64,000 nucleotides of DNA, from NCBI RefSeq assembly GCF_001418325.1, contig NZ_LIPN01000052.1, positions 1 through 64,000 of the forward strand, written 5' to 3'. The DNA comes from Streptomyces atriruber (GTDB lineage: Bacteria; Actinomycetota; Actinomycetes; Streptomycetales; Streptomycetaceae). The notes beneath the pieces were generated by a model, which was not told the origin of the DNA, did no database searches, and saw only the letters and a program-made list of their open reading frames with translations. Of this stretch, positions 1 through 64,000 are shown piece by piece. How positions within the stretch are numbered: position 1 is the first letter of the stretch; every line of letters begins with the position of its first letter. Made by a program: the position numbers and the translations under genes.

Positions 1-411
1 GCGCCGTACGGCGCCCCTGTGTACCTCGTGCACTTCGACAGTCGCTCCCCCGACGGCACGATCACCCTCAACCGCGACAGCAGGACGGGGCAGGGATTCG
101 GTTTCGACGAGGTCATGACGCTGGAGCTGGACCGGCTCGCTGCCACGTTCACCCGGGTCGTAGTGGGAGTGGCCATACAGCAGGAGACGGGACAGAAGGT
201 GTTCGGTGACATTTCGAACGCCGCGTTCCGGATCCGCGAAGGCCACAAGAACCTGGCGGAGAGCGACCTGGCAGGGGTCTCCGGCTCCACGGCCGCGACC
301 ATCGGCCATTTCACCCGGGACGAGTCCGGAGCGTGGTCGTTCCGCAATGACATCCGGGGCTTCGACGCCGATCCGACGACGTTCGCCTCACTGATGGGCA
401 GCGAGCACTGA
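1..411 (+). CDS. TerD-family (tellurium/stress resistance) protein, 3' part
   Basis: The reading frame is open from the first base, so the gene starts upstream of the window. About 136 residues are visible. They resemble the C-terminal two thirds of TerD/CABP proteins (usually about 190 aa): an SPDG turn, an acidic glycine-rich stretch GQGFGFDEV of the type that binds calcium in this family, then beta-strands (VVVGVAI) and an asparagine/phenylalanine strand (NAAFRI). TerD proteins are cytoplasmic calcium-binding beta-sandwich proteins linked to tellurite, phage and general stress responses; the biochemical role is unclear. The GTG at 19 is an internal valine rather than a convincing start. 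The gene converges on nrdJ and is separated from it by a strong hairpin. Family assignment is fairly confident; a specific symbol is not justified. Confidence 0.75.
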   Translation, partial: APYGAPVYLVHFDSRSPDGTITLNRDSRTGQGFGFDEVMTLELDRLAATFTRVVVGVAIQQETGQKVFGDISNAAFRIREGHKNLAESDLAGVSGSTAATIGHFTRDESGAWSFRNDIRGFDADPTTFASLMGSEH

Positions 412-498
412 TCCCTCGGGCCGACACGAACCCAGGCTGACACAGACCGCGAAACGGACGGCTGGGCCCCCGACACACAAGAGAGCCCACGAAGCACA

Positions 499-533
499 AG
501 AGAGGGTGCCGACCCTTGGTCGGCACCCTCTCT
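499..533. terminator. bidirectional rho-independent-type hairpin
   Basis: A perfect 16-bp inverted repeat (arms 499-514 and 518-533) with a 3-nt loop lies between the convergent terD-like gene and nrdJ. No U-tract follows, as is usual in Streptomyces. It probably terminates transcription from both sides. Confidence 0.85.
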
Positions 534-599
534 CACGTGGAGCTCAGCGTCTCCGGCAGCAGTCGCTCAACGCAGCCTCGGACGCGCTCCCGCTCGCTG

Positions 600-3497
600 T
601 CAGCTGCAGCCGCTGGTCGAGCCGCAGCCCTCGCAGATGTAGCAGGAACCGGCGCGCTGCATCTTCGTGCCGCAGGAGAAGCACAGCGGTGCGTCGGCCT
701 GGATGCCCAGCTGCATCTCCACGAGCTCGGCGCTGGTGTGCGCCTGCTGCGGAGCCTCCTTGGCCACCTCGGCCTCCGCCTTCGGCGTGGAGACCGCCTT
801 CAGGGACTCGGGCTGCCGCGGAGCGGACTGCGCCAGACCCTCGACGTCCACCTCGTCCTCGGCGGGCTCGTACGACCCGGTCTCCAGGTGGCGCTGACGC
901 TCCTCGGCCGAGTGGATGCCGAGCGCGGAGCGCGTCTCGAAGGGCAGGAAGTCCAGCGCCAGGCGGCGGAAGATGTAGTCGACGATCGACTGCGCCATCC
1001 GCACGTCCGGGTCGTCCGTCATACCGGCCGGCTCGAAGCGCATGTTCGTGAACTTGGAAACGTACGTCTCCAGGGGCACGCCGTACTGCAGACCGACGGA
1101 GACGGCGATGGAGAAGGCGTCCATCATGCCCGCGAGGGTCGAGCCCTGCTTGGACATCTTGAGGAAGACCTCGCCCAGACCGTCGTCCGGGTAGGAGTTG
1201 GCGGTCATGTAGCCCTCGGCGCCACCCACCGTGAAGGACGTGGTGATGCCGGGACGGCCCTTCGGGAGGCGCTTGCGGACCGGACGGTACTCGACCACCT
1301 TCTCGACCGCGGCACGGATCGTGTCCTCGGTCTTCTCGGTGATCTCGGCCTTCTCCTCCTCCTTCTTCTTGGCGGAGAGGGGCTGGCCGACCTTGCAGTT
1401 GTCGCGGTAGATGGCGAGCGCCTTGACGCCCATCTTCCAGGCCTCGTAGTAGACCTCTTCGACGTCCTCGACGGTGGCGGTCTCCGGGAGGTTGACCGTC
1501 TTGGAGAGGGCACCCGAGATCCACGGCTGGATCGCGGCCATCATGCGGACGTGGCCCATAGCGGAGATGGAACGCTCGCCCATGGCGCAGTCGAAGACTT
1601 CGTAGTGCTCGGTCTTCAGACCCGGGGCGTCGATCACATTGCCGTTCTCGGCGATGTGGGCGACGATCGCCTCGATCTGCTCCTCCTGGTAGCCCAGGCG
1701 GCGCAGGGCCTGCGGCACGGTGCCGTTGACGATCTGCATCGAGCCGCCGCCGACGAGCTTCTTGAACTTCACCAGGGCGAGGTCGGGCTCCAGGCCCGTG
1801 GTGTCGCAGGACATCGCGAGACCGATGGTGCCGGTCGGGGCGATGACGGACGCCTGGGAGTTACGGAAACCGTTCTTCTCGCCGAGGCGGATCACGTCCT
1901 GCCAGGCCTCCGTGGCGGCGGCCCAGATCGGCGAGTCCAGGTCGTCCATGCGGACGGCCGAGGCGTTGGCGTCGGCGTGCTGCTTCATGACGCGCTTGTG
2001 CGGCGTGGCGTTGCGGGCGTAGCCGTCGTAGGGACCGACGACCGCGGCGAGCTCGGCGGAACGCTTGTACGACGTACCCGTCATCAGCGACGTGATGGCA
2101 CCGGCGAGGGCGCGGCCGCCGTCGGAGTCGTACGCGTGGCCGGTGGCCATGAGCAGGGCGCCGAGGTTGGCGTAGCCGATGCCCAGCTGGCGGTAGGCGC
2201 GGGTGTTCTCGCCGATCTTCTGCGTCGGGAAGTCCGCGAAGCAGATGGAGATGTCCATCGCGGTGATGACCAGCTCGACGACCTTGGAGAAGCGCTCCGA
2301 GTCGAAGGACTGGTTGCCCTTGCCGTCGTCCTTGAGGAACTTCATCAGGTTCAGCGAGGCGAGGTTGCAGGACGTGTTGTCCAGGTGCATGTACTCACTG
2401 CACGGGTTCGAGCCGTTGATCCGGCCGGACTCCGGGCAGGTGTGCCAGGCGTTGATCGTGTCGTCGTACTGGATGCCCGGGTCGGCGCAGGCCCAGGCGG
2501 CCTCGGCCATCTTGCGGAAGAGCGACTTGGCGTCGACCTCCTCGATGACGTCGCCCGTCATGCGGGAGGTGAGGCCGAACTTGCCGCCCTCCTCGACCGC
2601 CTTCATGAACGTGTCGTTCACGCGGACCGAGTTGTTGGCGTTCTGGTACTGGACGGACGTGATGTCGTCGCCGCCCAGGTCCATGTCGAAGCCCGCGTCG
2701 CGCAGGGCGCGGATCTTCTCCTCTTCCTTCACCTTGGTCTCGATGAAGCCCTCGATGTCGGGGTGGTCGACGTCGAGGATGACCATCTTGGCCGCGCGAC
2801 GCGTGGCGCCACCGGACTTGATGGTTCCGGCGGAGGCGTCGGCACCGCGCATGAAGGAGACGGGACCCGAGGCGTTGCCTCCGGAGGACAGCAGTTCCTT
2901 GGAGGAACGGATGCGGGACAGGTTCAGGCCGGCGCCGGAGCCGCCCTTGAAGATCATGCCCTCTTCCTTGTACCAGTCGAGGATCGACTCCATGGAGTCG
3001 TCGACGGCCAGGATGAAGCAGGCGGACACCTGCTGCGGCTGGGGCGTTCCGACGTTGAACCAGACCGGGGAGTTGAAGCTGAAGATCTGGTGCAGGAGGG
3101 CGTAGGCCAGCTCGTGCTCGAAGATCTCCGCGTCGGCGGGCGAGGCGAAGTAGCTGTAGTCCTCGCCGGCCTTGCGGTACGTCTTCACGATGCGGTCGAT
3201 CAGCTGCTTGAGGCCGGTCTCGCGCTGCGGGGTGCCGACGGCCCCGCGGAAGTACTTGCTGGTGACGATGTTGACCGCGTTCACCGACCAGAAGTCGGGG
3301 AACTCGACGCCACGCTGCTCGAAGTTGACCGAGCCGTCGCGCCAGTTGGTCATGACGACGTCACGGCGCTCCCAGACCACCTCGTCGTACGGATGCACGC
3401 CGGGCGTCGTGTGGATGCGCTCGATACGCAGACCCTTGTTGGCCTTGGAACCCTTGGCGCGGGAACCTCGTGCCGGGCCGCTCGTCGTCTCGGTCAT
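600..3497 (-). CDS. nrdJ: adenosylcobalamin-dependent (class II) ribonucleoside-diphosphate reductase
   Basis: A 965-aa class II ribonucleotide reductase, which reduces ribonucleotides to deoxyribonucleotides without oxygen using an adenosylcobalamin-derived thiyl radical. Visible family signatures include FNSPVWFNVG followed by a cysteine strand (SACFI), the loop FKGGSGAGLNL, the NPCSEY finger-loop motif followed by SCNLASLNL, and a Cys-rich tail (CFSCGTKM, then SCYICEGCG). The tail is a zinc-binding/thiol-relay element typical of the actinobacterial NrdJ form. The ATG start at 3497 has a GGAGG site just upstream. The gene follows nrdR by 137 nt on the same strand, giving the known streptomycete nrdRJ operon. 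No cobalamin riboswitch is visible upstream; in Streptomyces that element controls the class I operon instead. Confidence 0.97.
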   Translation of the reverse strand: MTETTSGPARGSRAKGSKANKGLRIERIHTTPGVHPYDEVVWERRDVVMTNWRDGSVNFEQRGVEFPDFWSVNAVNIVTSKYFRGAVGTPQRETGLKQLIDRIVKTYRKAGEDYSYFASPADAEIFEHELAYALLHQIFSFNSPVWFNVGTPQPQQVSACFILAVDDSMESILDWYKEEGMIFKGGSGAGLNLSRIRSSKELLSSGGNASGPVSFMRGADASAGTIKSGGATRRAAKMVILDVDHPDIEGFIETKVKEEEKIRALRDAGFDMDLGGDDITSVQYQNANNSVRVNDTFMKAVEEGGKFGLTSRMTGDVIEEVDAKSLFRKMAEAAWACADPGIQYDDTINAWHTCPESGRINGSNPCSEYMHLDNTSCNLASLNLMKFLKDDGKGNQSFDSERFSKVVELVITAMDISICFADFPTQKIGENTRAYRQLGIGYANLGALLMATGHAYDSDGGRALAGAITSLMTGTSYKRSAELAAVVGPYDGYARNATPHKRVMKQHADANASAVRMDDLDSPIWAAATEAWQDVIRLGEKNGFRNSQASVIAPTGTIGLAMSCDTTGLEPDLALVKFKKLVGGGSMQIVNGTVPQALRRLGYQEEQIEAIVAHIAENGNVIDAPGLKTEHYEVFDCAMGERSISAMGHVRMMAAIQPWISGALSKTVNLPETATVEDVEEVYYEAWKMGVKALAIYRDNCKVGQPLSAKKKEEEKAEITEKTEDTIRAAVEKVVEYRPVRKRLPKGRPGITTSFTVGGAEGYMTANSYPDDGLGEVFLKMSKQGSTLAGMMDAFSIAVSVGLQYGVPLETYVSKFTNMRFEPAGMTDDPDVRMAQSIVDYIFRRLALDFLPFETRSALGIHSAEERQRHLETGSYEPAEDEVDVEGLAQSAPRQPESLKAVSTPKAEAEVAKEAPQQAHTSAELVEMQLGIQADAPLCFSCGTKMQRAGSCYICEGCGSTSGCS

Positions 3498-3634
3498 GCC
3501 GCCTCCCTATATCAGGCTAAAACGCCCTGAAGTGCCACGTTGTTCCCATGGCACGGATGTGTGTCTGGTGTCGAGGGCACCCCGGAGGGCACCTTCAACA
3601 GGTCTGGTTCGCCGCCGGCCCGTCGGTCAGCCGG

Positions 3635-4180
3635 TCAGTCGGCGGCAGTGGCGGGCACCGGGACTTCGACAGTCCCTCCGGGCCCGCAGTCATTCACGAC
3701 GCGCTCTCCGTCCGCGTCGCTCGGCCCGGCGTCGAGCCGCTGTTCCCTCAGCTCCCCGATGGCAGCCTCGAAGTCCTCAAGTGAGTCGAAGGCCCGGTAC
3801 ACGGACGCGAAGCGCAGGTAGGCGACGAGGTCGAGCTCCTGCAGCGGGCCGAGTATGGCAAGGCCCACGTCGTGCGTGGTGAGCTCGGCGCTTCCGGTGG
3901 CCCGCACCGCTTCTTCGACCCGCTGGCCGAGCAGAGCGAGGGCGTCCTCGGTCACCGGTCGCCCCTGGCACGCCTTGCGGACGCCATTGATGACCTTGGT
4001 GCGACTGAAGGGCTCCGTCACCCCGCTGCGCTTCACCACCATCAGCGAGCACGTCTCCACCGTCGTGAAACGACGGGAGCAGTCGGGGCACTGACGGCGC
4101 CGCCGGATCGACGTGCCGTCGTCAGTGGTGCGACTGTCGACCACGCGGCTGTCGGGGTGCCTGCAGAAGGGGCAGTGCAT
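3635..4180 (-). CDS. nrdR: NrdR, transcriptional repressor of ribonucleotide reductase genes
   Basis: A 181-aa NrdR. The N-terminus has the zinc ribbon (CPFC at residues 3-6 and CPDC at 31-34) with an intervening [14 protein letters not shown] segment. It is followed by an ATP-cone domain (about residues 46-136, starting SLMVVKRSG) that senses (d)ATP. The Asp/Glu-rich C-terminus is slightly longer than in most homologues (about 150-175 aa). NrdR binds paired NrdR boxes and represses class I and class II nrd operons. Two such boxes lie directly upstream of this gene, so it is probably autoregulated together with nrdJ. ATG start at 4180; GGGAG lies upstream at a normal distance. Confidence 0.97.
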
Positions 4181-4290
4181 GGAACTCCCAACCCTCCTTC
4201 ACGGCACGACTCATAAGCCTCAACGAGCCCTCGGGGCCCTCGAAGCAGCCCCAAGCATAGGCGATCCCGGAGGCCCTGAAAGACCAGGGA

Positions 4291-4337
4291 CCACAACTTC
4301 TGGGCTGCTGCCGCAATCCAACCACTAGATCTGGGGT
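4291..4337 (-). promoter_or_regulatory. tandem NrdR boxes
   Basis: Two 16-bp imperfect palindromes, 4291-4306 (CCACAACTTCTGGGCT) and 4322-4337 (CCACTAGATCTGGGGT), match the NrdR-box pattern acaCwAtATaTwGtgt at about 10-11 positions each. Their start points are exactly 31 bp apart, the three-helical-turn spacing described for NrdR box pairs. They lie 111-157 bp upstream of the nrdR start codon. Confidence 0.85.
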
Positions 4338-4591
4338 TTGGCCGCTTTTTCGACACCGCGCGTGTCGTGCCGTGTCGAGCGACCCCGGACGCGCACGACG
4401 GCCACTCGCGCCGCTCTGGGCGGGGGCCGGTGCCGGGTTGACGGGGTGCCGGGTGGCAATATGGGAGCCCCACCGAGGGGCTCACTGCCCCGGCGGTGAA
4501 GCGTACCGTAATGAACCGAATTGCCGTTCGGCCCGAGCGCTAGCCATACACCCAAACACATGATCACGGTAGGTAATCTCCGTTTTTTCAC

Positions 4592-4607
4592 TCGAACGTG
4601 TGTTTGG
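4592..4607 (+). promoter_or_regulatory. LexA box (SOS operator) of lexA
   Basis: TCGAACGTGTGTTTGG matches the actinobacterial/Gram-positive LexA operator TCGAACnnnnGTTCGA at 10 of 12 defined positions. It lies about 70 bp upstream of the chosen lexA start, consistent with autoregulation. Confidence 0.88.
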
Positions 4608-4675
4608 CGCAACCTTTCGAAAGCAACTACCGTTGGCTAGCTAGGGAGAGAACATCTCGAGAGGGGCCGACCGAC

Positions 4676-5461
4676 GTGACCACCACCGCAGACAGCGCCA
4701 CCATCACTGCCCAGGACCGCTCCCAGAGCCGACTCGAGCCGGTGCATGCCATGAATGACGCAGCCACGAACCAGGAGGGGCCCAAGCCCACTCGCTCCCT
4801 GCCGGGCCGACCTCCAGGCATCCGCGCCGACAGCTCGGGGCTCACCGACAGGCAACGCCGCGTGATCGAGGTCATCAGGGACTCCGTGCAGCGGCGCGGC
4901 TACCCGCCGTCCATGCGGGAGATCGGTCAGGCAGTCGGGCTTTCCAGCACCTCCTCCGTCGCCCACCAGCTGATGGCTCTGGAGCGCAAGGGCTTCCTGC
5001 GCCGCGACCCGCACCGCCCGCGGGCGTACGAGGTGCGGGGCTCGGACCAGCCCAGCAGCCAGCCCACCGACACCACCGGCAAGCCGGCCGCGTCGTACGT
5101 CCCGCTCGTGGGCCGCATCGCCGCCGGTGGGCCGATCCTCGCCGAGGAATCGGTGGAGGACGTCTTCCCGCTCCCCCGCCAGCTGGTGGGTGACGGCGAG
5201 CTCTTCGTACTGAAGGTCGTCGGTGACTCGATGATCGAGGCCGCGATCTGTGACGGCGACTGGGTGACGGTGCGCCGCCAGCCCGTCGCGGAGAACGGCG
5301 ACATCGTGGCCGCCATGCTCGACGGCGAGGCGACCGTCAAGCGGTTCAAGCGCGAGGACGGTCACGTCTGGCTGCTCCCGCACAACTCCGCGTACCAGCC
5401 GATCCCCGGCGACGAGGCGACGATCCTCGGCAAGGTCGTGGCGGTGCTGCGGCGGGTGTGA
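4676..5461 (+). CDS. lexA: LexA, SOS-response repressor
   Basis: A 261-aa LexA from the GTG at 4676 ([13 protein letters not shown]), chosen because this N-terminus is the one shared by streptomycete LexA proteins. An ATG at 4751 is an alternative, and the upstream in-frame extension overlaps the operator. The winged HTH spans about residues 60-115 ([12 protein letters not shown], then [13 protein letters not shown]). The C-terminal S24 autoprotease domain has the Ala-Gly cleavage region RIAAGGPI, the catalytic serine in VGDSMIEA and the lysine in ATVKRF. RecA filaments stimulate self-cleavage and so de-repress SOS genes. The gene is divergent from nrdR, which links dNTP supply and damage response in one regulatory region. 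Confidence 0.97.
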
Positions 5462-5475
5462 CTCCGCCCCTGACC

Positions 5476-5510
5476 GGGCCCCGGAACCAACTGCGCCGGT
5501 TCCGGGGCCC
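5476..5510. terminator. hairpin terminator between lexA and dinG
   Basis: Perfect 13-bp arms (5476-5488 and 5498-5510) with a 9-nt loop lie in the gap between two convergent genes. Confidence 0.85.
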
Positions 5511-5552
5511 TGCTGCGTCCGGGGCACCCCGAGCTTCCCCAGGGGCCGGGGG

Positions 5553-7523
5553 CTAGGCCTCGTCCGCCTTCGCAGCCGCGTCGATCGCGGCCAGCGAGCG
5601 GCGTGCCTGATTACGGTCCGTCGTGTACCAGAAGTCGGGAAGCGAAGCCCGCAGGTAGCTGCCGTAGCGCGCGGTGGCCAGGCGGGGGTCCAGGACGGCC
5701 ACCACTCCGCGATCCCCTGAGGCCCGTACGAGACGTCCCGCGCCCTGCGCCATCAGCAGGGCCGCGTGGGTCGCCGCGACCGCCATGAAGCCGTTTCCCC
5801 CGGCTTCGTCGACCGCCTTCTGGCGGGCGCTCATCAGCGGGTCGTCGGGACGCGGGAACGGGATCTTGTCCATGATCACCAGCTGGCAGCTGGGGCCCGG
5901 CACGTCGACGCCCTGCCAGAGCGACAGCGTCCCGAAGAGACAGGTCTTCGAGTCAGCCGCGAAGCCCTTGATCAGCTCGCCCAGCGTCTCCTCGCCCTGC
6001 AGCAGAATCGGCATGTCCAGACGCCCGCGCAGCTCCTCCGCCGCGCCCTGAGCGGCACGCATCGAGGAGAACAGGCCGAGCGTGCGTCCACCGGCCGCCT
6101 CGATCAGCTCGGCCAGCTCATCGAGCATGTCGCTGCGGGTCCCCTCGCGTCCCGGCCGGGCCAGGTGCTTGGCGACGTACAGGATGCCCTGCTTGCCGTA
6201 GTCGAACGGGGAGCCGACGTCGAGGCCCTTCCAGACCGGCGCGTCATCGGATTCGGTGCCCTCCGGGGCCAGGCCGAGCGAGGCGCCCACTCCGTTGAAG
6301 TCACCGCCGAGCTTGAGCGTGGCGGAGGTGAGCACCACCGAACGGTCGGCGAAGAGCTTCTCCCTGAGGAGGCCCGACACGGACATGGGGGCCACCCGAA
6401 GGGAGGCTCCGTAGCGATCGTGGCGCTCGTACCAGACCACGTCGTACTCGGAGCCGTTCGTGATGCGCTCCGACACGTCGTGGATGGACTCCACGGAGGC
6501 GAGGGCCTGCTTGCGGACCGCGTCCTCGTCCTGGACCGACTTGTCCCGGGTCGAGCCGAGCGCGCTGATGACCGTGCGGGCGGCGTCGCGCAGGGCCATC
6601 AGCGCATAGCCGAGGTCCTCGGGAATCTCCTCCAGACGGCCGGGCAGGGCCAGCTCCATCAACCGCTCGAAGCCCTCCGAGGCGGTCTGGAGCTGATCCG
6701 CGGCCTTCTCGTTGACCAGCTTGGCGGCACGGCGCACGGCACGGTTGACCTGCCCCGGAGTGAGCTCCCCCGTGGCCACGCCGGTGACGCGGGAGACCAG
6801 CTCGTGGGCCTCGTCCACGATCAGCACCTCGTGCTGCGGCAGGACGGGGGCGCCTTCGATGGCGTCGATCGCGAGCAGTGCGTGGTTCGTGACCACGACC
6901 TCGGAGAGCTTGGCGCGCTCGCGGGCCGCCTCGGCGAAGCACTCCGCCCCATAGGCGCACTTCGAAGCTCCCAGGCACTCCCTGGAGGAGACGGACACCT
7001 GGGCCCAGGCCCGGTCGGACACTCCGGGAGTCAGATCGTCGCGGTCGCCGGTCTCGGTCTCGTCCGCCCAGTCCCGCATCCGCAGGAGGTCCTGGCCCAG
7101 CTTGCTGGTGGGAGCGGCCGCCTCGAACTGATCGAAGAGGCCCTCCTCCTCGTCCTGCGGCATGCCTTCGTGGAGGCGGTGCAGGCACAGATAGTTCGAG
7201 CGGCCCTTCAGCATCGCGTACTGGGGCCGACGGCGCAGCAGGGGGTGCAGCGCGTCCACCGTGCGCGGCAGATCGCGCTCCACGAGCTGCCGCTGCAGGG
7301 CGAGGGTGGCCGTCGCGATCACCACACGCTCTCCGTGGGCGAGGGCCGGCACCAGATAGCCGAGGGATTTACCCGTGCCGGTGCCGGCCTGGACCAGCAG
7401 GTGGGAGCCGTCGTCGATCGCCTCGGCGACGGTCTCGGCCATGGACACCTGGCCAGGGCGTTCCGTACCACCGACAGCGGTGACGGCGGCGTGCAGGAGC
7501 TCGGGGAGCGAGGGCTTCGTCAT
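5553..7523 (-). CDS. dinG: DinG/XPD-family ATP-dependent DNA helicase
   Basis: A 656-aa superfamily-2 helicase. Walker A (QAGTGTGKS, about residues 45-53) and a DEAH box (LIVDEAHEL, about residue 240) are clear. Four cysteines between them, one in NYLCLH and three in ECLGASKCAYGAEC, match the 4Fe-4S cluster of DinG/XPD helicases. C-terminal helicase motifs include LFGTLSLWQGVDVPG and QGAGRLVRASGDRG. These 5'-3' helicases resolve R-loops and repair intermediates. The gene sits downstream of the siderophore operon with only 40 nt between and no visible terminator, so read-through is possible. It converges on lexA. No LexA box is seen in the 40-bp upstream gap. Confidence 0.9.
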   Translation of the reverse strand: MTKPSLPELLHAAVTAVGGTERPGQVSMAETVAEAIDDGSHLLVQAGTGTGKSLGYLVPALAHGERVVIATATLALQRQLVERDLPRTVDALHPLLRRRPQYAMLKGRSNYLCLHRLHEGMPQDEEEGLFDQFEAAAPTSKLGQDLLRMRDWADETETGDRDDLTPGVSDRAWAQVSVSSRECLGASKCAYGAECFAEAARERAKLSEVVVTNHALLAIDAIEGAPVLPQHEVLIVDEAHELVSRVTGVATGELTPGQVNRAVRRAAKLVNEKAADQLQTASEGFERLMELALPGRLEEIPEDLGYALMALRDAARTVISALGSTRDKSVQDEDAVRKQALASVESIHDVSERITNGSEYDVVWYERHDRYGASLRVAPMSVSGLLREKLFADRSVVLTSATLKLGGDFNGVGASLGLAPEGTESDDAPVWKGLDVGSPFDYGKQGILYVAKHLARPGREGTRSDMLDELAELIEAAGGRTLGLFSSMRAAQGAAEELRGRLDMPILLQGEETLGELIKGFAADSKTCLFGTLSLWQGVDVPGPSCQLVIMDKIPFPRPDDPLMSARQKAVDEAGGNGFMAVAATHAALLMAQGAGRLVRASGDRGVVAVLDPRLATARYGSYLRASLPDFWYTTDRNQARRSLAAIDAAAKADEA

Positions 7524-7563
7524 AGCGCGACCACCCTACGGTGCCCCACTGACAATCCGCCGA

Positions 7564-9471
7564 TCAAGGCTGATGGAGGGGGTTGGCCACGGTCCCGTGC
7601 ACGGCGGCGTGCGGACGCTGGGAACGATCACGGTACCCGTCGAGGTGGAGTCGGTTCCGGTTCAGGCAGAGCCGCTCGATACGGGGGGTGAGCAGGTCGA
7701 ACATCTCGTACCGTTCCTTCAGCTCCGGAACGCGCGCCTGGTGCCGCAGGATCTCGGAGCGCACGAAGGACCAGAAGTCGCTCTCCGGGACGCCCAGTTG
7801 CTCCTCACAGATCGGCGCGAGATACCGGAAGACCCCCACGAAGAGACCCGAGTGGATGAACTGGGTGAGGAATCCGGGGGGCTCGGTGAGCAGTACGTCG
7901 CGGACGTCGCCCGGCATCGAGTCCTGCTCGGGCAACGGCACCGCGCTCACGTTGACGTCGTCCACGAAGTCCTTCACCGCGAGCCGGACGGGCACGTCGT
8001 TGTCGTCGAAGACGACGATGGTGTTCTCCCCATGGGGGGAGAACACCGTTCCGTAGCGGTACAGGAAGTGCAGCAGGGGCGGCAGCAGTGCGGCGAAGAG
8101 CCGCCGCAGCCAGACCGCGGGAGCCAGCCCCGAACGCTCCACGAGCTCGGCGACGAACGCACGCCCGTCGAGGTCGGTGTGCGTGAGCGAGGCGAGGGTG
8201 CGGGCGCGTTCCCCGGGCGCCAGATACCGGGTGATGGGCTCGCGCCAGATGGCGCCGAGCAACTCTCGGTACTGGTACGGGACTTCCGGCAACCCGTCGT
8301 ACACGGGATGTTCGACAGCCACTGAGGCCACCTCGCCGAGCAGGATGACCCCGCACTCGTCGCGCAGGAAGGGGTCCGCGTCCCGGAGCGCGTGCATCCA
8401 CGCCGTGACGGCGGGCGCGGCGACGGTGCGGCCGGTCGGCAGCCCCCGCCACACGAGGGTGTTGAGGACCGACAACGGAAGCTTCACGGTGTGCCGGTCG
8501 GGACGGGAGGTGTTGAGGAACGTACGGATGGACTGCTGGGGCAGGCGCAGATCGCCGTCGCTGCAGAGCGGGACGATGGCATCGGTGGCGACGGACGGCG
8601 CGAAGAGCGGCAGCACGACCTCGTCCCACTGCCAGGGGTGCACCGGGAGGTAGAGGTACTCCTCCGGGTCCAGCCCGCGTGCGCGGAGTAAATCGGCGAA
8701 GGCTTCCCGGGTGTCGGTGGAGAGCTCGCGGGCGTAGAGCTGCTGTGCGGTGTCCAGTCCCGTGACGCCCCGGTACACGGCAAGGCCGGTGTGTACGGCG
8801 ATCCAGGGAAGCGTCGTGGAGCGGCGGGCCTCAGGCGCCCATCGGTCGGTGTCACCCGCGGAGAAGCCGATGCGCCCCTTGTTCAGGACGAGCCAGGGGT
8901 GGCCTGTCTGGTGCCCTTCGAGTTCCGCGTAGTCGAGGTCGGCGAGCCGGGCTGTGCTGAGCGCCGTGTGGTCGATCCGGGTGTCGGCGCTGAGTGTGAC
9001 GGTGAGCTCGCGAATGAGGTGCCCGAGGGTGGCCCCGTCCAGGCCCAGGGTCCTGCGGGCCAGTACGAGGAATCGCAGGGGGTCGCTCAGGGGCTGGGCC
9101 GGTCCGTCGCCCTCGGTGAGGGTGAGGCCGACCGGATCCACGTACCAACTGCCGTACGAGCCGCGACGCGCGCGGAAGGTGAGGCCGGCGCCCTGTCGGC
9201 CCGCCGCGCCAGTGAACCCGTCGCGCTCCCCGGTCGCCCCTATGGCCTCGGCCGTCTCTCCCTGTTCGGCCGGATCGAGGAGGAGCCGGTAGGTACCCAC
9301 GCCCCCTTCGCCCACCGGCACGGGCCGAATGATCTCCTCGTACGCGAACTCTCCGATCATCTTGGCCAGCAGGCGCCGTCCCGCCGCTCGCCATCTGTCC
9401 CGGGTCAGCTCGGGCGGGTCGTACAGCTCGGCGGTGGGGCGGGGAATCGGGCTGGCGGACGGATTCGGCAC
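7564..9471 (-). CDS. IucA/IucC-family NIS siderophore synthetase (second synthetase)
   Basis: A 635-aa NRPS-independent siderophore (NIS) synthetase, which condenses a carboxylic acid (citrate or a citryl intermediate) with an amine or hydroxylamine using ATP. The N-terminal catalytic domain carries the GHPWLVLNKGRIGFSAG motif. The FhuF-like C-terminal region includes SPHGENTIVVFDDND and a lysine/aspartate motif (LAVKDFVDDVN). The GTG start at 9471 is preceded by GAGGAG. This is the last gene of the four-gene operon. The pairing of two synthetases with an aminotransferase and an acyltransferase resembles rhizobactin/schizokinen-type pathways, so this enzyme probably makes the second citrate amide bond. 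The product is not known from sequence. Confidence 0.88.
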   Translation of the reverse strand: MPNPSASPIPRPTAELYDPPELTRDRWRAAGRRLLAKMIGEFAYEEIIRPVPVGEGGVGTYRLLLDPAEQGETAEAIGATGERDGFTGAAGRQGAGLTFRARRGSYGSWYVDPVGLTLTEGDGPAQPLSDPLRFLVLARRTLGLDGATLGHLIRELTVTLSADTRIDHTALSTARLADLDYAELEGHQTGHPWLVLNKGRIGFSAGDTDRWAPEARRSTTLPWIAVHTGLAVYRGVTGLDTAQQLYARELSTDTREAFADLLRARGLDPEEYLYLPVHPWQWDEVVLPLFAPSVATDAIVPLCSDGDLRLPQQSIRTFLNTSRPDRHTVKLPLSVLNTLVWRGLPTGRTVAAPAVTAWMHALRDADPFLRDECGVILLGEVASVAVEHPVYDGLPEVPYQYRELLGAIWREPITRYLAPGERARTLASLTHTDLDGRAFVAELVERSGLAPAVWLRRLFAALLPPLLHFLYRYGTVFSPHGENTIVVFDDNDVPVRLAVKDFVDDVNVSAVPLPEQDSMPGDVRDVLLTEPPGFLTQFIHSGLFVGVFRYLAPICEEQLGVPESDFWSFVRSEILRHQARVPELKERYEMFDLLTPRIERLCLNRNRLHLDGYRDRSQRPHAAVHGTVANPLHQP

Positions 9472-9529
9472 GGGGACTCCTCAGTGAGGGAACCGGATCG
9501 GGTCGAGCGGTGTACCAGAAGTGATCGGG

Positions 9530-10246
9530 TCAGAGCACGGCGCGCAGGGCCCGGTCACGGACCATCAGCGCCGCGCGTTTGTCCGGCAGATCCACCTCGG
9601 CGGAGAAGCGGAAACCGGCGCTCAGGAAGGCGGAGACGGACGGGGTGTTGCGCAGGTCGGGTTCGGCCACGACACGTGCGCATGCAGGGCGGTGGTCGAG
9701 CACCAGGTCGGCCACGGCTTTGAGCAACGAAGTGCCGAGGCCGCGGCCACGGTTGGCGACGCCGCCGATGAGGAGGTGGATTCCGGTGTCGTGCGGGCGC
9801 GAGGGGTAGTACCTGGCGAGTGGATCCAGGTCCGCCCGGTAGATCTCCCAGTAGCTCATCGGCATGCCATCCAGCACGCCCAGACAGGGAACGCTGCGTC
9901 CGTCCCCGTCGAGCTGTGTCCGCAGGTGCGCCTCCGTCACGGCGTCGGGCCCGGACAGTTCCCAGAAGGCGGCCACGGCGGGGTCGTTCATCCAGCGGCT
10001 GATCACCGGGAGGTCACGTTCGAGACGTACGGGAACGAGCTGGAAGACACCGGCGCCGGTCGTGGTGGGTCCCCAGGCTCCGACGCCGTCCAGGAGGTCG
10101 TCCCGCACCGTGCCGACCGGCCGCTCGCCCTCGGCCAGCAGGGCGGCGAGGTCGTCGGGCAGCCGCAGGTCGAGGGTGTCGGTGCAGTCGGCGCCGGCAG
10201 CGGTGGATCCGGTCCCGGCATCGGTGCTCGCGTCGGTGGGAGGCAC
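9530..10246 (-). CDS. GNAT acyltransferase of siderophore biosynthesis (IucB/RhbD-like)
   Basis: A 238-aa protein with a variable N-terminus (about 70 residues) and a GNAT domain of the IucB/AlcB/RhbD/MbtK type: GVFQLVPVRLERDLPVISRWMND, SYWEIYRADLDPLARYY, then the acetyl-CoA loop RGRGLGTSLL. In related pathways this enzyme acylates the side-chain hydroxylamine of N-hydroxylated diamines to give the hydroxamate iron ligand. The GTG start at 10246 has GGAGC six bases upstream. It lies 36 nt downstream of the first synthetase and 58 nt upstream of the second. The chain length of the acyl group cannot be read from sequence. Confidence 0.85.
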   Translation of the reverse strand: MPPTDASTDAGTGSTAAGADCTDTLDLRLPDDLAALLAEGERPVGTVRDDLLDGVGAWGPTTTGAGVFQLVPVRLERDLPVISRWMNDPAVAAFWELSGPDAVTEAHLRTQLDGDGRSVPCLGVLDGMPMSYWEIYRADLDPLARYYPSRPHDTGIHLLIGGVANRGRGLGTSLLKAVADLVLDHRPACARVVAEPDLRNTPSVSAFLSAGFRFSAEVDLPDKRAALMVRDRALRAVL

Positions 10247-10282
10247 GGCGTCGCTCCTGTCAGGAGAGGTGGGGCATGTTCC

Positions 10283-12361
10283 TCAGGAATGAAGGGGATT
10301 GGGGATGGTCACGTAGACGGACTGGGTGTCGACCGGGCCGACGAGCTCGTCGAGGCCGTGCAACCGGGTCAGCAGGTTGGCCTTGCACCGCAGCACGGGT
10401 GAGTCGAGCAAGGTCGCGGGCAGCGACGTACGCAGCCTGGCGGGGCCCGTGGCGACATCGCCGAGGAAGCGGCGGAAGGCGGCGAGCAGCAGCCGTTCGT
10501 CCGCGAGCCGTTCGGCGCCAAGGGCTCCGATGAGGCCGAGGACGTTGTTGATGCCGAGGTAGTAGGCGAACCGCTCGTCCGTCACCTCGTCGGAGACGAA
10601 CGTGTCGCTGTCCCGGCCGATGCCGGGAAGCCGTCGCTCCAGTTCGGCGCGCCGGGACTCGCGGAAGTAGTAGCCCTGGTTGTCGCGGTAGCGGCCGCCC
10701 AAGGGCCAGCCGTCGGGGTCGAGCAGGATCAGGGTGTTCTGCTGGTGCGCCTCCAGGGCGACACCCGCCTCGCTGTCCAGCCACAGCACGGGGCGCACGA
10801 CGGTTTCCAGGTAGCGCAGGAACCACTCGGTGGCAACTGCTCCCCTGGAGCGGCCCGTTCGCCCGGCGAGCCGGGTGACAGTTTCACCGAGCCGGGAGCG
10901 CATGGCGTGGCGGTCCTGGCAGGCGGGCAGCGCCGAAGGCCGGGGCGAGACCAGCCCGGCGATGCAGGTGGCGTCGTCGCCGGACCGAAAGGGGTTGTGC
11001 CGGATCATGACGTCGAGTCCGGGGACGGGCTTGCCGTCGGACCCCGTGACGGCGAGCCATGCCGGGTCGCGGACCACGTCGAAGCAGGGGTGGACCGACT
11101 GCCACTCCTCGGCGAGGCCGCTGCGCAACAGGCGGTGGACCTCGACGCCGCGGTGCAGCTCCTTGCGGAGGTTCTCACGGCGGGAGTTGGTGATGCGCAG
11201 GCCGAGCGACAGCTTGAGCATGGCGGCAGCGCCGGGGCGGTAGAGCGTACGTACGGAGGAGGTGGGTCGCCAAGGGGTGCCGTGAGCGCCGAGGTCCCGG
11301 AGGAGTCCGGCGTCGAAGAGCTCGGCGGTCGCGGGCCGGTGCCGGAGCTCGCGGATCTGCCAGGGGTGCACGGGAAGGGCGACGTGGTCGCCCGGGAGCG
11401 GCAACTCCGATCCGACGAGTCGGGTGCTGAGCTGGTCGGCGGGAACGGTCCGGCCGCGCTCGGTCCACGCCGAGTCGGAGGCGAGCACGGAGCGGTCGAC
11501 GGCCAGCCAGTGCAGCGCGAAGGCGCCGCGCAACTCAGGAGAGTAGAGCCGGGATTCGGTGTCGGACAGGCCCTCGCGGCTCTTGGGGGTCGGGTGGAGG
11601 GGGTGCCCGAGGAGCAGGGACTGCTCGGCGGCGAGGAAGAGGTCTGGCTCATCGGCGGGCCGGTCGCGGCGGTCGGCGATGAAGGCGGCCGTGCGCCGGA
11701 CCGAGTCGGCGACGCGACCGACCAGATCGGCACCGTCCTGAGCGGCCTCTACTTCTGTCTCTGTCTCCGCCGCTGTCTCTACCTCTGTCCCTGCTTCTGT
11801 CCCTGCCTCCGCCTCTGGCTCCGCCGCCTCTGCCTCGCCCGTCGGCAGTTCCGCCGTGCTGCGTGCCGTCTCGCGGCCGAGGAGTGCGGCGACGGTGACC
11901 GCGTCGACGGGCGGGGCGCTCGCGGGGCCGTCCTCCAGGTAGGGGAGGCTGAAGCGGTGCCAGCCGGTGGCCGACCAGTAGTGCACGGGAACGAGCAGGG
12001 CCGTTCCGCTGGCCTCCAGGGGGACCCGCAGGACGCCTCGGTCCGGAGCGGGGAGGTTGTTCTCCCTGACCCAGCAGCGGAGGAGGTTCTCGACGGCCGC
12101 GGCCTGGGCGGCGATATGCGGGTCGGGGTGTTCCAGCAGGTCGGTCGATGCCCCGCGCAGGCGCTCGACCTCTTGGCCGCCACCCTTCTGCCGGGGGACC
12201 GTACCGGACTCCGCCACCAGTGAGGTGTGCGCGCCGCACGCGCCTGGGGCGTCGGGTTGGGGGCGACCTTCGGATGCGGGGGTGGCGTTCAAGAGTGCTT
12301 CCTTGTGAGGTTGTTCGGGGCTCCGTGTAGTGACAGGACCGGTGCGAGCACGGCGGTTCAT
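10283..12361 (-). CDS. IucA/IucC-family NIS siderophore synthetase (first synthetase)
   Basis: A NIS synthetase of up to 692 aa. Signature motifs are GHPLHPTPKSREGL, HPWQIRELRH, a nucleotide-binding segment (SLGLRITNSRRENLRKEL) and, near the C-terminus, EAHQQNTLILLDPDGWP. A low-complexity glutamate/alanine/threonine insertion (about residues 190-212, EAEAGTEAGTEVETA) sits in the N-terminal part and is encoded by near-repeats around 11740-11830. Two starts are possible: the ATG at 12361, 29 nt after the aminotransferase gene but with no clear ribosome site, and a TTG at 12292 preceded by AAGGAAG. The second gives 669 aa and may be the true one. By analogy it activates the first carboxylate of citrate. 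Confidence 0.87.
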   Translation of the reverse strand: MNRRARTGPVTTRSPEQPHKEALLNATPASEGRPQPDAPGACGAHTSLVAESGTVPRQKGGGQEVERLRGASTDLLEHPDPHIAAQAAAVENLLRCWVRENNLPAPDRGVLRVPLEASGTALLVPVHYWSATGWHRFSLPYLEDGPASAPPVDAVTVAALLGRETARSTAELPTGEAEAAEPEAEAGTEAGTEVETAAETETEVEAAQDGADLVGRVADSVRRTAAFIADRRDRPADEPDLFLAAEQSLLLGHPLHPTPKSREGLSDTESRLYSPELRGAFALHWLAVDRSVLASDSAWTERGRTVPADQLSTRLVGSELPLPGDHVALPVHPWQIRELRHRPATAELFDAGLLRDLGAHGTPWRPTSSVRTLYRPGAAAMLKLSLGLRITNSRRENLRKELHRGVEVHRLLRSGLAEEWQSVHPCFDVVRDPAWLAVTGSDGKPVPGLDVMIRHNPFRSGDDATCIAGLVSPRPSALPACQDRHAMRSRLGETVTRLAGRTGRSRGAVATEWFLRYLETVVRPVLWLDSEAGVALEAHQQNTLILLDPDGWPLGGRYRDNQGYYFRESRRAELERRLPGIGRDSDTFVSDEVTDERFAYYLGINNVLGLIGALGAERLADERLLLAAFRRFLGDVATGPARLRTSLPATLLDSPVLRCKANLLTRLHGLDELVGPVDTQSVYVTIPNPLHS

Positions 12362-12390
12362 GTCCGGCAGAACGGCCCGGCCCGTCTTGG

Positions 12391-13830
12391 CTATCTGTGG
12401 TGGGCACGCGCCGCGGTGGTCAGCGCGTCGGCGAGGCGGTCGAGGACCGCGGCCGCCTGTTCATCGGTGAGGGTGAGGGGAGGCAGGAGTCGTACGACGC
12501 TGGAGTGGCGGCCGCCGAGTTCGACGATGAGGCCGCGGTGCAGACACTCCCGCTGCACGGCCGCGGCCAGTTCGGGGGCCGGGGGACGAGGTCGTGCGGT
12601 GACGGGGAGCTCCGGCGACGACGAGCCGCCCGGCTCGGACGTCGGGTCCACCAGCTCCACGCCGATCATCAGTCCTCGGCCGCGGACCTCACCGATGCAG
12701 GGGTGGTCCGCGGCCAGGGAGCGGAGTTGGGCGAGCATGTGGGCGCCGAGGGTGGCGGCTCGTTCGGCGAGGCCGTTCTCACGGACGTACGCGAGGGTGG
12801 CCGCGCCCGCGGCCATGGCGAGCTGGTTTCCGCGGAAGGTTCCCGCGTGGGCGCCGGGCGGCCACACGTCGAGGTCGTCGCGGTAGACCACCACGGCCAG
12901 GGGGAGGCTGCCGCCGATCGCCTTGGAGAGCACCATCACGTCGGGAACGATGCCGCTGTGCTCGACGGCCCAGAAGGCGCCGGTACGGCCGACGCCCGTC
13001 TGCACCTCGTCCGCGATGAGCGGGATGCCGCGCGCGGCGGTGATCTCGCGCATCCGGCGGAGCCAGTCGTCGGGCGCGGGATAGACGCCGCCCTCGCCCT
13101 GGACCGGTTCGAGGATCATGCCTGCTGGGGTCGGGACGCCCGACTTGGTGTCGTCGAGGAGGTTCTCGGTCCATCGGGCGGACAGTTCGGCGCCGCGCGC
13201 GCCGCCGAGGCCGAAGGGGCAGCGGTAGTCCTGGGGGTAGGGCAGGCGCGCGACCCGATTGCTCGATGCGCCGCCGGATGCTTCGAGCGCCCCGGCGGTC
13301 ATGCCGTGATACGCGCCGGTGAAGGCGAGCATTCCGTCGCGCCCGGTGGCCGCGCGGACCAGTTTCAGCGCCGCCTCCACCGCGTCCGTCCCTGCGGGAC
13401 CGCAGAACTGGATCCGTGCGCGGTCGGCCAGGCCGCGCGGCAGTGTGCGGAACAGCTCCGTGGTGAAGGCGTCCTTGACCGGTGTGGCCAGATCCAGCAC
13501 GTGCAGCGGCGCCCCGGAGTCGAGGACCTTCCTGATCGCTTCGAGCACCACCGGGTGGTTGTGGCCGAGGGCGAGGGTTCCGGCGCCCGAGAGACAGTCG
13601 AGGTATCGGCGGCCGTCGGCGCCCTCGATCGTCAGACCGCGCGCCCGGACCGGCACGATCGGCAGGGCGCGCGCGTAGGTGCGGGCGGCCGATTCGCGTG
13701 CCGACTGGCGTCGCAGGATTCCCTCGTGGGCTGTGGCGTGCGATTCGGGCTGCGTTGCAGGATGCGTAGCGGGCGGCGTTACGGAAATCCCTGCGGACAC
13801 CGGCGCGGGCGCAGGCTCGGTCACGGCCAC
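12391..13830 (-). CDS. class III PLP aminotransferase, diaminobutyrate-2-oxoglutarate transaminase-like
   Basis: A 479-aa aminotransferase from the GTG at 13830, selected because GGGGAGG (13841-13847) lies 10 nt upstream; the longer frame to 14181 has no supporting signal. Class III features: GHNHPV, a glycine-rich PLP phosphate site (CGPAGTDAVEAALK), AYHGMTAG, EPVQGEGGVYP, the aspartate region IADEVQTGVGRTG, and the Schiff-base lysine in VLSKAIGGSLP. It most resembles RhbA/EctB-type enzymes that convert aspartate semialdehyde to 2,4-diaminobutyrate. In rhizobactin-type pathways this supplies the 1,3-diaminopropane precursor after decarboxylation. First gene of the siderophore operon. No decarboxylase or N-hydroxylase gene accompanies it here. 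Confidence 0.85.
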   Translation of the reverse strand: MAVTEPAPAPVSAGISVTPPATHPATQPESHATAHEGILRRQSARESAARTYARALPIVPVRARGLTIEGADGRRYLDCLSGAGTLALGHNHPVVLEAIRKVLDSGAPLHVLDLATPVKDAFTTELFRTLPRGLADRARIQFCGPAGTDAVEAALKLVRAATGRDGMLAFTGAYHGMTAGALEASGGASSNRVARLPYPQDYRCPFGLGGARGAELSARWTENLLDDTKSGVPTPAGMILEPVQGEGGVYPAPDDWLRRMREITAARGIPLIADEVQTGVGRTGAFWAVEHSGIVPDVMVLSKAIGGSLPLAVVVYRDDLDVWPPGAHAGTFRGNQLAMAAGAATLAYVRENGLAERAATLGAHMLAQLRSLAADHPCIGEVRGRGLMIGVELVDPTSEPGGSSSPELPVTARPRPPAPELAAAVQRECLHRGLIVELGGRHSSVVRLLPPLTLTDEQAAAVLDRLADALTTAARAHHR

Positions 13831-14207
13831 GACTGGTGGTCCTCCCCTGTGACGAGCGCGCCCGTCCGATGCGGCTCCGGAGAGCCCCATAGGGGCGAAC
13901 GCGCAGGCGAGTTGGCAGGGGGAATGAACGCAGGCCGCGACTCCCCCGTACGTACCAACGACGAGGGGCCCGGCAGAACACGGGTAATCCGAAGATCCTT
14001 GCCGTGACGGAACCGTTGCCCTTCCGTGGGCCGTCCCCAACGGCACCGGCATAGTGTGGGGGCCGTTCATCAGCCACGGATGGTGCCGATCCCCCGAGCA
14101 AACCCGAGCAAACCCAGCGAAGGGGTGCCGCACCGGTGGCAACGGGTGTCCAACACCCGGATGTCCAGCACTTTGGAACAATTTCGAGGCCCAGGGGGAA
14201 TCTCACG
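13831..14207. other. intergenic region upstream of siderophore operon and first protease gene
   Basis: 377 bp between divergent genes. I looked for the streptomycete DmdR/IdeR iron box (TTAGGTTAGGCTCACCTAA type) on both strands and found none. There is no convincing promoter hexamer pair. It must contain the promoters of both transcription units, but I cannot place them. Confidence 0.55.
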
Positions 14208-15437
14208 ATGCGACCCATACGTCCGCTCTTCACTGTTCGCAATGGGAGGAGCATGCGCGGCAGAACCTCCCCTGTGGCGGCTGTTGCGCTCGGCGCGGCG
14301 CTCGTTCTGACCGCCACGGCCTGCGGTCCCAGCGACGACAACGCCGGCGGTGACTCGTCCTCGTCCCAGCCCGGCGGCAGCAACGGTGACGACAAGATCC
14401 AGATCCCGGACGCCTGGAAGGACAAGCTCAAGGAAAACGGGATCGATCTGGACGAATGGAAGAACGGCGCCTGGAAGAACTGGAACAAGGACGACTGGCT
14501 GCGCGAGGCCGGCGACTTCGTCAACCCGATCATCGAGGACCTCTGGGACCCGGACCGGATGCGGGACGCCGACAAGAACCCCGACCGTGGTGTCGACGAC
14601 AACGACATCTCCGGTGACCAGGGCGTGACCGACCCGACGCCCAAGCCCGTGGAGGCGGCCGCCGTGAAGGCGCCGTACCACGACCAGGTCGCCGAGTCGG
14701 GCAAGCTCTTCTTCGACAGCCCCGAGGGTTCGATGGTCTGCTCCGCGACCGTCGTCAAGGACCCGGCCCACCCCGGCAAGTCCAACATGGTGTGGACCGC
14801 GGGCCACTGCGTGCACGCGGGCGCCAAGGGCGGCTGGTACCGCAACATGGTCTTCGTGCCCTCGTACAACAACAGCGGCAAGTCGGCCGAGGAGCTGCAG
14901 AACGCTCCCAAGGAAGAGGTCGCTCCGTACGGCGTCTGGTGGGGCGACTGGGCGCAGACCTCGGACCAGTGGATCGAGCAGGGCGGTCCGACCGGCGGTG
15001 CGGGCGCGCCGTACGACTTCGCGGTCATCCACGTGAAGCCGGAGAAGGGCAGCGAGGGCAAGTCGCTCGAGGAGACGGTCGGTTCCGCGCTCCCGGTGGA
15101 CTTCAACGCCCCGGCCGTGCCGCAGATCGACACCATGACGGCGACCGGATACCCGGCGGCACCGCCGTTCGACGGCCAGAAGCTGTTCCAGTGCGCCGAC
15201 AAGCCCGGCCGCCTCTCGCTGACCAAGCCCGACCCGACGATGTACCGCGTCGGCTGCACCATGACCGGCGGTTCGTCCGGTGGCGGCTGGGTCGCCAAGG
15301 GCCAGGACGGCAAGCCCGCTCTGGTGTCGAACACCTCCATCGGTCCGGTGACGGCGGGATGGCTGGCCGGTCCGCGCCTCGGCAAGGAGGCCAAGGGCAT
15401 CTACAGCGCGGTGAGCAAGAAGTTCGCCGACAAGTAG
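14208..15437 (+). CDS. secreted or lipid-anchored trypsin-like serine protease (paralogue 1)
   Basis: 409 aa from the ATG at 14208 (GGGGGAA seven bases upstream). The N-terminus is a lipoprotein-type signal: arginine-rich n-region, hydrophobic AAVALGAALVLTATAC, then a Ser/Gly/Asp-rich linker. A Trp-rich acidic module follows (about residues 62-110; GIDLDEWKNGAWKNWNKDDW). The catalytic domain is chymotrypsin-like: histidine in WTAGHCVHAG, probable aspartate in YDFAVIHVKPE, serine in TGGSSGGGW. The substrate is unknown. The next gene is a close paralogue, so this is a tandem duplication. A hairpin after the stop separates the two transcripts. Confidence 0.85.
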   Translation: MRPIRPLFTVRNGRSMRGRTSPVAAVALGAALVLTATACGPSDDNAGGDSSSSQPGGSNGDDKIQIPDAWKDKLKENGIDLDEWKNGAWKNWNKDDWLREAGDFVNPIIEDLWDPDRMRDADKNPDRGVDDNDISGDQGVTDPTPKPVEAAAVKAPYHDQVAESGKLFFDSPEGSMVCSATVVKDPAHPGKSNMVWTAGHCVHAGAKGGWYRNMVFVPSYNNSGKSAEELQNAPKEEVAPYGVWWGDWAQTSDQWIEQGGPTGGAGAPYDFAVIHVKPEKGSEGKSLEETVGSALPVDFNAPAVPQIDTMTATGYPAAPPFDGQKLFQCADKPGRLSLTKPDPTMYRVGCTMTGGSSGGGWVAKGQDGKPALVSNTSIGPVTAGWLAGPRLGKEAKGIYSAVSKKFADK

Positions 15438-15464
15438 TCCGGCAGCAAGGCACTTTCATACGGT

Positions 15465-15497
15465 GGCGGGGGCGCCGGAAACCTTCACGCCCCCGCC
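15465..15497 (+). terminator. hairpin between the two protease genes
   Basis: Perfect 9-bp G/C arms (15465-15473 and 15489-15497) with a 15-nt loop begin 27 bp after the stop codon of the first protease. Confidence 0.6.
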
Positions 15498-15619
15498 GCC
15501 GTTCGTCCCCAACCTCACAGGCATAGTGGGGTGTTGCATCGACGTCGGAGACGAATTGCCGCGTCGACTCACATGACACGCACATGGCAAATACACGTTC
15601 CATCGGGGGTAACAGCACC

Positions 15620-16831
15620 ATGCGTTCCACTCGTGCGCCGTTCGCGCGCAGCCGCGGACGGCGGGTGGCGCTCGCCGCCACCGGGCTCGCCGCGACCCTG
15701 GCACTCACCGCCACGGCCTGTGGGCCGAGCGACGACAAGGCGAGCGACAAGCCGGACACCGGCACGTCCCAGGGAGCCGACGGCTCCGACTCGGGTTCCG
15801 ACGTCAAGCTTCCCGACGGCCTCGCCGACAAGCTCAAGGACAAGGGCATCGACCTGGACGACTGGAAGAACGGCGCCTGGAAGAACTGGGCCAAGGACGA
15901 CTGGGTCCGGGAGGCCAAGGACTTCGCCAACCCGGTCATCGAAGGGCTCTGGAAGCCCGAGCGGATGCAGAAGGCGAAGGACCCGAACAAGACGATCGCC
16001 GCGAAGGACGCGTCCGCCGGTCAGGGCGGAACCGACCCGGAGCCGACGCCGGTCCAGGCCAAGCGGGAGCGGACTCCGTACCACAAGAACGCCGCCCCGG
16101 TCGGCAAGATCTTCTTCGACTCCCCCGAGGGGTCGATGGTCTGCTCCGGCACCGTGGTGAAGGACCCGCGCAACCCCGGCAAGTCCAACCTCGTGTGGAC
16201 CGCGGGCCACTGCGTGCACGCCGGCCAGAAGGGCGGCTGGTACCGCAACATCGCCTTCGTGCCCTCCTACAACGACCTGGGCAAGTCCGAGGCCGACCTG
16301 CGCAACGCCGCTCCGCAGGAGATCGCCCCCTACGGCCAGTACTGGGCCGACTGGGTCTCGACCTCCAACGAGTGGATCAATGAGGGCGGTCCGACGGGCG
16401 GCGCGGGTGCGACGTACGACTACGCCGTCATGCACGTGAAGCCGGAGCAGGGCGGCAAGTCCCTCGAGGAGACCGTCGGCAACGCGCTCGACGTCGACTT
16501 CTCGACCCCGGCCGCGCAGAGCGTGGGCTCGATGGGCGCCTGGGGCTACCCGGCCGCTCCCCCGTACAACGGCCTGCTCATGCACAAGTGCGTCGCCAAG
16601 CCGGGCCGACTCTCGATGTCGCCGTCCCTGCCGACCATGTACCGCATCGGCTGCACCATGACCGGCGGTTCGTCCGGCGGCGGCTGGTTCCGCGTGTCGG
16701 GCGGCAAGACGAAGCTCGTGTCGAACACCTCGATCGGCCCGGCCGAGAACACCTGGCTGGCGGGCCCGCAGCTAGGCCGGGGCGCCGAGCAGGTCTACGA
16801 CATGATGAGCAAGAAGTACGGCGCGCAGTAG
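15620..16831 (+). CDS. secreted or lipid-anchored trypsin-like serine protease (paralogue 2)
   Basis: 403 aa from the ATG at 15620 (GGGGG about ten bases upstream); an in-frame ATG at 15584 is less likely. Architecture matches the upstream gene: lipoprotein-like signal ending LTATACGPSDDK, an acidic linker, the Trp-rich module (LDDWKNGAWKNWAKDDW), then a protease domain with WTAGHCVHAG, YDYAVMHVKPE and TGGSSGGGW. The linker is the most divergent part; the Trp module and catalytic domain are highly conserved between the copies. The gene ends just before a very strong bidirectional hairpin. Natural substrate unknown. Confidence 0.85.
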   Translation: MRSTRAPFARSRGRRVALAATGLAATLALTATACGPSDDKASDKPDTGTSQGADGSDSGSDVKLPDGLADKLKDKGIDLDDWKNGAWKNWAKDDWVREAKDFANPVIEGLWKPERMQKAKDPNKTIAAKDASAGQGGTDPEPTPVQAKRERTPYHKNAAPVGKIFFDSPEGSMVCSGTVVKDPRNPGKSNLVWTAGHCVHAGQKGGWYRNIAFVPSYNDLGKSEADLRNAAPQEIAPYGQYWADWVSTSNEWINEGGPTGGAGATYDYAVMHVKPEQGGKSLEETVGNALDVDFSTPAAQSVGSMGAWGYPAAPPYNGLLMHKCVAKPGRLSMSPSLPTMYRIGCTMTGGSSGGGWFRVSGGKTKLVSNTSIGPAENTWLAGPQLGRGAEQVYDMMSKKYGAQ

Positions 16832-16851
16832 TCGCACGTCGCATCCGAGAC

Positions 16852-16892
16852 GGCGAAGGCCCGCCCCCTGCGAGAGGGGGCGGGCCTTCGCC
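16852..16892. terminator. very strong bidirectional terminator
   Basis: Perfect 18-bp arms (16852-16869 and 16875-16892) with a 5-nt loop, between the convergent protease and hflX genes. Confidence 0.93.
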
Positions 16893-16935
16893 TTGTGCGC
16901 TGACGCGTGGTGGCTTACGTCTGGTGCGCCGAGGT

Positions 16936-18426
16936 TCAGTGCGCCGCTAGTACGTACGGAGCGAGCTCCGCGGCGAGTTCCTCGTGCACCTGCGCCTTGA
17001 GCAGCGTGCCGTCGGCGGTGTGCTCCTCGGAGAGCACCTCGCCCTCGGCGTGCGCCCGCGAGACGAGCTGCCCGTGCGTGTACGGAACGAGGGCCTCGAT
17101 CTCGACCTCGGGCCGCGGCAGCTCGGTGTCGATGAGCCCGAGCAGCTCCCCGATGCCGGCGCCGGTCCGCGCGGAGACCGCGATAGCGTGCTTCTCGTTG
17201 CGCAGCAGGCGCTGGAGGACCAGCGGGTCCGCCGCGTCCGCCTTGTTGATCACCACGATCTCGGGCACGTCGGTCGCGCCCACGTCACGGATGACCTCGC
17301 GCACGGCGGCGAGCTGCTCCTCCGGCACGGGGTGCGAACCGTCCACCACGTGCAGGATCAGGTCGGAGTCGCCGACCTCTTCCATCGTGGAGCGGAAGGC
17401 CTCGACGAGGTGGTGCGGCAGATGCCGGACGAACCCGACGGTGTCCGCGAGGGTGTAGACCCTGCCGCTCGGCGTCTCCGCCCTGCGGACGGTGGGGTCG
17501 AGGGTGGCGAACAGTGCGTTCTCCACCAGCACGCCCGCGCCCGTGAGGCGGTTGAGCAGCGAGGACTTGCCCGCGTTCGTATATCCGGCGATCGCGACCG
17601 AAGGCACCTTGTTGCGCCTGCGCTCCTGCCGCTTGATGTCGCGGCCCGTCTTCATCTCCGCGATCTCCCGGCGCATCTTCGCCATCTTCTCGCGGATCCG
17701 TCGCCGGTCCGTCTCGATCTTGGTCTCACCGGGACCACGCGTGGCCATGCCGCCACCGCCGCCGCCACCCATCTGACGGGAGAGCGACTGACCCCAGCCG
17801 CGGAGCCTCGGCAGCATGTACTGCATCTGCGCGAGGGCGACCTGCGCCTTGCCCTCTCGGGACTTGGCGTGCTGCGCGAAGATGTCGAGGATCAGGGCGG
17901 TCCTGTCGACCACCTTGACCTTGACGACGTCTTCGAGGTGGATCAGCTGGCCGGGGCTCAGCTCACCGTCGCAGACGACGGTGTCGGCTCCGGTCTCGAG
18001 CACGATGTCACGCAGCTCCAAGGCCTTGCCGGAGCCGATGTACGTCGCCGGGTCGGGCTTGTCGCGGCGCTGGACGACGCCGTCGAGCACGAGCGCGCCC
18101 GCCGTCTCGGCGAGGGCGGCCAGCTCGGCGAGGGAGTTCTCCGCATCCTGGACCGTGCCCGAAGTCCACACGCCGACGAGCACCACGCGCTCCAGGCGGA
18201 GCTGTCGGTACTCGACTTCGGTGACGTCCTCGAGCTCGGTGGAGAGGCCCGCGACACGGCGCAGGGCCGCGCGCTCGGAACGGTCGAGCTGCTCGCCGTC
18301 CCGCGCTCCGTCGATCTCGTGGCTCCAGGCGACGTCCTCTTCCATCAGGGCATCGGCCCGAAGACCTTCGGGGTAGTTCTGCGCGAAGCTCTGTGCGTCC
18401 TGGGAAGGGGAAGAAGAGGAGGTCAT
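16936..18426 (-). CDS. hflX: HflX, ribosome-associated GTPase
   Basis: 496 aa from the ATG at 18426 (MTSSSSPSQDAQ, with AAGGAC upstream); longer in-frame extensions lack a ribosome site. The N-terminal HflX domain contains GSGKALELRD and a glycine run before MATRGPGETKIETDRR, the family hallmark. The G domain has G1 (GYTNAGKSSLLN), G3 (DTVGF) and G4 (NKAD). HflX splits stalled or heat-damaged 70S ribosomes. The C-terminal extension (ending LAPYVLAAH) is of the actinobacterial type. Monocistronic in appearance: the upstream M1 peptidase gene ends 194 nt earlier on the same strand, and a strong terminator follows. Confidence 0.95.
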   Translation of the reverse strand: MTSSSSPSQDAQSFAQNYPEGLRADALMEEDVAWSHEIDGARDGEQLDRSERAALRRVAGLSTELEDVTEVEYRQLRLERVVLVGVWTSGTVQDAENSLAELAALAETAGALVLDGVVQRRDKPDPATYIGSGKALELRDIVLETGADTVVCDGELSPGQLIHLEDVVKVKVVDRTALILDIFAQHAKSREGKAQVALAQMQYMLPRLRGWGQSLSRQMGGGGGGGMATRGPGETKIETDRRRIREKMAKMRREIAEMKTGRDIKRQERRRNKVPSVAIAGYTNAGKSSLLNRLTGAGVLVENALFATLDPTVRRAETPSGRVYTLADTVGFVRHLPHHLVEAFRSTMEEVGDSDLILHVVDGSHPVPEEQLAAVREVIRDVGATDVPEIVVINKADAADPLVLQRLLRNEKHAIAVSARTGAGIGELLGLIDTELPRPEVEIEALVPYTHGQLVSRAHAEGEVLSEEHTADGTLLKAQVHEELAAELAPYVLAAH

Positions 18427-18620
18427 TGGGTCCTTACGTCGATACGCCGATGGGAAGGCGACGGATGCGGGATCCGTCACAGTCGACAACGCCCGGAGTG
18501 GTCCGGAGATTCCCGGCACCGGCCGATCGTGCCCTGAGATGTCCCCGAGGGGATGTCCCCGACGGGCCGCGTCGTCGACCTGAAGATGGTTGCACGACAC
18601 GGCCCGTCTCGTCATCCGGG

Positions 18621-20105
18621 TTATTTCCCGGAATTCCAGTCCGGATGCCCCGGCATCGGCGGCGTCTTCTTTCCGTACAGCCAGCCGTCGAAGAATCCGT
18701 TGAGGTCACGTCCGGCGATCTCGGAGGCGAGCCGCACGAAGTCGGCGGTCTCGGCGTTGCCGTCGTGGTGGGTACGGACCCAGTCCCGCTCCAGGCGCTC
18801 GAAGGCCCGGTGTCCGATCTCCTGGCGCAGGGCGTAGAGCACCAGGGCGCTTCCGTCGTAGACGACGGGGCGGAAGATGCTGATCTTCTTCCCGGGCGCG
18901 GGCGCCTTCGGCCAGGCTGGCGGGCCGCCGGCCGCGCGCCAGCCGTCCGACTGGCGGTAGGCCGCCCGCATCCGCTCGGTCATGGGCTTCTTCGCCTTCT
19001 CCTCGGCATACAGCGCCTCGTACCAGGTGGCGTGCCCCTCGTTGAGCCAGAGGTCCGACCAGGACCGCGGGCTGACGCTGTCGCCGAACCACTGGTGCGC
19101 GAGCTCGTGCACCATGATCGATTCGACGTACCACTCGGGGTACTCGGGGCGGGTGAAGAGCTCTCTCTCGAAGAGAGAGAGCGTCTGGGTCTCCAGTTCA
19201 TAGCCGGTCTTCGCCCCGGCGATCAGGACCCCGTAGACCTCGAAGGGGTAGCGGCCGACCTTCTTCTCCAGCCAGTCGATCTGGCCGGGGGTCTTCTTCA
19301 GCCAGGGCTCCACGGCCTTGCGGTCCTTGGTGGGCACCACGTCGCGAACGGGCAGGCCGTGCGGGCCCTGGCGGCGCAGCACGGTGGAGCGGCCGATCGA
19401 CACCTGGGCCAGCTCGGTGGCCATGGGGTGGTGGTGCCGGTACGCCCACGTGGTCGCGCCGCCGTGCCGGGTCGTACCGGCGGGAAGGCCGTTGGCGACG
19501 GCGGTGTACCCCTTGGGCGCGGTGATCCGGAACCTGAACTCTGCCTTGTCCGCCGGGTGGTCGTTGCACGGAAAGACCAGGTGGGCGGCGTCTGCCTGGT
19601 TGGCCATGGCGAGTCCGTCGTCGGTGCGCACCCACCCGCCCTGAGTGCCCTTCGCGTACTCGGGGTCGCTGGTGTGCCGGACGGTGAGCTCCATCCGGTC
19701 GCCCTGCTCGACGGGCGCGGGCGGCGTGACGACCAGGTCCTCGCCGCTCTTCTCGAAGCGGGCCTGCCTGCCGTTCATCTCGACGGAGCGCACGGTGCCG
19801 TGCGCGAAGTCCAGGTTCACGCGATCCAGGGCGGCCGTCGCCTCGGCCTCGATCTTGGTGACGGCGTCCAGCGGCTTGCGGTTGTCACCGCGGTAGGTGA
19901 AGGCGATGTCGTACGACGCCACGTCGTACCCGGGGTTGCCCAGGTGCGGGAAGAGGCGGTCGCCGATGCCGAGCGGAGTGGCCGGCGAGGGCGCGCTCGC
20001 CGCGACGAGGGCGGCGGACACGGTCGCCGCGATCAGTGCGGCGGCGACGCGAGGGGTGCGGAGGGCCTTCGGCCCGGAGGCCGTGGTCCGAGGGGTGAGC
20101 AGCAT
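18621..20105 (-). CDS. secreted M1-family zinc metallopeptidase
   Basis: 494 aa with an N-terminal signal sequence (hydrophobic AAALIAATVSAALVAASA). The gluzincin motif HELAHQW followed about 18 residues later by NEGHATW supplies the zinc ligands and catalytic glutamate of M1 aminopeptidases. The protein is short for M1 (N-terminal beta-domain plus catalytic domain, no large C-terminal helical domain), like other streptomycete secreted M1 proteins. It probably trims extracellular peptides. The N-terminal domain begins GDRLFPHLGNPGYDVASYD, the usual anchor region. An unusual perfect inverted repeat, 19160-19182, lies inside the coding region. It lies 134 bp downstream of rshA. Confidence 0.9.
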   Translation of the reverse strand: MLLTPRTTASGPKALRTPRVAAALIAATVSAALVAASAPSPATPLGIGDRLFPHLGNPGYDVASYDIAFTYRGDNRKPLDAVTKIEAEATAALDRVNLDFAHGTVRSVEMNGRQARFEKSGEDLVVTPPAPVEQGDRMELTVRHTSDPEYAKGTQGGWVRTDDGLAMANQADAAHLVFPCNDHPADKAEFRFRITAPKGYTAVANGLPAGTTRHGGATTWAYRHHHPMATELAQVSIGRSTVLRRQGPHGLPVRDVVPTKDRKAVEPWLKKTPGQIDWLEKKVGRYPFEVYGVLIAGAKTGYELETQTLSLFERELFTRPEYPEWYVESIMVHELAHQWFGDSVSPRSWSDLWLNEGHATWYEALYAEEKAKKPMTERMRAAYRQSDGWRAAGGPPAWPKAPAPGKKISIFRPVVYDGSALVLYALRQEIGHRAFERLERDWVRTHHDGNAETADFVRLASEIAGRDLNGFFDGWLYGKKTPPMPGHPDWNSGK

Positions 20106-20194
20106 GAACTACCGCTATCAGCGCGCGTCTTCCGCGTCGTGACGGCGCGCGCCGGGCCACTCGAACGAGTCGCCGCCGGGCTGCCGAGCGTGCC

Positions 20195-20257
20195 CTCTTC
20201 AGGGGGTGGCGGCCGCTCTTGAGTGAGCAGCCACGCTCTTCAGGGGGTGGCGGCCGC
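20195..20257. repeat. 22-bp direct repeat at the rshA 3' end
   Basis: The same 22 bases, beginning CTCTTCAGGGGGTGGC, occur at 20195-20216 and 20236-20257, offset by 41 bp. The second copy contains the last codons and stop of rshA, so the first looks like a duplicated gene end just downstream. Confidence 0.85.
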
Positions 20258-22387
20258 GGGATGCTGTGCGCGGCTCACGTCGTACACCCCGGGGACCGCG
20301 CGCATCGCCCGCATCAGCCCCGGGAGGGTGGCGGCGTCCGGGAGTTGGAGCGTGTACGTGTGGCGTACGCGCTGCTGGGTCGGCGGCTCCACCGTCGCCG
20401 AGATGATCGCCACTCCTTCGAGGGCGATCGCTTCGGTGAGATCGGCGAGCAGATGCGCCCGGCCGAACGATTCGGCGATCAGGGTGACCCGGCACTCGGC
20501 GGTGTCTCCCCAGTGCACGCCGATCTCCGGGCGCCCCACTTCTTTCATGCGCTCCACCGCGGGGCAGCCGACCCGGTGGACGGTCACGACACCGCCGCGG
20601 ACGGCGAAGGCGGTGACGTCGTCGGGCGGCACGGGCGTACAACAACCGGCGAGGCGCACGCTCGCGCCCTCGCGGTCCACGACGGCGTTCGCCGCGGCGG
20701 GCCGCACGGCGCCGGACTCCTCCGCCTTGGGCGTGACCGCGGGCGTCTGCTGCGGCGGCCGCTCCTCGGACGGCGTCGGCGCGGCCGCCGCGGGGGCGGG
20801 ATGCGTGGTGAGCCAGCGCCGGATGGCGATCCGTGCGGCAGGCGTGCGCGCATGGTCCAGCCACTCGCGCGAAGGCCCGGACGTGAGGTCCTGACCCATG
20901 AGGAGCTGGACCGTGTCGCCGTCCCGCAGGACCGTGCTGAGCGTCGCCAGACGGCCGTTGACGCGCGCGCCGATGCAGTCGTGCGCGTCCTCGCCGTACT
21001 GGGCGTACGCGGCGTCCACGCAGCTGGCTCCGGCGGGCAGGCCGAGCGTGCCGCCGTCGGGCCGGAAGACGGCGATCTCGCGGTCCTGGGCCAGGTCCTC
21101 CCGCAGCGTCGACCAGAACGTATCCGGATCGGGGGCGGCCTGCTGCCAGTCGAGGAGCCGGGAGAGCCAGCCGGGCCTGGTCGGGTCCACCCGCTCGTCG
21201 TCGACGCCGTCGGACGGCTCCTCCGAAGGAGGAGCGTAGGGATTGTGCAGGGCGACGACGCCCGCCTCCGCGACCTGGTGCATCTGGTGCGTACGGATGA
21301 GGACTTCGGCGACCTCGCCGTCGGAGCGGGTCACGGCCGTGTGCAGCGATTGGTAGAGGTTGAACTTCGGTACGGCGATGAAGTCCTTGAACTCCGATAC
21401 GACCGGCGTGAAGCAGGTGTGCAGCTCGCCCAGGACTCCGTAGCAGTCGGCGTCCTCGTTGACGAGCACGAGGAGGCGGCCGAAGTCGGACGCGCGCAGG
21501 TCGCCGCGCTTGCGGTGCACGCGGTGGACGGAGACGGAGTGCCGTGGCCTGATGAGCACTTCGGCGGTGATGCCCGCGTCGCGCAGCACGCCGCGCACCT
21601 CGCCCGCGATGTCCCCGAGAGGGTCCCCCGCGCTCTCGGCATTGGCGGCGATCATGGCTTTGACCTGGGCGCACTCCTCCGGGTGGAGGATCGCGAAGAC
21701 GAGGTCCTCCAGCTCGGTCTTGAGCGCCTGCACACCGAGGCGCTCGGCGAGCGGAATGAGGACGTCCCGGGTGACCTTGGCGATGCGGGCCTGTTTCTCG
21801 GGACGCATGACGCCGAGCGTGCGCATGTTGTGCAGGCGGTCGGCGAGCTTGATCGACATGACGCGTACGTCATTGCCGGTGGCGACGAGCATCTTGCGGA
21901 AGGTCTCGGGCTCGGCCGCCGCTCCGTAGTCGACCTTTTCCAGCTTCGTGACGCCGTCGACCAGATAGCAGACGTCGTCGCCGAACTCGGTCCGCACCTG
22001 GTCGAGCGTGACGTCCGTGTCCTCGACGGTGTCGTGGAGCAGGGAGGCGGTCAAGGTCGTGATCTCCGCGCCCAGTTGGGCGAGGATCAGGGTGACCGCG
22101 AGCGGGTGCGTGATGTACGGCTCGCCGCTCTTGCGTGTCTGGCCGCGGTGCGAGGACTCCGCGAGGACGTACGCACGGCGCAGTGGCTCCAGGTCCGCGT
22201 CCGGGTAATGGCCCCTGTGGGCCTCCGCCACATGGCCGATCGCGTCCGGAAGACGGTCCCGGGTGCCGGATCCGAGCAGGGCGGCCCTGCCGAGCCTGCG
22301 CAGATCGAGACGCGCACGGCCGCGCTTGCGCTGGACCCCCGACGTCACGGGGCCGGGCGTGGCAGGGTTCGTGGCCTCCGCACTCAT
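20240..22387 (-). CDS. rshA: RelA/SpoT-homologue (p)ppGpp synthetase/hydrolase, RshA type
   Basis: 715 aa from the ATG at 22387, which has GGAGGTG upstream. The N-terminal HD hydrolase domain is canonical (HRGQTRKSGEPYITHP, LLHDTVEDTDV, LADRLHNMRTL). The synthetase domain is recognisable (DCYGVLGELH, FKDFIAVPKFNLYQSLHT) but degenerate in places: the usual GIRV segment reads GRLLV and the EIQIRT motif reads EVLIRT. TGS (about residue 430 on), zinc-finger (GCCTPVP) and ACT domains follow. This pattern fits RshA, the second streptomycete RSH protein alongside RelA. Probably a strong hydrolase with weak or specialised synthetase activity; that last point is inference. Confidence 0.9.
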   Translation of the reverse strand: MSAEATNPATPGPVTSGVQRKRGRARLDLRRLGRAALLGSGTRDRLPDAIGHVAEAHRGHYPDADLEPLRRAYVLAESSHRGQTRKSGEPYITHPLAVTLILAQLGAEITTLTASLLHDTVEDTDVTLDQVRTEFGDDVCYLVDGVTKLEKVDYGAAAEPETFRKMLVATGNDVRVMSIKLADRLHNMRTLGVMRPEKQARIAKVTRDVLIPLAERLGVQALKTELEDLVFAILHPEECAQVKAMIAANAESAGDPLGDIAGEVRGVLRDAGITAEVLIRPRHSVSVHRVHRKRGDLRASDFGRLLVLVNEDADCYGVLGELHTCFTPVVSEFKDFIAVPKFNLYQSLHTAVTRSDGEVAEVLIRTHQMHQVAEAGVVALHNPYAPPSEEPSDGVDDERVDPTRPGWLSRLLDWQQAAPDPDTFWSTLREDLAQDREIAVFRPDGGTLGLPAGASCVDAAYAQYGEDAHDCIGARVNGRLATLSTVLRDGDTVQLLMGQDLTSGPSREWLDHARTPAARIAIRRWLTTHPAPAAAAPTPSEERPPQQTPAVTPKAEESGAVRPAAANAVVDREGASVRLAGCCTPVPPDDVTAFAVRGGVVTVHRVGCPAVERMKEVGRPEIGVHWGDTAECRVTLIAESFGRAHLLADLTEAIALEGVAIISATVEPPTQQRVRHTYTLQLPDAATLPGLMRAMRAVPGVYDVSRAQHPAAATP

Positions 22388-22529
22388 GAGCACCTCCGGC
22401 TGCTTCGACCGGCGGTGTGCGGACGGCGGCGTACTCCGTCCGGGCCGGTGCTTGATGCTACCGAGCCCATCACGTGGTGCTGACCGCCTCTCGCCGAGCG
22501 TGAAACGGATCACCCATTCGAGCGACAGT

Positions 22530-23408
22530 TCATGCGGATGCCGTTTCGAGCCATTCGGATGCGATCTCGCCCTCGGCGACGATCACTGCGCCACCTGTCA
22601 TCTCGATCTCGCCGTCGGGCCGCTCGGTGATCACCAGGCGCCCGCCGGGCAGGTCGACGGTGTACGTGGCCGGGGCGCCGGTCACGGCCGGGTCCAGGCC
22701 GTCCTTGCGGGCCGCCGCCACGGCCACGGCGCACGCGCCGGTGCCGCAGGAGCGGGTCTCGCCCGCGCCGCGCTCGTGCACGCGCATGGCGACGTGCTGC
22801 GGGCCTCGGGGGACGACGAATTCGACGTTCACCCCGTCCGGGTAGGCGGAGGCGGGGCTGAAGGGCGGCGCCTCGTAGAGATTGCCCGCTTCGGAGAGGT
22901 CGTCGATGAAGGCGACCGCGTGCGGATTGCCCATGTTCACGTTCCGCGCGGGCCATCGGCGGTCGCCGACCGAGACGGTGACGTCCCCTTCGGGGAGCGT
23001 CGCCCTGCCCATGCCGACGGTGATCTCGCCACCGGACTCCGCCTTGGCGATGTGCACGGTCTTCACGCCACCGCGGGTGGCCACTGCCAGGTCGCCCTCG
23101 ACGGCGTGCCCGGCGTGCTGCAGGTACCGGGCGAAGACCCGGACTCCGTTGCCGCACATCTCCGCGATGGAACCGTCGCCGTTGCGGTAGTCCATGAACC
23201 ACTCGGCCCGGTCCGCGAGGTGGCGGGCCTCGGGGTGGGCCGCGGAACGTACGACATGGAGGAGGCCGTCGCCACCGATGCCCGCGCGGCGGTCGCACAG
23301 GGCGGCCACGGCGGCCGGGGACAGCTCGATGGCGTTGTCGGGGTCGGGGACGATCACGAAGTCGTTCTCGGTCCCGTGCCCCTTGAGGAAGGCGATCCGC
23401 GTGCTCAT
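22530..23408 (-). CDS. dapF: diaminopimelate epimerase
   Basis: 292 aa from the ATG at 23408 (MSTRIAFLKGHGTENDFV). DapF converts LL- to meso-diaminopimelate for lysine and peptidoglycan synthesis. The two catalytic cysteines are visible in MCGNGVRVFARY and SCGTGACAVAV, plus the N-terminal HGTENDF substrate motif and the GNPHAVAF loop. Streptomyces walls mainly use LL-DAP, yet meso-DAP is still needed for lysine. The start is fixed by homology; upstream in-frame codons lead into the next gene's control region. It lies between rshA and the small membrane protein gene on the same strand. Confidence 0.95.
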   Translation of the reverse strand: MSTRIAFLKGHGTENDFVIVPDPDNAIELSPAAVAALCDRRAGIGGDGLLHVVRSAAHPEARHLADRAEWFMDYRNGDGSIAEMCGNGVRVFARYLQHAGHAVEGDLAVATRGGVKTVHIAKAESGGEITVGMGRATLPEGDVTVSVGDRRWPARNVNMGNPHAVAFIDDLSEAGNLYEAPPFSPASAYPDGVNVEFVVPRGPQHVAMRVHERGAGETRSCGTGACAVAVAAARKDGLDPAVTGAPATYTVDLPGGRLVITERPDGEIEMTGGAVIVAEGEIASEWLETASA

Positions 23409-23455
23409 TCCTCGATCGTACGGGGTGGGCAGGACACCCGGCCGGGGCGGTGCGC

Positions 23456-23917
23456 TCAGCGGAGCCTGGCGACCCGCCACACGGCGAGGACCACGGCGCT
23501 CAGCAGCATCAGGGCGTACCCCGAGACGACTCGCCAGTCCGGGCGGCGGCCGGAGCCGCGCTCGGGCAGTCCCGGCCAGGTGTGTCCCACGCGGCGGGCG
23601 GCCATCATGCCCCACCCGGCGGCGCAGCAGCTGATCAGCAGCCCGAGCATGGCGACCACGGCGCCGCCGTCGCCGAACTCGAAGGCGAGCGGGAAGGCGA
23701 ACATCAGGGAACCGACCGCGGCCAGGATCACGATGGGCGCGAGCTGCCAGATGCGCAGGCGCGGCTGCGGTCGCAGCTCGACCTCGACCTCGGCCTCCGG
23801 CGACATCTCGTCCATGCCGGGACCGTCGTCCGTCACTCCGCCCGACGTCTCGTCGGGACCGTCGGGACTCAGCTGCTCTCCGCCGTCATGCGCGGTGTCA
23901 CGAGGGCCGGCCTCCAT
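23456..23917 (-). CDS. small membrane protein of unknown function
   Basis: 153 aa from the ATG at 23917, chosen for GGGAGG ten bases upstream; a longer form to 24016 is possible. The N-terminal 60 residues are acidic and disordered-looking (Asp/Glu/Gly/Pro-rich). They are followed by three probable membrane helices: APIVILAAVGSLMFAFPLAF, VVAMLGLLISCCAAGWGMMA and YALMLLSAVVLAVW. I do not recognise a named family. Position between miaA and dapF on the same strand suggests co-transcription but gives no clear function. Confidence 0.75.
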   Translation of the reverse strand: MEAGPRDTAHDGGEQLSPDGPDETSGGVTDDGPGMDEMSPEAEVEVELRPQPRLRIWQLAPIVILAAVGSLMFAFPLAFEFGDGGAVVAMLGLLISCCAAGWGMMAARRVGHTWPGLPERGSGRRPDWRVVSGYALMLLSAVVLAVWRVARLR

Positions 23918-24024
23918 CGCCACGCGCCCTCCCACTTCGGACTTCACCGGTCGATCGATGGTCGATGATGGCACGGTGTCAGGTGCCGGGATGACCGCCG
24001 GAGCGTCCCGATGCAATCACGTGA

Positions 24025-24963
24025 TCAGGCTGTGACCGGTCGTTCGATCAACGCCAGCGCGCGTGCCGGGAGTTCCCCGTGGTCGGCCAGGGCCCCACTG
24101 AGCCAGTGCACCCGCGGATCGCGGCGGAACCAGGAGTCCTGACGGCGCGCGAAGCGCTTGGTGGCGCGCACGGTTTCGGCGCGCGCCTCGTCCTCGGTGC
24201 ACTCCCCCGCGAGCGCCGCGAGCACCTGCTGGTAGCCGAGCGCACGCGCCGCCGTACGCCCCTCGCGCAGCCCCTGCGCCTCCAGCGTGCGCACCTCGTC
24301 GACCAGGCCCTGCTCCCACATGCGGTCCACGCGCGTGGCGATGCGTTCGTCGAGTTCGGGGCGTGCCACGTCGACCCCGATCTGGATCGTGTCGTAGACG
24401 GATTCGTGGCCGGGGAGGTTGGCGGTGAAGGGCTTGCCGGTGATCTCGATGACCTCCAGGGCGCGGACGATCCGGCGGCCGTTGCTGGGCAGGATGGCCC
24501 GGGCCGCCCCGGGGTCGGCGGCGGCGAGGCGGGCGTGCAGGGCTCCGGAGCCCTGGAGCGTGAGCTCTTCCTCCAGGCGGGCCCGCACGGCGGGGTCGGT
24601 GCCGGGGAATTCCAGGTGGTCCACGGCCCCCCGGACGTAGAGCCCGGAGCCGCCGACGAGGATCGGCCAGCGCCCTTCGGCGAGGAGACGGTCGATCTCG
24701 GCACGGGCCAGCTTCTGGTACTCGGCGACGCTGGCCGCCTCCGTGACGTCCCAGATGTCGAGGAGATGGTGGGGCACGCCGCCGCGCTCCTCGGGCGTCA
24801 GCTTGGCGGTCCCGATGTCCATCCCTCGGTAGAGCTGCATCGAGTCGGCGTTGACGATTTCGCCGCCGAGGCGCTGGGCGAGAAAAACGCCCAGATCGGA
24901 CTTTCCTGCCGCGGTCGGACCGACTACGGCGATGACCCGCGGGGCGGGGGCTGCGCTACTCAC
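24025..24963 (-). CDS. miaA: tRNA dimethylallyltransferase
   Basis: 312 aa from the GTG at 24963 (MSSAAPAPRVIAVVGPTAAG). MiaA adds the isopentenyl group to A37 of tRNAs that read UNN codons; MiaB, 2 kb away, then methylthiolates it. Visible are the P-loop GPTAAGKSDL, the NADSMQLYRGMDIGTAK substrate motif, LVGGSGLYVRG, and the C-terminal ARRQDSWFRRD segment. The much longer open frame to 25536 crosses divergent genes and is an artefact. In Streptomyces MiaA function influences UUA codon reading and development. Confidence 0.96.
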   Translation of the reverse strand: MSSAAPAPRVIAVVGPTAAGKSDLGVFLAQRLGGEIVNADSMQLYRGMDIGTAKLTPEERGGVPHHLLDIWDVTEAASVAEYQKLARAEIDRLLAEGRWPILVGGSGLYVRGAVDHLEFPGTDPAVRARLEEELTLQGSGALHARLAAADPGAARAILPSNGRRIVRALEVIEITGKPFTANLPGHESVYDTIQIGVDVARPELDERIATRVDRMWEQGLVDEVRTLEAQGLREGRTAARALGYQQVLAALAGECTEDEARAETVRATKRFARRQDSWFRRDPRVHWLSGALADHGELPARALALIERPVTA

Positions 24964-25145
24964 CGCCCCAGTCTCGCAAACGTCGGACCCCATCCCCGAA
25001 CGAGCTACGTGACGGCACGGCTCTGAGGTCGTTGCCTGTTGCGAGGTTCCGGCCGCCGGTTTCGAGGACCGATGACCCGGGCGACGCAATGGGACGCACC
25101 GGGTGGGGCGGGATTTCGCCCACACGAGTAACGTATGGAGTAGAT

Positions 25146-25436
25146 ATGGGCGTTTTTGCACGTTTCCGCCGGAAGTCCAAGGACAGCGACGAGGCGTCGA
25201 CAACCGACGCGGCAGCCGCCACGCTGACGGCCGAGCCGGAAGAGGCCGAGAGTGCCTCCGAGGCCGACACCGATGCGAAGCCTGCTGCCGAGGCCGACAC
25301 CGACGCCGAGGCCGCTGCCGAGGACAAGCCCGCGGAGACCGCCGAAGCGGCTGAGGCGGAGGGCGTCGAGATTCCGAAGCAGCAGTCCGCGGAGGAGGCG
25401 GCCGACAACGAGGCCGGCGAGGGCGCCCGCAAGTAG
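25146..25436 (+). CDS. small acidic hypothetical protein
   Basis: 96 aa from the ATG at 25146, with GGAG just upstream. It starts with a basic patch (FARFRRKSK) and continues as an Ala/Glu/Asp-rich, repetitive, probably disordered chain (recurring EADTDAK/EADTDAE units). No recognised domain or signal peptide. It is followed after 25 nt by the MT0933-like gene, so the two form a probable operon divergent from miaA. Confidence 0.6.
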   Translation: MGVFARFRRKSKDSDEASTTDAAAATLTAEPEEAESASEADTDAKPAAEADTDAEAAAEDKPAETAEAAEAEGVEIPKQQSAEEAADNEAGEGARK

Positions 25437-25461
25437 CTCCCCAGCGAGGGAAGGTGGACCC

Positions 25462-25740
25462 ATGGGCTTCCTGGACCAACTGAAAGCCAAGCTCGCCCCT
25501 GCCAAGGACAAGGTCTCGGACCTCGCGCAGCAGCACGGGGACAAGATCGACCAGGGCCTGGACAGGGCCGCGAAGGTGGTCGACGAGAAGACCAAGGGCA
25601 AGTACAGCGACAAGATCCAGGCGGGCACGGGCAAGGCGAAGGACGCCCTCGACCGCGTCGCCGGGACCGACGAGGGCGGCAAGGACGCGGGCGGCAGCGC
25701 CACCCCTCCGACGCCCCCGTCGCCACCTCCGGCTTCCTGA
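25462..25740 (+). CDS. MT0933-like antitoxin-family small protein
   Basis: 92 aa from the ATG at 25462, with AAGGTGG upstream. The first 70 residues match the MT0933/Rv0909-like antitoxin family pattern: GFLDQLKAKL, a lysine/aspartate-rich amphipathic helix (KIDQGLDRAAKVVDEKT), then GKYSDKIQAGTGKAKDAL. The C-terminus is Pro/Ser-rich. In mycobacteria this family is annotated as antitoxin, but no toxin-like gene is adjacent here. In Streptomyces such proteins are common without partners, so a toxin-antitoxin role is doubtful. Confidence 0.7.
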   Translation: MGFLDQLKAKLAPAKDKVSDLAQQHGDKIDQGLDRAAKVVDEKTKGKYSDKIQAGTGKAKDALDRVAGTDEGGKDAGGSATPPTPPSPPPAS

Positions 25741-25754
25741 ACCGCAGCGGCGGA

Positions 25755-25783
25755 CGGCCGCGAGGCATCGCGCTTCGCGGCCG
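25755..25783. terminator. hairpin between convergent genes
   Basis: 12-bp arms (25755-25766 and 25772-25783) with one wobble pair and a 5-nt loop, between the MT0933-like gene and the dioxygenase-like gene. Confidence 0.7.
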
Positions 25784-25854
25784 CCACCGTGTGTCCGGGC
25801 CAGGCGCCCGTGCCGTGCCCTGCGCGCGTGCCTGCAAGGCCCCCTGAAGCCCGG

Positions 25855-26568
25855 CTACGACCAGGCAGCCACCACGTACCCCACGCCGTACGGCGCGTCC
25901 TCGTAGAGCAGCTCGCCGCTCAGCGCGGCACCGTCCGCCGCCCCGGCGAGCACCTGCCACGGGGCACGGCCCGCTGCCTTCAGTTCGTACGCGAGCCCCG
26001 TGTCCAGTGCCTTCAGCGCCGCGACATCGGCCCCACCGAGAGCACGCCCGACCTCCGCGTCGAAACCGGCCGCCCGCTCGTCGAGGTACCCCGGCGCCTT
26101 CAGCGTGCGGCACGCACTGGCGTCGCCCATCACCAGCAGTGCCACGCGGTCGGCAAGGGCCCCGATCTCCTCTCCGACCTGAACGCATCGCTCGGCCTCG
26201 AGTGGTTCCCCCACACCGAGACCTTCCACCGGCGCGGTGGCCCACTGCGTGCGCGCCAGCAGCCAGCCCGCGACGGCGAGCGACGTCGGAAGCTCACGCC
26301 GAACGGCTTCGGCTCCTGCTGGTCCGAGACGGACGTCGACGTCCACCCCGAAGCCCCGGAACGACCCGCGCGCGCCCTGTGGATGCGGTCCGCGCCCGCT
26401 CTGCTCGGCGGGCCCGATCACGACGAGCCGGTCGGGCCGCGCGGCGGCGAGCACCCCGAGGGCGTCCGAACACGCCGCGCGCGCGGCGTCCAGTTCAGGT
26501 GCGGCACCCGCGGCGACCTCGGGAACGAGCAGCGGCGGGGAGGGGCAGACGGCTGCGGCGACAAGCAT
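25855..26568 (-). CDS. class III extradiol dioxygenase (LigB)-like protein
   Basis: 237 aa from the ATG at 26568 (MLVAAAVCPSPPLLVPEVA), 28 nt after the miaB stop on the same strand. The start, the RLVVIGPAE segment and the C-terminal PYGVGYVVA resemble the LigB/MEMO-like fold annotated in actinobacteria as 'class III extradiol dioxygenase subunit B-like'. The histidines that bind iron in true dioxygenases are poorly represented: the N-terminal motif has CPSPP where active members have a His. The catalytic role is uncertain. Conserved linkage to miaB suggests co-transcription. Confidence 0.7.
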   Translation of the reverse strand: MLVAAAVCPSPPLLVPEVAAGAAPELDAARAACSDALGVLAAARPDRLVVIGPAEQSGRGPHPQGARGSFRGFGVDVDVRLGPAGAEAVRRELPTSLAVAGWLLARTQWATAPVEGLGVGEPLEAERCVQVGEEIGALADRVALLVMGDASACRTLKAPGYLDERAAGFDAEVGRALGGADVAALKALDTGLAYELKAAGRAPWQVLAGAADGAALSGELLYEDAPYGVGYVVAAWS

Positions 26569-26596
26569 GATCCGCAGAGTAACGCGCCCTGCCCGG

Positions 26597-28087
<1,491 letters not shown>

Positions 28088-28225
28088 CTCGCCCCCCAGG
28101 GTACGGGGTCGCCACGCGCGCGTGCCCGCGGATTCCGACTGCGGCACCGGCGACCGGGCTCGGCGGCGGCTCGGTGTGACCTCTCCCCTGGTCATCACGG
28201 CGAGTGGCCTGGCAGGATCGCGCGC

Positions 28226-29221
28226 ATGCTCAAGGCACTCCCCCACATCGGCAGGCGCCGCGCCCTGCAGGGCGCGGCCGCGGCTCTCGTGGTGTTCGGT
28301 CTGCTGCTGTGGTGGCTGTTGCCCGTGGGTGAGGACTCACCGAGCGGGCGGATCGCGTTCAGCACGGGCGTGCGGGAGGGCGTGTACGAGCGGTACGGCA
28401 AGCTCCTGGAGACGTCGATCTCCAAGGACATGCCGGACGTCGACGTCGACCTCCTCAACAGCGAGGGGTCGCAGCAGAACGTCGCGCGCGTGGCCACCGG
28501 AAAGGCGGACTTCACCATCGCCGCCGCCGACGCGGTGGAGACGTACCGCCTCGACGGCGCACCGGGCTGGCACCGGTTGCGGGGGTGCACGCGCCTGTAC
28601 GACGACTACGTACAGCTCGTCGTGCCCCGGTCCTCGAAGATCAAGGACGTCGCCGACCTGCGGAACAAGCGCGTGGCGGTGGGCCAAGAACACTCGGGGG
28701 TGCGGCTGATAGCCGACCGGGTCCTGGACGCCGCGGGCCTCGACCCGACCACCGACATCAAGCCCGTGGCCGCCGGTATCGACACCATGCCCAGCCTTCT
28801 GAAGGACCGGTCCATCGACGCGTTCTTCTGGTCGGGCGGGCTCCCGACCAATTCCGTGCGTGCCCTCTCCGAGGAGATGGACATCAAGCTCGTGAAGCTC
28901 GGCTACCTCGTCGAAGCGCTGCACAAGCAGGGCGGCGGCTCGCGCTACTACCGGGCCGCGACGATGCCGGCGGACGCCTATCCCGAGGCCCAGCAGGGTT
29001 CCGCCGTGCCGACGCTGGCCGTGGCGAACCTCCTGGTGACCACGGACCGCACCGATCCGGAGCTGACCGAGCAGCTGACGCGCACCGTCATCGACAGCCG
29101 CGATCACATCGGCGACCAGGTGCACGCGGCGCAGGTGGTGGATCTGCGCACCGCGCTGTTCACGGACCCGCTGCCGCTGCACGACGGGGCTCGGCGCTAC
29201 TACCGCTCGGTCAAGCCCTGA
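28226..29221 (+). CDS. TAXI-family TRAP-type solute-binding protein, membrane-anchored
   Basis: 331 aa from the ATG at 28226 (GGCAGGA nine bases upstream). A basic n-region ([11 protein letters not shown]) and one hydrophobic helix ([18 protein letters not shown]) without a lipobox cysteine suggest a membrane-tethered extracytoplasmic protein. The body is a TAXI (TRAP-associated extracytoplasmic immunogenic) periplasmic-binding domain: [65 protein letters not shown] proteins bind glutamate-like ligands in at least one structurally known case (Thermus). No TRAP permease gene is nearby. It converges on gluK, so it may act as a sensor partner rather than a transporter component. Confidence 0.85.
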
Positions 29222-29250
29222 GCCCTCGCGTGCGGCTCTGAGGCGCCCGC

Positions 29251-30666
29251 TCAGCCCGCTGCGGGGGGCTCGCTGCGCGGGACGCCGACCGTCACCTTCA
29301 GCCCGTGCGGTTCATGGCGTGCGTACGCGAGGGAGCCGCCGCCCGCCGCGAGCAGCGCCCGCGAGATGGACAGGCCGAGCCCCGAGCCCTGCACGTTCTG
29401 GTGGCGGTTGCTGCGCCAGAAGCGGTCGCCGACGCGGGCGAGCTCGTCGTCGGTGAGGCCGGGTCCGCCGTCGGTGATCACGACGGTCGTCGTCCCGTTG
29501 CCCGATGAGACCGCCACCTTCACGGCTCCTCCCTCGGGCGTGAACTTCAGGGCGTTGTCGATCACCGCGTCCAGCGCGCTGGACAGGGCGATCGGGTCGG
29601 CCCAGCCGGTGGTGGCCGGGCACTCCCCCGTGAGCCGCACGCCCCGCTCGTCGGCGAGCGGCCGCCAGGCGGCGACGCGCTCGGCGGTCAGCTCCCCGAT
29701 GTCGATGACGCTCAGGTCCGCGGCGGCGTGCTCGGCGAGCGCCAGGTCCAGCAGGTCGTCGAGGACCTGGGCCAGGCGCTTGCCCTCGGTGCGGACCGAG
29801 GCGACCTCTTCGCTGTCCTCGGGCAGCTCGAGGGCGAGGAGCTCGATGCGGAGCAGCAGCGCCGAGAGAGGGTTGCGCAGTTGGTGGGAGGCGTCGGCGA
29901 CGAAGGCGCGCTGCTGCTCCAGCACGTCCTGGACGTTGTCGGCCATCTCGTTGAACGAACGGGCGAGGCGCCTCAGTTCCGGTGGTCCGCCCGCTGCCGC
30001 GACCCGGGACTTCAGACGCCCGGTCGCTATGTCGTGCGTGGTCGCGTCCAGGACCCGCACGGGGCGCAGGATCCAGCCGGTGAGCCGCAGGGCCGCGCCG
30101 ACCGCCAGGAGCATGGCCGCCGACTCGCCCGCGGCGATCAGCAGCCAGCCGCGCAGCGTCTCCGAACGCATGCGCCCGGTCGGCGAGTCCGTGACGACGA
30201 CGGCGATGACGTCGCCGTCCTTGATCACCGGGGAGGCGACGGCCAGCCGTCCCCGCTGCCACGGCCACACCTGCTCGGGATCGTGGCTGCCGCGGGAGCG
30301 GAGCGCTTCTTCGAAGGCGTCCCGCAGGGCTCCGTGGCGCGGCAGGAACCAGTCGTTCGGGGACTGGGCCATGGCGCCGTCGTCGCGGTAGAAGACGCCC
30401 GCGCGGATGCCGTAGACGCCGTAGTAGTCGTCCAGTTCGTTCTGCAGCGTCTCGCGGCGCTCGTCCGTGCTCCCCAGGCCCAGAGGTCCCGTGGGACGTT
30501 TGGTGACGAACTGCGCGAGCGAGGCGAAGCGGGCCGTGTCGTCGATCCGGTCGACGACCACCTTCTGCTGCTGGGCGGCGGCGACGCTGACGGCGAGCGG
30601 AAAGCCGAGCGCGAGCAGGACGCCCGCCATGAGGATGATCAGCAGCGGGAGGAGGCGAGAGCGCAC
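29251..30666 (-). CDS. gluK: sensor histidine kinase, GluK-like
   Basis: 471 aa. An N-terminal membrane helix (LLPLLIILMAGVLLALGFPLAV), an extracytoplasmic sensor region (about residues 32-165), a second helix (about 170-195), HAMP, the HisKA phosphoacceptor (ADASHQLRNPLSALLLR) and an HATPase_c domain (VIDNALKF; GGPGLTDDEL; GSGLGLSI). It follows the response-regulator gene by 16 nt. Location next to gluABCD matches the GluR-GluK system reported to sense glutamate and control its uptake in S. coelicolor; the name is transferred on that basis. Confidence 0.85.
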   Translation of the reverse strand: MRSRLLPLLIILMAGVLLALGFPLAVSVAAAQQQKVVVDRIDDTARFASLAQFVTKRPTGPLGLGSTDERRETLQNELDDYYGVYGIRAGVFYRDDGAMAQSPNDWFLPRHGALRDAFEEALRSRGSHDPEQVWPWQRGRLAVASPVIKDGDVIAVVVTDSPTGRMRSETLRGWLLIAAGESAAMLLAVGAALRLTGWILRPVRVLDATTHDIATGRLKSRVAAAGGPPELRRLARSFNEMADNVQDVLEQQRAFVADASHQLRNPLSALLLRIELLALELPEDSEEVASVRTEGKRLAQVLDDLLDLALAEHAAADLSVIDIGELTAERVAAWRPLADERGVRLTGECPATTGWADPIALSSALDAVIDNALKFTPEGGAVKVAVSSGNGTTTVVITDGGPGLTDDELARVGDRFWRSNRHQNVQGSGLGLSISRALLAAGGGSLAYARHEPHGLKVTVGVPRSEPPAAG

Positions 30667-30682
30667 CTGTCCTCGCTCCGGG

Positions 30683-31372
30683 TCAGGCGGCCGGGACGAC
30701 GAGGCGGTAGCCGACGCCGCGCACCGTCTCGATCAGGGCAGGCATGTGCAGCTTGGAGCGCAGGGACGCCACGTGCACCTCCAGCGTGCGCCCGGTCCCC
30801 TCCCAACTGGTGCGCCACACCTCACTGATGATCTGCTCCCGGCGGAACACCACTCCGGGGCGCTGGGCCAGGAGGGCGAGCAAGTCGAACTCCTTGCGGG
30901 TCAGTTGGACGACTGAACCGTCCACGCTGACCTGCCGGGTGGGCAGTTCGATGTGTACGGAGCCGAGCCTCAGATCGCTGTCGCCCGACGCCGGCGCATC
31001 GCCGGGGGCGGGCCGCCGGATGACGGCGTGGATGCGGGCGATGAGCTCCCCGGTGTCGTACGGCTTCACCACGTAGTCATCGGCTCCGAGGTTCAGGCCG
31101 TGGATCCGGGAGCGTACGTCCGAACGGGCCGTCACCATGATCACCGGTGTCGAGCCGCGCTTGCGGATCTTGCCGCACACCTCGTAGCCGTCCTGGTCGG
31201 GCAGACCCAGGTCGAGAAGCACCACTCCGAAGGGGGGCGCCTCCGCGGGCAGCAAGGCCTGCAGCGCCTCCTCGCCGCTGCGGGCGTGCACGACGTCGAA
31301 GCCGTGCCGGGCCAGGACGGCGGACAGGGCGGCGGCCACGTGATCGTCGTCCTCGACGAGAAGCAGTCTCAT
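30683..31372 (-). CDS. gluR: OmpR-family response regulator, GluR-like
   Basis: 229 aa from the ATG at 31372 ([17 protein letters not shown]); the longer frame to 31543 lacks support. Receiver domain with acidic pocket (EDDD), phosphoacceptor in [15 protein letters not shown] and the VVKPYD lysine. The C-terminal OmpR winged helix spans about residues 130-226 ([12 protein letters not shown], then [25 protein letters not shown] split by the wing). First gene of the gluR-gluK operon, divergent from gluA across a 286-bp region with two dyads that may be its operators. Confidence 0.88.
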
Positions 31373-31522
31373 ACAGGCCCCCTCCGGTTCATCCGTCGTT
31401 CCGTTGCAGCCGGTCATCATGGCCGGTCGTCGTGCGAGCGCACCATGGCATCCACTCCGATGGATAAGGACCACGTCAAGAGCGTTCAAGCCCCGGGCAC
31501 GTTCCGTTACCCACCCGGTACG

Positions 31523-31551
31523 CACTCCGTGGACCCTCTTCACACGGAGTG
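31523..31551. promoter_or_regulatory. 9-bp inverted repeat, candidate GluR operator
   Basis: CACTCCGTG (31523-31531) and CACGGAGTG (31543-31551) are perfect inverted repeats separated by 11 bp. They lie centrally in the gluR-gluA divergent region. Binding by GluR is inference. Confidence 0.5.
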
Positions 31552-31593
31552 TCCGGTTGCGGCCGGATCGTTATGCTCAATTTCCCCTCAGAT

Positions 31594-31623
31594 GTAATGA
31601 CGCTGGTCGCACTGGGTTATTAC
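31594..31623. promoter_or_regulatory. GTAATGAC/GTTATTAC dyad near the gluA start
   Basis: Two A/T-rich half-sites (31594-31601 and 31616-31623) form an inverted repeat with 7 of 8 matches and a 14-bp gap, 36 bp upstream of the gluA start codon. It stands out against the G+C-rich background and could be an operator or overlap the promoter. Confidence 0.45.
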
Positions 31624-31658
31624 TGTCCTCCCAACCGAGGAGGATGGAGCAACAAGCC

Positions 31659-32438
31659 GTGACCGAAGTATCGGTGACCAAGGACGCCATACCGCCCGGG
31701 GCGGACGACCTGGTCGTGCTGAAGAACGTCAACAAGCACTTCGGCGCTCTGCACGTCCTCCAGGACATCGACCTGACCATCGCCCGCGGTGAGGTCGTCG
31801 TCGTGATCGGCCCCTCCGGGTCCGGCAAGTCGACTCTGTGCCGCGCCATCAATCGCCTGGAGACGATCGATTCGGGAGGCATCTCGATCGACGGCAAGCC
31901 GCTGCCCCAGGAGGGCAAGGAGCTGGCGAGGCTCCGCGCGGACGTGGGCATGGTCTTCCAGTCGTTCAACCTTTTCGCGCACAAGACCGTGCTCGAGAAC
32001 GTGACCCTGGGCCAGACCAAGGTGCGCAAGATCGGCAAGGCGGAGGCGGAGACGAAGGCACGCGGTCTGCTGGACCGCGTGGGCGTCGCCTCCCAGGCCG
32101 ACAAGTACCCCGCGCAGCTCTCCGGCGGCCAGCAGCAACGCGTCGCCATTGCGCGCGCGTTGGCGATGGACCCCAAGGTGATGCTCTTCGACGAGCCCAC
32201 GTCGGCGCTCGACCCGGAGATGATCAACGAGGTCCTCGAGGTGATGCAGCAGCTCGCCCGGGACGGGATGACGATGATCGTCGTCACCCACGAGATGGGC
32301 TTCGCCCGTTCCGCGGCCAACCGTGTCGTCTTCATGGCAGACGGCCGGATCGTCGAAGAGGCCGTGCCGGATCAGTTCTTCAACAACCCGCGCAGCGACC
32401 GGGCCAAGGACTTCCTGTCGAAGATCCTTAAGCACTGA
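31659..32438 (+). CDS. gluA: GluA, glutamate ABC transporter ATP-binding protein
   Basis: 259 aa from the GTG at 31659 (GGAG nine bases upstream). The in-frame ATG at 31644 abuts another GGAGG too closely. Complete ABC ATPase of the polar amino-acid class: Walker [11 protein letters not shown]-loop MVFQSFNLF, signature [15 protein letters not shown], Walker [13 protein letters not shown] and switch histidine VVTHEMGFA. It energises uptake of glutamate with GluB (binding) and GluC/GluD (permeases). First gene of gluABCD; regulated region upstream shared with gluR. Confidence 0.95.
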
Positions 32439-32484
32439 GGCTCCCACGCCGTCTCAACACCAGTCGAAACAGAGGATGTTCACC

Positions 32485-33405
32485 ATGAAGCTCCGCAAGT
32501 CCGCCGCCACCGCGGCGGCCATCGCTGCGCTCGCGCTGACCGCCACCGCCTGCGGCGGCAAGGAGGGCTCGGCCGGCGACAAGCCCGAGGGCCCGGACAG
32601 CAAGGACACCAAGGCCCTCAGCTACTCGGTCAAGAAGGACGCCTCGGTCGACTCGGCCGTCTTCAAGGACGCCAAGAAGCGCGGCAAGCTGGTCATCGGC
32701 GCCAAGGCCGACCAGCCGTACCTGGGCTTCCAGGACCAGTCGACGAAGGAGTACTCCGGGTTCGACATCGAGATCGCCAAGATGATCGCGGCCGACCTCG
32801 GCTTCTCCGCCGACCAGATCGAGTGGAAGACGGTTGACTCCGGCGCCCGCGAGACTGCGGTATCCAAGGGCGACGTGGACCTGATGATCGGCACGTACAC
32901 GATCAACGACGAGCGCAAGAAGCAGATCGACTTCGCCGGCCCGTACTACCACGCGGGTGCCTCCCTCCTCGTCCGCAAGGACGAGAAGGACATCAAGGGC
33001 CCCGAGACCGTCCGCGGCAAGAAGGTCTGCTCGATCGTCGGCTCCACGCCGCTGCAGAACATCAAGAAGCCGAAGTACGGCGCCAAGGTGACCGAGCTGT
33101 CGAAGTACTCCGAGTGCGTGGCGCAGATGCTCAACAACCAGGTCGACGCCGTCACCACGGACGACGCGATCCTGATGGGCTACGCGGCGCAGAACCCGAA
33201 GAAGCTCAAGGTCGTCGGCAAGCCCTTCTCCGACGAGCCCTACGGCGTCGGCCTGAAGAAGGGCGACAAGGCGCTGCAGAAGGCCGTCGCGGACGCCGTC
33301 AAGGCGCACCAGGAGAACGGCGACTACAAGAAGGCGTTCGACGCCACCATCGGCAAGTCCGGCTCCGAGTACAAGGACCCGCCGGCTTTCACCGACCCCA
33401 AGTGA
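32485..33405 (+). CDS. gluB: GluB, glutamate-binding lipoprotein
   Basis: 306 aa from the ATG at 32485, nine bases after GAGG; the ATG at 32476 touches the ribosome site. The signal peptide (AAAIAALALTATAC) ends in a relaxed lipobox with lipidated cysteine before GGKEGS. The mature protein is an SBP_bac_3 periplasmic-binding domain: KLVIGAKADQPYLGFQD, SGFDIEIAKMIA, VDLMIGTYTINDERK, IDFAGPYYHAG, QMLNNQVDAVTTDDAIL. It captures glutamate outside the membrane. Strong hairpin downstream may keep gluB mRNA more abundant than gluCD. Confidence 0.95.
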   Translation: MKLRKSAATAAAIAALALTATACGGKEGSAGDKPEGPDSKDTKALSYSVKKDASVDSAVFKDAKKRGKLVIGAKADQPYLGFQDQSTKEYSGFDIEIAKMIAADLGFSADQIEWKTVDSGARETAVSKGDVDLMIGTYTINDERKKQIDFAGPYYHAGASLLVRKDEKDIKGPETVRGKKVCSIVGSTPLQNIKKPKYGAKVTELSKYSECVAQMLNNQVDAVTTDDAILMGYAAQNPKKLKVVGKPFSDEPYGVGLKKGDKALQKAVADAVKAHQENGDYKKAFDATIGKSGSEYKDPPAFTDPK

Positions 33406-33414
33406 CACACCGCG

Positions 33415-33448
33415 CCCCGCTTCGCACGGTCTGAACGTCCGTGCGGGG
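33415..33448 (+). terminator. intra-operon hairpin after gluB
   Basis: Paired arms GCACGG/CCGTGC (33424-33429, 33439-33444) extended by CCCC/GGGG, in the 95-bp gap between gluB and gluC. Likely a partial terminator or 3'-end stabiliser, a common device after binding-protein genes. Confidence 0.6.
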
Positions 33449-33500
33449 CGGGGCGTCTTGTGACCACATCGCCGTCCGACCGCCCTCTCGCGGAGAATTC

Positions 33501-34148
33501 ATGAACGTACTGACCGACAACCTGTCGCTGTTCCGCGAGGGGTTCATCGGCACCGTGGAGCTGACCTTGGTCAGTGGGATCATCGCCATGGTGCTGGGCG
33601 TGATCATCGCTGCCTTCCGGGTCTCCCCCGTGCCACCACTGCGCGTCTTCGGCACCGTGTGGGTGAACATCCTCCGGAACACCCCGCTCACGCTGCTGTT
33701 CCTGGTCGCCTTCTTCGTCCTGCCGAAGATCCTGTTCCCGGACATGGACTCCTTCGTGCTCGGCGTGCTGGCGCTGGGCTTCTACACCTCGTCCTTCGTC
33801 GCCGAGGCGATACGCTCCGGCATCAACACCGTGCCGATGGGCCAGGCCGAGGCCGCCCGCGCGATCGGCATGAGCTTCACGCAGGTCATGCGGGTCGTGG
33901 TGCTCCCGCAGGCCACTCGCGCGGTCATCGCCCCGATGGGCTCGATCTTCATCGCGCTGACGAAGAACTCGGCGATCGCGGGCGGCTTCGACAACGTCGA
34001 GCTGTTCAACATCACCAAGACGCTCAGCAATGAGGGCTACGACATCACGATGATCTTCGTCTGGATCACCGTCGCCTACCTGATCATCACCTACGCCATC
34101 AATGGCGCCTTCCGGCTGCTGGAGCACCGAATGGAGGTCGCCCGATGA
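33501..34148 (+). CDS. gluC: GluC, glutamate ABC transporter permease
   Basis: 215 aa from the ATG at 33501 (CGGAG upstream). Typical HisM/GlnP-type permease: N-terminal FREGFIGTVELTLVSGIIAMV, about five membrane helices, the LRNTPLTLLFLVAF segment, and the EAA loop (EAARAIGMSFTQVMRVVVLPQA) that contacts the ATPase. The stop overlaps the gluD start by four bases, so translation is coupled. It forms the heterodimeric channel with GluD. Confidence 0.95.
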   Translation: MNVLTDNLSLFREGFIGTVELTLVSGIIAMVLGVIIAAFRVSPVPPLRVFGTVWVNILRNTPLTLLFLVAFFVLPKILFPDMDSFVLGVLALGFYTSSFVAEAIRSGINTVPMGQAEAARAIGMSFTQVMRVVVLPQATRAVIAPMGSIFIALTKNSAIAGGFDNVELFNITKTLSNEGYDITMIFVWITVAYLIITYAINGAFRLLEHRMEVAR

Positions 34149-35140
34149 GCGCCAGCGTTCTCTTCGACGCGCCGGGCCCCAAGGCCAAGGTCCGCAACAC
34201 GATCTACTCGATCGTGGGCACCGTCGCGCTGCTCGGCCTCATCGTCTGGGTCGTGCTGCGGCTCAACGAGAAGGGCGAGTTCGACAGCGCCCTGTGGGAC
34301 ATCTTCAACTACTCGGGCATCCGCCAGAACATCTTCGACGCGCTCATCGCGACACTGAAGGCCTTCGGCCTCGCCGGTGTCTTCTCGCTGGCCTTCGCGG
34401 TCGTGCTGTGCGTCGCCAGGCTCTCCGACCACCGCCCGGTCCGCTGGATCGCGGTCGTCTTCATCGACCTCTTCCGGTCGATCCCGCTGCTGATCACGAT
34501 CTTCGCCCTCTGGGTCGGCATCCTCGGCGACATGACCCCGCTGTGGGCGCTGGTCCTTGGTCTGACGATCTACAACGGCTGCGTCCAGGCCGAGGTGCTG
34601 CGCGCGGGCATCAACGCCGTCCCGAAGGGTCAGACGGAAGCGGCGTACGCCCTGGGGCTCAGCAAGACCCAGGTGATGATCAGCGTCCTCTTCCCGCAGG
34701 CCGTGCGGTCGATGCTGCCGACGATCATCAGCCAGCTCGTGGTGACCCTCAAGGACACCTCGCTCGGCTTCATGATCCTCTACCCCGAGCTGCTCTACTC
34801 CGCCCGGCTGATCGCCAACAACACCCCGGTGAACGGCACCTACCCGTTCGTCCAGACGGTCACCGTCTTCGGTGTCATCTACATCGCCCTGTGCCTCTCG
34901 CTCTCCTCGCTCGCCACCTGGCTGGAGAAGCGCGGACGCCGCGCCAAGACCGGCATCGTGATGGCCGCGGCCGCCGAACCCGCGGAGGCCCCCGGCGTAC
35001 TCGACACGACGGCGCCGACCGGCCCGACGGCCGCCGCGGCGCCCGCCGCGACCGCTCCCGCCGACGCCCCGGAGGCCCCCGAGGCCGGCTCCGGCCGACC
35101 GGAGGACGACTCCGACGGGCAGGTTGGAAAGTCCAACTGA
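34145..35140 (+). CDS. gluD: GluD, glutamate ABC transporter permease with long C-terminal tail
   Basis: 331 aa. The permease core (residues about 1-270) has the DLFRSIPLLITIFALWVG helix region and the EAA loop (TEAAYALGLSKTQVMISVLF). After the last helix come about 65 residues rich in Ala, Pro, Glu and Thr (from AAAEPAEAPGV), which normal members lack; this tail is predicted cytoplasmic and disordered. Last gene of the operon, followed by a clear terminator. Confidence 0.94.
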   Translation: MSASVLFDAPGPKAKVRNTIYSIVGTVALLGLIVWVVLRLNEKGEFDSALWDIFNYSGIRQNIFDALIATLKAFGLAGVFSLAFAVVLCVARLSDHRPVRWIAVVFIDLFRSIPLLITIFALWVGILGDMTPLWALVLGLTIYNGCVQAEVLRAGINAVPKGQTEAAYALGLSKTQVMISVLFPQAVRSMLPTIISQLVVTLKDTSLGFMILYPELLYSARLIANNTPVNGTYPFVQTVTVFGVIYIALCLSLSSLATWLEKRGRRAKTGIVMAAAAEPAEAPGVLDTTAPTGPTAAAAPAATAPADAPEAPEAGSGRPEDDSDGQVGKSN

Positions 35141-35168
35141 CGCATCCTGCGCACAGTGGGCCCTGCAT

Positions 35169-35198
35169 GTGGGGGACGGCTTCGACGCCGTCCCCCAC
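35169..35198 (+). terminator. terminator of gluABCD
   Basis: Perfect 12-bp arms (35169-35180 and 35187-35198) with a 6-nt loop, 28 bp after the gluD stop. Confidence 0.9.
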
Positions 35199-35393
35199 AC
35201 GTATGTTCCGTTGAACACCACTGGCACCTTCAGGTGAACGCCACTGCCATCGTCACTTGACGCAAGCACCGGCAATGGGTTGCATACGTTCTGTGATCGT
35301 GCACCGGGCTCCAACTGCCAGTTCCTGTACGTACGTCCAGCGATTCCGGGCAGCCCGGACCCTCGGAGCCCGTCGGGCCGGAGGGTGCGCGCC

Positions 35394-37046
35394 GTGGACC
35401 CGGTGATCGTCGTCGGCGCGGGCCCCGTCGGACTCGCCCTCGCCCTCGCCCTCGCCCGGCACTCGGTGCCCACCGTCGTCCTCGACGAGGGACCCGGCAA
35501 GGACGAGCAGCGCCCCGCGCGGACCGTCGTGCTCCGCGACGACACCGCGGCGTTCGCGGAACGGCTCGTGGGTCACTCGTTCGGTGACACGGAATCGGGC
35601 GCACGGTGGACGGGCTGGCGCTCCGTGCGGCGCAAGCAGCTGATGCGGGAGCTCGACTTCGACGAGGAGACCCCCGCGCCGCTGCACCTGCCGCAGCACG
35701 TGCTGACCGCCGCGCTGCGCGAAGCCATCGCCGACGAGCGGCTCGTCAAGATCGCGGTGGACAGCAAGCTCGACTCCCTGGAGCAGGACGCCGGTGGAGT
35801 GACCGCGCACACGCGCGGGCCGAAGGGCACGTGGTGGCGGGGCAGTTACCTGGTGGGCTGCGACGGGCCGCGCTCCACGGTGCGCAAACTTCTCGATGTC
35901 CGCTTCCCGGGACGTACGGCCGTCGAGCGACACGCCGTGGCCGCGCTGCGCACGGAACTTCCGTGGCCGGGTCAGGCGTTGTTGCACCGGATGCCTCCGT
36001 GGCGCCACGGAGGCGCCGAGGTCGCGGGCCGACCGCTGGCCGGCGGAGTGTGGCGGCTCGACTGGCTGCTTCCGCCGCGCGGCGACCTGGTGACGCCCGA
36101 CGCCATCGTCGTGCGCATCCGGGAGACCCTCGCGGGCTGGTGCGGCGGCTCCACACCGCCGTACGAACTGCTCGACACGGGCGTGCACACCGTCCACCAC
36201 CGGCTCGCCCGGCGGTGGCGGATCGGCCGCGCCTTCCTCGCCGGGGACGCCGCGCACCTGCTCGGCGCGCTCGGCACCCAGGGGCTGGACGAAGGGCTGC
36301 GGGACGCCGACAACCTCGCGTGGAAGCTGGCGCTCGCCTGGCACCACGGCGCGCGCGAACCACTGCTCGACAGCTACCAGGTCGAGCGCCGGGCCGGTGT
36401 GGCCGCCCGCCTGCGCGCCGCCGACCAGTCGCTGCCCGCGCTGCGCGGCAGCAAGGGCCTGCGCTCGTACGTCCCCGGGACCGCGCGCGGGCACGACACG
36501 CTCCTCACGGACGGCCATGTGGGGCGCGGCCCGCTCGGCGCGCCCTCGTCGTACGCCGATTCACCGCTGGCGCCCGAGCCCTCCGAGTCCGTCACGGCGG
36601 TCGCCACGGAACCCGGGGCGCCGGTCGCCGATGTGCGGGTGACGGCGCCGGACGGATCCTTCGTCCAGCTGCGGGACCGCCTCGGGCTCGGGCACCTGGT
36701 CGTCGTCCTCGTCGCGCCGGGCACCGTGGTGTGGGAGCGGCGGCACTGGGTGACGGCCGGGATCATGCCGCGGCTCGCCGCGGCGGTCACGGCCCTGCCG
36801 CACCCCGCCGAGCTGCTCGTCGCAGAGAGCTATCCGGGAGCCGCGGCCCACTCGGTCCTGCTCGTACGCCCCGACGGACACCTGGTCACGGCGTTGTCCG
36901 GGGTGCGCCCGGCCGAGCTGTACGCGGCGGCCGAAGCGGCACTGGGCGGGCCGACGGCGTCCACGGGGCCCGGGGACGGCGCGGGACGACCGGACCGTAC
37001 GGGCGAGGAGGAGAGCTCGGCGGGGGCGGCACGGCGTTCGGGGTGA
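35394..37046 (+). CDS. FAD-dependent aromatic-type monooxygenase
   Basis: 550 aa from the GTG at 35394, with GGAGGG eight bases upstream; the longer frame from 35280 has no ribosome site. Group A flavoprotein monooxygenase features: Rossmann GAGPVGLALALALAR at the N-terminus, the DG motif (VGCDGPRSTVRKLL), and the FAD-ribityl motif GDAAHLLGALGTQGLDEG followed by DADNLAWKLA. A thioredoxin-like C-terminal domain (about residues 420-515) is present. The usual Pro-x-Gly-Gly-Gln-Gly of the ribityl motif is changed to Gly-x-Leu-Gly-Thr-Gln-Gly. Substrate unknown. It is separated from gluD by a terminator. Confidence 0.85.
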   Translation: MDPVIVVGAGPVGLALALALARHSVPTVVLDEGPGKDEQRPARTVVLRDDTAAFAERLVGHSFGDTESGARWTGWRSVRRKQLMRELDFDEETPAPLHLPQHVLTAALREAIADERLVKIAVDSKLDSLEQDAGGVTAHTRGPKGTWWRGSYLVGCDGPRSTVRKLLDVRFPGRTAVERHAVAALRTELPWPGQALLHRMPPWRHGGAEVAGRPLAGGVWRLDWLLPPRGDLVTPDAIVVRIRETLAGWCGGSTPPYELLDTGVHTVHHRLARRWRIGRAFLAGDAAHLLGALGTQGLDEGLRDADNLAWKLALAWHHGAREPLLDSYQVERRAGVAARLRAADQSLPALRGSKGLRSYVPGTARGHDTLLTDGHVGRGPLGAPSSYADSPLAPEPSESVTAVATEPGAPVADVRVTAPDGSFVQLRDRLGLGHLVVVLVAPGTVVWERRHWVTAGIMPRLAAAVTALPHPAELLVAESYPGAAAHSVLLVRPDGHLVTALSGVRPAELYAAAEAALGGPTASTGPGDGAGRPDRTGEEESSAGAARRSG

Positions 37047-37188
37047 GCGCGGAGTACACATAGGCGGGCGTGGTGTTCGTCGACGGGCAGGGACGTACGT
37101 CGACGGCCGGGATGTACCTCAGCGCGGGCGTCGTACGGCTCGTACGGCGTGCGCAGGGGGGCGCCCGCGCCCGCATTCCGAGCCGGGG

Positions 37189-37217
37189 TTGACCGGCCCC
37201 CACCCCCGTGGTCTACT
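37189..37217 (+). promoter_or_regulatory. promoter placing transcription start at the leader-peptide GTG
   Basis: TTGACC (37189-37194), a 17-bp spacer and TCTACT (37212-37217) form a plausible housekeeping-sigma promoter. The expected start point, 7-8 nt downstream, coincides with the GTG at 37225, so the mRNA would be leaderless. Confidence 0.6.
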
Positions 37218-37224
37218 CCGGATC

Positions 37225-37311
37225 GTGACCGACACCGATGTGCGCCTGTGGCGGAGGGTCCATATGGACCTCGTCCGCTATGCGGGCTGCGTGTGTCACC
37301 CGTCCTGCTGA
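37225..37311 (+). CDS. Cys-rich attenuator-type leader peptide
   Basis: 28 codons from the GTG at 37225 to TGA at 37309, too short for routine gene calling. The C-terminal part reads RRVHMDLVRYAGCVCHPSC: three cysteine codons in the last seven, directly before the stop. The RRVHMDLVR core matches a class of small streptomycete leader peptides found ahead of sulfur and other metabolic operons. Alternative starts are GTG 37240 and ATG 37264. It ends 80 nt before a cysteine-catabolic gene. Slow decoding at Cys codons under low charged tRNA-Cys could change folding or translation downstream. Peptide existence is likely; the mechanism is inference from mycobacterial Cys-attenuators. Confidence 0.75.
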   Translation: MTDTDVRLWRRVHMDLVRYAGCVCHPSC

Positions 37312-37391
37312 ATTCGCATTCCTCCCTCGCGCACTGAGCATCGCTCCGGGCTGGCTCGTGCGCGCTTCCGCGAACCTCCAGGACGGTACCC

Positions 37392-37928
37392 GTGTCTGTT
37401 GCTCCCTCCGCCTCACCCGCCTCTGCACACTCCTCGGCGCCCACCGCCGCCGAGCTCCTCGCCTTCGTCCGCCGCACCGCGGCCGACTCCGAACTCGTCG
37501 CCTCTCTGCCGCTCGATCCCGAGGGCCGCACCTGGGTGCGCCTGCAGGGGCCCGGTGGCAGCGAGGCGTGGCTGATCGGCTGGCCGCCCGGCACCGGCAC
37601 CGGCTGGCACGACCACGCGGAGTCGGTCGGCGCCTTCCTCACCGCGGCGGGCACTCTCAAGGAGAACTCCCTGGCCGCGCGCCTGCCCACCGACGGGTGG
37701 AAGACACTGGAGCTCTCCGACGACGTCGACCGCGAACGGGAGCTGACGACCGGCGAGGGACGCGCCTTCGGCCGGAACCACGTGCACGAGGTGCTGAACC
37801 AGTCCTCGACCGAGCACGCAGTCTCCGTGCACGCGTACTATCCGCCGCTGCCCCGGATCCGCCGCTACAGCCGCACGGGTGACGTACTCCGCCTGGAGTC
37901 CGTCGAGCGCCCGGAGGACTGGCAGTGA
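37392..37928 (+). CDS. cysteine dioxygenase-family protein
   Basis: 178 aa from the GTG at 37392, with AGGA about eight bases upstream. Cupin-fold cysteine dioxygenase: iron-binding pair in GWHDHAESVGAF and the third histidine in GRNHVHEVLN; the usual extended C-terminal strand (VSVHAYYPPLPRIRRY) provides the substrate tyrosine region. The family oxidises L-cysteine to cysteine sulfinate. Bacterial members with this context (rhodanese partner, Cys-rich leader) are consistent with removal of excess cysteine. The stop overlaps the rhodanese start by four bases. Confidence 0.88.
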   Translation: MSVAPSASPASAHSSAPTAAELLAFVRRTAADSELVASLPLDPEGRTWVRLQGPGGSEAWLIGWPPGTGTGWHDHAESVGAFLTAAGTLKENSLAARLPTDGWKTLELSDDVDRERELTTGEGRAFGRNHVHEVLNQSSTEHAVSVHAYYPPLPRIRRYSRTGDVLRLESVERPEDWQ

Positions 37929-38326
37929 GTGATGAACAGCCGGTCGGTGTCGACGAGTTGCTGGAGCGCGTACGACTCGGCCTCGACCGGCTCTCTCCGA
38001 AGGAGGCGTACGAGGTCGCCGAGGGCGGCGGACTGCTGGTCGACATCCGCTACGCGGCACTGCGGGAGCGGGATGGGCTGATTCCCGGCGCGCTCGTCGT
38101 CGAACGCAACGAACTGGAGTGGCGACTCGACCCGCAGGGCAGCCATCGCTCGCCGGAGGCCACCGGCCATGACCTGCGCGTCGTCGTGGTCTGCAACGAG
38201 GGATACGCATCCAGCCTCGCGGCCGTCTCCTTGCGGCAGTTGGGACTGCGCCACGCCACCGACCTCACGGGCGGCTTCCAGGCGTGGCGGGCGGCGGGGC
38301 TGCCGGTGGTGACCGCCGAAACGTGA
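37925..38326 (+). CDS. rhodanese-like sulfurtransferase
   Basis: 133 aa from the GTG at 37925, translationally coupled to the cysteine dioxygenase gene. Single rhodanese domain: LLVDIRYAALRERDGLIPGA, then the active-site cysteine in VVCNEGYASSLAA and the final DLTGGFQAWRAAGLPV. It transfers sulfane sulfur to an acceptor. Coupling to a cysteine-oxidising enzyme suggests a role in handling excess sulfur. Followed by a clear terminator. Confidence 0.92.
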   Translation: MSDEQPVGVDELLERVRLGLDRLSPKEAYEVAEGGGLLVDIRYAALRERDGLIPGALVVERNELEWRLDPQGSHRSPEATGHDLRVVVVCNEGYASSLAAVSLRQLGLRHATDLTGGFQAWRAAGLPVVTAET

Positions 38327-38334
38327 GTACGCGC

Positions 38335-38365
38335 GTGGGCGCCCCTTCGCGTAAGGGGCGCCCAC
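38335..38365. terminator. hairpin terminator of the sulfur operon
   Basis: Perfect 13-bp arms (38335-38347 and 38353-38365) with a 5-nt loop between convergent genes. Confidence 0.92.
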
Positions 38366-38395
38366 CATTGCGTACCGCTCCTTACCTCCGCTCCC

Positions 38396-40960
38396 CTACT
38401 CCTTGGCCGTGGCCACGGTGACGGGAAGCGGCCTCAGCGCGGCACGGCCCGGCAGGGCGGTCGCGGTCAGGGCGAGCAGACCGGCGACGGTGATCACGGA
38501 GACGTACACCAGAGGAACGACCGTCGGCGCGGCGCCACCGGTCATCCCCACACTGAACGCCGTCAGAACGGCGAGCGCCACCCCGCTGCCCAGCGCGGTG
38601 CCGATGAACAGGACCGCCAGCGCCTCGGTGCGCAGCATCCGCAGCACCTGGCGGCGCGTGGCCCCGGCGAGGCGCAGCATCGCGAACTCGCGCAGGCGCT
38701 CGGAGACGGACATGGCGAGGGTGTTGACGACGGCAATGGCGGTGAAGGCGAGGACGAGCTCCATCGCCAGCAGGTTCACCTCGGCGTTGGCCTGACGGCT
38801 CGCCGCCTGCAGACCGTCCACGGCCGCCGGGGTGAGCACGTGCACGCCCGGGAACTTCTCGACATCGGCCGCGAGTTGTTCCTGCGTACGGTCGCTCTTG
38901 ACGAGGACCGTGGCGGCGAGCGGGTTGTCCACGTGGCGGGCGACCAGATCGTGCGCCATGGTCAGGTCTCCGAACCCGAGCCCGCGTGCGTACACGGCCC
39001 GGACGGTGAGTTCTGTCTTCGTGCCGTCTCCCAGCGTGAATGCGAGCGTGCTGCCCGGCTTCAGTCCGAGCCGGTCGGCGGCCAGTTCGCTCACGGCGAC
39101 GCTCTCCTCGCCGAAGTCCTCGATCGATCCGGCGGTGACATCCGGGTCCCAGGTGCGGGCGAGGTTCTCCGGGGTGACGCCCTGCGCGGGGTACTTGTCG
39201 AGCCCGACGCGCACCGTCGTGCGGACGACCTCGGTGGCGGCCTCCACGCCGTCGGTCGTACGCAGCTTCCGCGCGGCCTCTGCCGGGACGCCCGGACCCT
39301 GCGCGGCGAGCACCCAGTCCGCGCGGACGCCGTCGCGGGCCTGGGCACGGGCGGCGTCGTCGAGGGTGGGCTGGACGAAGAGGACGGTGCAGGCCATGCC
39401 CGTGAGCAGGGCGAGCGGAGTGACGACGGCGGCCATGCGGGCGGCGTTGCCACGCAGGTTGGCGTGGGTGAGCTTGCCTCCGGGCCCGGTCCAGCGGAGC
39501 GGACCCCGGAGGAGTGCGGCCGCAGCCCGGACCACCAGCGGCCCGAGCAGCGCGATGGCGCACGCGAAGACCACGACCGTCAGGAACGTCACGGGGGTCG
39601 ATGCCGCCTCGGTGCGCAGCACGCTCAGCACGGCGACCAGGACGACACCCCCGACGAGGAACACCAGGCCCGCGACGATCCGACTCCAGACGGGCCGTTG
39701 CCGCTCGACGGAGGCCTCGGCAAGGGCCTGCGCGGGACGGATGCGGACGATCCTGCGCCCCGCGATGCGAGCGGCGGCCCACGCGCCCAGCAGGGTCGCG
39801 CCGACTGCGACGAGGGGCGGGAAGACGCTGACGGTGCGCTCAAGGGTGGCGGGCACGGCACCCGTTGCCACGAAACGGGCGTGCAGCCGGCCTCCGAGCG
39901 GGATTCCGGCGAGTGCGCCGACGGCTCCCGCCACCGCTCCGACGATCACCGCCTCACGCCCGAGCAGCCTGCGGATCTGCTTCGGGGTCGCGGCGACGGC
40001 GCGCAGCAGGGCGAGTTCGCGGTGGCGCTGCTGGACCGAGAGGGCGAAGGTGCCGACGACCACGAGGACGGCGACGAGGAGGGAGGTACCGCCCATGGCA
40101 CCGCCGATGCTGATGAGCTTGACGTGCGCCCCCGCCGCGTCGAGGAACTCCACGGGTCCGCGGTCGTCCCCCGCACTGACCTGCGCCGTCGTTCCTTCGA
40201 CGGCCTTCTCGACCGCCTTCTCGAGGTCGGTGACGGTGGTGCCCTTGTCGGGCACGACGCCGAAGGCGGTGACCTTGCCGGGGTGCGCCGCGAGCCGCTC
40301 GGCCTCTTCGGAGGAGAAGAAGAGCGAGGTCTGGTGGGTCAGGGCGCCGCTCTCGGGAGCGGCCACTCCAGTGATGCGGTAGTCGCGCGGGCTCTGCGTC
40401 GACTGGACGGTCAGGTGGTCGCCGGGGCGCAGTCCCATGCGGTCGGCGAGGCCGCGGTCGACGACGAGATCGCGGGAGGAACGCGGCGCCGTGCCGTCGA
40501 CGAGCCGGAAGGGGGTGAGGGCGGCGGACTCCCAGGCATGCCCGTACGAAGGTGTGCCGGACCCGCCTGACCCGCCGGACCCGCCCGTCGCGCCGGACTT
40601 CAAGGGCTGCGCGAGGAACGTGAGTTCGGGAACGACGGCGCCGACGCCCGGGGCGCTCTTGATCCTGTCCTCGATGTCGCGGGCCTGCAGCCAGGCTCTC
40701 TCGGCGATCGGTTTCGCCTTGTGCTTGACCTTGGTCTTGCCCTTCTTGTGCTTGACCGTGGTGCGGTGCACGTTCTGGTCGGCGGAGACGATCACGGGGG
40801 CCGCGGCGTAGCGCTCGGTCTTGATCGTGCCGCGCAGACCGGTCTCCAGGAGGGTGCCGCAGGCGGTGATGAGGGCCGCGGCGCACATCAGGGCGAGGAA
40901 GGCGCCGAGGAATCCGCCCTTGCGGTCCCTGACGGTCTGCAGTGCGTAACGCAGCATCAT
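38396..40960 (-). CDS. FtsX/MacB-type ABC transporter permease
   Basis: 854 aa. Two copies of an FtsX-like permease module: N-terminal membrane helix (FLGAFLALMCAAALITACG), a large extracytoplasmic domain, three helices with GTFALSVQQRHRELALLRAVAATPKQIRRLL, then a second extracytoplasmic domain and a C-terminal helix triplet with LAMSVSERLREFAMLRLAGATRRQVLRML. A Gly-Ser linker (TGGSGGSGGSG) and a Lys-rich stretch (KHKKGKTKVKHK) interrupt the first outer domain. Such proteins pair with an ATPase to move lipids, lipoproteins or antibiotics, but no ATPase gene is adjacent. The start overlaps the upstream regulator gene by four bases, so it is probably co-regulated. Confidence 0.85.
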   Translation of the reverse strand: MMLRYALQTVRDRKGGFLGAFLALMCAAALITACGTLLETGLRGTIKTERYAAAPVIVSADQNVHRTTVKHKKGKTKVKHKAKPIAERAWLQARDIEDRIKSAPGVGAVVPELTFLAQPLKSGATGGSGGSGGSGTPSYGHAWESAALTPFRLVDGTAPRSSRDLVVDRGLADRMGLRPGDHLTVQSTQSPRDYRITGVAAPESGALTHQTSLFFSSEEAERLAAHPGKVTAFGVVPDKGTTVTDLEKAVEKAVEGTTAQVSAGDDRGPVEFLDAAGAHVKLISIGGAMGGTSLLVAVLVVVGTFALSVQQRHRELALLRAVAATPKQIRRLLGREAVIVGAVAGAVGALAGIPLGGRLHARFVATGAVPATLERTVSVFPPLVAVGATLLGAWAAARIAGRRIVRIRPAQALAEASVERQRPVWSRIVAGLVFLVGGVVLVAVLSVLRTEAASTPVTFLTVVVFACAIALLGPLVVRAAAALLRGPLRWTGPGGKLTHANLRGNAARMAAVVTPLALLTGMACTVLFVQPTLDDAARAQARDGVRADWVLAAQGPGVPAEAARKLRTTDGVEAATEVVRTTVRVGLDKYPAQGVTPENLARTWDPDVTAGSIEDFGEESVAVSELAADRLGLKPGSTLAFTLGDGTKTELTVRAVYARGLGFGDLTMAHDLVARHVDNPLAATVLVKSDRTQEQLAADVEKFPGVHVLTPAAVDGLQAASRQANAEVNLLAMELVLAFTAIAVVNTLAMSVSERLREFAMLRLAGATRRQVLRMLRTEALAVLFIGTALGSGVALAVLTAFSVGMTGGAAPTVVPLVYVSVITVAGLLALTATALPGRAALRPLPVTVATAKE

Positions 40961-41835
40961 GAGGGCTCTGACTCTTTTCGGTTGTCGGAGGGGGCCGCGG
41001 GCGCGGGGAGGTTCGCGGGCGCGGGGAAGGCCAGGAAGCGCGTGAGGACGGTGCGAGCGCCGTCCGGGGTGTCGGCGTCGGGCCGCTTATAGCGGTTGAG
41101 GAGCGCGATGTACTCCTCGAAGAACTCGTGGAGTTCGGGGAGGGTCAGCCGGATCGTGCCCCGTGAGGAGGGCAGCGCGTCGGCCCACTCGTCGGGGTCG
41201 GCGCCGTCCGGCCGCTGGTGTCCCTGGCTCCGCTCCCGCTGCAGTTGCGCGAAGAGCTCCAGGTCGGCGGCGTACGAGAGGTGGTTGAGCTCGTCCATGA
41301 CGAGCCGCATCTCGGGGCTCTGCCGGCCGCGCGGCGGAAAGCGCCGGTCGCCCGGGACGGCCCGCCACCAGCGCTCACGTCCGTGCTCCGAGCCGCGCGT
41401 CTCCTCGACGAAGCCGTAGCGGGCGAGTTCGCGCAGGTGGTAACTGGTCGCGCCGGTGTTGAGTCCGAGTGCTCTGGCGAGCGTCGCGGAGGTGGCCGGG
41501 CCGTGCACGGTGAGGTGCTGCAGCATCTGGTGCCGCCGCGGCTGCGCGAGCGCCTTGAGTACGCGCAGGTCGCTCAACTCTTGCGGGCCATCGGTCGCGG
41601 CCGCGGGCCGGGACCGGCTGTCGCGGCTGTCCGGGGCGTCGCGCAGGGGCCGATCGCCGTGCTGGGTTCGGTTGCCGGTCCGGCCGCCGTGCAGGGTTCG
41701 GTTGCCGCTGCCGGTGCGGTTGTCGTTGCCAGCCGTCTTGTCGCGGTCAATCCGGTCGTCGCGCCGAGTCCGGTTGTCGCGGCCGGTCCGCTCTCCGGAC
41801 CGTTCCGCGTCGGTCGTGCCGGGTTCCTCTGCCAT
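40957..41835 (-). CDS. ArsR-like winged-helix transcriptional regulator
   Basis: 292 aa from the ATG at 41835. The first 80 residues are low complexity, rich in Arg, Asp, Asn and Thr (repeated NRT and GDR units). The HTH domain covers about residues 88-150 (LKALAQPRRHQMLQHL, then TLARALGLNTGATSYHLREL). The remainder, including WWRAVPGD and LNHLSYAADLELFAQL, looks like an effector or dimerisation region. Translational coupling to the downstream permease suggests it controls that gene and itself. A palindrome sits immediately upstream of the start. Confidence 0.8.
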   Translation of the reverse strand: MAEEPGTTDAERSGERTGRDNRTRRDDRIDRDKTAGNDNRTGSGNRTLHGGRTGNRTQHGDRPLRDAPDSRDSRSRPAAATDGPQELSDLRVLKALAQPRRHQMLQHLTVHGPATSATLARALGLNTGATSYHLRELARYGFVEETRGSEHGRERWWRAVPGDRRFPPRGRQSPEMRLVMDELNHLSYAADLELFAQLQRERSQGHQRPDGADPDEWADALPSSRGTIRLTLPELHEFFEEYIALLNRYKRPDADTPDGARTVLTRFLAFPAPANLPAPAAPSDNRKESEPS

Positions 41836-41848
41836 GCGTACACAGTCG

Positions 41849-41871
41849 CCTGTGCACAGGTTCCTGTGCAC
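41849..41871. promoter_or_regulatory. palindromic operator upstream of the ArsR-like gene
   Basis: CCTGTGCACAGG (41849-41860) is a perfect 12-bp palindrome; CCTGTGCAC recurs at 41863-41871. The cluster lies 14-36 bp upstream of the regulator's start codon, a usual place for autoregulation. Confidence 0.55.
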
Positions 41872-41976
41872 TGCGGCAACCCGGCGTCTCCGCAGGGGGG
41901 TTACCCCCACCCTGCGGAGCGCGGGCCGGGATGCGTGGCCTCCGGCTGCCGCCCCACCCCCGTGGGAGCGGCCCGC

Positions 41977-42735
41977 TCAGAACGCCTCGTACCCCAAGTC
42001 GTCGGTCTCTTCGCCCTCTTCCTCCAGCGCCTGCCGGACCACCCGGAGCGCCATGCCCTCCGCGTATCCCTTGCGGGCGAGCATGCCCGCGAGGCGGCGC
42101 AGACGCTTGTCGCGATCGAGGCCCCGTGTGGAGCGGAGCTTGCGGGCGACGAGCTCGCGCGCGGTCGCCTCCTCCTGCTCCGCGTCGAGCTGTCCCACGG
42201 CCTCGTCGATCAGCGTGGACTCCACGCCCTTGGTGCGCAGCTCCCGCGCGAGCGCGCGACGGGCCAGGCCCCGGCCGTGGTGCCGGGACTCCACCCACGC
42301 GTCCGCGAAGGCGCTGTCGTTGATCAGACCGACCTCTTCGAAGCGGGAGAGGACCTCTTCCGCCACGTCGTCGGGGATCTCCCGCTTGCGCAACGCGTCG
42401 GCGAGCTGCTTGCGCGTGCGTGGAGTGCCGGTGAGGAGACGCAGGCAGATCGCCCGCGCCCGCTCAGCCGGATCCCCCGTCGGCGGCTCCCCCTTCTCGG
42501 CCCTCGACGAGGAAGGGGAACCGCTGTCCTGGTGGCCGTCGGAGCCGAACCCGCCGCGCCGACGCCGACGTCCACGACTCCGTCCCTCGCCGTCCTGGAA
42601 GCTGTTGTCGCTGTCGCCACGGCTGTCGTACCGGTCCGCGCCGTCCTGATCCACACCGCCCCCGTGGCCCCGCCCGGCAGTGCCGGTGCGGCTTTCGGGG
42701 GCGGTGTGGTCCGCCCAGTCGGTTCGTCGCGTCAC
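41977..42735 (-). CDS. recX: RecX, regulator of RecA
   Basis: 252 aa from the GTG at 42735, three bases after the recA stop. The N-terminal 85 residues are an Arg/Gly/Asp-rich low-complexity extension typical of streptomycetes. The RecX three-helix repeats follow (AICLRLLTGTPRTRKQLADAL; DDVAEEVLSRFEEVGLINDS; WVESRHHGRGLARRALAREL). RecX modulates RecA filament assembly. Tight spacing implies a recA-recX transcript. It lies upstream of, and on the same strand as, no other gene; about 140 bp separates it from the regulator's palindrome. Confidence 0.95.
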   Translation of the reverse strand: MTRRTDWADHTAPESRTGTAGRGHGGGVDQDGADRYDSRGDSDNSFQDGEGRSRGRRRRRGGFGSDGHQDSGSPSSSRAEKGEPPTGDPAERARAICLRLLTGTPRTRKQLADALRKREIPDDVAEEVLSRFEEVGLINDSAFADAWVESRHHGRGLARRALARELRTKGVESTLIDEAVGQLDAEQEEATARELVARKLRSTRGLDRDKRLRRLAGMLARKGYAEGMALRVVRQALEEEGEETDDLGYEAF

Positions 42736-42738
42736 GGA

Positions 42739-43863
42739 CTAGCTCTTGGCCGCCGCGGCCTTGGACTTGGCTGCCTTGGCCGCCGGAGCGGGCACCGTCT
42801 TGGCGTCGTCGGCCGCCGGGGCGGCGGCCGCCGCGTCCACGCTCGGCTCCTCGGTCGGAGCCTCGGGCTTCACACCGACGCCCAGCTTCTCCTTGATCTT
42901 CTTCTCGATCTCGTTGGCGAGGTCGGGGTTGTCCTTCAGGAAGTTGCGGGCGTTCTCCTTGCCCTGGCCGAGCTGGTCGCCCTCGTACGTGTACCAGGCG
43001 CCTGCCTTGCGGACGAAGCCGTGCTCGACGCCCATGTCGATCAGGCCGCCCTCGCGGCTGATGCCCTGGCCGTAGAGGATGTCGAACTCGGCCTGCTTGA
43101 AGGGCGGCGCGACCTTGTTCTTGACGACCTTGACGCGGGTGCGGTTGCCCACCGCGTCCGTGCCGTCCTTCAGGGTCTCGATGCGGCGGATGTCCATGCG
43201 CACCGACGCGTAGAACTTCAGCGCACGGCCACCGGTCGTGGTCTCCGGCGAACCGAACATCACGCCGATCTTCTCGCGCAGCTGGTTGATGAAGATCGCG
43301 GTGGTCTTGGACTGGTTGAGCGCGCTGGTGATCTTCCGCAGCGCCTGGCTCATCAGGCGGGCCTGCAGACCCACGTGCGAGTCGCCCATCTCGCCCTCGA
43401 TCTCCGCGCGCGGCACCAGGGCGGCCACGGAGTCGATGACGATCAGGTCGAGGGCGCCGGAGCGGACCAGCATGTCGACGATCTCGAGGGCCTGCTCGCC
43501 GTTGTCCGGCTGGGACAGGATGAGGTTGTCGATGTCGACGCCGAGCTTCTTCGCGTACTCGGGGTCGAGGGCGTGCTCCGCGTCCACGAAGGCCACCGCG
43601 CCGCCCGCCCGCTGGGCGTTGGCCACGGCGTGCAGGGTGAGGGTCGTCTTACCGGAGGACTCCGGGCCGTACACCTCCACCACGCGGCCGCGGGGGATGC
43701 CGCCGACGCCGAGCGCGACGTCGAGCGCGGTCGACCCGGTGGGGATGACCTCGATGGGCTCGTTCGGCCGCTCGCCCATGCGCATCACTGCGCCCTTGCC
43801 GAATTGCCGTTCAATCTGTGCGAGCGCGGCGTCGAGCGCCTTCTCGCGGTCGGTTCCTGCCAT
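42739..43863 (-). CDS. recA: RecA recombinase
   Basis: 374 aa from the ATG at 43863 ([19 protein letters not shown]), the length expected for Streptomyces RecA. Walker [13 protein letters not shown]/ATPase segment [22 protein letters not shown]2 region [20 protein letters not shown]. The C-terminal tail is Ala/Lys/Pro-rich (ending [10 protein letters not shown]). RecA catalyses strand exchange and activates LexA self-cleavage. An SOS-like operator lies 184-199 bp upstream of the start, indicating induction by the lexA product encoded about 39 kb away. Confidence 0.98.
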
Positions 43864-44046
43864 GGGTTCCACCCGATTTGCTTGAGTCGATCGCTTCACG
43901 TCAAAGACGCTAACGCCTGCCACTGACAATCGGCCCCGACGCCCGTCCAGCCTGTGGATAACTCGAGGCCGTCGCTCACCGAAATCCTCCGGGAGCGTCC
44001 CGGGGATCCCCCGCCCGACCCGCAGAATCGCCGCCGGACCACCTAT

Positions 44047-44062
44047 GAGAATGGATGTTCGA
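44047..44062 (-). promoter_or_regulatory. LexA-box-like site upstream of recA
   Basis: On the minus strand TCGAACATCCATTCTC matches TCGAACnnnnGTTCGA perfectly in the first half and at 3 of 6 positions in the second half. It lies in the recA upstream region, where streptomycete recA genes are SOS-regulated. Confidence 0.75.
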
Positions 44063-44110
44063 ATTTAGTGTCAAGCGTGGCACGCCGCAGGGCGGCGCCC
44101 GCTGAGGCTC

Positions 44111-45388
44111 CTACTCGCGCCCGCCCGGCTTCGGTGAAGGCCCGCCGGACTCCGGCGGGGCCTCCGGCCTGTTCGGCCCCCGCAGGGCGCCCCGGATGCG
44201 GGCGAGGAGGGGCGCTCCGACCTGGCGCCGATGCCCGTGCACCCGGGGGTCGTCCGTGACGTCGTACCTCTTCACGTACGCCCCGAGGAAGGCCTGCAGC
44301 GTCGCGACGGCGGGGATGGCGATCAGCGCACCGACCGCGCCGAGGAGCGCGGTGCCCGCGATGACCGAGCCGAACGCGACCGCGGGGTGGATGTCCACGC
44401 TCTTGGCGGTGAGCTTGGGCTGCAGCACGTAGTTCTCGAACTGCTGGTAGACGACCACGAAGATCAGCACCCAGAGCGCGTACCAGGGGTCGACCGTGAA
44501 GGCGATCAGCATCGGCAGGGCGCCCGCCAGGTACGTGCCGATGGTGGGAATGAACTGCGACACGAGGCCCACCCACACGGCGAGCACGGGCGCGTAGGGC
44601 ACTTCGAGCACCTGGAGCAGGATGTAGTGCGCGATGCCGGAGATCAGCGCCATCAGGCCGCGCGAGTAGAGGTAGCCGCCGGTCTTGTCGACCGCGATCT
44701 CCCAGGCCCGCAGCACCTCGGCCTGCTTGGCGGGCGGCAGCACCGAGCACAGCGCACGCCGCAGCCTCGGTCCGTCGGCCGCGAAGTAGAACGAGAACAG
44801 CAGGATCGTCAGGAGCTGGAAGAGACCGCCCAGCACCTGCGCGGAGACGTCCAGGACTCCGCTGGCGCTGTTCTGCACGTACTTCTGGAGCCAGTCGGAG
44901 TGGACGAGGCTGTCCTGGACCTCGACTCGGGAGAGGTCCGTGTGGAACGTCTGGTTGATCCAGCTGATGACCTTGTCGAGGTAGTCGGGGAAGTCCTCGA
45001 CCATGTCCACGATCTGGCCCGCGAGCATGGAGCCCATCAACGCGACGAAGCCCGCGCTCGCGATCACGACGCTCAGAAAGACCAGGAAGGTGGCGAAGCC
45101 CCGGCGCAGCCCGCGCGCCGCCATCCAGCTCACCGCCGGCTCGACCGCCAGCGCCAGGAAGAACGCGATCAATACGTTGATCAGCAGCCCGGTCAGCTGA
45201 TGGAACGCCCAACTGCCCAGCTGGAAGCAGGCAATGAGCGTCAGGGCGAGGACCATGGCCCGCGGCAGCCACCGCGGCATGCGGGCGCCACGTCCCGCCT
45301 CGGCCCCCTCGGGGGGTTGTGCGGGCGGCGTCGTGCCGGGCGGAGCGGTGTCCTGGGTGACCTGCGCGGTCTCGTCTGTCGGTGCCAC
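44111..45388 (-). CDS. AI-2E (PerM) family membrane transporter
   Basis: 425 aa from the GTG at 45388 (MAPTDETAQVTQD); the frame extends to 45436 without a ribosome site. Seven to eight membrane helices; family hallmarks are the long loop after helix 3 (QIVDMVEDFPDYLDKVISW), LFQLLTILLFSFYFAADGPRLRRAL and the conserved VSQFIPTIGTYLAGALPMLIAF plus YQQFENYVLQPKL. The N- and C-termini are Pro/Gly-rich and cytoplasmic. Members include sodium/proton or quorum-signal exporters; the substrate here is unknown. Located upstream of recA on the same strand but probably separate. Confidence 0.88.
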   Translation of the reverse strand: MAPTDETAQVTQDTAPPGTTPPAQPPEGAEAGRGARMPRWLPRAMVLALTLIACFQLGSWAFHQLTGLLINVLIAFFLALAVEPAVSWMAARGLRRGFATFLVFLSVVIASAGFVALMGSMLAGQIVDMVEDFPDYLDKVISWINQTFHTDLSRVEVQDSLVHSDWLQKYVQNSASGVLDVSAQVLGGLFQLLTILLFSFYFAADGPRLRRALCSVLPPAKQAEVLRAWEIAVDKTGGYLYSRGLMALISGIAHYILLQVLEVPYAPVLAVWVGLVSQFIPTIGTYLAGALPMLIAFTVDPWYALWVLIFVVVYQQFENYVLQPKLTAKSVDIHPAVAFGSVIAGTALLGAVGALIAIPAVATLQAFLGAYVKRYDVTDDPRVHGHRRQVGAPLLARIRGALRGPNRPEAPPESGGPSPKPGGRE

Positions 45389-45502
45389 GGGGCCAGTCTC
45401 GCCCACGCCGCCGCCTGCCGGTCGCCACCCTCGCATCTTGGGACGGGCTTGGGACGGCGCACGCGCGCGTGGCGCCCTCCGGCGCCACCGAACCGTCCGT
45501 AG

Positions 45503-45697
45503 TCAGCGCTTTTCGGCGGGTACGTCCATCGCCGTGCACACCGCGCGCCAGACGTCCTTGGCCTCCCAGCCCGCTTCCAGCGCTTCGTGGACCGTACGCC
45601 CGCCCAGTTCCGCCATCACGTGATCGCGCGCGAAGGAATCGGCGTACCCCGCACCGAAGTGGGCCGCCATCCGCTGCCAGAAGACCGTCAACCGCAT
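45503..45697 (-). CDS. DUF3046 family small protein
   Basis: 64 aa from an ATG at 45697. Short, single-domain actinobacterial protein of unknown function: MRLTVFWQRMAAHFGAGYAD, then RDHVMAELGGRTVHEALEAG and the C-terminal VWRAVCTAMDVP. Frequently found close to recA in Streptomyces. No signal peptide. Its role is not known. Confidence 0.85.
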   Translation of the reverse strand: MRLTVFWQRMAAHFGAGYADSFARDHVMAELGGRTVHEALEAGWEAKDVWRAVCTAMDVPAEKR

Positions 45698-45777
45698 GCC
45701 TCCAGTATCACGCCCCTGAGGGGGCAGCCGGGCGCAGGGGGCTCGCCGAGAACGCTTTCCGTCCTACGGTTCGGTGC

Positions 45778-46743
45778 ATGGCCGAAACCGGAGCATCCCC
45801 CGAGGCTGTGCCCTCCCCCGACGCGGCGCTCTCCCCGCTCGCCCGCGCCGAGCACTTCGTCTGGCTCACCGCGCGCGTCCTGGAACAGCGACGGTTCGCG
45901 TACCACTTCCTCGACGGGGCGGGCGGCGACCCCGCCGCGGACGCGGTGGAGACCGCCCTGACCTCGTACGCCACCGCGGACGGCGGGTACGGCTTCGCGC
46001 TCGAGCCCGATCTGCGCGGGCCCGTGAGCCAGCCGCTGCACACCGGGCACGCGCTGGGCGTGCTCGACTCGATCCGCCGCTGCGGCGGGCAGCGGGTGGA
46101 GCGCGTCTGCCGGTATCTGACCTCCGTGTCGACACCCGAGGGCGCCCTTCCCGCGATCCATCCCAGCCAGCGCGGCTACCCCTCGGCGCCGTTCGTGCCG
46201 ATCCTGGACGACCCGCCCAGCGAGTTGCTCGCCACCGGCCCCGTGGTGGGCCTCCTGCACCGCAACGAGGTGTGGCACGCCTGGCTCTTCCGGGCAACGG
46301 ACTTCTGCTGGGCGGCCGTCGAATCGCTCGAGAGGTCGCATCCGTACGAGATCCGGGCCGCCATCGCGTTCCTGGACGGCGTACCCGACCGCCCACGCGC
46401 GCGCGGCGCCGCCGACCGCCTGGGGCGTCTCGTGCGCGAGCAACGACTCGCCGCGCTGGACCCGGCGGACCTCGACGCCTATCCGGTGTCGCCCGGCTAT
46501 GCGCCGGCAGAACACCACTTCCCGCACGACTTCGCGAAGGTTCCCGAGTCGCTGGCGCGCTCGTGGTTCACCGACGCGGAGATGGAGCGCTCGCTCGACT
46601 TCCTGGCCCGGGACCAGGAGGCGGACGGCGGCTGGCCGGTGCGCTGGCGGCAGTGGGCGCCGGGCACGGCCCTGGAGTCGCGGCCGATCGTCACCATCGA
46701 GGCGCTGCGCACGCTCCGGGCGTACGGGCGGCACATCGACTGA
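45778..46743 (+). CDS. alpha/alpha-toroid (prenyltransferase/squalene-cyclase-like) hypothetical protein
   Basis: 321 aa from the ATG at 45778. Helical repeats with Gly/Trp-rich turns (ATADGGYGFALEPDL; RDQEADGGWPVRWRQW) resemble the barrel of terpenoid cyclases and protein prenyltransferases. There is no DxDD or other cyclase acid motif and no signal peptide, so catalysis is unproven. A TACGGT hexamer 9 bp before the ATG suggests a leaderless message. It precedes lhr by about 90 bp on the same strand and may be co-transcribed. Confidence 0.72.
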   Translation: MAETGASPEAVPSPDAALSPLARAEHFVWLTARVLEQRRFAYHFLDGAGGDPAADAVETALTSYATADGGYGFALEPDLRGPVSQPLHTGHALGVLDSIRRCGGQRVERVCRYLTSVSTPEGALPAIHPSQRGYPSAPFVPILDDPPSELLATGPVVGLLHRNEVWHAWLFRATDFCWAAVESLERSHPYEIRAAIAFLDGVPDRPRARGAADRLGRLVREQRLAALDPADLDAYPVSPGYAPAEHHFPHDFAKVPESLARSWFTDAEMERSLDFLARDQEADGGWPVRWRQWAPGTALESRPIVTIEALRTLRAYGRHID

Positions 46744-46832
46744 GGGAGCCCCTCAGGGGCACGGGGGGGGGACGCGCAGCCTCTTTTCCGCAGGTCGGCG
46801 CCGATGTCAGTGGCGGGGTGCACGATGGGGTC

Positions 46833-49800
46833 ATGGTCAGCTCCGCGTCCAGTGCCCCCGGCGCCCCCAGCGCTCTCGACGGATTTTCCGCCGCGACCCG
46901 CGGCTGGTTCACGGGTGCCTTCTCGGCGCCCACCTCCGCCCAGGCCGGGGCGTGGCAGGCCATTTCCGAGGGTTCGGACGTGCTGGTCGTCGCGCCCACG
47001 GGCTCCGGAAAGACCCTGGCCGCGTTCCTCGCCGCCCTCGACCAGCTGGCATCGACGCCACCGCCCGCGGACGCGAAGAAGCGCTGCCGGGTGCTGTACA
47101 TCTCGCCGCTGAAGGCGCTCGCGGTCGACGTGGAGCGCAATCTGCGCAGCCCGCTGACCGGCATCCGGCAGGAGGCGGTGCGCCTCGGCATGCCCGAGCC
47201 TGAGGTGCGGGTCGGCATCCGTTCGGGTGACACCCCGCCCGCCGAGCGCCGAGCGCTGTCGACGCGCCCGCCGGACATCCTGATCACCACGCCCGAGTCG
47301 CTCTTCCTGATGCTCACGTCAGCCGCGCGGGACGCGCTGACCGGCATCGAGACAGTGATCCTCGACGAGGTGCACGCCGTCGCGGGCACCAAGCGCGGCG
47401 CCCATCTCGCCCTGTCCCTGGAGCGGCTCGACGAACTGCTGCCGAAGCCCGCGCGCCGCATCGGGCTTTCGGCGACAGTGCGTCCGGTGGACGAGGTGGC
47501 GCGCTATCTGTCCCCGAAGCGCAAGGTGGAGATCGTCCAACCGACGTCCGGCAAGGAGTTCGACCTGTCGGTGGTCGTTCCGGTCGAGGACCTCGCGGAG
47601 CTCGGCGGGTCCCCGGTCAGCGACTCCGGAGAAGGCCCCGGGGCGGAGGCGGAGCGCCCGTCGATCTGGCCGCACGTCGAGGAGCGCATCACGGACCTCG
47701 TGCAGGCCCATCGCTCGACGATCGTGTTCGCCAACTCCCGCCGCCTTGCCGAGCGCCTGTGCAACCGCCTCAACGAGATCGCGTACGAGAGAGCGACCGG
47801 CGAGGCGCTCCCCGAGGACCACTCCCCAGCGGAGCTGATGGCGGAGTCGGGCGCCGCCAAGGGCGCCCCGCCGGTCCTGGCCCGCGCCCACCACGGCTCG
47901 GTCTCCAAGGAGCAGCGCGCGCAGGTCGAGGAGGACCTGAAGGCGGGCAGGCTGCCGGCCGTCGTCGCCACGTCCAGTCTGGAGCTGGGCATCGACATGG
48001 GCGCGGTCGACCTGGTCGTGCAGGTCGAGTCGCCGCCGTCGGTGGCCTCCGGGCTCCAGCGCGTGGGCCGGGCGGGCCACCAGGTGGGCGCGGTCTCGAC
48101 GGGCGTCGTCTTCCCGAAGTACCGGGGGGACCTCGTCCAGGCCGCGGTCGTGACGGAGCGGATGCGGACCGGCTCCATCGAGTCCCTGCGCGTCCCGGCC
48201 AATCCGCTGGACGTGCTGGCCCAGCAGCTGGTCGCGATGGTCGCGCTCGACACCTGGCAGGTGGACGACCTGCTGGCGGTGGTCCGCCGCGCGGCCTCCT
48301 TCGCCTCCCTCCCGGAATCCGCGTTCACGGCCGTCCTGGACATGCTCGCGGGGCGCTATCCCTCCGACGCCTTCGCCGAGCTGCGGCCGCGCGTGGTCTG
48401 GGACCGTGTCGCGGGAACGGTCACCGGGCGGCCGGGTGCGCAGCGCCTCGCGGTCACCTCCGGGGGCACGATTCCCGACCGGGGTCTCTTCGGGGTCTTC
48501 CTTGCGGGCGCCGACCCGAAGAAGGGCGGCGGCCGCGTCGGAGAGCTCGACGAGGAGATGGTCTACGAGTCCCGGGTCGGTGACGTCTTCACCCTCGGCA
48601 CGAGCTCGTGGCGCATCGAGGACATCACACGCGACCGGGTTCTCGTCTCCCCCGCTCCCGGCGTCCCGGGCCGGCTCCCCTTCTGGAAGGGCGACCAGCT
48701 GGGCCGCCCGCTCGAACTGGGCCGCGCCCTCGGCGCGTTCCTCCGCGAGGTCGGCGCGTTGTCGCAGGAGGACGCGCGCGGGCGCCTCCTCGCCACGGGG
48801 CTGGACGCGTGGGCCGCCGACAACGTCCTGGCGTACCTCGGCGAGCAGCGCGAGGCCTGCGGGCACATCCCCGACGACCGCACCATCGTGGTCGAGCGGT
48901 TCCGCGACGAACTGGGCGACTGGCGGGTCGTCGTGCACTCCCCCTTCGGAGCCCAGGTGCACGCTCCGTGGGCCCTCGCCCTCGGTGCCCGCCTCACCGA
49001 GCGGTACGGCATGGACGCGCAGGTCATGCACGCCGACGACGGCATCGTGCTCCGGCTCCCGGACGCCGACCTGATGGGTCTCGACCTGCTCGACCAGGAG
49101 CCCAGCGCACCCCCTGTGGAGTACGACGCCGACAAGCCCCCGGTGGGCGCCGGTGACGTCACTTTCGACAAGGGCGAGGTCAATCAGATCGTCACGGACC
49201 AGGTCGGCGGCTCGGCGCTGTTCGCCTCGCGCTTCCGTGAGTGTGCCGCCCGCGCGCTGCTGCTGCCGCGCCGCAGCCCCGGCAAGCGCACCCCGCTGTG
49301 GCAGCAGCGCCAGCGCGCCGCCCAGCTCCTGGAGGTGGCCAGCGAGTTCGGCTCCTTCCCCATCGTCCTGGAGGCGGTCAGGGAGTGCCTCCAGGACGTC
49401 TTCGACGTACCGGGCCTCACCGAGCTGATGGGCGACATCGAGTCCCGCCGCGTCCGCCTCGTCGAGATCACCACGCCCGAGCCCTCCCCCTTCGCCCGCT
49501 CCCTCCTGTTCGGGTACGTGGCGCAGTTCTTGTACGAGGGCGACTCCCCCCTGGCCGAGCGGCGCGCGGCAGCCCTCTCCCTCGACTCCAGGTTGCTCGC
49601 GGAGCTCCTCGGCCAGGCGGAACTGCGCGAGCTGCTCGACGCTGACGTCCTGGCGGAGCTGGAGCAGGAGCTCCAGTGGCGCACCGAGGACCGTCGCGTC
49701 AAGGACGCCGAAGGCGTCGCCGACCTGCTGCGGCTCCTCGGCCCGCTCACCGGGGCCGAGTTGACCGAGCGGGGAGCCGAACCGGACTGGGCGGAGGAGC

Positions 49801-51518
49801 TCGCGGCCGCCCGCCGTGTGATCCGGGTCCGCATCGCCGGAACGGACCACTGGGCGGCGATCGAGGACGCGGGCCGCCTGCGCGACGCCCTGGGCACCGC
49901 CCTCCCCGTGGGCGTCCCCGAGGCCTTCACCGAGCCGGTCAAGGACCCCTTGGGCGACCTCCTCGCCCGCTTCGCCCGCACGCACGGCCCGTTCACGTCC
50001 GCCGCGGCCGCGGCCCGTTTCGGGCTCGGGGCGGCGGTCACCGAGGGCGCGCTGCAACGCCTCGCGGCGAACGGCCGCGTGGTGCAGGGCGAGTTCCACC
50101 CGGCAGGCATCGGCCAGGAGTGGTGCGACGCCGCGGTGCTGCGCCGCCTGCGCCGCCGTTCCCTCGCGGCTCTGCGGCACGAGCTGGAACCGGTGCCGCC
50201 CGCCGCCCTCGCCCAGTTCCTGCCCCAGTGGCAGCACCTGAGCGGGCACGGTCTGCGCGGCATCGACGGTCTGGTGCGCGCCATCGAGCAGTTGCAGGGC
50301 GCCACGGTGCCCGCCTCCGCCCTGGAGAAGCTCGTCCTGCCCTCGCGCGTGATGGGCTACAACCCGGCGATGCTCGACGAACTGACCGCGGCCGGTGAGG
50401 TCGTCTGGGCCGGCGCCGGGTCCCTGCCGGGCAAGGACGGCTGGGTCTCCCTCTACCTGGCCGACACCGCGCCGCTGCTCCTGCCGCCCCCGCACCCCCT
50501 GGAGCTCACCGCGCTGCACCAGTCGGTCCTGGACACCCTCTCCGGAGGGTACGGCCTCTTCTTCCGCCAGATCGCCGACCAGGTCCGCGCCACCACGCAC
50601 CCGGACGCCCTGGATCCGCAACTGGCCGACGCCATCTGGGAACTGGCCTGGTCCGGCATGCTCACGAACGACACCCTCGGCCCGATGCGCTCGCTCCTGG
50701 GCTCCGGCCGCACCGCAGGATCCACGGCCCACCGTGCCAAGCGCGGCGTCCCGCGCGGGCGCTACGGCAGCCTCACCGCGGCCGCCCGCACCGCCTCCCG
50801 CACCGGCCCTCCCACCGTCGCGGGCCGCTGGTCGCTGCTGCCTCCCCGCGAGCCCGACCCGACCCTGCGCGCCCACGCCCTGGCCCGCGCCCTCCTGGAC
50901 CGGCACGGCGTCGTCACGCGCGGCGCGGTCGCCGCCGAAGGGGTCGAGGGCGGCTTCTCGGCGACGTACCGCGTTCTGTCCGCCTTCGAAGACAGCGGTC
51001 AGGCGCGTCGCGGCTATGTCGTCGAAGGGCTGGGCGCCGCGCAGTTCGCGATGGACGGCGCGGTGGACCGCCTGCGCGCCACCGCGAACTCCCGCGACCG
51101 CGCGGACGGTGCGCGCCCCTCGGACGCCCAGGCCGCGGTGGTCCTGGCCGCCGCCGACCCCGCCAATGCGTACGGGGCCGCGTTGTCCTGGCCCGAGCCG
51201 CCGAACGGCGCGAGCCACAAGCCGGGCCGCAAGGCGGGCTCCCTGGTCGTCCTGGTCGACGGCGAGCTGACGCTCTACATGGAGCGCGGCGGCAAGACGC
51301 TCCTGGCCTGGCCCGCCGCCCCGGACGAGCCGATCGCCGACGACCCCCGGCTGCACGCCGCCGCCGAAGCGCTGGCCTCGGCCGCCCGAGCGGGCTCGCT
51401 CGGCACGGTCACGGTGGAGCGCGTCAACGGCTCCGCCGCCCTGACGTCCCCCTTCGCCCCACTCCTGGAAGGAGCCGGTTTCCACGCCACCCCGCGCGGG
51501 CTGCGGCTGCGCGCGTGA
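46833..51518 (+). CDS. lhr: Lhr, large ATP-dependent DNA helicase
   Basis: 1561 aa from the ATG at 46833 (MVSSASSAPGAPSA); the longer frame from 45774 overlaps the upstream gene and is an artefact. Superfamily-2 helicase core: Walker A VAPTGSGKTLAAFL, DEVH box (ILDEVHAVAGTKRGAH), ISPLKALAVDVERNL, motif III LSATVRPVDEVARYL, and in the second RecA-like domain ATSSLELGIDMGAVDLV and QRVGRAGHQVG. The Lhr-specific winged-helix and beta-barrel modules follow, with a long C-terminal extension (residues about 900-1561). Bacterial Lhr is a 3'-5' ATPase induced by DNA damage. One of the largest genes in the window. Confidence 0.96.
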   Translation: MVSSASSAPGAPSALDGFSAATRGWFTGAFSAPTSAQAGAWQAISEGSDVLVVAPTGSGKTLAAFLAALDQLASTPPPADAKKRCRVLYISPLKALAVDVERNLRSPLTGIRQEAVRLGMPEPEVRVGIRSGDTPPAERRALSTRPPDILITTPESLFLMLTSAARDALTGIETVILDEVHAVAGTKRGAHLALSLERLDELLPKPARRIGLSATVRPVDEVARYLSPKRKVEIVQPTSGKEFDLSVVVPVEDLAELGGSPVSDSGEGPGAEAERPSIWPHVEERITDLVQAHRSTIVFANSRRLAERLCNRLNEIAYERATGEALPEDHSPAELMAESGAAKGAPPVLARAHHGSVSKEQRAQVEEDLKAGRLPAVVATSSLELGIDMGAVDLVVQVESPPSVASGLQRVGRAGHQVGAVSTGVVFPKYRGDLVQAAVVTERMRTGSIESLRVPANPLDVLAQQLVAMVALDTWQVDDLLAVVRRAASFASLPESAFTAVLDMLAGRYPSDAFAELRPRVVWDRVAGTVTGRPGAQRLAVTSGGTIPDRGLFGVFLAGADPKKGGGRVGELDEEMVYESRVGDVFTLGTSSWRIEDITRDRVLVSPAPGVPGRLPFWKGDQLGRPLELGRALGAFLREVGALSQEDARGRLLATGLDAWAADNVLAYLGEQREACGHIPDDRTIVVERFRDELGDWRVVVHSPFGAQVHAPWALALGARLTERYGMDAQVMHADDGIVLRLPDADLMGLDLLDQEPSAPPVEYDADKPPVGAGDVTFDKGEVNQIVTDQVGGSALFASRFRECAARALLLPRRSPGKRTPLWQQRQRAAQLLEVASEFGSFPIVLEAVRECLQDVFDVPGLTELMGDIESRRVRLVEITTPEPSPFARSLLFGYVAQFLYEGDSPLAERRAAALSLDSRLLAELLGQAELRELLDADVLAELEQELQWRTEDRRVKDAEGVADLLRLLGPLTGAELTERGAEPDWAEELAAARRVIRVRIAGTDHWAAIEDAGRLRDALGTALPVGVPEAFTEPVKDPLGDLLARFARTHGPFTSAAAAARFGLGAAVTEGALQRLAANGRVVQGEFHPAGIGQEWCDAAVLRRLRRRSLAALRHELEPVPPAALAQFLPQWQHLSGHGLRGIDGLVRAIEQLQGATVPASALEKLVLPSRVMGYNPAMLDELTAAGEVVWAGAGSLPGKDGWVSLYLADTAPLLLPPPHPLELTALHQSVLDTLSGGYGLFFRQIADQVRATTHPDALDPQLADAIWELAWSGMLTNDTLGPMRSLLGSGRTAGSTAHRAKRGVPRGRYGSLTAAARTASRTGPPTVAGRWSLLPPREPDPTLRAHALARALLDRHGVVTRGAVAAEGVEGGFSATYRVLSAFEDSGQARRGYVVEGLGAAQFAMDGAVDRLRATANSRDRADGARPSDAQAAVVLAAADPANAYGAALSWPEPPNGASHKPGRKAGSLVVLVDGELTLYMERGGKTLLAWPAAPDEPIADDPRLHAAAEALASAARAGSLGTVTVERVNGSAALTSPFAPLLEGAGFHATPRGLRLRA

Positions 51519-51617
51519 GGGACCACGCGCCGACAGCCGACCGGTCACCCAGCCCCCGAGCCCCGGGCGCGGGCCCAGGCACCAGGCCCAGGCACCGGGT
51601 GACCGGTCGGCGTCATC

Positions 51618-51824
51618 TCAGCTTCCGTGGTTCTCCAGTGGCGCGACGTCTTGGTTGCGGTCCAGCGGCACGACAGTCTGATGACGCTCGGGCGGGACTA
51701 CGGTCTGATGGTTGTCCAGCGGCGCGACGGACGAATGGTTCTCTGCCATGGCAGGCGTCACCACAGCACCGAGTACGCCCACGGTCAGCGCGCAGGCGGC
51801 GAGTGTCTTCCTCAAGCGGGTCAC
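51618..51824 (-). CDS. small secreted nonapeptide-repeat protein
   Basis: 68 aa from the GTG at 51824; GAGGAG lies five bases upstream, an excellent ribosome site that decides the start. Residues 1-27 form a Sec signal peptide ending TPAMA. The mature 41 residues consist of four near-tandem 9-residue units, NHSSVAPLD, NHQTVVPPE, RHQTVVPLD and RNQDVAPLE, followed by NHGS. I know no family with this repeat. No neighbour suggests a function; it lies convergent with lhr and divergent from nei. Secretion is strongly supported, function unknown. Confidence 0.8.
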   Translation of the reverse strand: MTRLRKTLAACALTVGVLGAVVTPAMAENHSSVAPLDNHQTVVPPERHQTVVPLDRNQDVAPLENHGS

Positions 51825-52049
51825 TGCAACTCCTCTGTCCAGAAGGGGATGTCCGTATGAAGCCCGGCGACGGCGCCCTGCCGTGACATCCGGCAGCATC
51901 GGGCACCGGCCGTGCTCCAGCAGTCTCAGCGCCCCTCTGGTTGTCCCGCAGCCCCCGACCGCGCTGGTAGACAAACCAACCGTGTCCTTCCGGACCCGCC
52001 CCGGTAACCACCGAAGGCCTCCCCGCCCCCGCCATGCCACCCTGGACCC

Positions 52050-52850
52050 ATGCCCGAAGGTGACACCATCCACCAGGCGGCCCGGCGCCTGCACGTCGCC
52101 CTCGCCGGGCACACCCTCACGCGCTCCGACCTCCGCGTGCCCAAGCTCGCGACGGTCGACCTCACGGGACGCACCGTCCTGGACGTCACCCCGCGCGGAA
52201 AGCACCTCCTCACCCGCGTCGAGGGCGGGCTCACGCTCCACTCCCACCTACGGATGGACGGCTCCTGGCGGGTGTACGCCCCAGGCGAGCGCTGGCGCGG
52301 CGGCCCCGGACACCAGATCCGGGCGATCCTCGGCACCGCCGAGCGCACCGCCGTCGGTTACCGCCTGCCCGTCCTGGAACTGCTCCGCACGACCGACGAG
52401 GACAAGGCCGTGGGCCACCTGGGCCCCGACCTGCTGGGCCCCGACTGGGACCCGGAGCGCGCGCTGGGCAACCTCCTGTCCGCGCCCGACCGCGCCCTCG
52501 GCGAAGCCCTCCTGGACCAGCGCAACCTCGCGGGCATCGGCAACATCTTCAAGAGCGAGCTCTGCTTCGCCCTGGGCGTCACGCCCTGGCTGCCCGTCGG
52601 CGAGCTCACCGAGGAGACCGCCGCCCGCGTCCCCGTCCTCGCCAAGAAGTTCCTGGAAGCCAACCGGAACCGGCCCAACCGCACCACCACAGGCCTCGAC
52701 CGCCCAGGACAGCGCCTCTACGTCTACGGCCGGGCACCCCGCCCCTGCCTGCGCTGCGGCACCTCGATCCGCGCGGCCGAGCAGGGCGACGGCTCCCGCA
52801 GCCGCCCCACGTACTGGTGCCCCACCTGCCAACAGGGCCCGACCCCCTGA
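52050..52850 (+). CDS. nei: Nei/Fpg-family DNA glycosylase/AP lyase
   Basis: 266 aa. The mature N-terminus PEGDTIHQAARRL places the catalytic Pro2/Glu3 as in endonuclease VIII; RGKHLL carries the conserved lysine. The helix-two-turn-helix region LLDQRNLAGIGNIFKSE and the C-terminal zinc finger (CLRCGTSI and CPTC) bind damaged DNA. It removes oxidised pyrimidines and nicks the strand. Which Nei subtype (Nei1/Nei2) cannot be decided without alignment. It extends the DNA-repair concentration of the window. Confidence 0.9.
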   Translation: MPEGDTIHQAARRLHVALAGHTLTRSDLRVPKLATVDLTGRTVLDVTPRGKHLLTRVEGGLTLHSHLRMDGSWRVYAPGERWRGGPGHQIRAILGTAERTAVGYRLPVLELLRTTDEDKAVGHLGPDLLGPDWDPERALGNLLSAPDRALGEALLDQRNLAGIGNIFKSELCFALGVTPWLPVGELTEETAARVPVLAKKFLEANRNRPNRTTTGLDRPGQRLYVYGRAPRPCLRCGTSIRAAEQGDGSRSRPTYWCPTCQQGPTP

Positions 52851-52953
52851 ACCTCAAGACCGCCCCCCCACACGCACTAGCAACAGCACCTAGCAACAGC
52901 ACACAACGCCAGACCAGTTGACGCCCCGTCAGAGCTCGCCGTACCGTCCCGTC

Positions 52954-53757
52954 ATGCCCGTCAAGGCGTACGACCTCACCGGACGCACCGCATTCATCAC
53001 CGGCGCCGCCAGCGGCATCGGCCGCGCAACGGCCCTGCTCCTCTCGGAGGCGGGCGCCACCGTGCACTGCGCCGACCGCGACGAGCAGGGGCTCCAGGAG
53101 ACCGCCGCCCTCATCGCCAAGGCAGGCGGCACCGCCCACACGTACCTCTTGGACGTGACCGACCGCGCGCAGGTCGACCGGGCAATAGCCACGGCGGCAG
53201 CAACACCCACCGGCCCGGACGGCACCCCGACCGCCCCCCGCCTCGACATCACGGCCGCCATAGCAGGCGTGATGCACAGCAGCCCGGTCCTGGAGACGCG
53301 CGACGAGGACCTCGACCGGGTCCTGAACATCAACTTCAAGGGCGTCCTGTACGTCTGCCAGGCCGCGGCACGCACCATGATCGACGCGGGCTCGGGCGGC
53401 AGCATCATCACCATGGCATCGGGCGCCGTCGACACCGGTGCCCCCGGACTCCTCTGCTACGGCGCGGCGAAAGCGGCCGTGGTCCAGCTCTCCAAGACCC
53501 TGGCCACGGAGCTCGGCCCGCACGGCATCCGCGTCAACGTCGTCGCACCCGGCTGGATCCGTACTCCCATGACGACCCGCTACGACACCGAGAAGCAGGC
53601 CCACACCGAACGCACCATGCTGCGCATGTCACCGCTCGGCCGCGTGGGCGAACCGGACGACATCGCACAGGCCGTCCTGCACCTCGCGTCGGACGCCGCG
53701 TCCTTCACGACGGGCCAGATCCTCCGCCCGAACGGCGGCGTCGCCATGCCCTGGTAG
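52954..53757 (+). CDS. short-chain dehydrogenase/reductase
   Basis: 267 aa from the ATG at 52954 (MPVKAYDLTGRTAFITG). Classical SDR: cofactor motif TGAASGIG, LDVTD, NINFKGVLY, the catalytic serine region ITMASGAV, YGAAKAAVV (YxxxK), and PGWIRTPM. An acidic residue (ADRDE) after the second strand favours NAD(H) over NADP(H). Substrate unknown. The 3' end overlaps a convergent small gene by 53 bp. Confidence 0.9.
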   Translation: MPVKAYDLTGRTAFITGAASGIGRATALLLSEAGATVHCADRDEQGLQETAALIAKAGGTAHTYLLDVTDRAQVDRAIATAAATPTGPDGTPTAPRLDITAAIAGVMHSSPVLETRDEDLDRVLNINFKGVLYVCQAAARTMIDAGSGGSIITMASGAVDTGAPGLLCYGAAKAAVVQLSKTLATELGPHGIRVNVVAPGWIRTPMTTRYDTEKQAHTERTMLRMSPLGRVGEPDDIAQAVLHLASDAASFTTGQILRPNGGVAMPW

Positions 53758-54109
53758 CCCGCACCCTGACGGCCCGCACCCGCCCCGCCGAAACGGCCGC
53801 CTTCCCCCACCACGCGAGGGCCGTGCGCTCCCCCGGCCACCGCAATTCCCCGTCGGGCCGCCGCGCGTGACGCTCGGGACCGGCCCCTCGTGCCGCCCTC
53901 GCCTCGCCCAGCGCGCGGGCCTTGGGCACACAGTGCACGGGCAGCACGCTCAGCCCCCACCCACCGGCCGCGACCGCCCCTTCCAGGACCCCCGCGTCGG
54001 GCGAGAAGGCGAGCCGCAGCACGCCCCACCACCAGAGGGCGCCGAGCGCCAGGAGGGGCACCCATCGCACGGCCCGCCATGTCACGGCCGCCCCGCTCAC
54101 GGTTGCCAC
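53705..54109 (-). CDS. small membrane-associated hypothetical protein
   Basis: 134 aa from the GTG at 54109, nine bases after GGGAGG; a GTG at 54118 is an alternative. One or two hydrophobic stretches (WVPLLALGALWWWGVLRLAF and GAVAAGGWGLSVLPVHCV), then a strongly basic C-terminus rich in Arg. No domain recognised. It overlaps the SDR gene tail-to-tail, so confidence in its reality is moderate. Confidence 0.55.
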   Translation of the reverse strand: MATVSGAAVTWRAVRWVPLLALGALWWWGVLRLAFSPDAGVLEGAVAAGGWGLSVLPVHCVPKARALGEARAARGAGPERHARRPDGELRWPGERTALAWWGKAAVSAGRVRAVRVRATRAWRRRRSGGGSGPS

Positions 54110-54278
54110 AGATGCCACCTCCCGCCCAACGCGAGATCGACGCTAAACGCCGGGGTTCACTCCCTGGGAGGGCGCACCGGCGGCGCTGGAAGCACCCGGC
54201 AGCGCCGAGAGCACCACGGCGCACGAACGGCGACGTCAACCCCTGCGCCGCCCCACGGGCAGCGGACACCCGGAGGGG

Positions 54279-54749
54279 TCAGCTGTTCTCCGCCTGGAAC
54301 ATCCAGTGGTGCTTCTCCAGGTCGGCCGTGATGCCGATGAAGATGTCCTGGCTGACCGGGTCCGCCTCACCGGTCGCCTCGACGCGCTCACGCATCCGCG
54401 TGATGACCGCCCCGAGCGCCTCCACGAGCGTCCCGACCGCGTCCACGTCCTTGACCCAGCCCTCGGGGACCTTCCCGATGCCGCTGCTCTGCGACACCGT
54501 GGCCGCGCGCCCGTCGGGCGAGACACCGAGCGTGGAGGCGCGCTCCGCAACGGTGTCCGAGTGCTGCCTGGCGGTGTCCACGACCTCGTCGAGCTGCAGG
54601 TGCACGGAGCGGAAGCGCGGGCCGACCACATTCCAGTGGATCTGCTTGGCCACCAGTGACAGGTCGACCAGGTCCACGAGCGCACCCTGCAGGGCCTCCG
54701 AGACCGTCTTCAGATCCGCATCGGACAGCGGGCTCTTCACGACGTACAT
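54279..54749 (-). CDS. dpsB: Dps-family ferritin-like DNA-protecting protein
   Basis: 156 aa from the ATG at 54749, with GGAGGAGAC right upstream. Dps dodecamer subunit: VAKQIHWNVVGPRFRSVHLQ and LDEVVDTARQHSDTVAER carry the inter-subunit ferroxidase His, Asp and Glu residues. The C-terminus ends EKHHWMFQAENS. It oxidises and stores iron, limiting Fenton damage, and may bind DNA. The A+T-rich upstream stretch 54780-54830 is its likely promoter. The symbol follows the streptomycete dpsB in this neighbourhood. Confidence 0.9.
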   Translation of the reverse strand: MYVVKSPLSDADLKTVSEALQGALVDLVDLSLVAKQIHWNVVGPRFRSVHLQLDEVVDTARQHSDTVAERASTLGVSPDGRAATVSQSSGIGKVPEGWVKDVDAVGTLVEALGAVITRMRERVEATGEADPVSQDIFIGITADLEKHHWMFQAENS

Positions 54750-54855
54750 CTGTCTCCTCCAACACACGAGCGAATGAGGTAAATCCCAACCAACCATGTC
54801 ATAAATTAACCAAATAGGTCGATTCGCGGATGGCCGGACAACCTCTGACAACACA

Positions 54856-54887
54856 GAAGCCCCGACCGGGTACCCGGTCGGGGCTTC
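54856..54887 (-). terminator. strong terminator after clgR
   Basis: Perfect 15-bp arms (54856-54870 and 54873-54887) directly downstream of the clgR stop, insulating dps from clgR. Confidence 0.92.
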
Positions 54888-54922
54888 CACACACTTCTCG
54901 GCTGCTCAGCAGCAGCTCGGCA

Positions 54923-55297
54923 TCACGCGGCGACGACGTCGACCGCCTCCGCGGGTGCCTTGATCGTGACCCGTTCCGGTGGCACGCCGGCCACGGACAC
55001 GGAATTGAGCATCGAACGAACCGGTGCGCGCACCGGCTCCGGGACTGCTGCAGACTCAGCCAGCTCGGCGAGCGACAGTTCATCGCTCACTTCACGCATG
55101 AGCTCGGACATCCGTACGTCAAGCGCGTCGCAGATCGCGGAAAGCAGCTCGGAGGAAGCCTCCTTCTGCCCCCGCTCCACCTCGGAGAGATAGCCGAGCG
55201 AGACTCGGGCGGACGAGGAGACTTCGCGCAGAGTACGGCCCTGGCGCTGGCGCTGCCGACGCAGCACGTCACCAAGCAGGCGACGGAGCAGAATCAT
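54923..55297 (-). CDS. clgR: ClgR, XRE-type activator of clp/lon protease genes
   Basis: 124 aa from the ATG at 55297 ([20 protein letters not shown]), with GAGGGAG upstream. [29 protein letters not shown]. The C-terminus ends DVVAA; a terminal Ala-Ala of this type serves as a ClpP degradation tag in ClgR, so the activator of clp genes is itself destroyed by Clp protease. ClgR switches on clpP1P2, clpC and lon under protein-folding stress. It follows cinA by 109 bp on the same strand. Confidence 0.93.
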
Positions 55298-55406
55298 CGG
55301 TGGCTCCCTCCTCGGACCGCGTAGCCGCATCCTTCACGCCCCACCGTACCGCCTCGCGCGGCGGCCGTGCGGGGAGCGATGTCGTGTTCACTCAGGGCTG
55401 CAAACA

Positions 55407-56030
55407 TCAATTCCCCCCGTTCTGTTCCGTATCCTGTGCCCGCCCATTCCCGGAACGTTCTCCGGTCAGCTGCTCGTGAAGCAACGTGAGCACGCTCCGT
55501 ACACTCTCCATACGGATTTCCGAACGGTCGCCGTTCAACCGCAGGGCGGCCACTTTCCCACGGGCTCCGCCATCGGCGTAACCGCGCATGCTTTCGAAAT
55601 CGGACACCGGGGCGGCGATATTCGGCCCCGTGACCGCGCCGTCCGGTCCCGCAACCGCCACGTACACGGTCCCGACCGGCCGGCCGTCCTGCGGTTCGGG
55701 CCCGGCGACCCCGGTGGTCGCGATCCCCCAGTCCGCGCCGAGAACCCGGCGCGCACCGTCCGCCATCTGCCGCGCGACCTCGGGATCCACGGCCCCGCGC
55801 TGGTCCAGCAGAGTGCCGTCGACGCCGAGCACGTCCCGCTTCAGCTCGGTGGCGTACGCGGTCACGGACCCCCGGAAGACCTTCGAGGCCCCCGGCACCG
55901 ACGTGATCCCCGCGGCCACCAGCCCCCCGGTCAGCGACTCGGCGACGGCGAGCGTCTCCCCGCGCGCGGCCAGGAGCCGCACGAGAGCGCTCGCCTGCAC
56001 CTCGGCGGCCGGGAGCCCGGGGGACGTCAC
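55407..56030 (-). CDS. CinA C-terminal-domain protein (nicotinamide-nucleotide amidase, PncC type)
   Basis: 207 aa from the GTG at 56030, which overlaps the pgsA stop by four bases. Only the amidase domain of CinA is present (AESLTGGLVAAGITSVPGAS; AYATELKRDVLGV; GIATTGVAGP), so it is PncC-like: deamidation of nicotinamide mononucleotide in NAD salvage. The C-terminal tail is Arg/Gly/Asn-rich. Translational coupling to pgsA and clustering with rimO and clgR are conserved in actinobacteria. Confidence 0.9.
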   Translation of the reverse strand: MTSPGLPAAEVQASALVRLLAARGETLAVAESLTGGLVAAGITSVPGASKVFRGSVTAYATELKRDVLGVDGTLLDQRGAVDPEVARQMADGARRVLGADWGIATTGVAGPEPQDGRPVGTVYVAVAGPDGAVTGPNIAAPVSDFESMRGYADGGARGKVAALRLNGDRSEIRMESVRSVLTLLHEQLTGERSGNGRAQDTEQNGGN

Positions 56031-56725
56031 TTCGCGGCCTCCCGCGCGGACTCCGCGGCTTCCGCACGCGCCTCGGCCATGCCCTGCCTGCGCAGCACGA
56101 CGGCCTGCTTCACGTAGTCCAGCCCGGTCACCACCGTCAGCACGACGGCGACCGCCATCACCCAGAAGCGCAGGGTCGCGAGCGGCCCGGTCAGCGCGAG
56201 AACGTACATCCCGACGGCCGTGCCCTGCGCCAGCGTCTTCATCTTTCCGCCGCGGCTGGCCGGAATGACGCCGTAACGGATCACCCAGAACCGCAGCAGC
56301 GTGATCCCGAGCTCGCGCCCGAGGATCACTCCGGTCACCCACCAGGGCAGATCGCCGAGCCAGGACAGACAGATCAGCGCCGCCCCCATGATCGCCTTGT
56401 CGGCGATGGGGTCGGCGATCTTCCCGAAGTCCGTGACCAGGTTGTACGTGCGCGCCAGGTGTCCGTCGAAGAGATCGGTGATCATGGCCACGGCGAAGGC
56501 GGCCCAGGCGAACGAGCGCCAGGCCGGGTCGTACCCGCCGTTGCCGAGCAGCAGCATCACGAAGCCGGGCACGAGCAGCAGCCGGACCATGGTCAGCAGG
56601 TTCGCGACGTTCCACAGGCTGGCCTGATTGACCGCCGCGGCGCCCAGCTTCCCGCCGCGCACCGGCTTGGCGCTCGAAGCGCCCTGAGCGCCGGAGCCGC
56701 CCGCGGGTGCCGGGACTCCTGTCAT
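56027..56725 (-). CDS. pgsA: CDP-diacylglycerol-glycerol-3-phosphate 3-phosphatidyltransferase
   Basis: 232 aa from the ATG at 56725, overlapping the rimO stop by four bases and preceded by GAGGAGG. The CDP-alcohol phosphotransferase signature is intact: DLFDGHLAR then G, D and D at the required spacing (GKIADPIAD). Five to six membrane helices. It makes phosphatidylglycerol phosphate, the first committed step of phosphatidylglycerol and cardiolipin synthesis. The N-terminal 30 residues are a low-complexity extension. Confidence 0.93.
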
Positions 56726-58203
56726 CTGCGGACCTCCTCGAGACACTCGGCCACCAAGTCCACGCCCTCCGTGCCGACGACCTTTGCCACGACCATACGG
56801 CCGACCTGCAGGCCGTCCCCACCCGTGGCGCCCGTCAGGCGGATCTGGCCGTCGGTCTCGGGGGCCTGGTGCGCGGCCCTGCCGAGCGGGCCCTCCTCCT
56901 CGTCGAGGGATTCGACGAGGACCTCGACGGTCTCGCCGAGCCGCTCGTCGGCGCGCTGCGAGGTGAGCTCCTCGGCGAGCCGCGCGATGTGCGCGAGCCG
57001 CTCGTCGACGACGTCCTGGTCGAGCTTCTCCTCGTACGTCGCCGCTTCGGTGCCCTCCTCGTCGGAGTATCCGAAGACGCCGATGGCGTCGAGGCGCGCG
57101 CCCGTCAGGAAGCGCTCCAGCTCCGCGAGGTCCGCCTCGCTCTCGCCGGGGAAGCCCACGATGAAGTTGGACCGCACGCCGGCCTGCGGCGCCTTGGACC
57201 GGATGGTGTCCAGGAGCTCCAGGAAGCGGTCGGTGTCCCCGAAGCGCCGCATGGCGCGCAGGACGCCGGGAGCGGAGTGCTGGAAGGACAGGTCGAAGTA
57301 CGGGGCGACCTTCTCGGTCGACGTGAGGACGTCGATGAGGCCGGGCCGCATCTCGGCGGGCTGCAGATAGCTGACGCGCACGCGCTCGATGCCGTCGACG
57401 GCGGCCAGCTCGGGCAGGAGCGTCTCCAGGAGCCGGATGTCGCCCAGGTCCTTGCCGTACGAAGTGTTGTTCTCCGAGACGAGCATGACCTCCTTGACGC
57501 CCTGCTCGGCGAGCCAGCGGGTCTCACCGAGGACGTCGGAGGGGCGGCGCGAGATGAAGGAGCCGCGGAAGGAGGGGATGGCGCAGAACGAGCAGCGCCG
57601 GTCGCAGCCGGAGGCCAGCTTCACCGAGGCCACGGGGTTGGTGCCGAGGCGGCGGCGCAGCGGGGCGCGCGGCCCGGACGCGGGCGCGACCCCCTCGGGA
57701 AGGTCCTGGGGGGCCGGGGCGGGCTCGGCGGGGCCGTGGCCCGGAAGGGCGACGGCGGCCTGGGCGTCCTGGCGCTCCGCGGGGCTGATCGGCAGCAGCT
57801 TGCGCCGGTCGCGCGGGGTGTGGGCCTCGACGCTGCCGCCGCTGAGGATCGTCTGCAGACGGCCGGAGATGTCGGCGTAGTCGTCGAACCCGAGCACGCC
57901 GTCGGCCTCGGGCAGGGCGTCGGCGAGCTCCTTGCCGTACCGCTCGGCCATGCAGCCGACCGCGACGACGGCCTGGGTCTTGCCGTGACCCTTCAGGTCA
58001 TTGGCTTCGAGGAGGGCGTCGACGGAGTCCTTCTTGGCGGCTTCGACGAAGCCACAGGTGTTGACGACGGCGACGTCCGCGTCCTCGGCGTCCTCGACGA
58101 GCTGCCAGCCGTCCGCCTCCAAGCGGCCTGCGAGCTCCTCCGAGTCCACCTCGTTACGGGCGCAGCCAAGGGTGACAAGGGCGACGGTGCGGCGTTCGGG
58201 CAT
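56722..58203 (-). CDS. rimO: ribosomal protein S12 methylthiotransferase
   Basis: 493 aa. N-terminal cluster cysteines in [19 protein letters not shown] and VGCMAERYG; radical-SAM [11 protein letters not shown] (CxxxCxxC); C-terminal TRAM domain (about residues 425-490). A Pro/Ala/Gly-rich insertion of about 45 residues (around 140-190) separates the first two domains, as in other streptomycetes. It methylthiolates Asp89 of ribosomal protein S12. The second MiaB-like enzyme of the window, distinguished by the RimO-type LGCARN and C-terminal context. Start of the rimO-pgsA-cinA unit. Confidence 0.93.
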
Positions 58204-58341
58204 GGTCTCAAGACTACTTCGTCCGCGCCCGGGCCCCGGCCGCCAGGGTTACCCGGCGGTCGGCCCAGGGCCGCCGACCCGTCATCCAGCAGTCACCGCG
58301 CCTCGTACGGAACCGCTGGTCAGCGGCGCAAGGGAGGGCTG

Positions 58342-59247
58342 TCAGCCGACCTCGGGGTCGCCCTTCGTGTAGGTGAGGCGCTCCACTTGGCCGGGCTCGA
58401 ATTCGTTCTCGACCTGCTTGCCGTTCACATACAGCTCGATCGCTCCGGCATCGCCGAGGACGAGGTCGACCTTCTGCTTGTCCTGGAACGTCTTGTCCTG
58501 GCCCTGCTCGAGAACGCCGTCGAAGAGCGTGCGCCCGCTGTGGTCCTTCGCCGAGATCCAGCTGCGGCCGTCCGCGGCCTGGACCTTGACCGTGACCTTG
58601 TCGCGCGGGACCCCGGCGATGGCACTGTCCGAGGGGTCGGGCTTGGGGTCGGCGGGCTTGGTGGGCTTCGGCTTCTCGGCGGACTTGGTGGGAGCCGGGG
58701 TGGAGCCTTCGGCGACCGACTTGGAGCCGTCGTCGCTGTCGTCGCCGCCGTTGAACGCGGTGAAGCCGACGAAGCCGATCACCGCGACGATCGCGGCGAC
58801 CATGGCCGCGGTCCAGTTCGGACGACGCGGTTCGGAGCGGATGCGCTCGGCCTCGAAGAGGGGCGCGGCCGGTGTGGGCGCGGGCGGATGGCCGCCGTGG
58901 CCCTCGTCGTACTGGGCGACCAGTGGGGTCGGGTCGAGGCCGACGGCGCGGGCCAGCGTCCTGATGTGGCCGCGTGCGTACACATCGCCGCCGCATCGGG
59001 AGAAGTCGTCCTGTTCGATCGCGTGCACGATCGGGACGCGCACTCGGGTGGACGTGCTCACTTCGTCGACGGTCAGACCTGCGTCGATGCGGGCCTGCTG
59101 CAGGACGCGGCCGATCGAGGGCCGTTCCTCGGCCGGGCGGTCGGCCGCCCGGCTCTCGTCTGCCGGACTCTCGTCCGTGACGCGGTCGGTGCGGTCGAGG
59201 CGGTCGTCCGAAGGTCGGTCGTCTTCAGGGGAGTTACCGATGGACAC
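58342..59247 (-). CDS. RodZ-like HTH membrane protein
   Basis: 301 aa from the GTG at 59247 (GAAAGG upstream); a GTG at 59274 is an alternative. Domain order: acidic N-terminus, HTH_25-type helix-turn-helix (about residues 45-110; GRVLQQARIDAGLTVDEVS), one membrane helix (TAAMVAAIVAVIGFVGFTAF), a Lys/Pro linker and a C-terminal beta domain (about 215-300; WISAKDHSGRTLFDGVLEQG). This is the architecture of RodZ, a cytoskeletal/cell-shape factor. Located between rimO and ftsK. Confidence 0.85.
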   Translation of the reverse strand: MSIGNSPEDDRPSDDRLDRTDRVTDESPADESRAADRPAEERPSIGRVLQQARIDAGLTVDEVSTSTRVRVPIVHAIEQDDFSRCGGDVYARGHIRTLARAVGLDPTPLVAQYDEGHGGHPPAPTPAAPLFEAERIRSEPRRPNWTAAMVAAIVAVIGFVGFTAFNGGDDSDDGSKSVAEGSTPAPTKSAEKPKPTKPADPKPDPSDSAIAGVPRDKVTVKVQAADGRSWISAKDHSGRTLFDGVLEQGQDKTFQDKQKVDLVLGDAGAIELYVNGKQVENEFEPGQVERLTYTKGDPEVG

Positions 59248-59440
59248 GGGGGCGCCTTTCGAGCGTGTAGCCACCTGCCGGAGGTTCAGTTTAGGGGGGT
59301 CTTGAAAGGGTGGGGCAACCGGGCGGACGGACTTTGTACGCCATCAGAATGGCCGGACATCCTGATGGTGGGACATCGTGCTCTTCTCTCCCTCAACTTG
59401 ACGTATGCCGAAGAGAAACGGTTGCCTGCCCTTCCCTTAC

Positions 59441-59471
59441 GGGTGAGCCTCGCTCACCCTTCCGGGTGAGC
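59441..59471 (-). terminator. hairpin repeats overlapping the ftsK stop codon
   Basis: GGGTGAGC (59441-59448) pairs with GCTCACCC (59452-59459), which includes the ftsK stop; GGGTGAGC recurs at 59464-59471. Alternative pairings give a compact structure at the 3' end. Confidence 0.5.
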
Positions 59472-62252
59472 CTCCCCGCGGATCACCGCGAGCACTCCGT
59501 CCAGCTCATCAGGTTTCACAAGAACGTCACGTGCCTTGGAGCCCTCGCTGGGCCCCACGATGGAACGCGATTCCATCAGGTCCATGAGTCTGCCGGCCTT
59601 GGCGAAGCCGACGCGCAGCTTGCGCTGCAGCATGGACGTGGACCCGAACTGTGTGGAAACCACCAGCTCAGCGGCCTGGCACAGCAGATCCAGGTCATCG
59701 CCGATGTCCTCGTCGATCTCCTTCTTCTGCTTGGTCCCGACGGTGACGTCGTCCCTGAAGACGGGCGCCATCTGGTCCTTGCAGTGCTGGACGACCGCGT
59801 GGATCTCGTCCTCGGTGACGAAGGCGCCCTGCATACGAGTGGGCTTGTTCGCACCCATCGGCAGGAACAGTCCGTCGCCCTTGCCGATGAGCTTCTCCGC
59901 ACCCGGCTGGTCGAGGATGACGCGGCTGTCGGCGAGCGAGGAGGTCGCGAAGGCGAGCCGGGAGGGCACGTTCGCCTTGATCAGGCCGGTGACGACGTCC
60001 ACGGAGGGGCGCTGGGTGGCAAGCACGAGGTGGATGCCGGCCGCGCGCGCCAGCTGCGTGATGCGCACGATCGAGTCCTCGACGTCGCGCGGGGCGACCA
60101 TCATGAGGTCGGCGAGCTCGTCGACGATCACGAGCAGGTACGGGTAGGCCTTGAGCTCGCGCTCGCTGCCCTCGGGCGTCTTGAGCTTGCCCTCGCGCAC
60201 GGCCTGGTTGAAGTCGTCGATGTGGCGGTACCCGAACGCCGCGAGGTCGTCGTAGCGCAGGTCCATCTCGCGGACGACCCACTGGAGCGCCTCGGCGGCC
60301 CGCTTGGGGTTGGTGATGATCGGCGTGATCAGGTGCGGAATGCCCTCGTACGCGGTGAGCTCGACGCGCTTGGGGTCCACCAGGACCATCCGTACGTCCT
60401 CGGGCGTCGCTCTTATCATGATCGACGTGATCAGGCAGTTGATGCAGGACGACTTGCCGGATCCGGTGGCTCCGGCCACCAGGATGTGCGGCATCTTCGC
60501 CATGTTGGCCATCACGTAGCCGCCCTCGACGTCCTTGCCGAGCGCGACGAGCATGGGGTGGTCGTCCTCGGCCGCGTCGGCCAGCCGCAGCACGTCTCCC
60601 ACGTTGACCATCTCACGGTCGGTGTTCGGGATCTCGATGCCGACCGCGGACTTGCCGGGGATGGGGGAGATGATCCGGACGTCCGGGGACGCGACCGCGT
60701 ACGCGATGTTCTTGGCCAGGGCCGTGATCTTCTCGACCTTCACGGCGGGGCCGAGCTCGATCTCGTAGCGCGTGACCGTCGGACCGCGCGTGAAGCCGGT
60801 GACGGCCGCGTCGACCTTGAACTCGGTGAACACGTTCGTCAGCGAGTCCACGACCGCGTCGTTCGCCGCGCTGCGGGTCTTGCCGGGGCCGCCGCGCTCC
60901 AAGAGGTCGAGCGAGGGCAGCGAGTAGGTGATGTCCCCGGAGAGCTGGAGCTGCTCGGCGCGCGGCGGCAGCTCCCGGTGGGTCTCGGGCGCGGACTTGG
61001 TGAGGTCCGGCACGGGGCCGTCGGAGCCGCCACCGGGCGTCTGCGGCTTCTTCTTGAGCTTGCCGGGCACCGGCGCGTCCGTGGCGCGCGCGGGCGGTAC
61101 AGGCGCGCTGTGCTCCCGCTCCTCGCGCTGTCCGCGCTCCTCCCGCTCCCCGGAGACGCCCTGCGTCAGATCGGCGACCAGCGGCGAGGGAGGCATGCCG
61201 TGCATCACGGCGCCGTCCAGGGCCGCGGCCGCGGCGGCCGCCACGTCCACGGCGTCCATCGGCCGGTCCATGTCCGGCTGTACGGGGGCCCTGCGCGGCC
61301 TGCGGCGCTTGGTGAGCGCCTCTTCCTCGGCCAGGTCCGGGTCGTACGCGTCGGGGGCGGCGCTGCGCCTGCGCGCGGGGCGTGCGGGCAGCGCCTCGCG
61401 CCACTGCTCGTCGTAGCGCTCGTCGTCGTCCGTGAATTCGTGCGCCTCGGGCTCCGGCTGGATCACGCCGAGCTTGACCCCGAGCAGCCGCAGCCGCTGC
61501 GGGATGGCGTTGACGGGCGTCGCCGTGACGACGAGCAGCCCGAAGACGGTGAGGAGCACCAGGAGCGGCACCGCGAGGATCTCGCCCATGGTGAAGATCA
61601 GGGGTGTGGAGGCGCCCCAGCCGATCAGGCCGCCGGCGTCCCTTATCGCCTGCATGCCGTCGCTGCGCGCCGGTGAACCGCAGGCGACGTGGACCTGACC
61701 GAGGATGCCGATGACGAGGGCGGACAGGCCGATCACGATGCGGCCGTTCGCCTCGGGCTTCTCCGGGTGCCGGATGAGGCGTACGGCGATGGCGCCCAGC
61801 AGCAGCGGCACCAGCAGGTCGAGACGGCCGAACGCGCCGGTCACCAGGACCTCGACGAGGTCGCCGACCGGGCCGCGCAGATTCGACCAGGTGCCCGCCG
61901 CGACGATCAGCGCGATGCCGAGCAGCAGGAGCGCGAGACCGTCCTTGCGGTGGGCCGGGTCGAGGCCCTTGGCGCCCCGCCCTATGCCGCGGAACATCGC
62001 GCCGACCCCGTGCGCCAGGCCCAGCCAGACGGCGCGCACGAGCCGGTACACGCCCCCTGTGGGGCTGGGCGCCGGCTTGGGCGCGGGCTTCTTGGCAGCG
62101 GCCTTCTTGGCCGGTGCCTTCTTCGCGGGCGCCTTCTTTGCCGCGGTCTTCTTCGCGGGCGGTCTGGCAGCGGCCTTCTTCGCCGGAGCCTTCGTCGGCG
62201 CGGCCGCCTTCTTCGCGGGCGTCTTCTTGGCTGCGGACTGACGTGAGGCCAT
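59454..62252 (-). CDS. ftsK: FtsK/SpoIIIE DNA translocase
   Basis: 932 aa from the ATG at 62252. The first 60 residues are a lysine/alanine/proline repeat (TPAKK, APAKKAAA units), like eukaryotic histone H1 tails. Four membrane helices follow (about 95-255), then an acidic/Pro-rich linker, then the motor: Walker A VAGATGSGKSSCIN, Walker B VIVDELADLMMVAPRD, and the C-terminal gamma winged helix (about 860-930; LQRKLRVGFAKAGRLMDLME). It pumps chromosomes through sporulation septa. The N-terminal repeat is species-variable and unusual in length. Confidence 0.96.
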   Translation of the reverse strand: MASRQSAAKKTPAKKAAAPTKAPAKKAAARPPAKKTAAKKAPAKKAPAKKAAAKKPAPKPAPSPTGGVYRLVRAVWLGLAHGVGAMFRGIGRGAKGLDPAHRKDGLALLLLGIALIVAAGTWSNLRGPVGDLVEVLVTGAFGRLDLLVPLLLGAIAVRLIRHPEKPEANGRIVIGLSALVIGILGQVHVACGSPARSDGMQAIRDAGGLIGWGASTPLIFTMGEILAVPLLVLLTVFGLLVVTATPVNAIPQRLRLLGVKLGVIQPEPEAHEFTDDDERYDEQWREALPARPARRRSAAPDAYDPDLAEEEALTKRRRPRRAPVQPDMDRPMDAVDVAAAAAAALDGAVMHGMPPSPLVADLTQGVSGEREERGQREEREHSAPVPPARATDAPVPGKLKKKPQTPGGGSDGPVPDLTKSAPETHRELPPRAEQLQLSGDITYSLPSLDLLERGGPGKTRSAANDAVVDSLTNVFTEFKVDAAVTGFTRGPTVTRYEIELGPAVKVEKITALAKNIAYAVASPDVRIISPIPGKSAVGIEIPNTDREMVNVGDVLRLADAAEDDHPMLVALGKDVEGGYVMANMAKMPHILVAGATGSGKSSCINCLITSIMIRATPEDVRMVLVDPKRVELTAYEGIPHLITPIITNPKRAAEALQWVVREMDLRYDDLAAFGYRHIDDFNQAVREGKLKTPEGSERELKAYPYLLVIVDELADLMMVAPRDVEDSIVRITQLARAAGIHLVLATQRPSVDVVTGLIKANVPSRLAFATSSLADSRVILDQPGAEKLIGKGDGLFLPMGANKPTRMQGAFVTEDEIHAVVQHCKDQMAPVFRDDVTVGTKQKKEIDEDIGDDLDLLCQAAELVVSTQFGSTSMLQRKLRVGFAKAGRLMDLMESRSIVGPSEGSKARDVLVKPDELDGVLAVIRGEAHPEG

Positions 62253-62398
62253 GGGTGTGAGGTTACCGGTGCGGGCCACTGCGGACACGTGTGCCCACTG
62301 CTTCACCCGTTCGTGTCGCCTCTGCGGAGGCGGAGAACTGACGGTGATTCACCGGGTGCCCGCGGCACGAAACCTCGCCAGTGAGGCTTCGCGCCGCG

Positions 62399-63082
62399 TC
62401 AGTTCTGCGAGGGAACCGAAGGGGCGCCGGTGCCGGTGCCCGGCTCCAGCGCGTCAAGAGCCCGTCGCAGACCGGTGAGTTTGCGTTCGAGATGGGCGGC
62501 GGTGGCCACCGCCGCCGCGTCCGCCGACTCGTCGTCCAGCTGCTTGGACAGCGCCTCGGCCTGCTCCTCGACCGCGGCGAGCCGCGCCGACAGCTCGGCG
62601 AGCAGCCCCGCGGGCTCCTTCGCGTCACCGGCAGCGGCCTTGCCGCCGCCCTCCAGCTGGAGCCGCAGCAGCGCCGCCTGCTCCCGCAGTTGGCAGTTCT
62701 TCATGTACAGCTCGACGAACACCGAGACCTTCGCGCGCAGCACCCACGGGTCGAAAGGCTTCGAGATGTAGTCCACAGCGCCCGCGGCGTACCCGCGGAA
62801 GGTGTGGTGCGGCCCGTGGTTGATGGCGGTGAGGAAGATGATCGGGATGTCCCGGGTCCGCTCCCGCCGCTTGATGTGCGCCGCGGTTTCGAAACCGTCC
62901 ATTCCTGGCATCTGGACGTCCAGCAGAATGACTGCGAAGTCGTCCGTGAGTAGTGCTTTGAGCGCTTCCTCCCCGGACGATGCCCGCACCAGTGTCTGAT
63001 CGAGCGCAGAGAGGATGGCCTCCAGCGCCAGCAGATTCTCCGGCCGGTCATCGACCAGGAGGATCTTGGCCTTCTGCACCAT
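62399..63082 (-). CDS. osaB: OsaB-like response regulator with coiled-coil tail
   Basis: 227 aa from the ATG at 63082 (MVQKAKILLVDDRPENLLAL). Receiver domain about residues 5-125: phosphoacceptor in ILLDVQMPGMDGF and YISKPFDPW. The remainder is helical and Leu/Glu/Ala-rich (QLREQAALLRLQLEGGG; LLAELSARLAAVEEQ), a probable coiled coil; there is no DNA-binding domain. In S. coelicolor the osaAB pair governs osmoadaptation and aerial growth under high osmolarity; the name is transferred from position and architecture. Confidence 0.85.
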   Translation of the reverse strand: MVQKAKILLVDDRPENLLALEAILSALDQTLVRASSGEEALKALLTDDFAVILLDVQMPGMDGFETAAHIKRRERTRDIPIIFLTAINHGPHHTFRGYAAGAVDYISKPFDPWVLRAKVSVFVELYMKNCQLREQAALLRLQLEGGGKAAAGDAKEPAGLLAELSARLAAVEEQAEALSKQLDDESADAAAVATAAHLERKLTGLRRALDALEPGTGTGAPSVPSQN

Positions 63083-63326
63083 GGCCCGCCCTCCTCGCCC
63101 CGGCGAAACACCGGGCGCCGCCCCAGAGGACGACTCCCTTGCGCCGCCCGTCCTTGTGCCGGTCATGGTAGCCGCACCCCGCCTGTCGCCACACCCTGTC
63201 ACCGCGATGTCACTGTGCACGTAGCAGAAACGCGGTGGGAGACCAGAAGGTTCCCCGAATACCGCGGTTCTACACGACCTCCGCCACACTCTGTCAGCAA
63301 CTCCGTGTGACGAAGCCGGTTCTCGG

Positions 63327-64000
63327 TCACTGTGCGCGCATCCACTGCTCCATGACCGACAACAGGTGATCCGGGTCGACCGGCTTCGTAACGTAATCGG
63401 AAGCTCCGGAGTCGATCGCCTTCTCCCGGTCGCCCTTCATCGCCTTCGCGGTGAGCGCGATGATCGGGAGCCCGGCGAACTGCGGCATCCTGCGGATCGC
63501 CGTCGTCGTCGCGTACCCGTCCATCTCGGGCATCATGATGTCCATCAGAACAACCGTCACATCGTCGTGCTGTTCCAGCACTTCAATGCCTTCACGGCCG
63601 TTCTCCGCGTACAGCACCGCCAGACCGTGCTGTTCCAGGACGCTGGTGAGTGCGAAGACGTTGCGGATGTCGTCGTCGACGATCAGCACCTTCTCGCCGC
63701 CGAAGTGGAAACCGGGCCGCGCCGCGGCCGGTGTCTCCTGGCCCGTGGACGGCCACGGCTCCTGCGCCCGCTGCTCCTCCTGGGCTCCGCCCACCGGCTG
63801 GCCCGGCAGCGCCGAGGGCTCCTGCGGGGGCGCGGAACGGCGCCGCCTGCGGAAGAGCGACGAGGTCCCCAGCGGCTCCTCGCGGCGCGCCGGAGCGGCC
63901 TCCGGCTGTGCGGTGCCCTCGGCGGCGGGAGCCTCCTCCAGGGCGGGCAGTTCGCGCGGCTGGGGCGAGGGCGCCAGCTGCGCATAGCCCTGGGGCGGCA
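63327..64000 (-). CDS. osaA: OsaA-like hybrid sensor histidine kinase, C-terminal receiver part
   Basis: The frame stays open to the window edge, so only about 224 C-terminal residues are visible. A Pro/Ala/Arg-rich linker leads to a receiver domain (about the last 130 residues): [20 protein letters not shown], phosphoacceptor in [34 protein letters not shown]. This arrangement is typical of HAMP-repeat hybrid kinases. Position next to osaB supports OsaA. The kinase core lies outside the window. Confidence 0.8.

Follow-up and report, generated by a model that had tools for sequence, protein, structure and literature searches.

The window, the whole stretch of Streptomyces atriruber DNA analysed here, is 64,000 nucleotides long. 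On its forward strand lie a gene for cysteine dioxygenase (CDO), a rhodanese gene that overlaps it and, upstream of both, a short reading frame with three cysteine codons. The genes and the upstream elements are as follows.

37189–37217, forward strand: promoter, read from the sequence, with a −35 box TTGACC (37189–37194), a 17-nt spacer and a −10 box TCTACT (37212–37217)
37225–37311, forward strand: leader open reading frame of 28 codons (VTDTDVRLWRRVHMDLVRYAGCVCHPSC), GTG start, TGA stop at 37309–37311
37288–37290, 37294–37296 and 37306–37308, forward strand: leader cysteine codons 22 (TGC), 24 (TGT) and 28 (TGC)
37294–37296, forward strand: invariant UGU codon of Cys24 (conserved TGT), the proposed sensor codon
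37392–37928, forward strand: cysteine dioxygenase, 178 aa, GTG start, Pfam PF05995 (CDO_I), E 1.7e-50
37925–38326, forward strand: rhodanese-domain protein, 133 aa, GTG start, PF00581, E 2.4e-12

The best solved-structure match of the first gene is 8qfr, a cysteine dioxygenase (E 1.3e-13), and the GTG of the rhodanese gene overlaps the CDO stop by 4 nt. The two Pfam matches and the overlap confirm the cysteine-oxidising enzyme and coupled rhodanese that a first-pass annotation, made from the letters alone, had placed downstream of the leader. Of 120 CDO loci, 110 also have a match to this rhodanese in the stretch retrieved for them, among them 19 of the 20 loci from outside Streptomyces; these counts concern presence only.

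The −10 box TCTACT is followed by 7 nt and then by the GTG at 37225, which is the likely transcript start as placed by the TTGACC-17-TCTACT arrangement. We compared 100 leaders, drawn from the 80 best CDO loci, 16 further Streptomyces loci, four loci from the family search and the window. The promoter pattern TTGA[CA]N, 17 or 18 nt, TSTACT was found in 92 of them (17 nt in 84, 18 nt in 8), and eight gave no match. The −10 box lies 7 nt from the start codon in 89 of the 92 promoter-matching leaders, including five that are 1–2 codons longer, so that promoter and start codon stay at a set distance from each other. A fixed distance of this kind is as expected for a leaderless reading frame, and to this extent the leaderless layout is supported. 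A generic sigma-70 scan detected no promoter at the locus; that scan requires an A as the second base of the −10 box, which TCTACT does not have. It should be noted that the promoter set comprises 100 distinct sequences and the leader set 81, the difference being due to the variable upstream bases. The first-pass annotation had thus correctly described both the promoter with its predicted start at the GTG and a 28-codon GTG peptide with three Cys codons among its last seven.

That peptide also passes the cut-off of the NCBIfam model NF042934, 'putative leader peptide' (cis_reg_atten), with 37 bits against 27 and a match over positions 1–19 of 19. Because it belongs to an existing model, this kind of leader is already known. 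The model was matched in all 61 Streptomyces genomes, with 4 to 16 matches in each (E ≤ 0.01). The family motif is R-x-H-x-D-L-x-R, and the spacing from its His to the invariant Cys is fixed at 11 residues; across the family, H, V, D, L and R are for the most part kept as residues, although the codons that specify them differ. In our reading, a position directly upstream of a sulfur or cysteine gene is a further family trait, and the CDO–rhodanese pair is such a target. The window leader ends in Cys22-Val-Cys24-x-x-x-Cys28, its three cysteines falling within the last seven codons with none adjacent.

The invariant cysteine, Cys24 in the window leader, shows a marked codon constraint. It is encoded by TGT in 81/81 distinct CDO leaders, in 35/35 distinct leaders from 43 other Streptomyces loci, where the spacing is 11 residues throughout, in 37/37 distinct leaders from two other orders (42 loci; L206 gave no motif and the rest are repeats), and in 9/9 further family-type CDO leaders, eight of them outside Streptomyces. 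Before the spacing was fixed, a looser Cys pattern had given UGU in 40/42 other Streptomyces leaders and 35/37 leaders of other orders; a recount at fixed spacing near the match gave UGU in 39/39 loci of other orders, with L206, L209 and L211 lacking the motif. The UGC codons of L180 and L185 belong to a neighbouring Cys, and the invariant Cys of both is UGU. TGT accounts for 9.4% of Cys codons in the genes of the window (23 long ORFs), and the other Cys codons near the invariant one are 42 TGC vs 4 TGT in other Streptomyces leaders and 31 TGC vs 10 TGT in other orders (29 vs 12 before the correction of L180 and L185). The leader sequences are related, and no probability is attached to the conservation of UGU.

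All 81 distinct CDO leaders likewise have Cys22, encoded by TGC in 79 of the 81. A Cys two codons before the invariant Cys occurs in 0/43 other Streptomyces leaders and in 2/39 leaders of other orders (L175 and L202), both before non-CDO genes. Codon 5 (37237–37239 of the window) is Cys in 31/81 distinct CDO leaders; it varies among Asp, Cys, Ala, Tyr and Ser, yet its third base is T in 63/81. We read the sequence patterns of the family as selection that acts on the motif at the level of its residues and on the invariant Cys at the level of its codon.

Among the best 80 CDO matches, of which 79 are labelled Streptomyces and one 'Actinobacteria bacterium', the leader stands upstream of CDO in 79. 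In the sole exception, L014, unrelated sequence replaces the promoter and the 5′ half of the leader, apparently through an insertion bearing a mobile-element end, while the part from Cys22 to the stop and the P2 arm described below are retained (within 2701–3030). Outside Streptomyces, a Cys-containing leader precedes CDO in 9 of 20 loci, eight of them with the NF042934 motif as judged by eye, and in the other 11 none was found by pattern or by eye. The short ORF before CDO in L115, from outside Streptomyces, ends in GGRCCRCC and is unlike NF042934, as is a short ORF with a CCCSSC end before the Streptomyces CDO copy L105; a further Streptomyces copy, L107, has a leader of NF042934 type. From L105 and L115, together with the family-type leaders, it follows that CDO genes are accompanied by cysteine-rich leaders of unlike sequence. 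In L112, L113, L114 and L126 the frame of an NF042934-type leader extends past the CDO start and overlaps the gene. The intergenic region of L109 contains a long C run, possibly a sequencing or assembly artefact.

The RNA elements predicted between the leader and the CDO gene are listed below.

37250–37279, forward strand: hairpin P1, inside the leader (codons 9–19), 11 pairs in two helices
37300–37307, forward strand: 5′ strand of helix P2, CCGTCCTG, leader codons 26–28, the anti-ribosome-binding-site
37313–37317, forward strand: 5′ strand of helix P2b, TTCGC, pairing with GCGAA at 37370–37374
37328–37364, forward strand: P3, a G+C-rich hairpin of variable sequence within the P2/P2b arm
37370–37374, forward strand: 3′ strand of P2b, GCGAA
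37379–37386, forward strand: 3′ strand of P2, CAGGACGG, the CDO ribosome-binding block

Each P1 pair is kept in 77–81 of the 81 distinct leaders. Seven bases of the P1 stretch vary in at least 5% of leaders; five of the seven are unpaired, and these include the first bases of codons 14 and 17, at which a change alters the amino acid.

The leader tail CCGTCCTG is the exact reverse complement of the CDO ribosome-binding block CAGGACGG. The block was found by pattern in 96/100 loci; the P2 counts exclude the remaining four, namely L018, whose standard block lies outside the pattern search window, and L055, L156 and L157, which have a variant block (GGGACGG or CCGGACGG). Over 95 distinct loci, P2 has 8 pairs in 71, 7 in 14, 6 in 9 and 5 in 1. 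Its pairing probability in 24 loci was 0.87 for the real sequences, 0.08 after the leader tail was shuffled and 0.82 when the middle alone was shuffled. On alignment A1 (MAFFT; 63 of 74 non-redundant loci, 11 long ones omitted), the eight columns of P2 are paired in 94.8% of cells, vs 24.8–54.3% when the helix is slid. Covariation on A1 is nearly absent, with one two-sided change, which 39/500 shuffles reach and the slid controls equal; the single compensatory case is L033. RNAalifold on A1 gave only 3 unrelated pairs and did not recover P2; since the middle of the alignment is too variable in length, we checked the helices sequence by sequence. The evidence for P2 is thus that its strands are complementary and conserved, together with the compensatory change in L033. 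P2b is complete, with its 5 pairs, in 66 of 95 loci and has 4 pairs in a further 28; P3 has a mean folding energy of −18.7 kcal/mol with a mean z of −2.84 against dinucleotide shuffles (95 loci).

The proposal of an attenuator-type RNA therefore agrees with the predicted folds, in which P2 masks the CDO ribosome-binding site, and of the covarying alternative hairpins looked for, a conserved masking helix was found while its covariation proved almost nil. No intrinsic-terminator-like site (a hairpin with a T run) occurs in 37050–38450, and intrinsic termination was rejected on this ground. Rfam gave nothing above the gathering score at 36900–38400, the lone listed match having 22.8 bits against 88. 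Elsewhere in the window, the known nrdJ RNA (RF03034) was found at 3521–3603 on the reverse strand, with 75.2 bits against a gathering score of 40.3.

In the folds, pairing between the leader tail and the ribosome-binding site exceeds a probability of 0.5 in 93/96 CDO loci vs 3/39 other family operons; of the 43 non-CDO Streptomyces loci, 39 were folded with gene starts assigned by hand, and L133, L135, L141 and L164, to which no gene start was assigned, were omitted. As modelled, the masking device is a trait of the CDO member and not of NF042934 generally, and leader-tail masking as a family-wide rule was rejected with only 3/39 other operons showing it.

The effect of ribosome position was modelled by barring ribosome-covered bases from pairing, with a generic footprint and fold energies rather than values measured in Streptomyces. 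Over 60 CDO loci, the free-site fraction was 0.03 with no ribosome, 0.02 with the ribosome at codon 5, 0.07 at Cys22, 0.23 at Cys24, 0.23 at Cys28 and 0.22 at the stop. A separate occlusion scan of 40 of the 96 CDO loci again gave the step from Cys22 to Cys24. In a variant in which only the RNA 3′ of the ribosome was folded (25 loci), the step is present when the ribosome front edge is placed at A+9 to A+14 but not at A+15. The modelled site opens only to about 0.13–0.28, because the freed site re-pairs elsewhere. No such step appeared in the Sir set (6 loci) or the CysO set (19 loci); small sets with a rise were the sulfatase (0.17 to 0.31, 3 loci), the monooxygenase (0.28 to 0.45, 5 loci) and a single two-rhodanese locus (0.19 to 0.60). 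The model thus suggests that the CDO site would stay masked until the A-site passes Cys22 and would then partly open.

Eight leaders were found in the window's genome, six scoring above the family cut-off and two under it; each stands before a different operon, and each has TGT at the invariant Cys. Two weaker matches (E > 0.2) in this genome showed no leader. Besides CDO, the targets are a sulfatase, the dimethylsulfone monooxygenase SfnG (above its NCBIfam cut-off), a nitrite/sulfite reductase, a ThiS-family protein with a cysteine synthase (cysKM, above cut-off) and a two-rhodanese sulfurtransferase; the remaining two, a dicarboxylate-type symporter and a flavin reductase, are both unspecific. 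Judged by these annotations, the shared theme appears to be mostly sulfur acquisition, with CDO as the odd one out. In another genome (G055), the family leader L203 lies less than 500 bases from a CDO gene, on the opposite strand.

On this basis, we propose that the leader is a cysteine-sensing translational attenuator in which a pause of the leader ribosome, when cysteine is short, unmasks the CDO site; we hold this reading with about equal belief and doubt. The transcript would start at or next to the GTG, as the promoter spacing suggests, and ribosomes would load directly on the leader. In the free RNA, leader codons 26–28 would pair with the CDO ribosome-binding site through P2, aided by P2b and P3, a predicted and conserved fold that would keep CDO off. 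When charged tRNA-Cys is scarce, the ribosome would be held up at codon 24, the invariant UGU, perhaps with the aid of the conserved R-x-H-x-D-L-x-R nascent chain at its fixed distance. According to the fold model, a ribosome at codon 24 would cover the 5′ strand of P2 and free the site, so that CDO and the coupled rhodanese would be made. The operon would then come on along with the sulfur-acquisition genes, whose leaders are of this kind, and the role of CDO would lie in sulfur turnover or the making of sulfite and not in simply getting rid of surplus cysteine.

The sign of regulation is the weakest step of this model. The anatomy would favour the usual sign, with CDO made under cysteine shortage; it is metabolically odd that lack of cysteine should induce an enzyme that degrades it, and this counts against our best explanation. 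The first-pass annotation had suggested that the sign might be reversed for a catabolic target. Under such a scheme, shortage would catch ribosomes at Cys22, and at Cys5 where present, leaving P2 closed and CDO off, and with ample cysteine ribosomes would reach codons 24–28 and open the site. The modelled site is indeed closed with the ribosome at codon 5 (0.02) or Cys22 (0.07), these cysteines are found in 31/81 and 81/81 CDO leaders against 0/43 other Streptomyces leaders with a Cys at the position of Cys22, and the scheme suits both a catabolic enzyme and growth on feathers. During keratin digestion on feathers vs LB, CDO transcripts of Streptomyces SCUT-3 rose 50.2- and 8.3-fold, as given in the consulted part of PMC7181669; the corresponding part of PMC12763843 gives rises of 21.65- and 6.36-fold for S. 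shaoguanensis at 96 h, with accumulation of thiols and variable up-regulation of sulfate-assimilation genes as well. The consulted parts of these two papers (PMC7181669, PMC12763843) do not deal with the leader. If the CDO genes concerned carry this leader, the data would agree with a supply of cysteine no less than with a lack of it; they are ambiguous on the sign. Against reversal, Cys22 is UGC in 79/81 and Cys24 UGU in 81/81, so that dwell would be greater at codon 24 if UGU is the slower codon; a steady-state shortage would also lengthen dwell at Cys24 and Cys28 and give more opening; and a Cys of the Cys22 type is not unique to CDO, as L175 and L202 (2/39, other orders) demonstrate. Because in the fold model the site opens when the ribosome stops at Cys24, even though a pause at Cys22 leaves it closed, and because the sister leaders of the same genome precede mostly sulfur-acquisition genes, we do not favour the reversed sign and regard it as unlikely, while taking it seriously.

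A leader peptide before an amino-acid catabolic operon is also found in E. coli, where TnaC works by ligand-induced arrest and Rho control, and the window leader resembles it in standing before such an operon. By analogy, excess cysteine or a derivative could stall the ribosome near the leader end. Such arrest would suit a catabolic target, would open the site in the model from anywhere between Cys24 and the stop, and is in line with conservation that extends beyond Cys, in that the residues H, V, D, L and R are mostly kept as their codons vary; we nevertheless consider it improbable, as the same motif precedes sulfur-acquisition genes, expected to be on at low cysteine, and the preference for UGU indicates codon decoding and not ligand binding. 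Control that is mainly transcriptional, in which the leader ribosome would shield the RNA from Rho or from a different terminator, could draw on a pyrimidine-rich stretch seen by eye after the leader stop in most rows of A1, but with the conserved arm covering the ribosome-binding site and no terminator-like site in the region scanned, it seems still less credible. Least probable in our estimate is that the upstream ORF plays a passive part, only coupling translation or supplying CDO with ribosomes, and does not sense cysteine. Leaderless small ORFs are common in actinobacteria according to the consulted part of PMC4633059, on mycobacteria, and the leader frame passes the CDO start in four non-Streptomyces loci (L112, L113, L114, L126); against passivity stand the UGU-specific conservation of an invariant Cys and the presence, ahead of the CDO copies L105 and L115, of Cys-rich leaders that are unrelated.

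The attenuator that we prefer shares traits with known systems without coinciding with them. Like ribosome-mediated attenuators, the window leader carries codons of the relevant amino acid. Within NF042934 it is a member above the curated cut-off that differs by its cysteine-oxidising target, by Cys22 and by the tail that masks a ribosome-binding site. Like the mycobacterial polycysteine ORFs (NF042933, Ms5788A), which the first-pass annotation had named as a parallel, it is probably leaderless and carries its Cys codons towards the end; however, the Cys codons there are contiguous, those of the window leader are not, the gene downstream of the latter oxidises cysteine, and its score of 16.7 bits against a cut-off of 45 does not allow assignment to that type. 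The mycobacterial ORFs are reported to act by translational attenuation (Canestrari et al. 2020, as cited in the consulted parts of PMC9031893, PMC9094748 and PMC13236596). The uORFC-8-2 motif, a cysS leader of Rhodobacterales, is likewise a Cys-codon uORF attenuator, but, as described in the consulted part of PMC8632094, it is of the transcription-terminator type, with tandem and predominantly UGC Cys codons, and belongs to a different phylum. The consulted part of a reannotation of S. lividans (PMC8079986) names eight attenuator leaders, none with the NF042934 motif; the metL leader among its entries ends in RCMCRRMCAF, with three Cys. Literature searches on Streptomyces Cys leaders, CDO leaders and the family name, at the level of titles and the starts of abstracts, returned no description. 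No report of a masking arm specific to the CDO operon was found in the searches made, and the leader type already has a database model.

Taken together, our results describe a leader that is real, conserved, of a known family and under a striking codon constraint, and the proposed mechanism is well supported as anatomy. Beyond the CDO operon, we tentatively suggest, while thinking it may well be wrong, that NF042934 is a sensor of cysteine through both codon and nascent chain, in which R-x-H-x-D-L-x-R seated in the tunnel would make an A-site UGU a hypersensitive pause for which UGC is insufficient. Outputs would then vary across actinobacteria, masking of the site by the leader tail being the CDO output, and Cys22 could invert or band-limit the response.

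If our model of the CDO operon is true, Streptomyces would need no protein regulator to tie cysteine oxidation to the supply of cysteine, and the same would hold for the sulfite that is proposed to help break down keratin. The same type of leader before acquisition and catabolic targets would offer a clean contrast for the sign of regulation, and the invariant UGU in high-G+C genomes would provide a handle on synonymous-codon sensing in a large and little-studied leader family.
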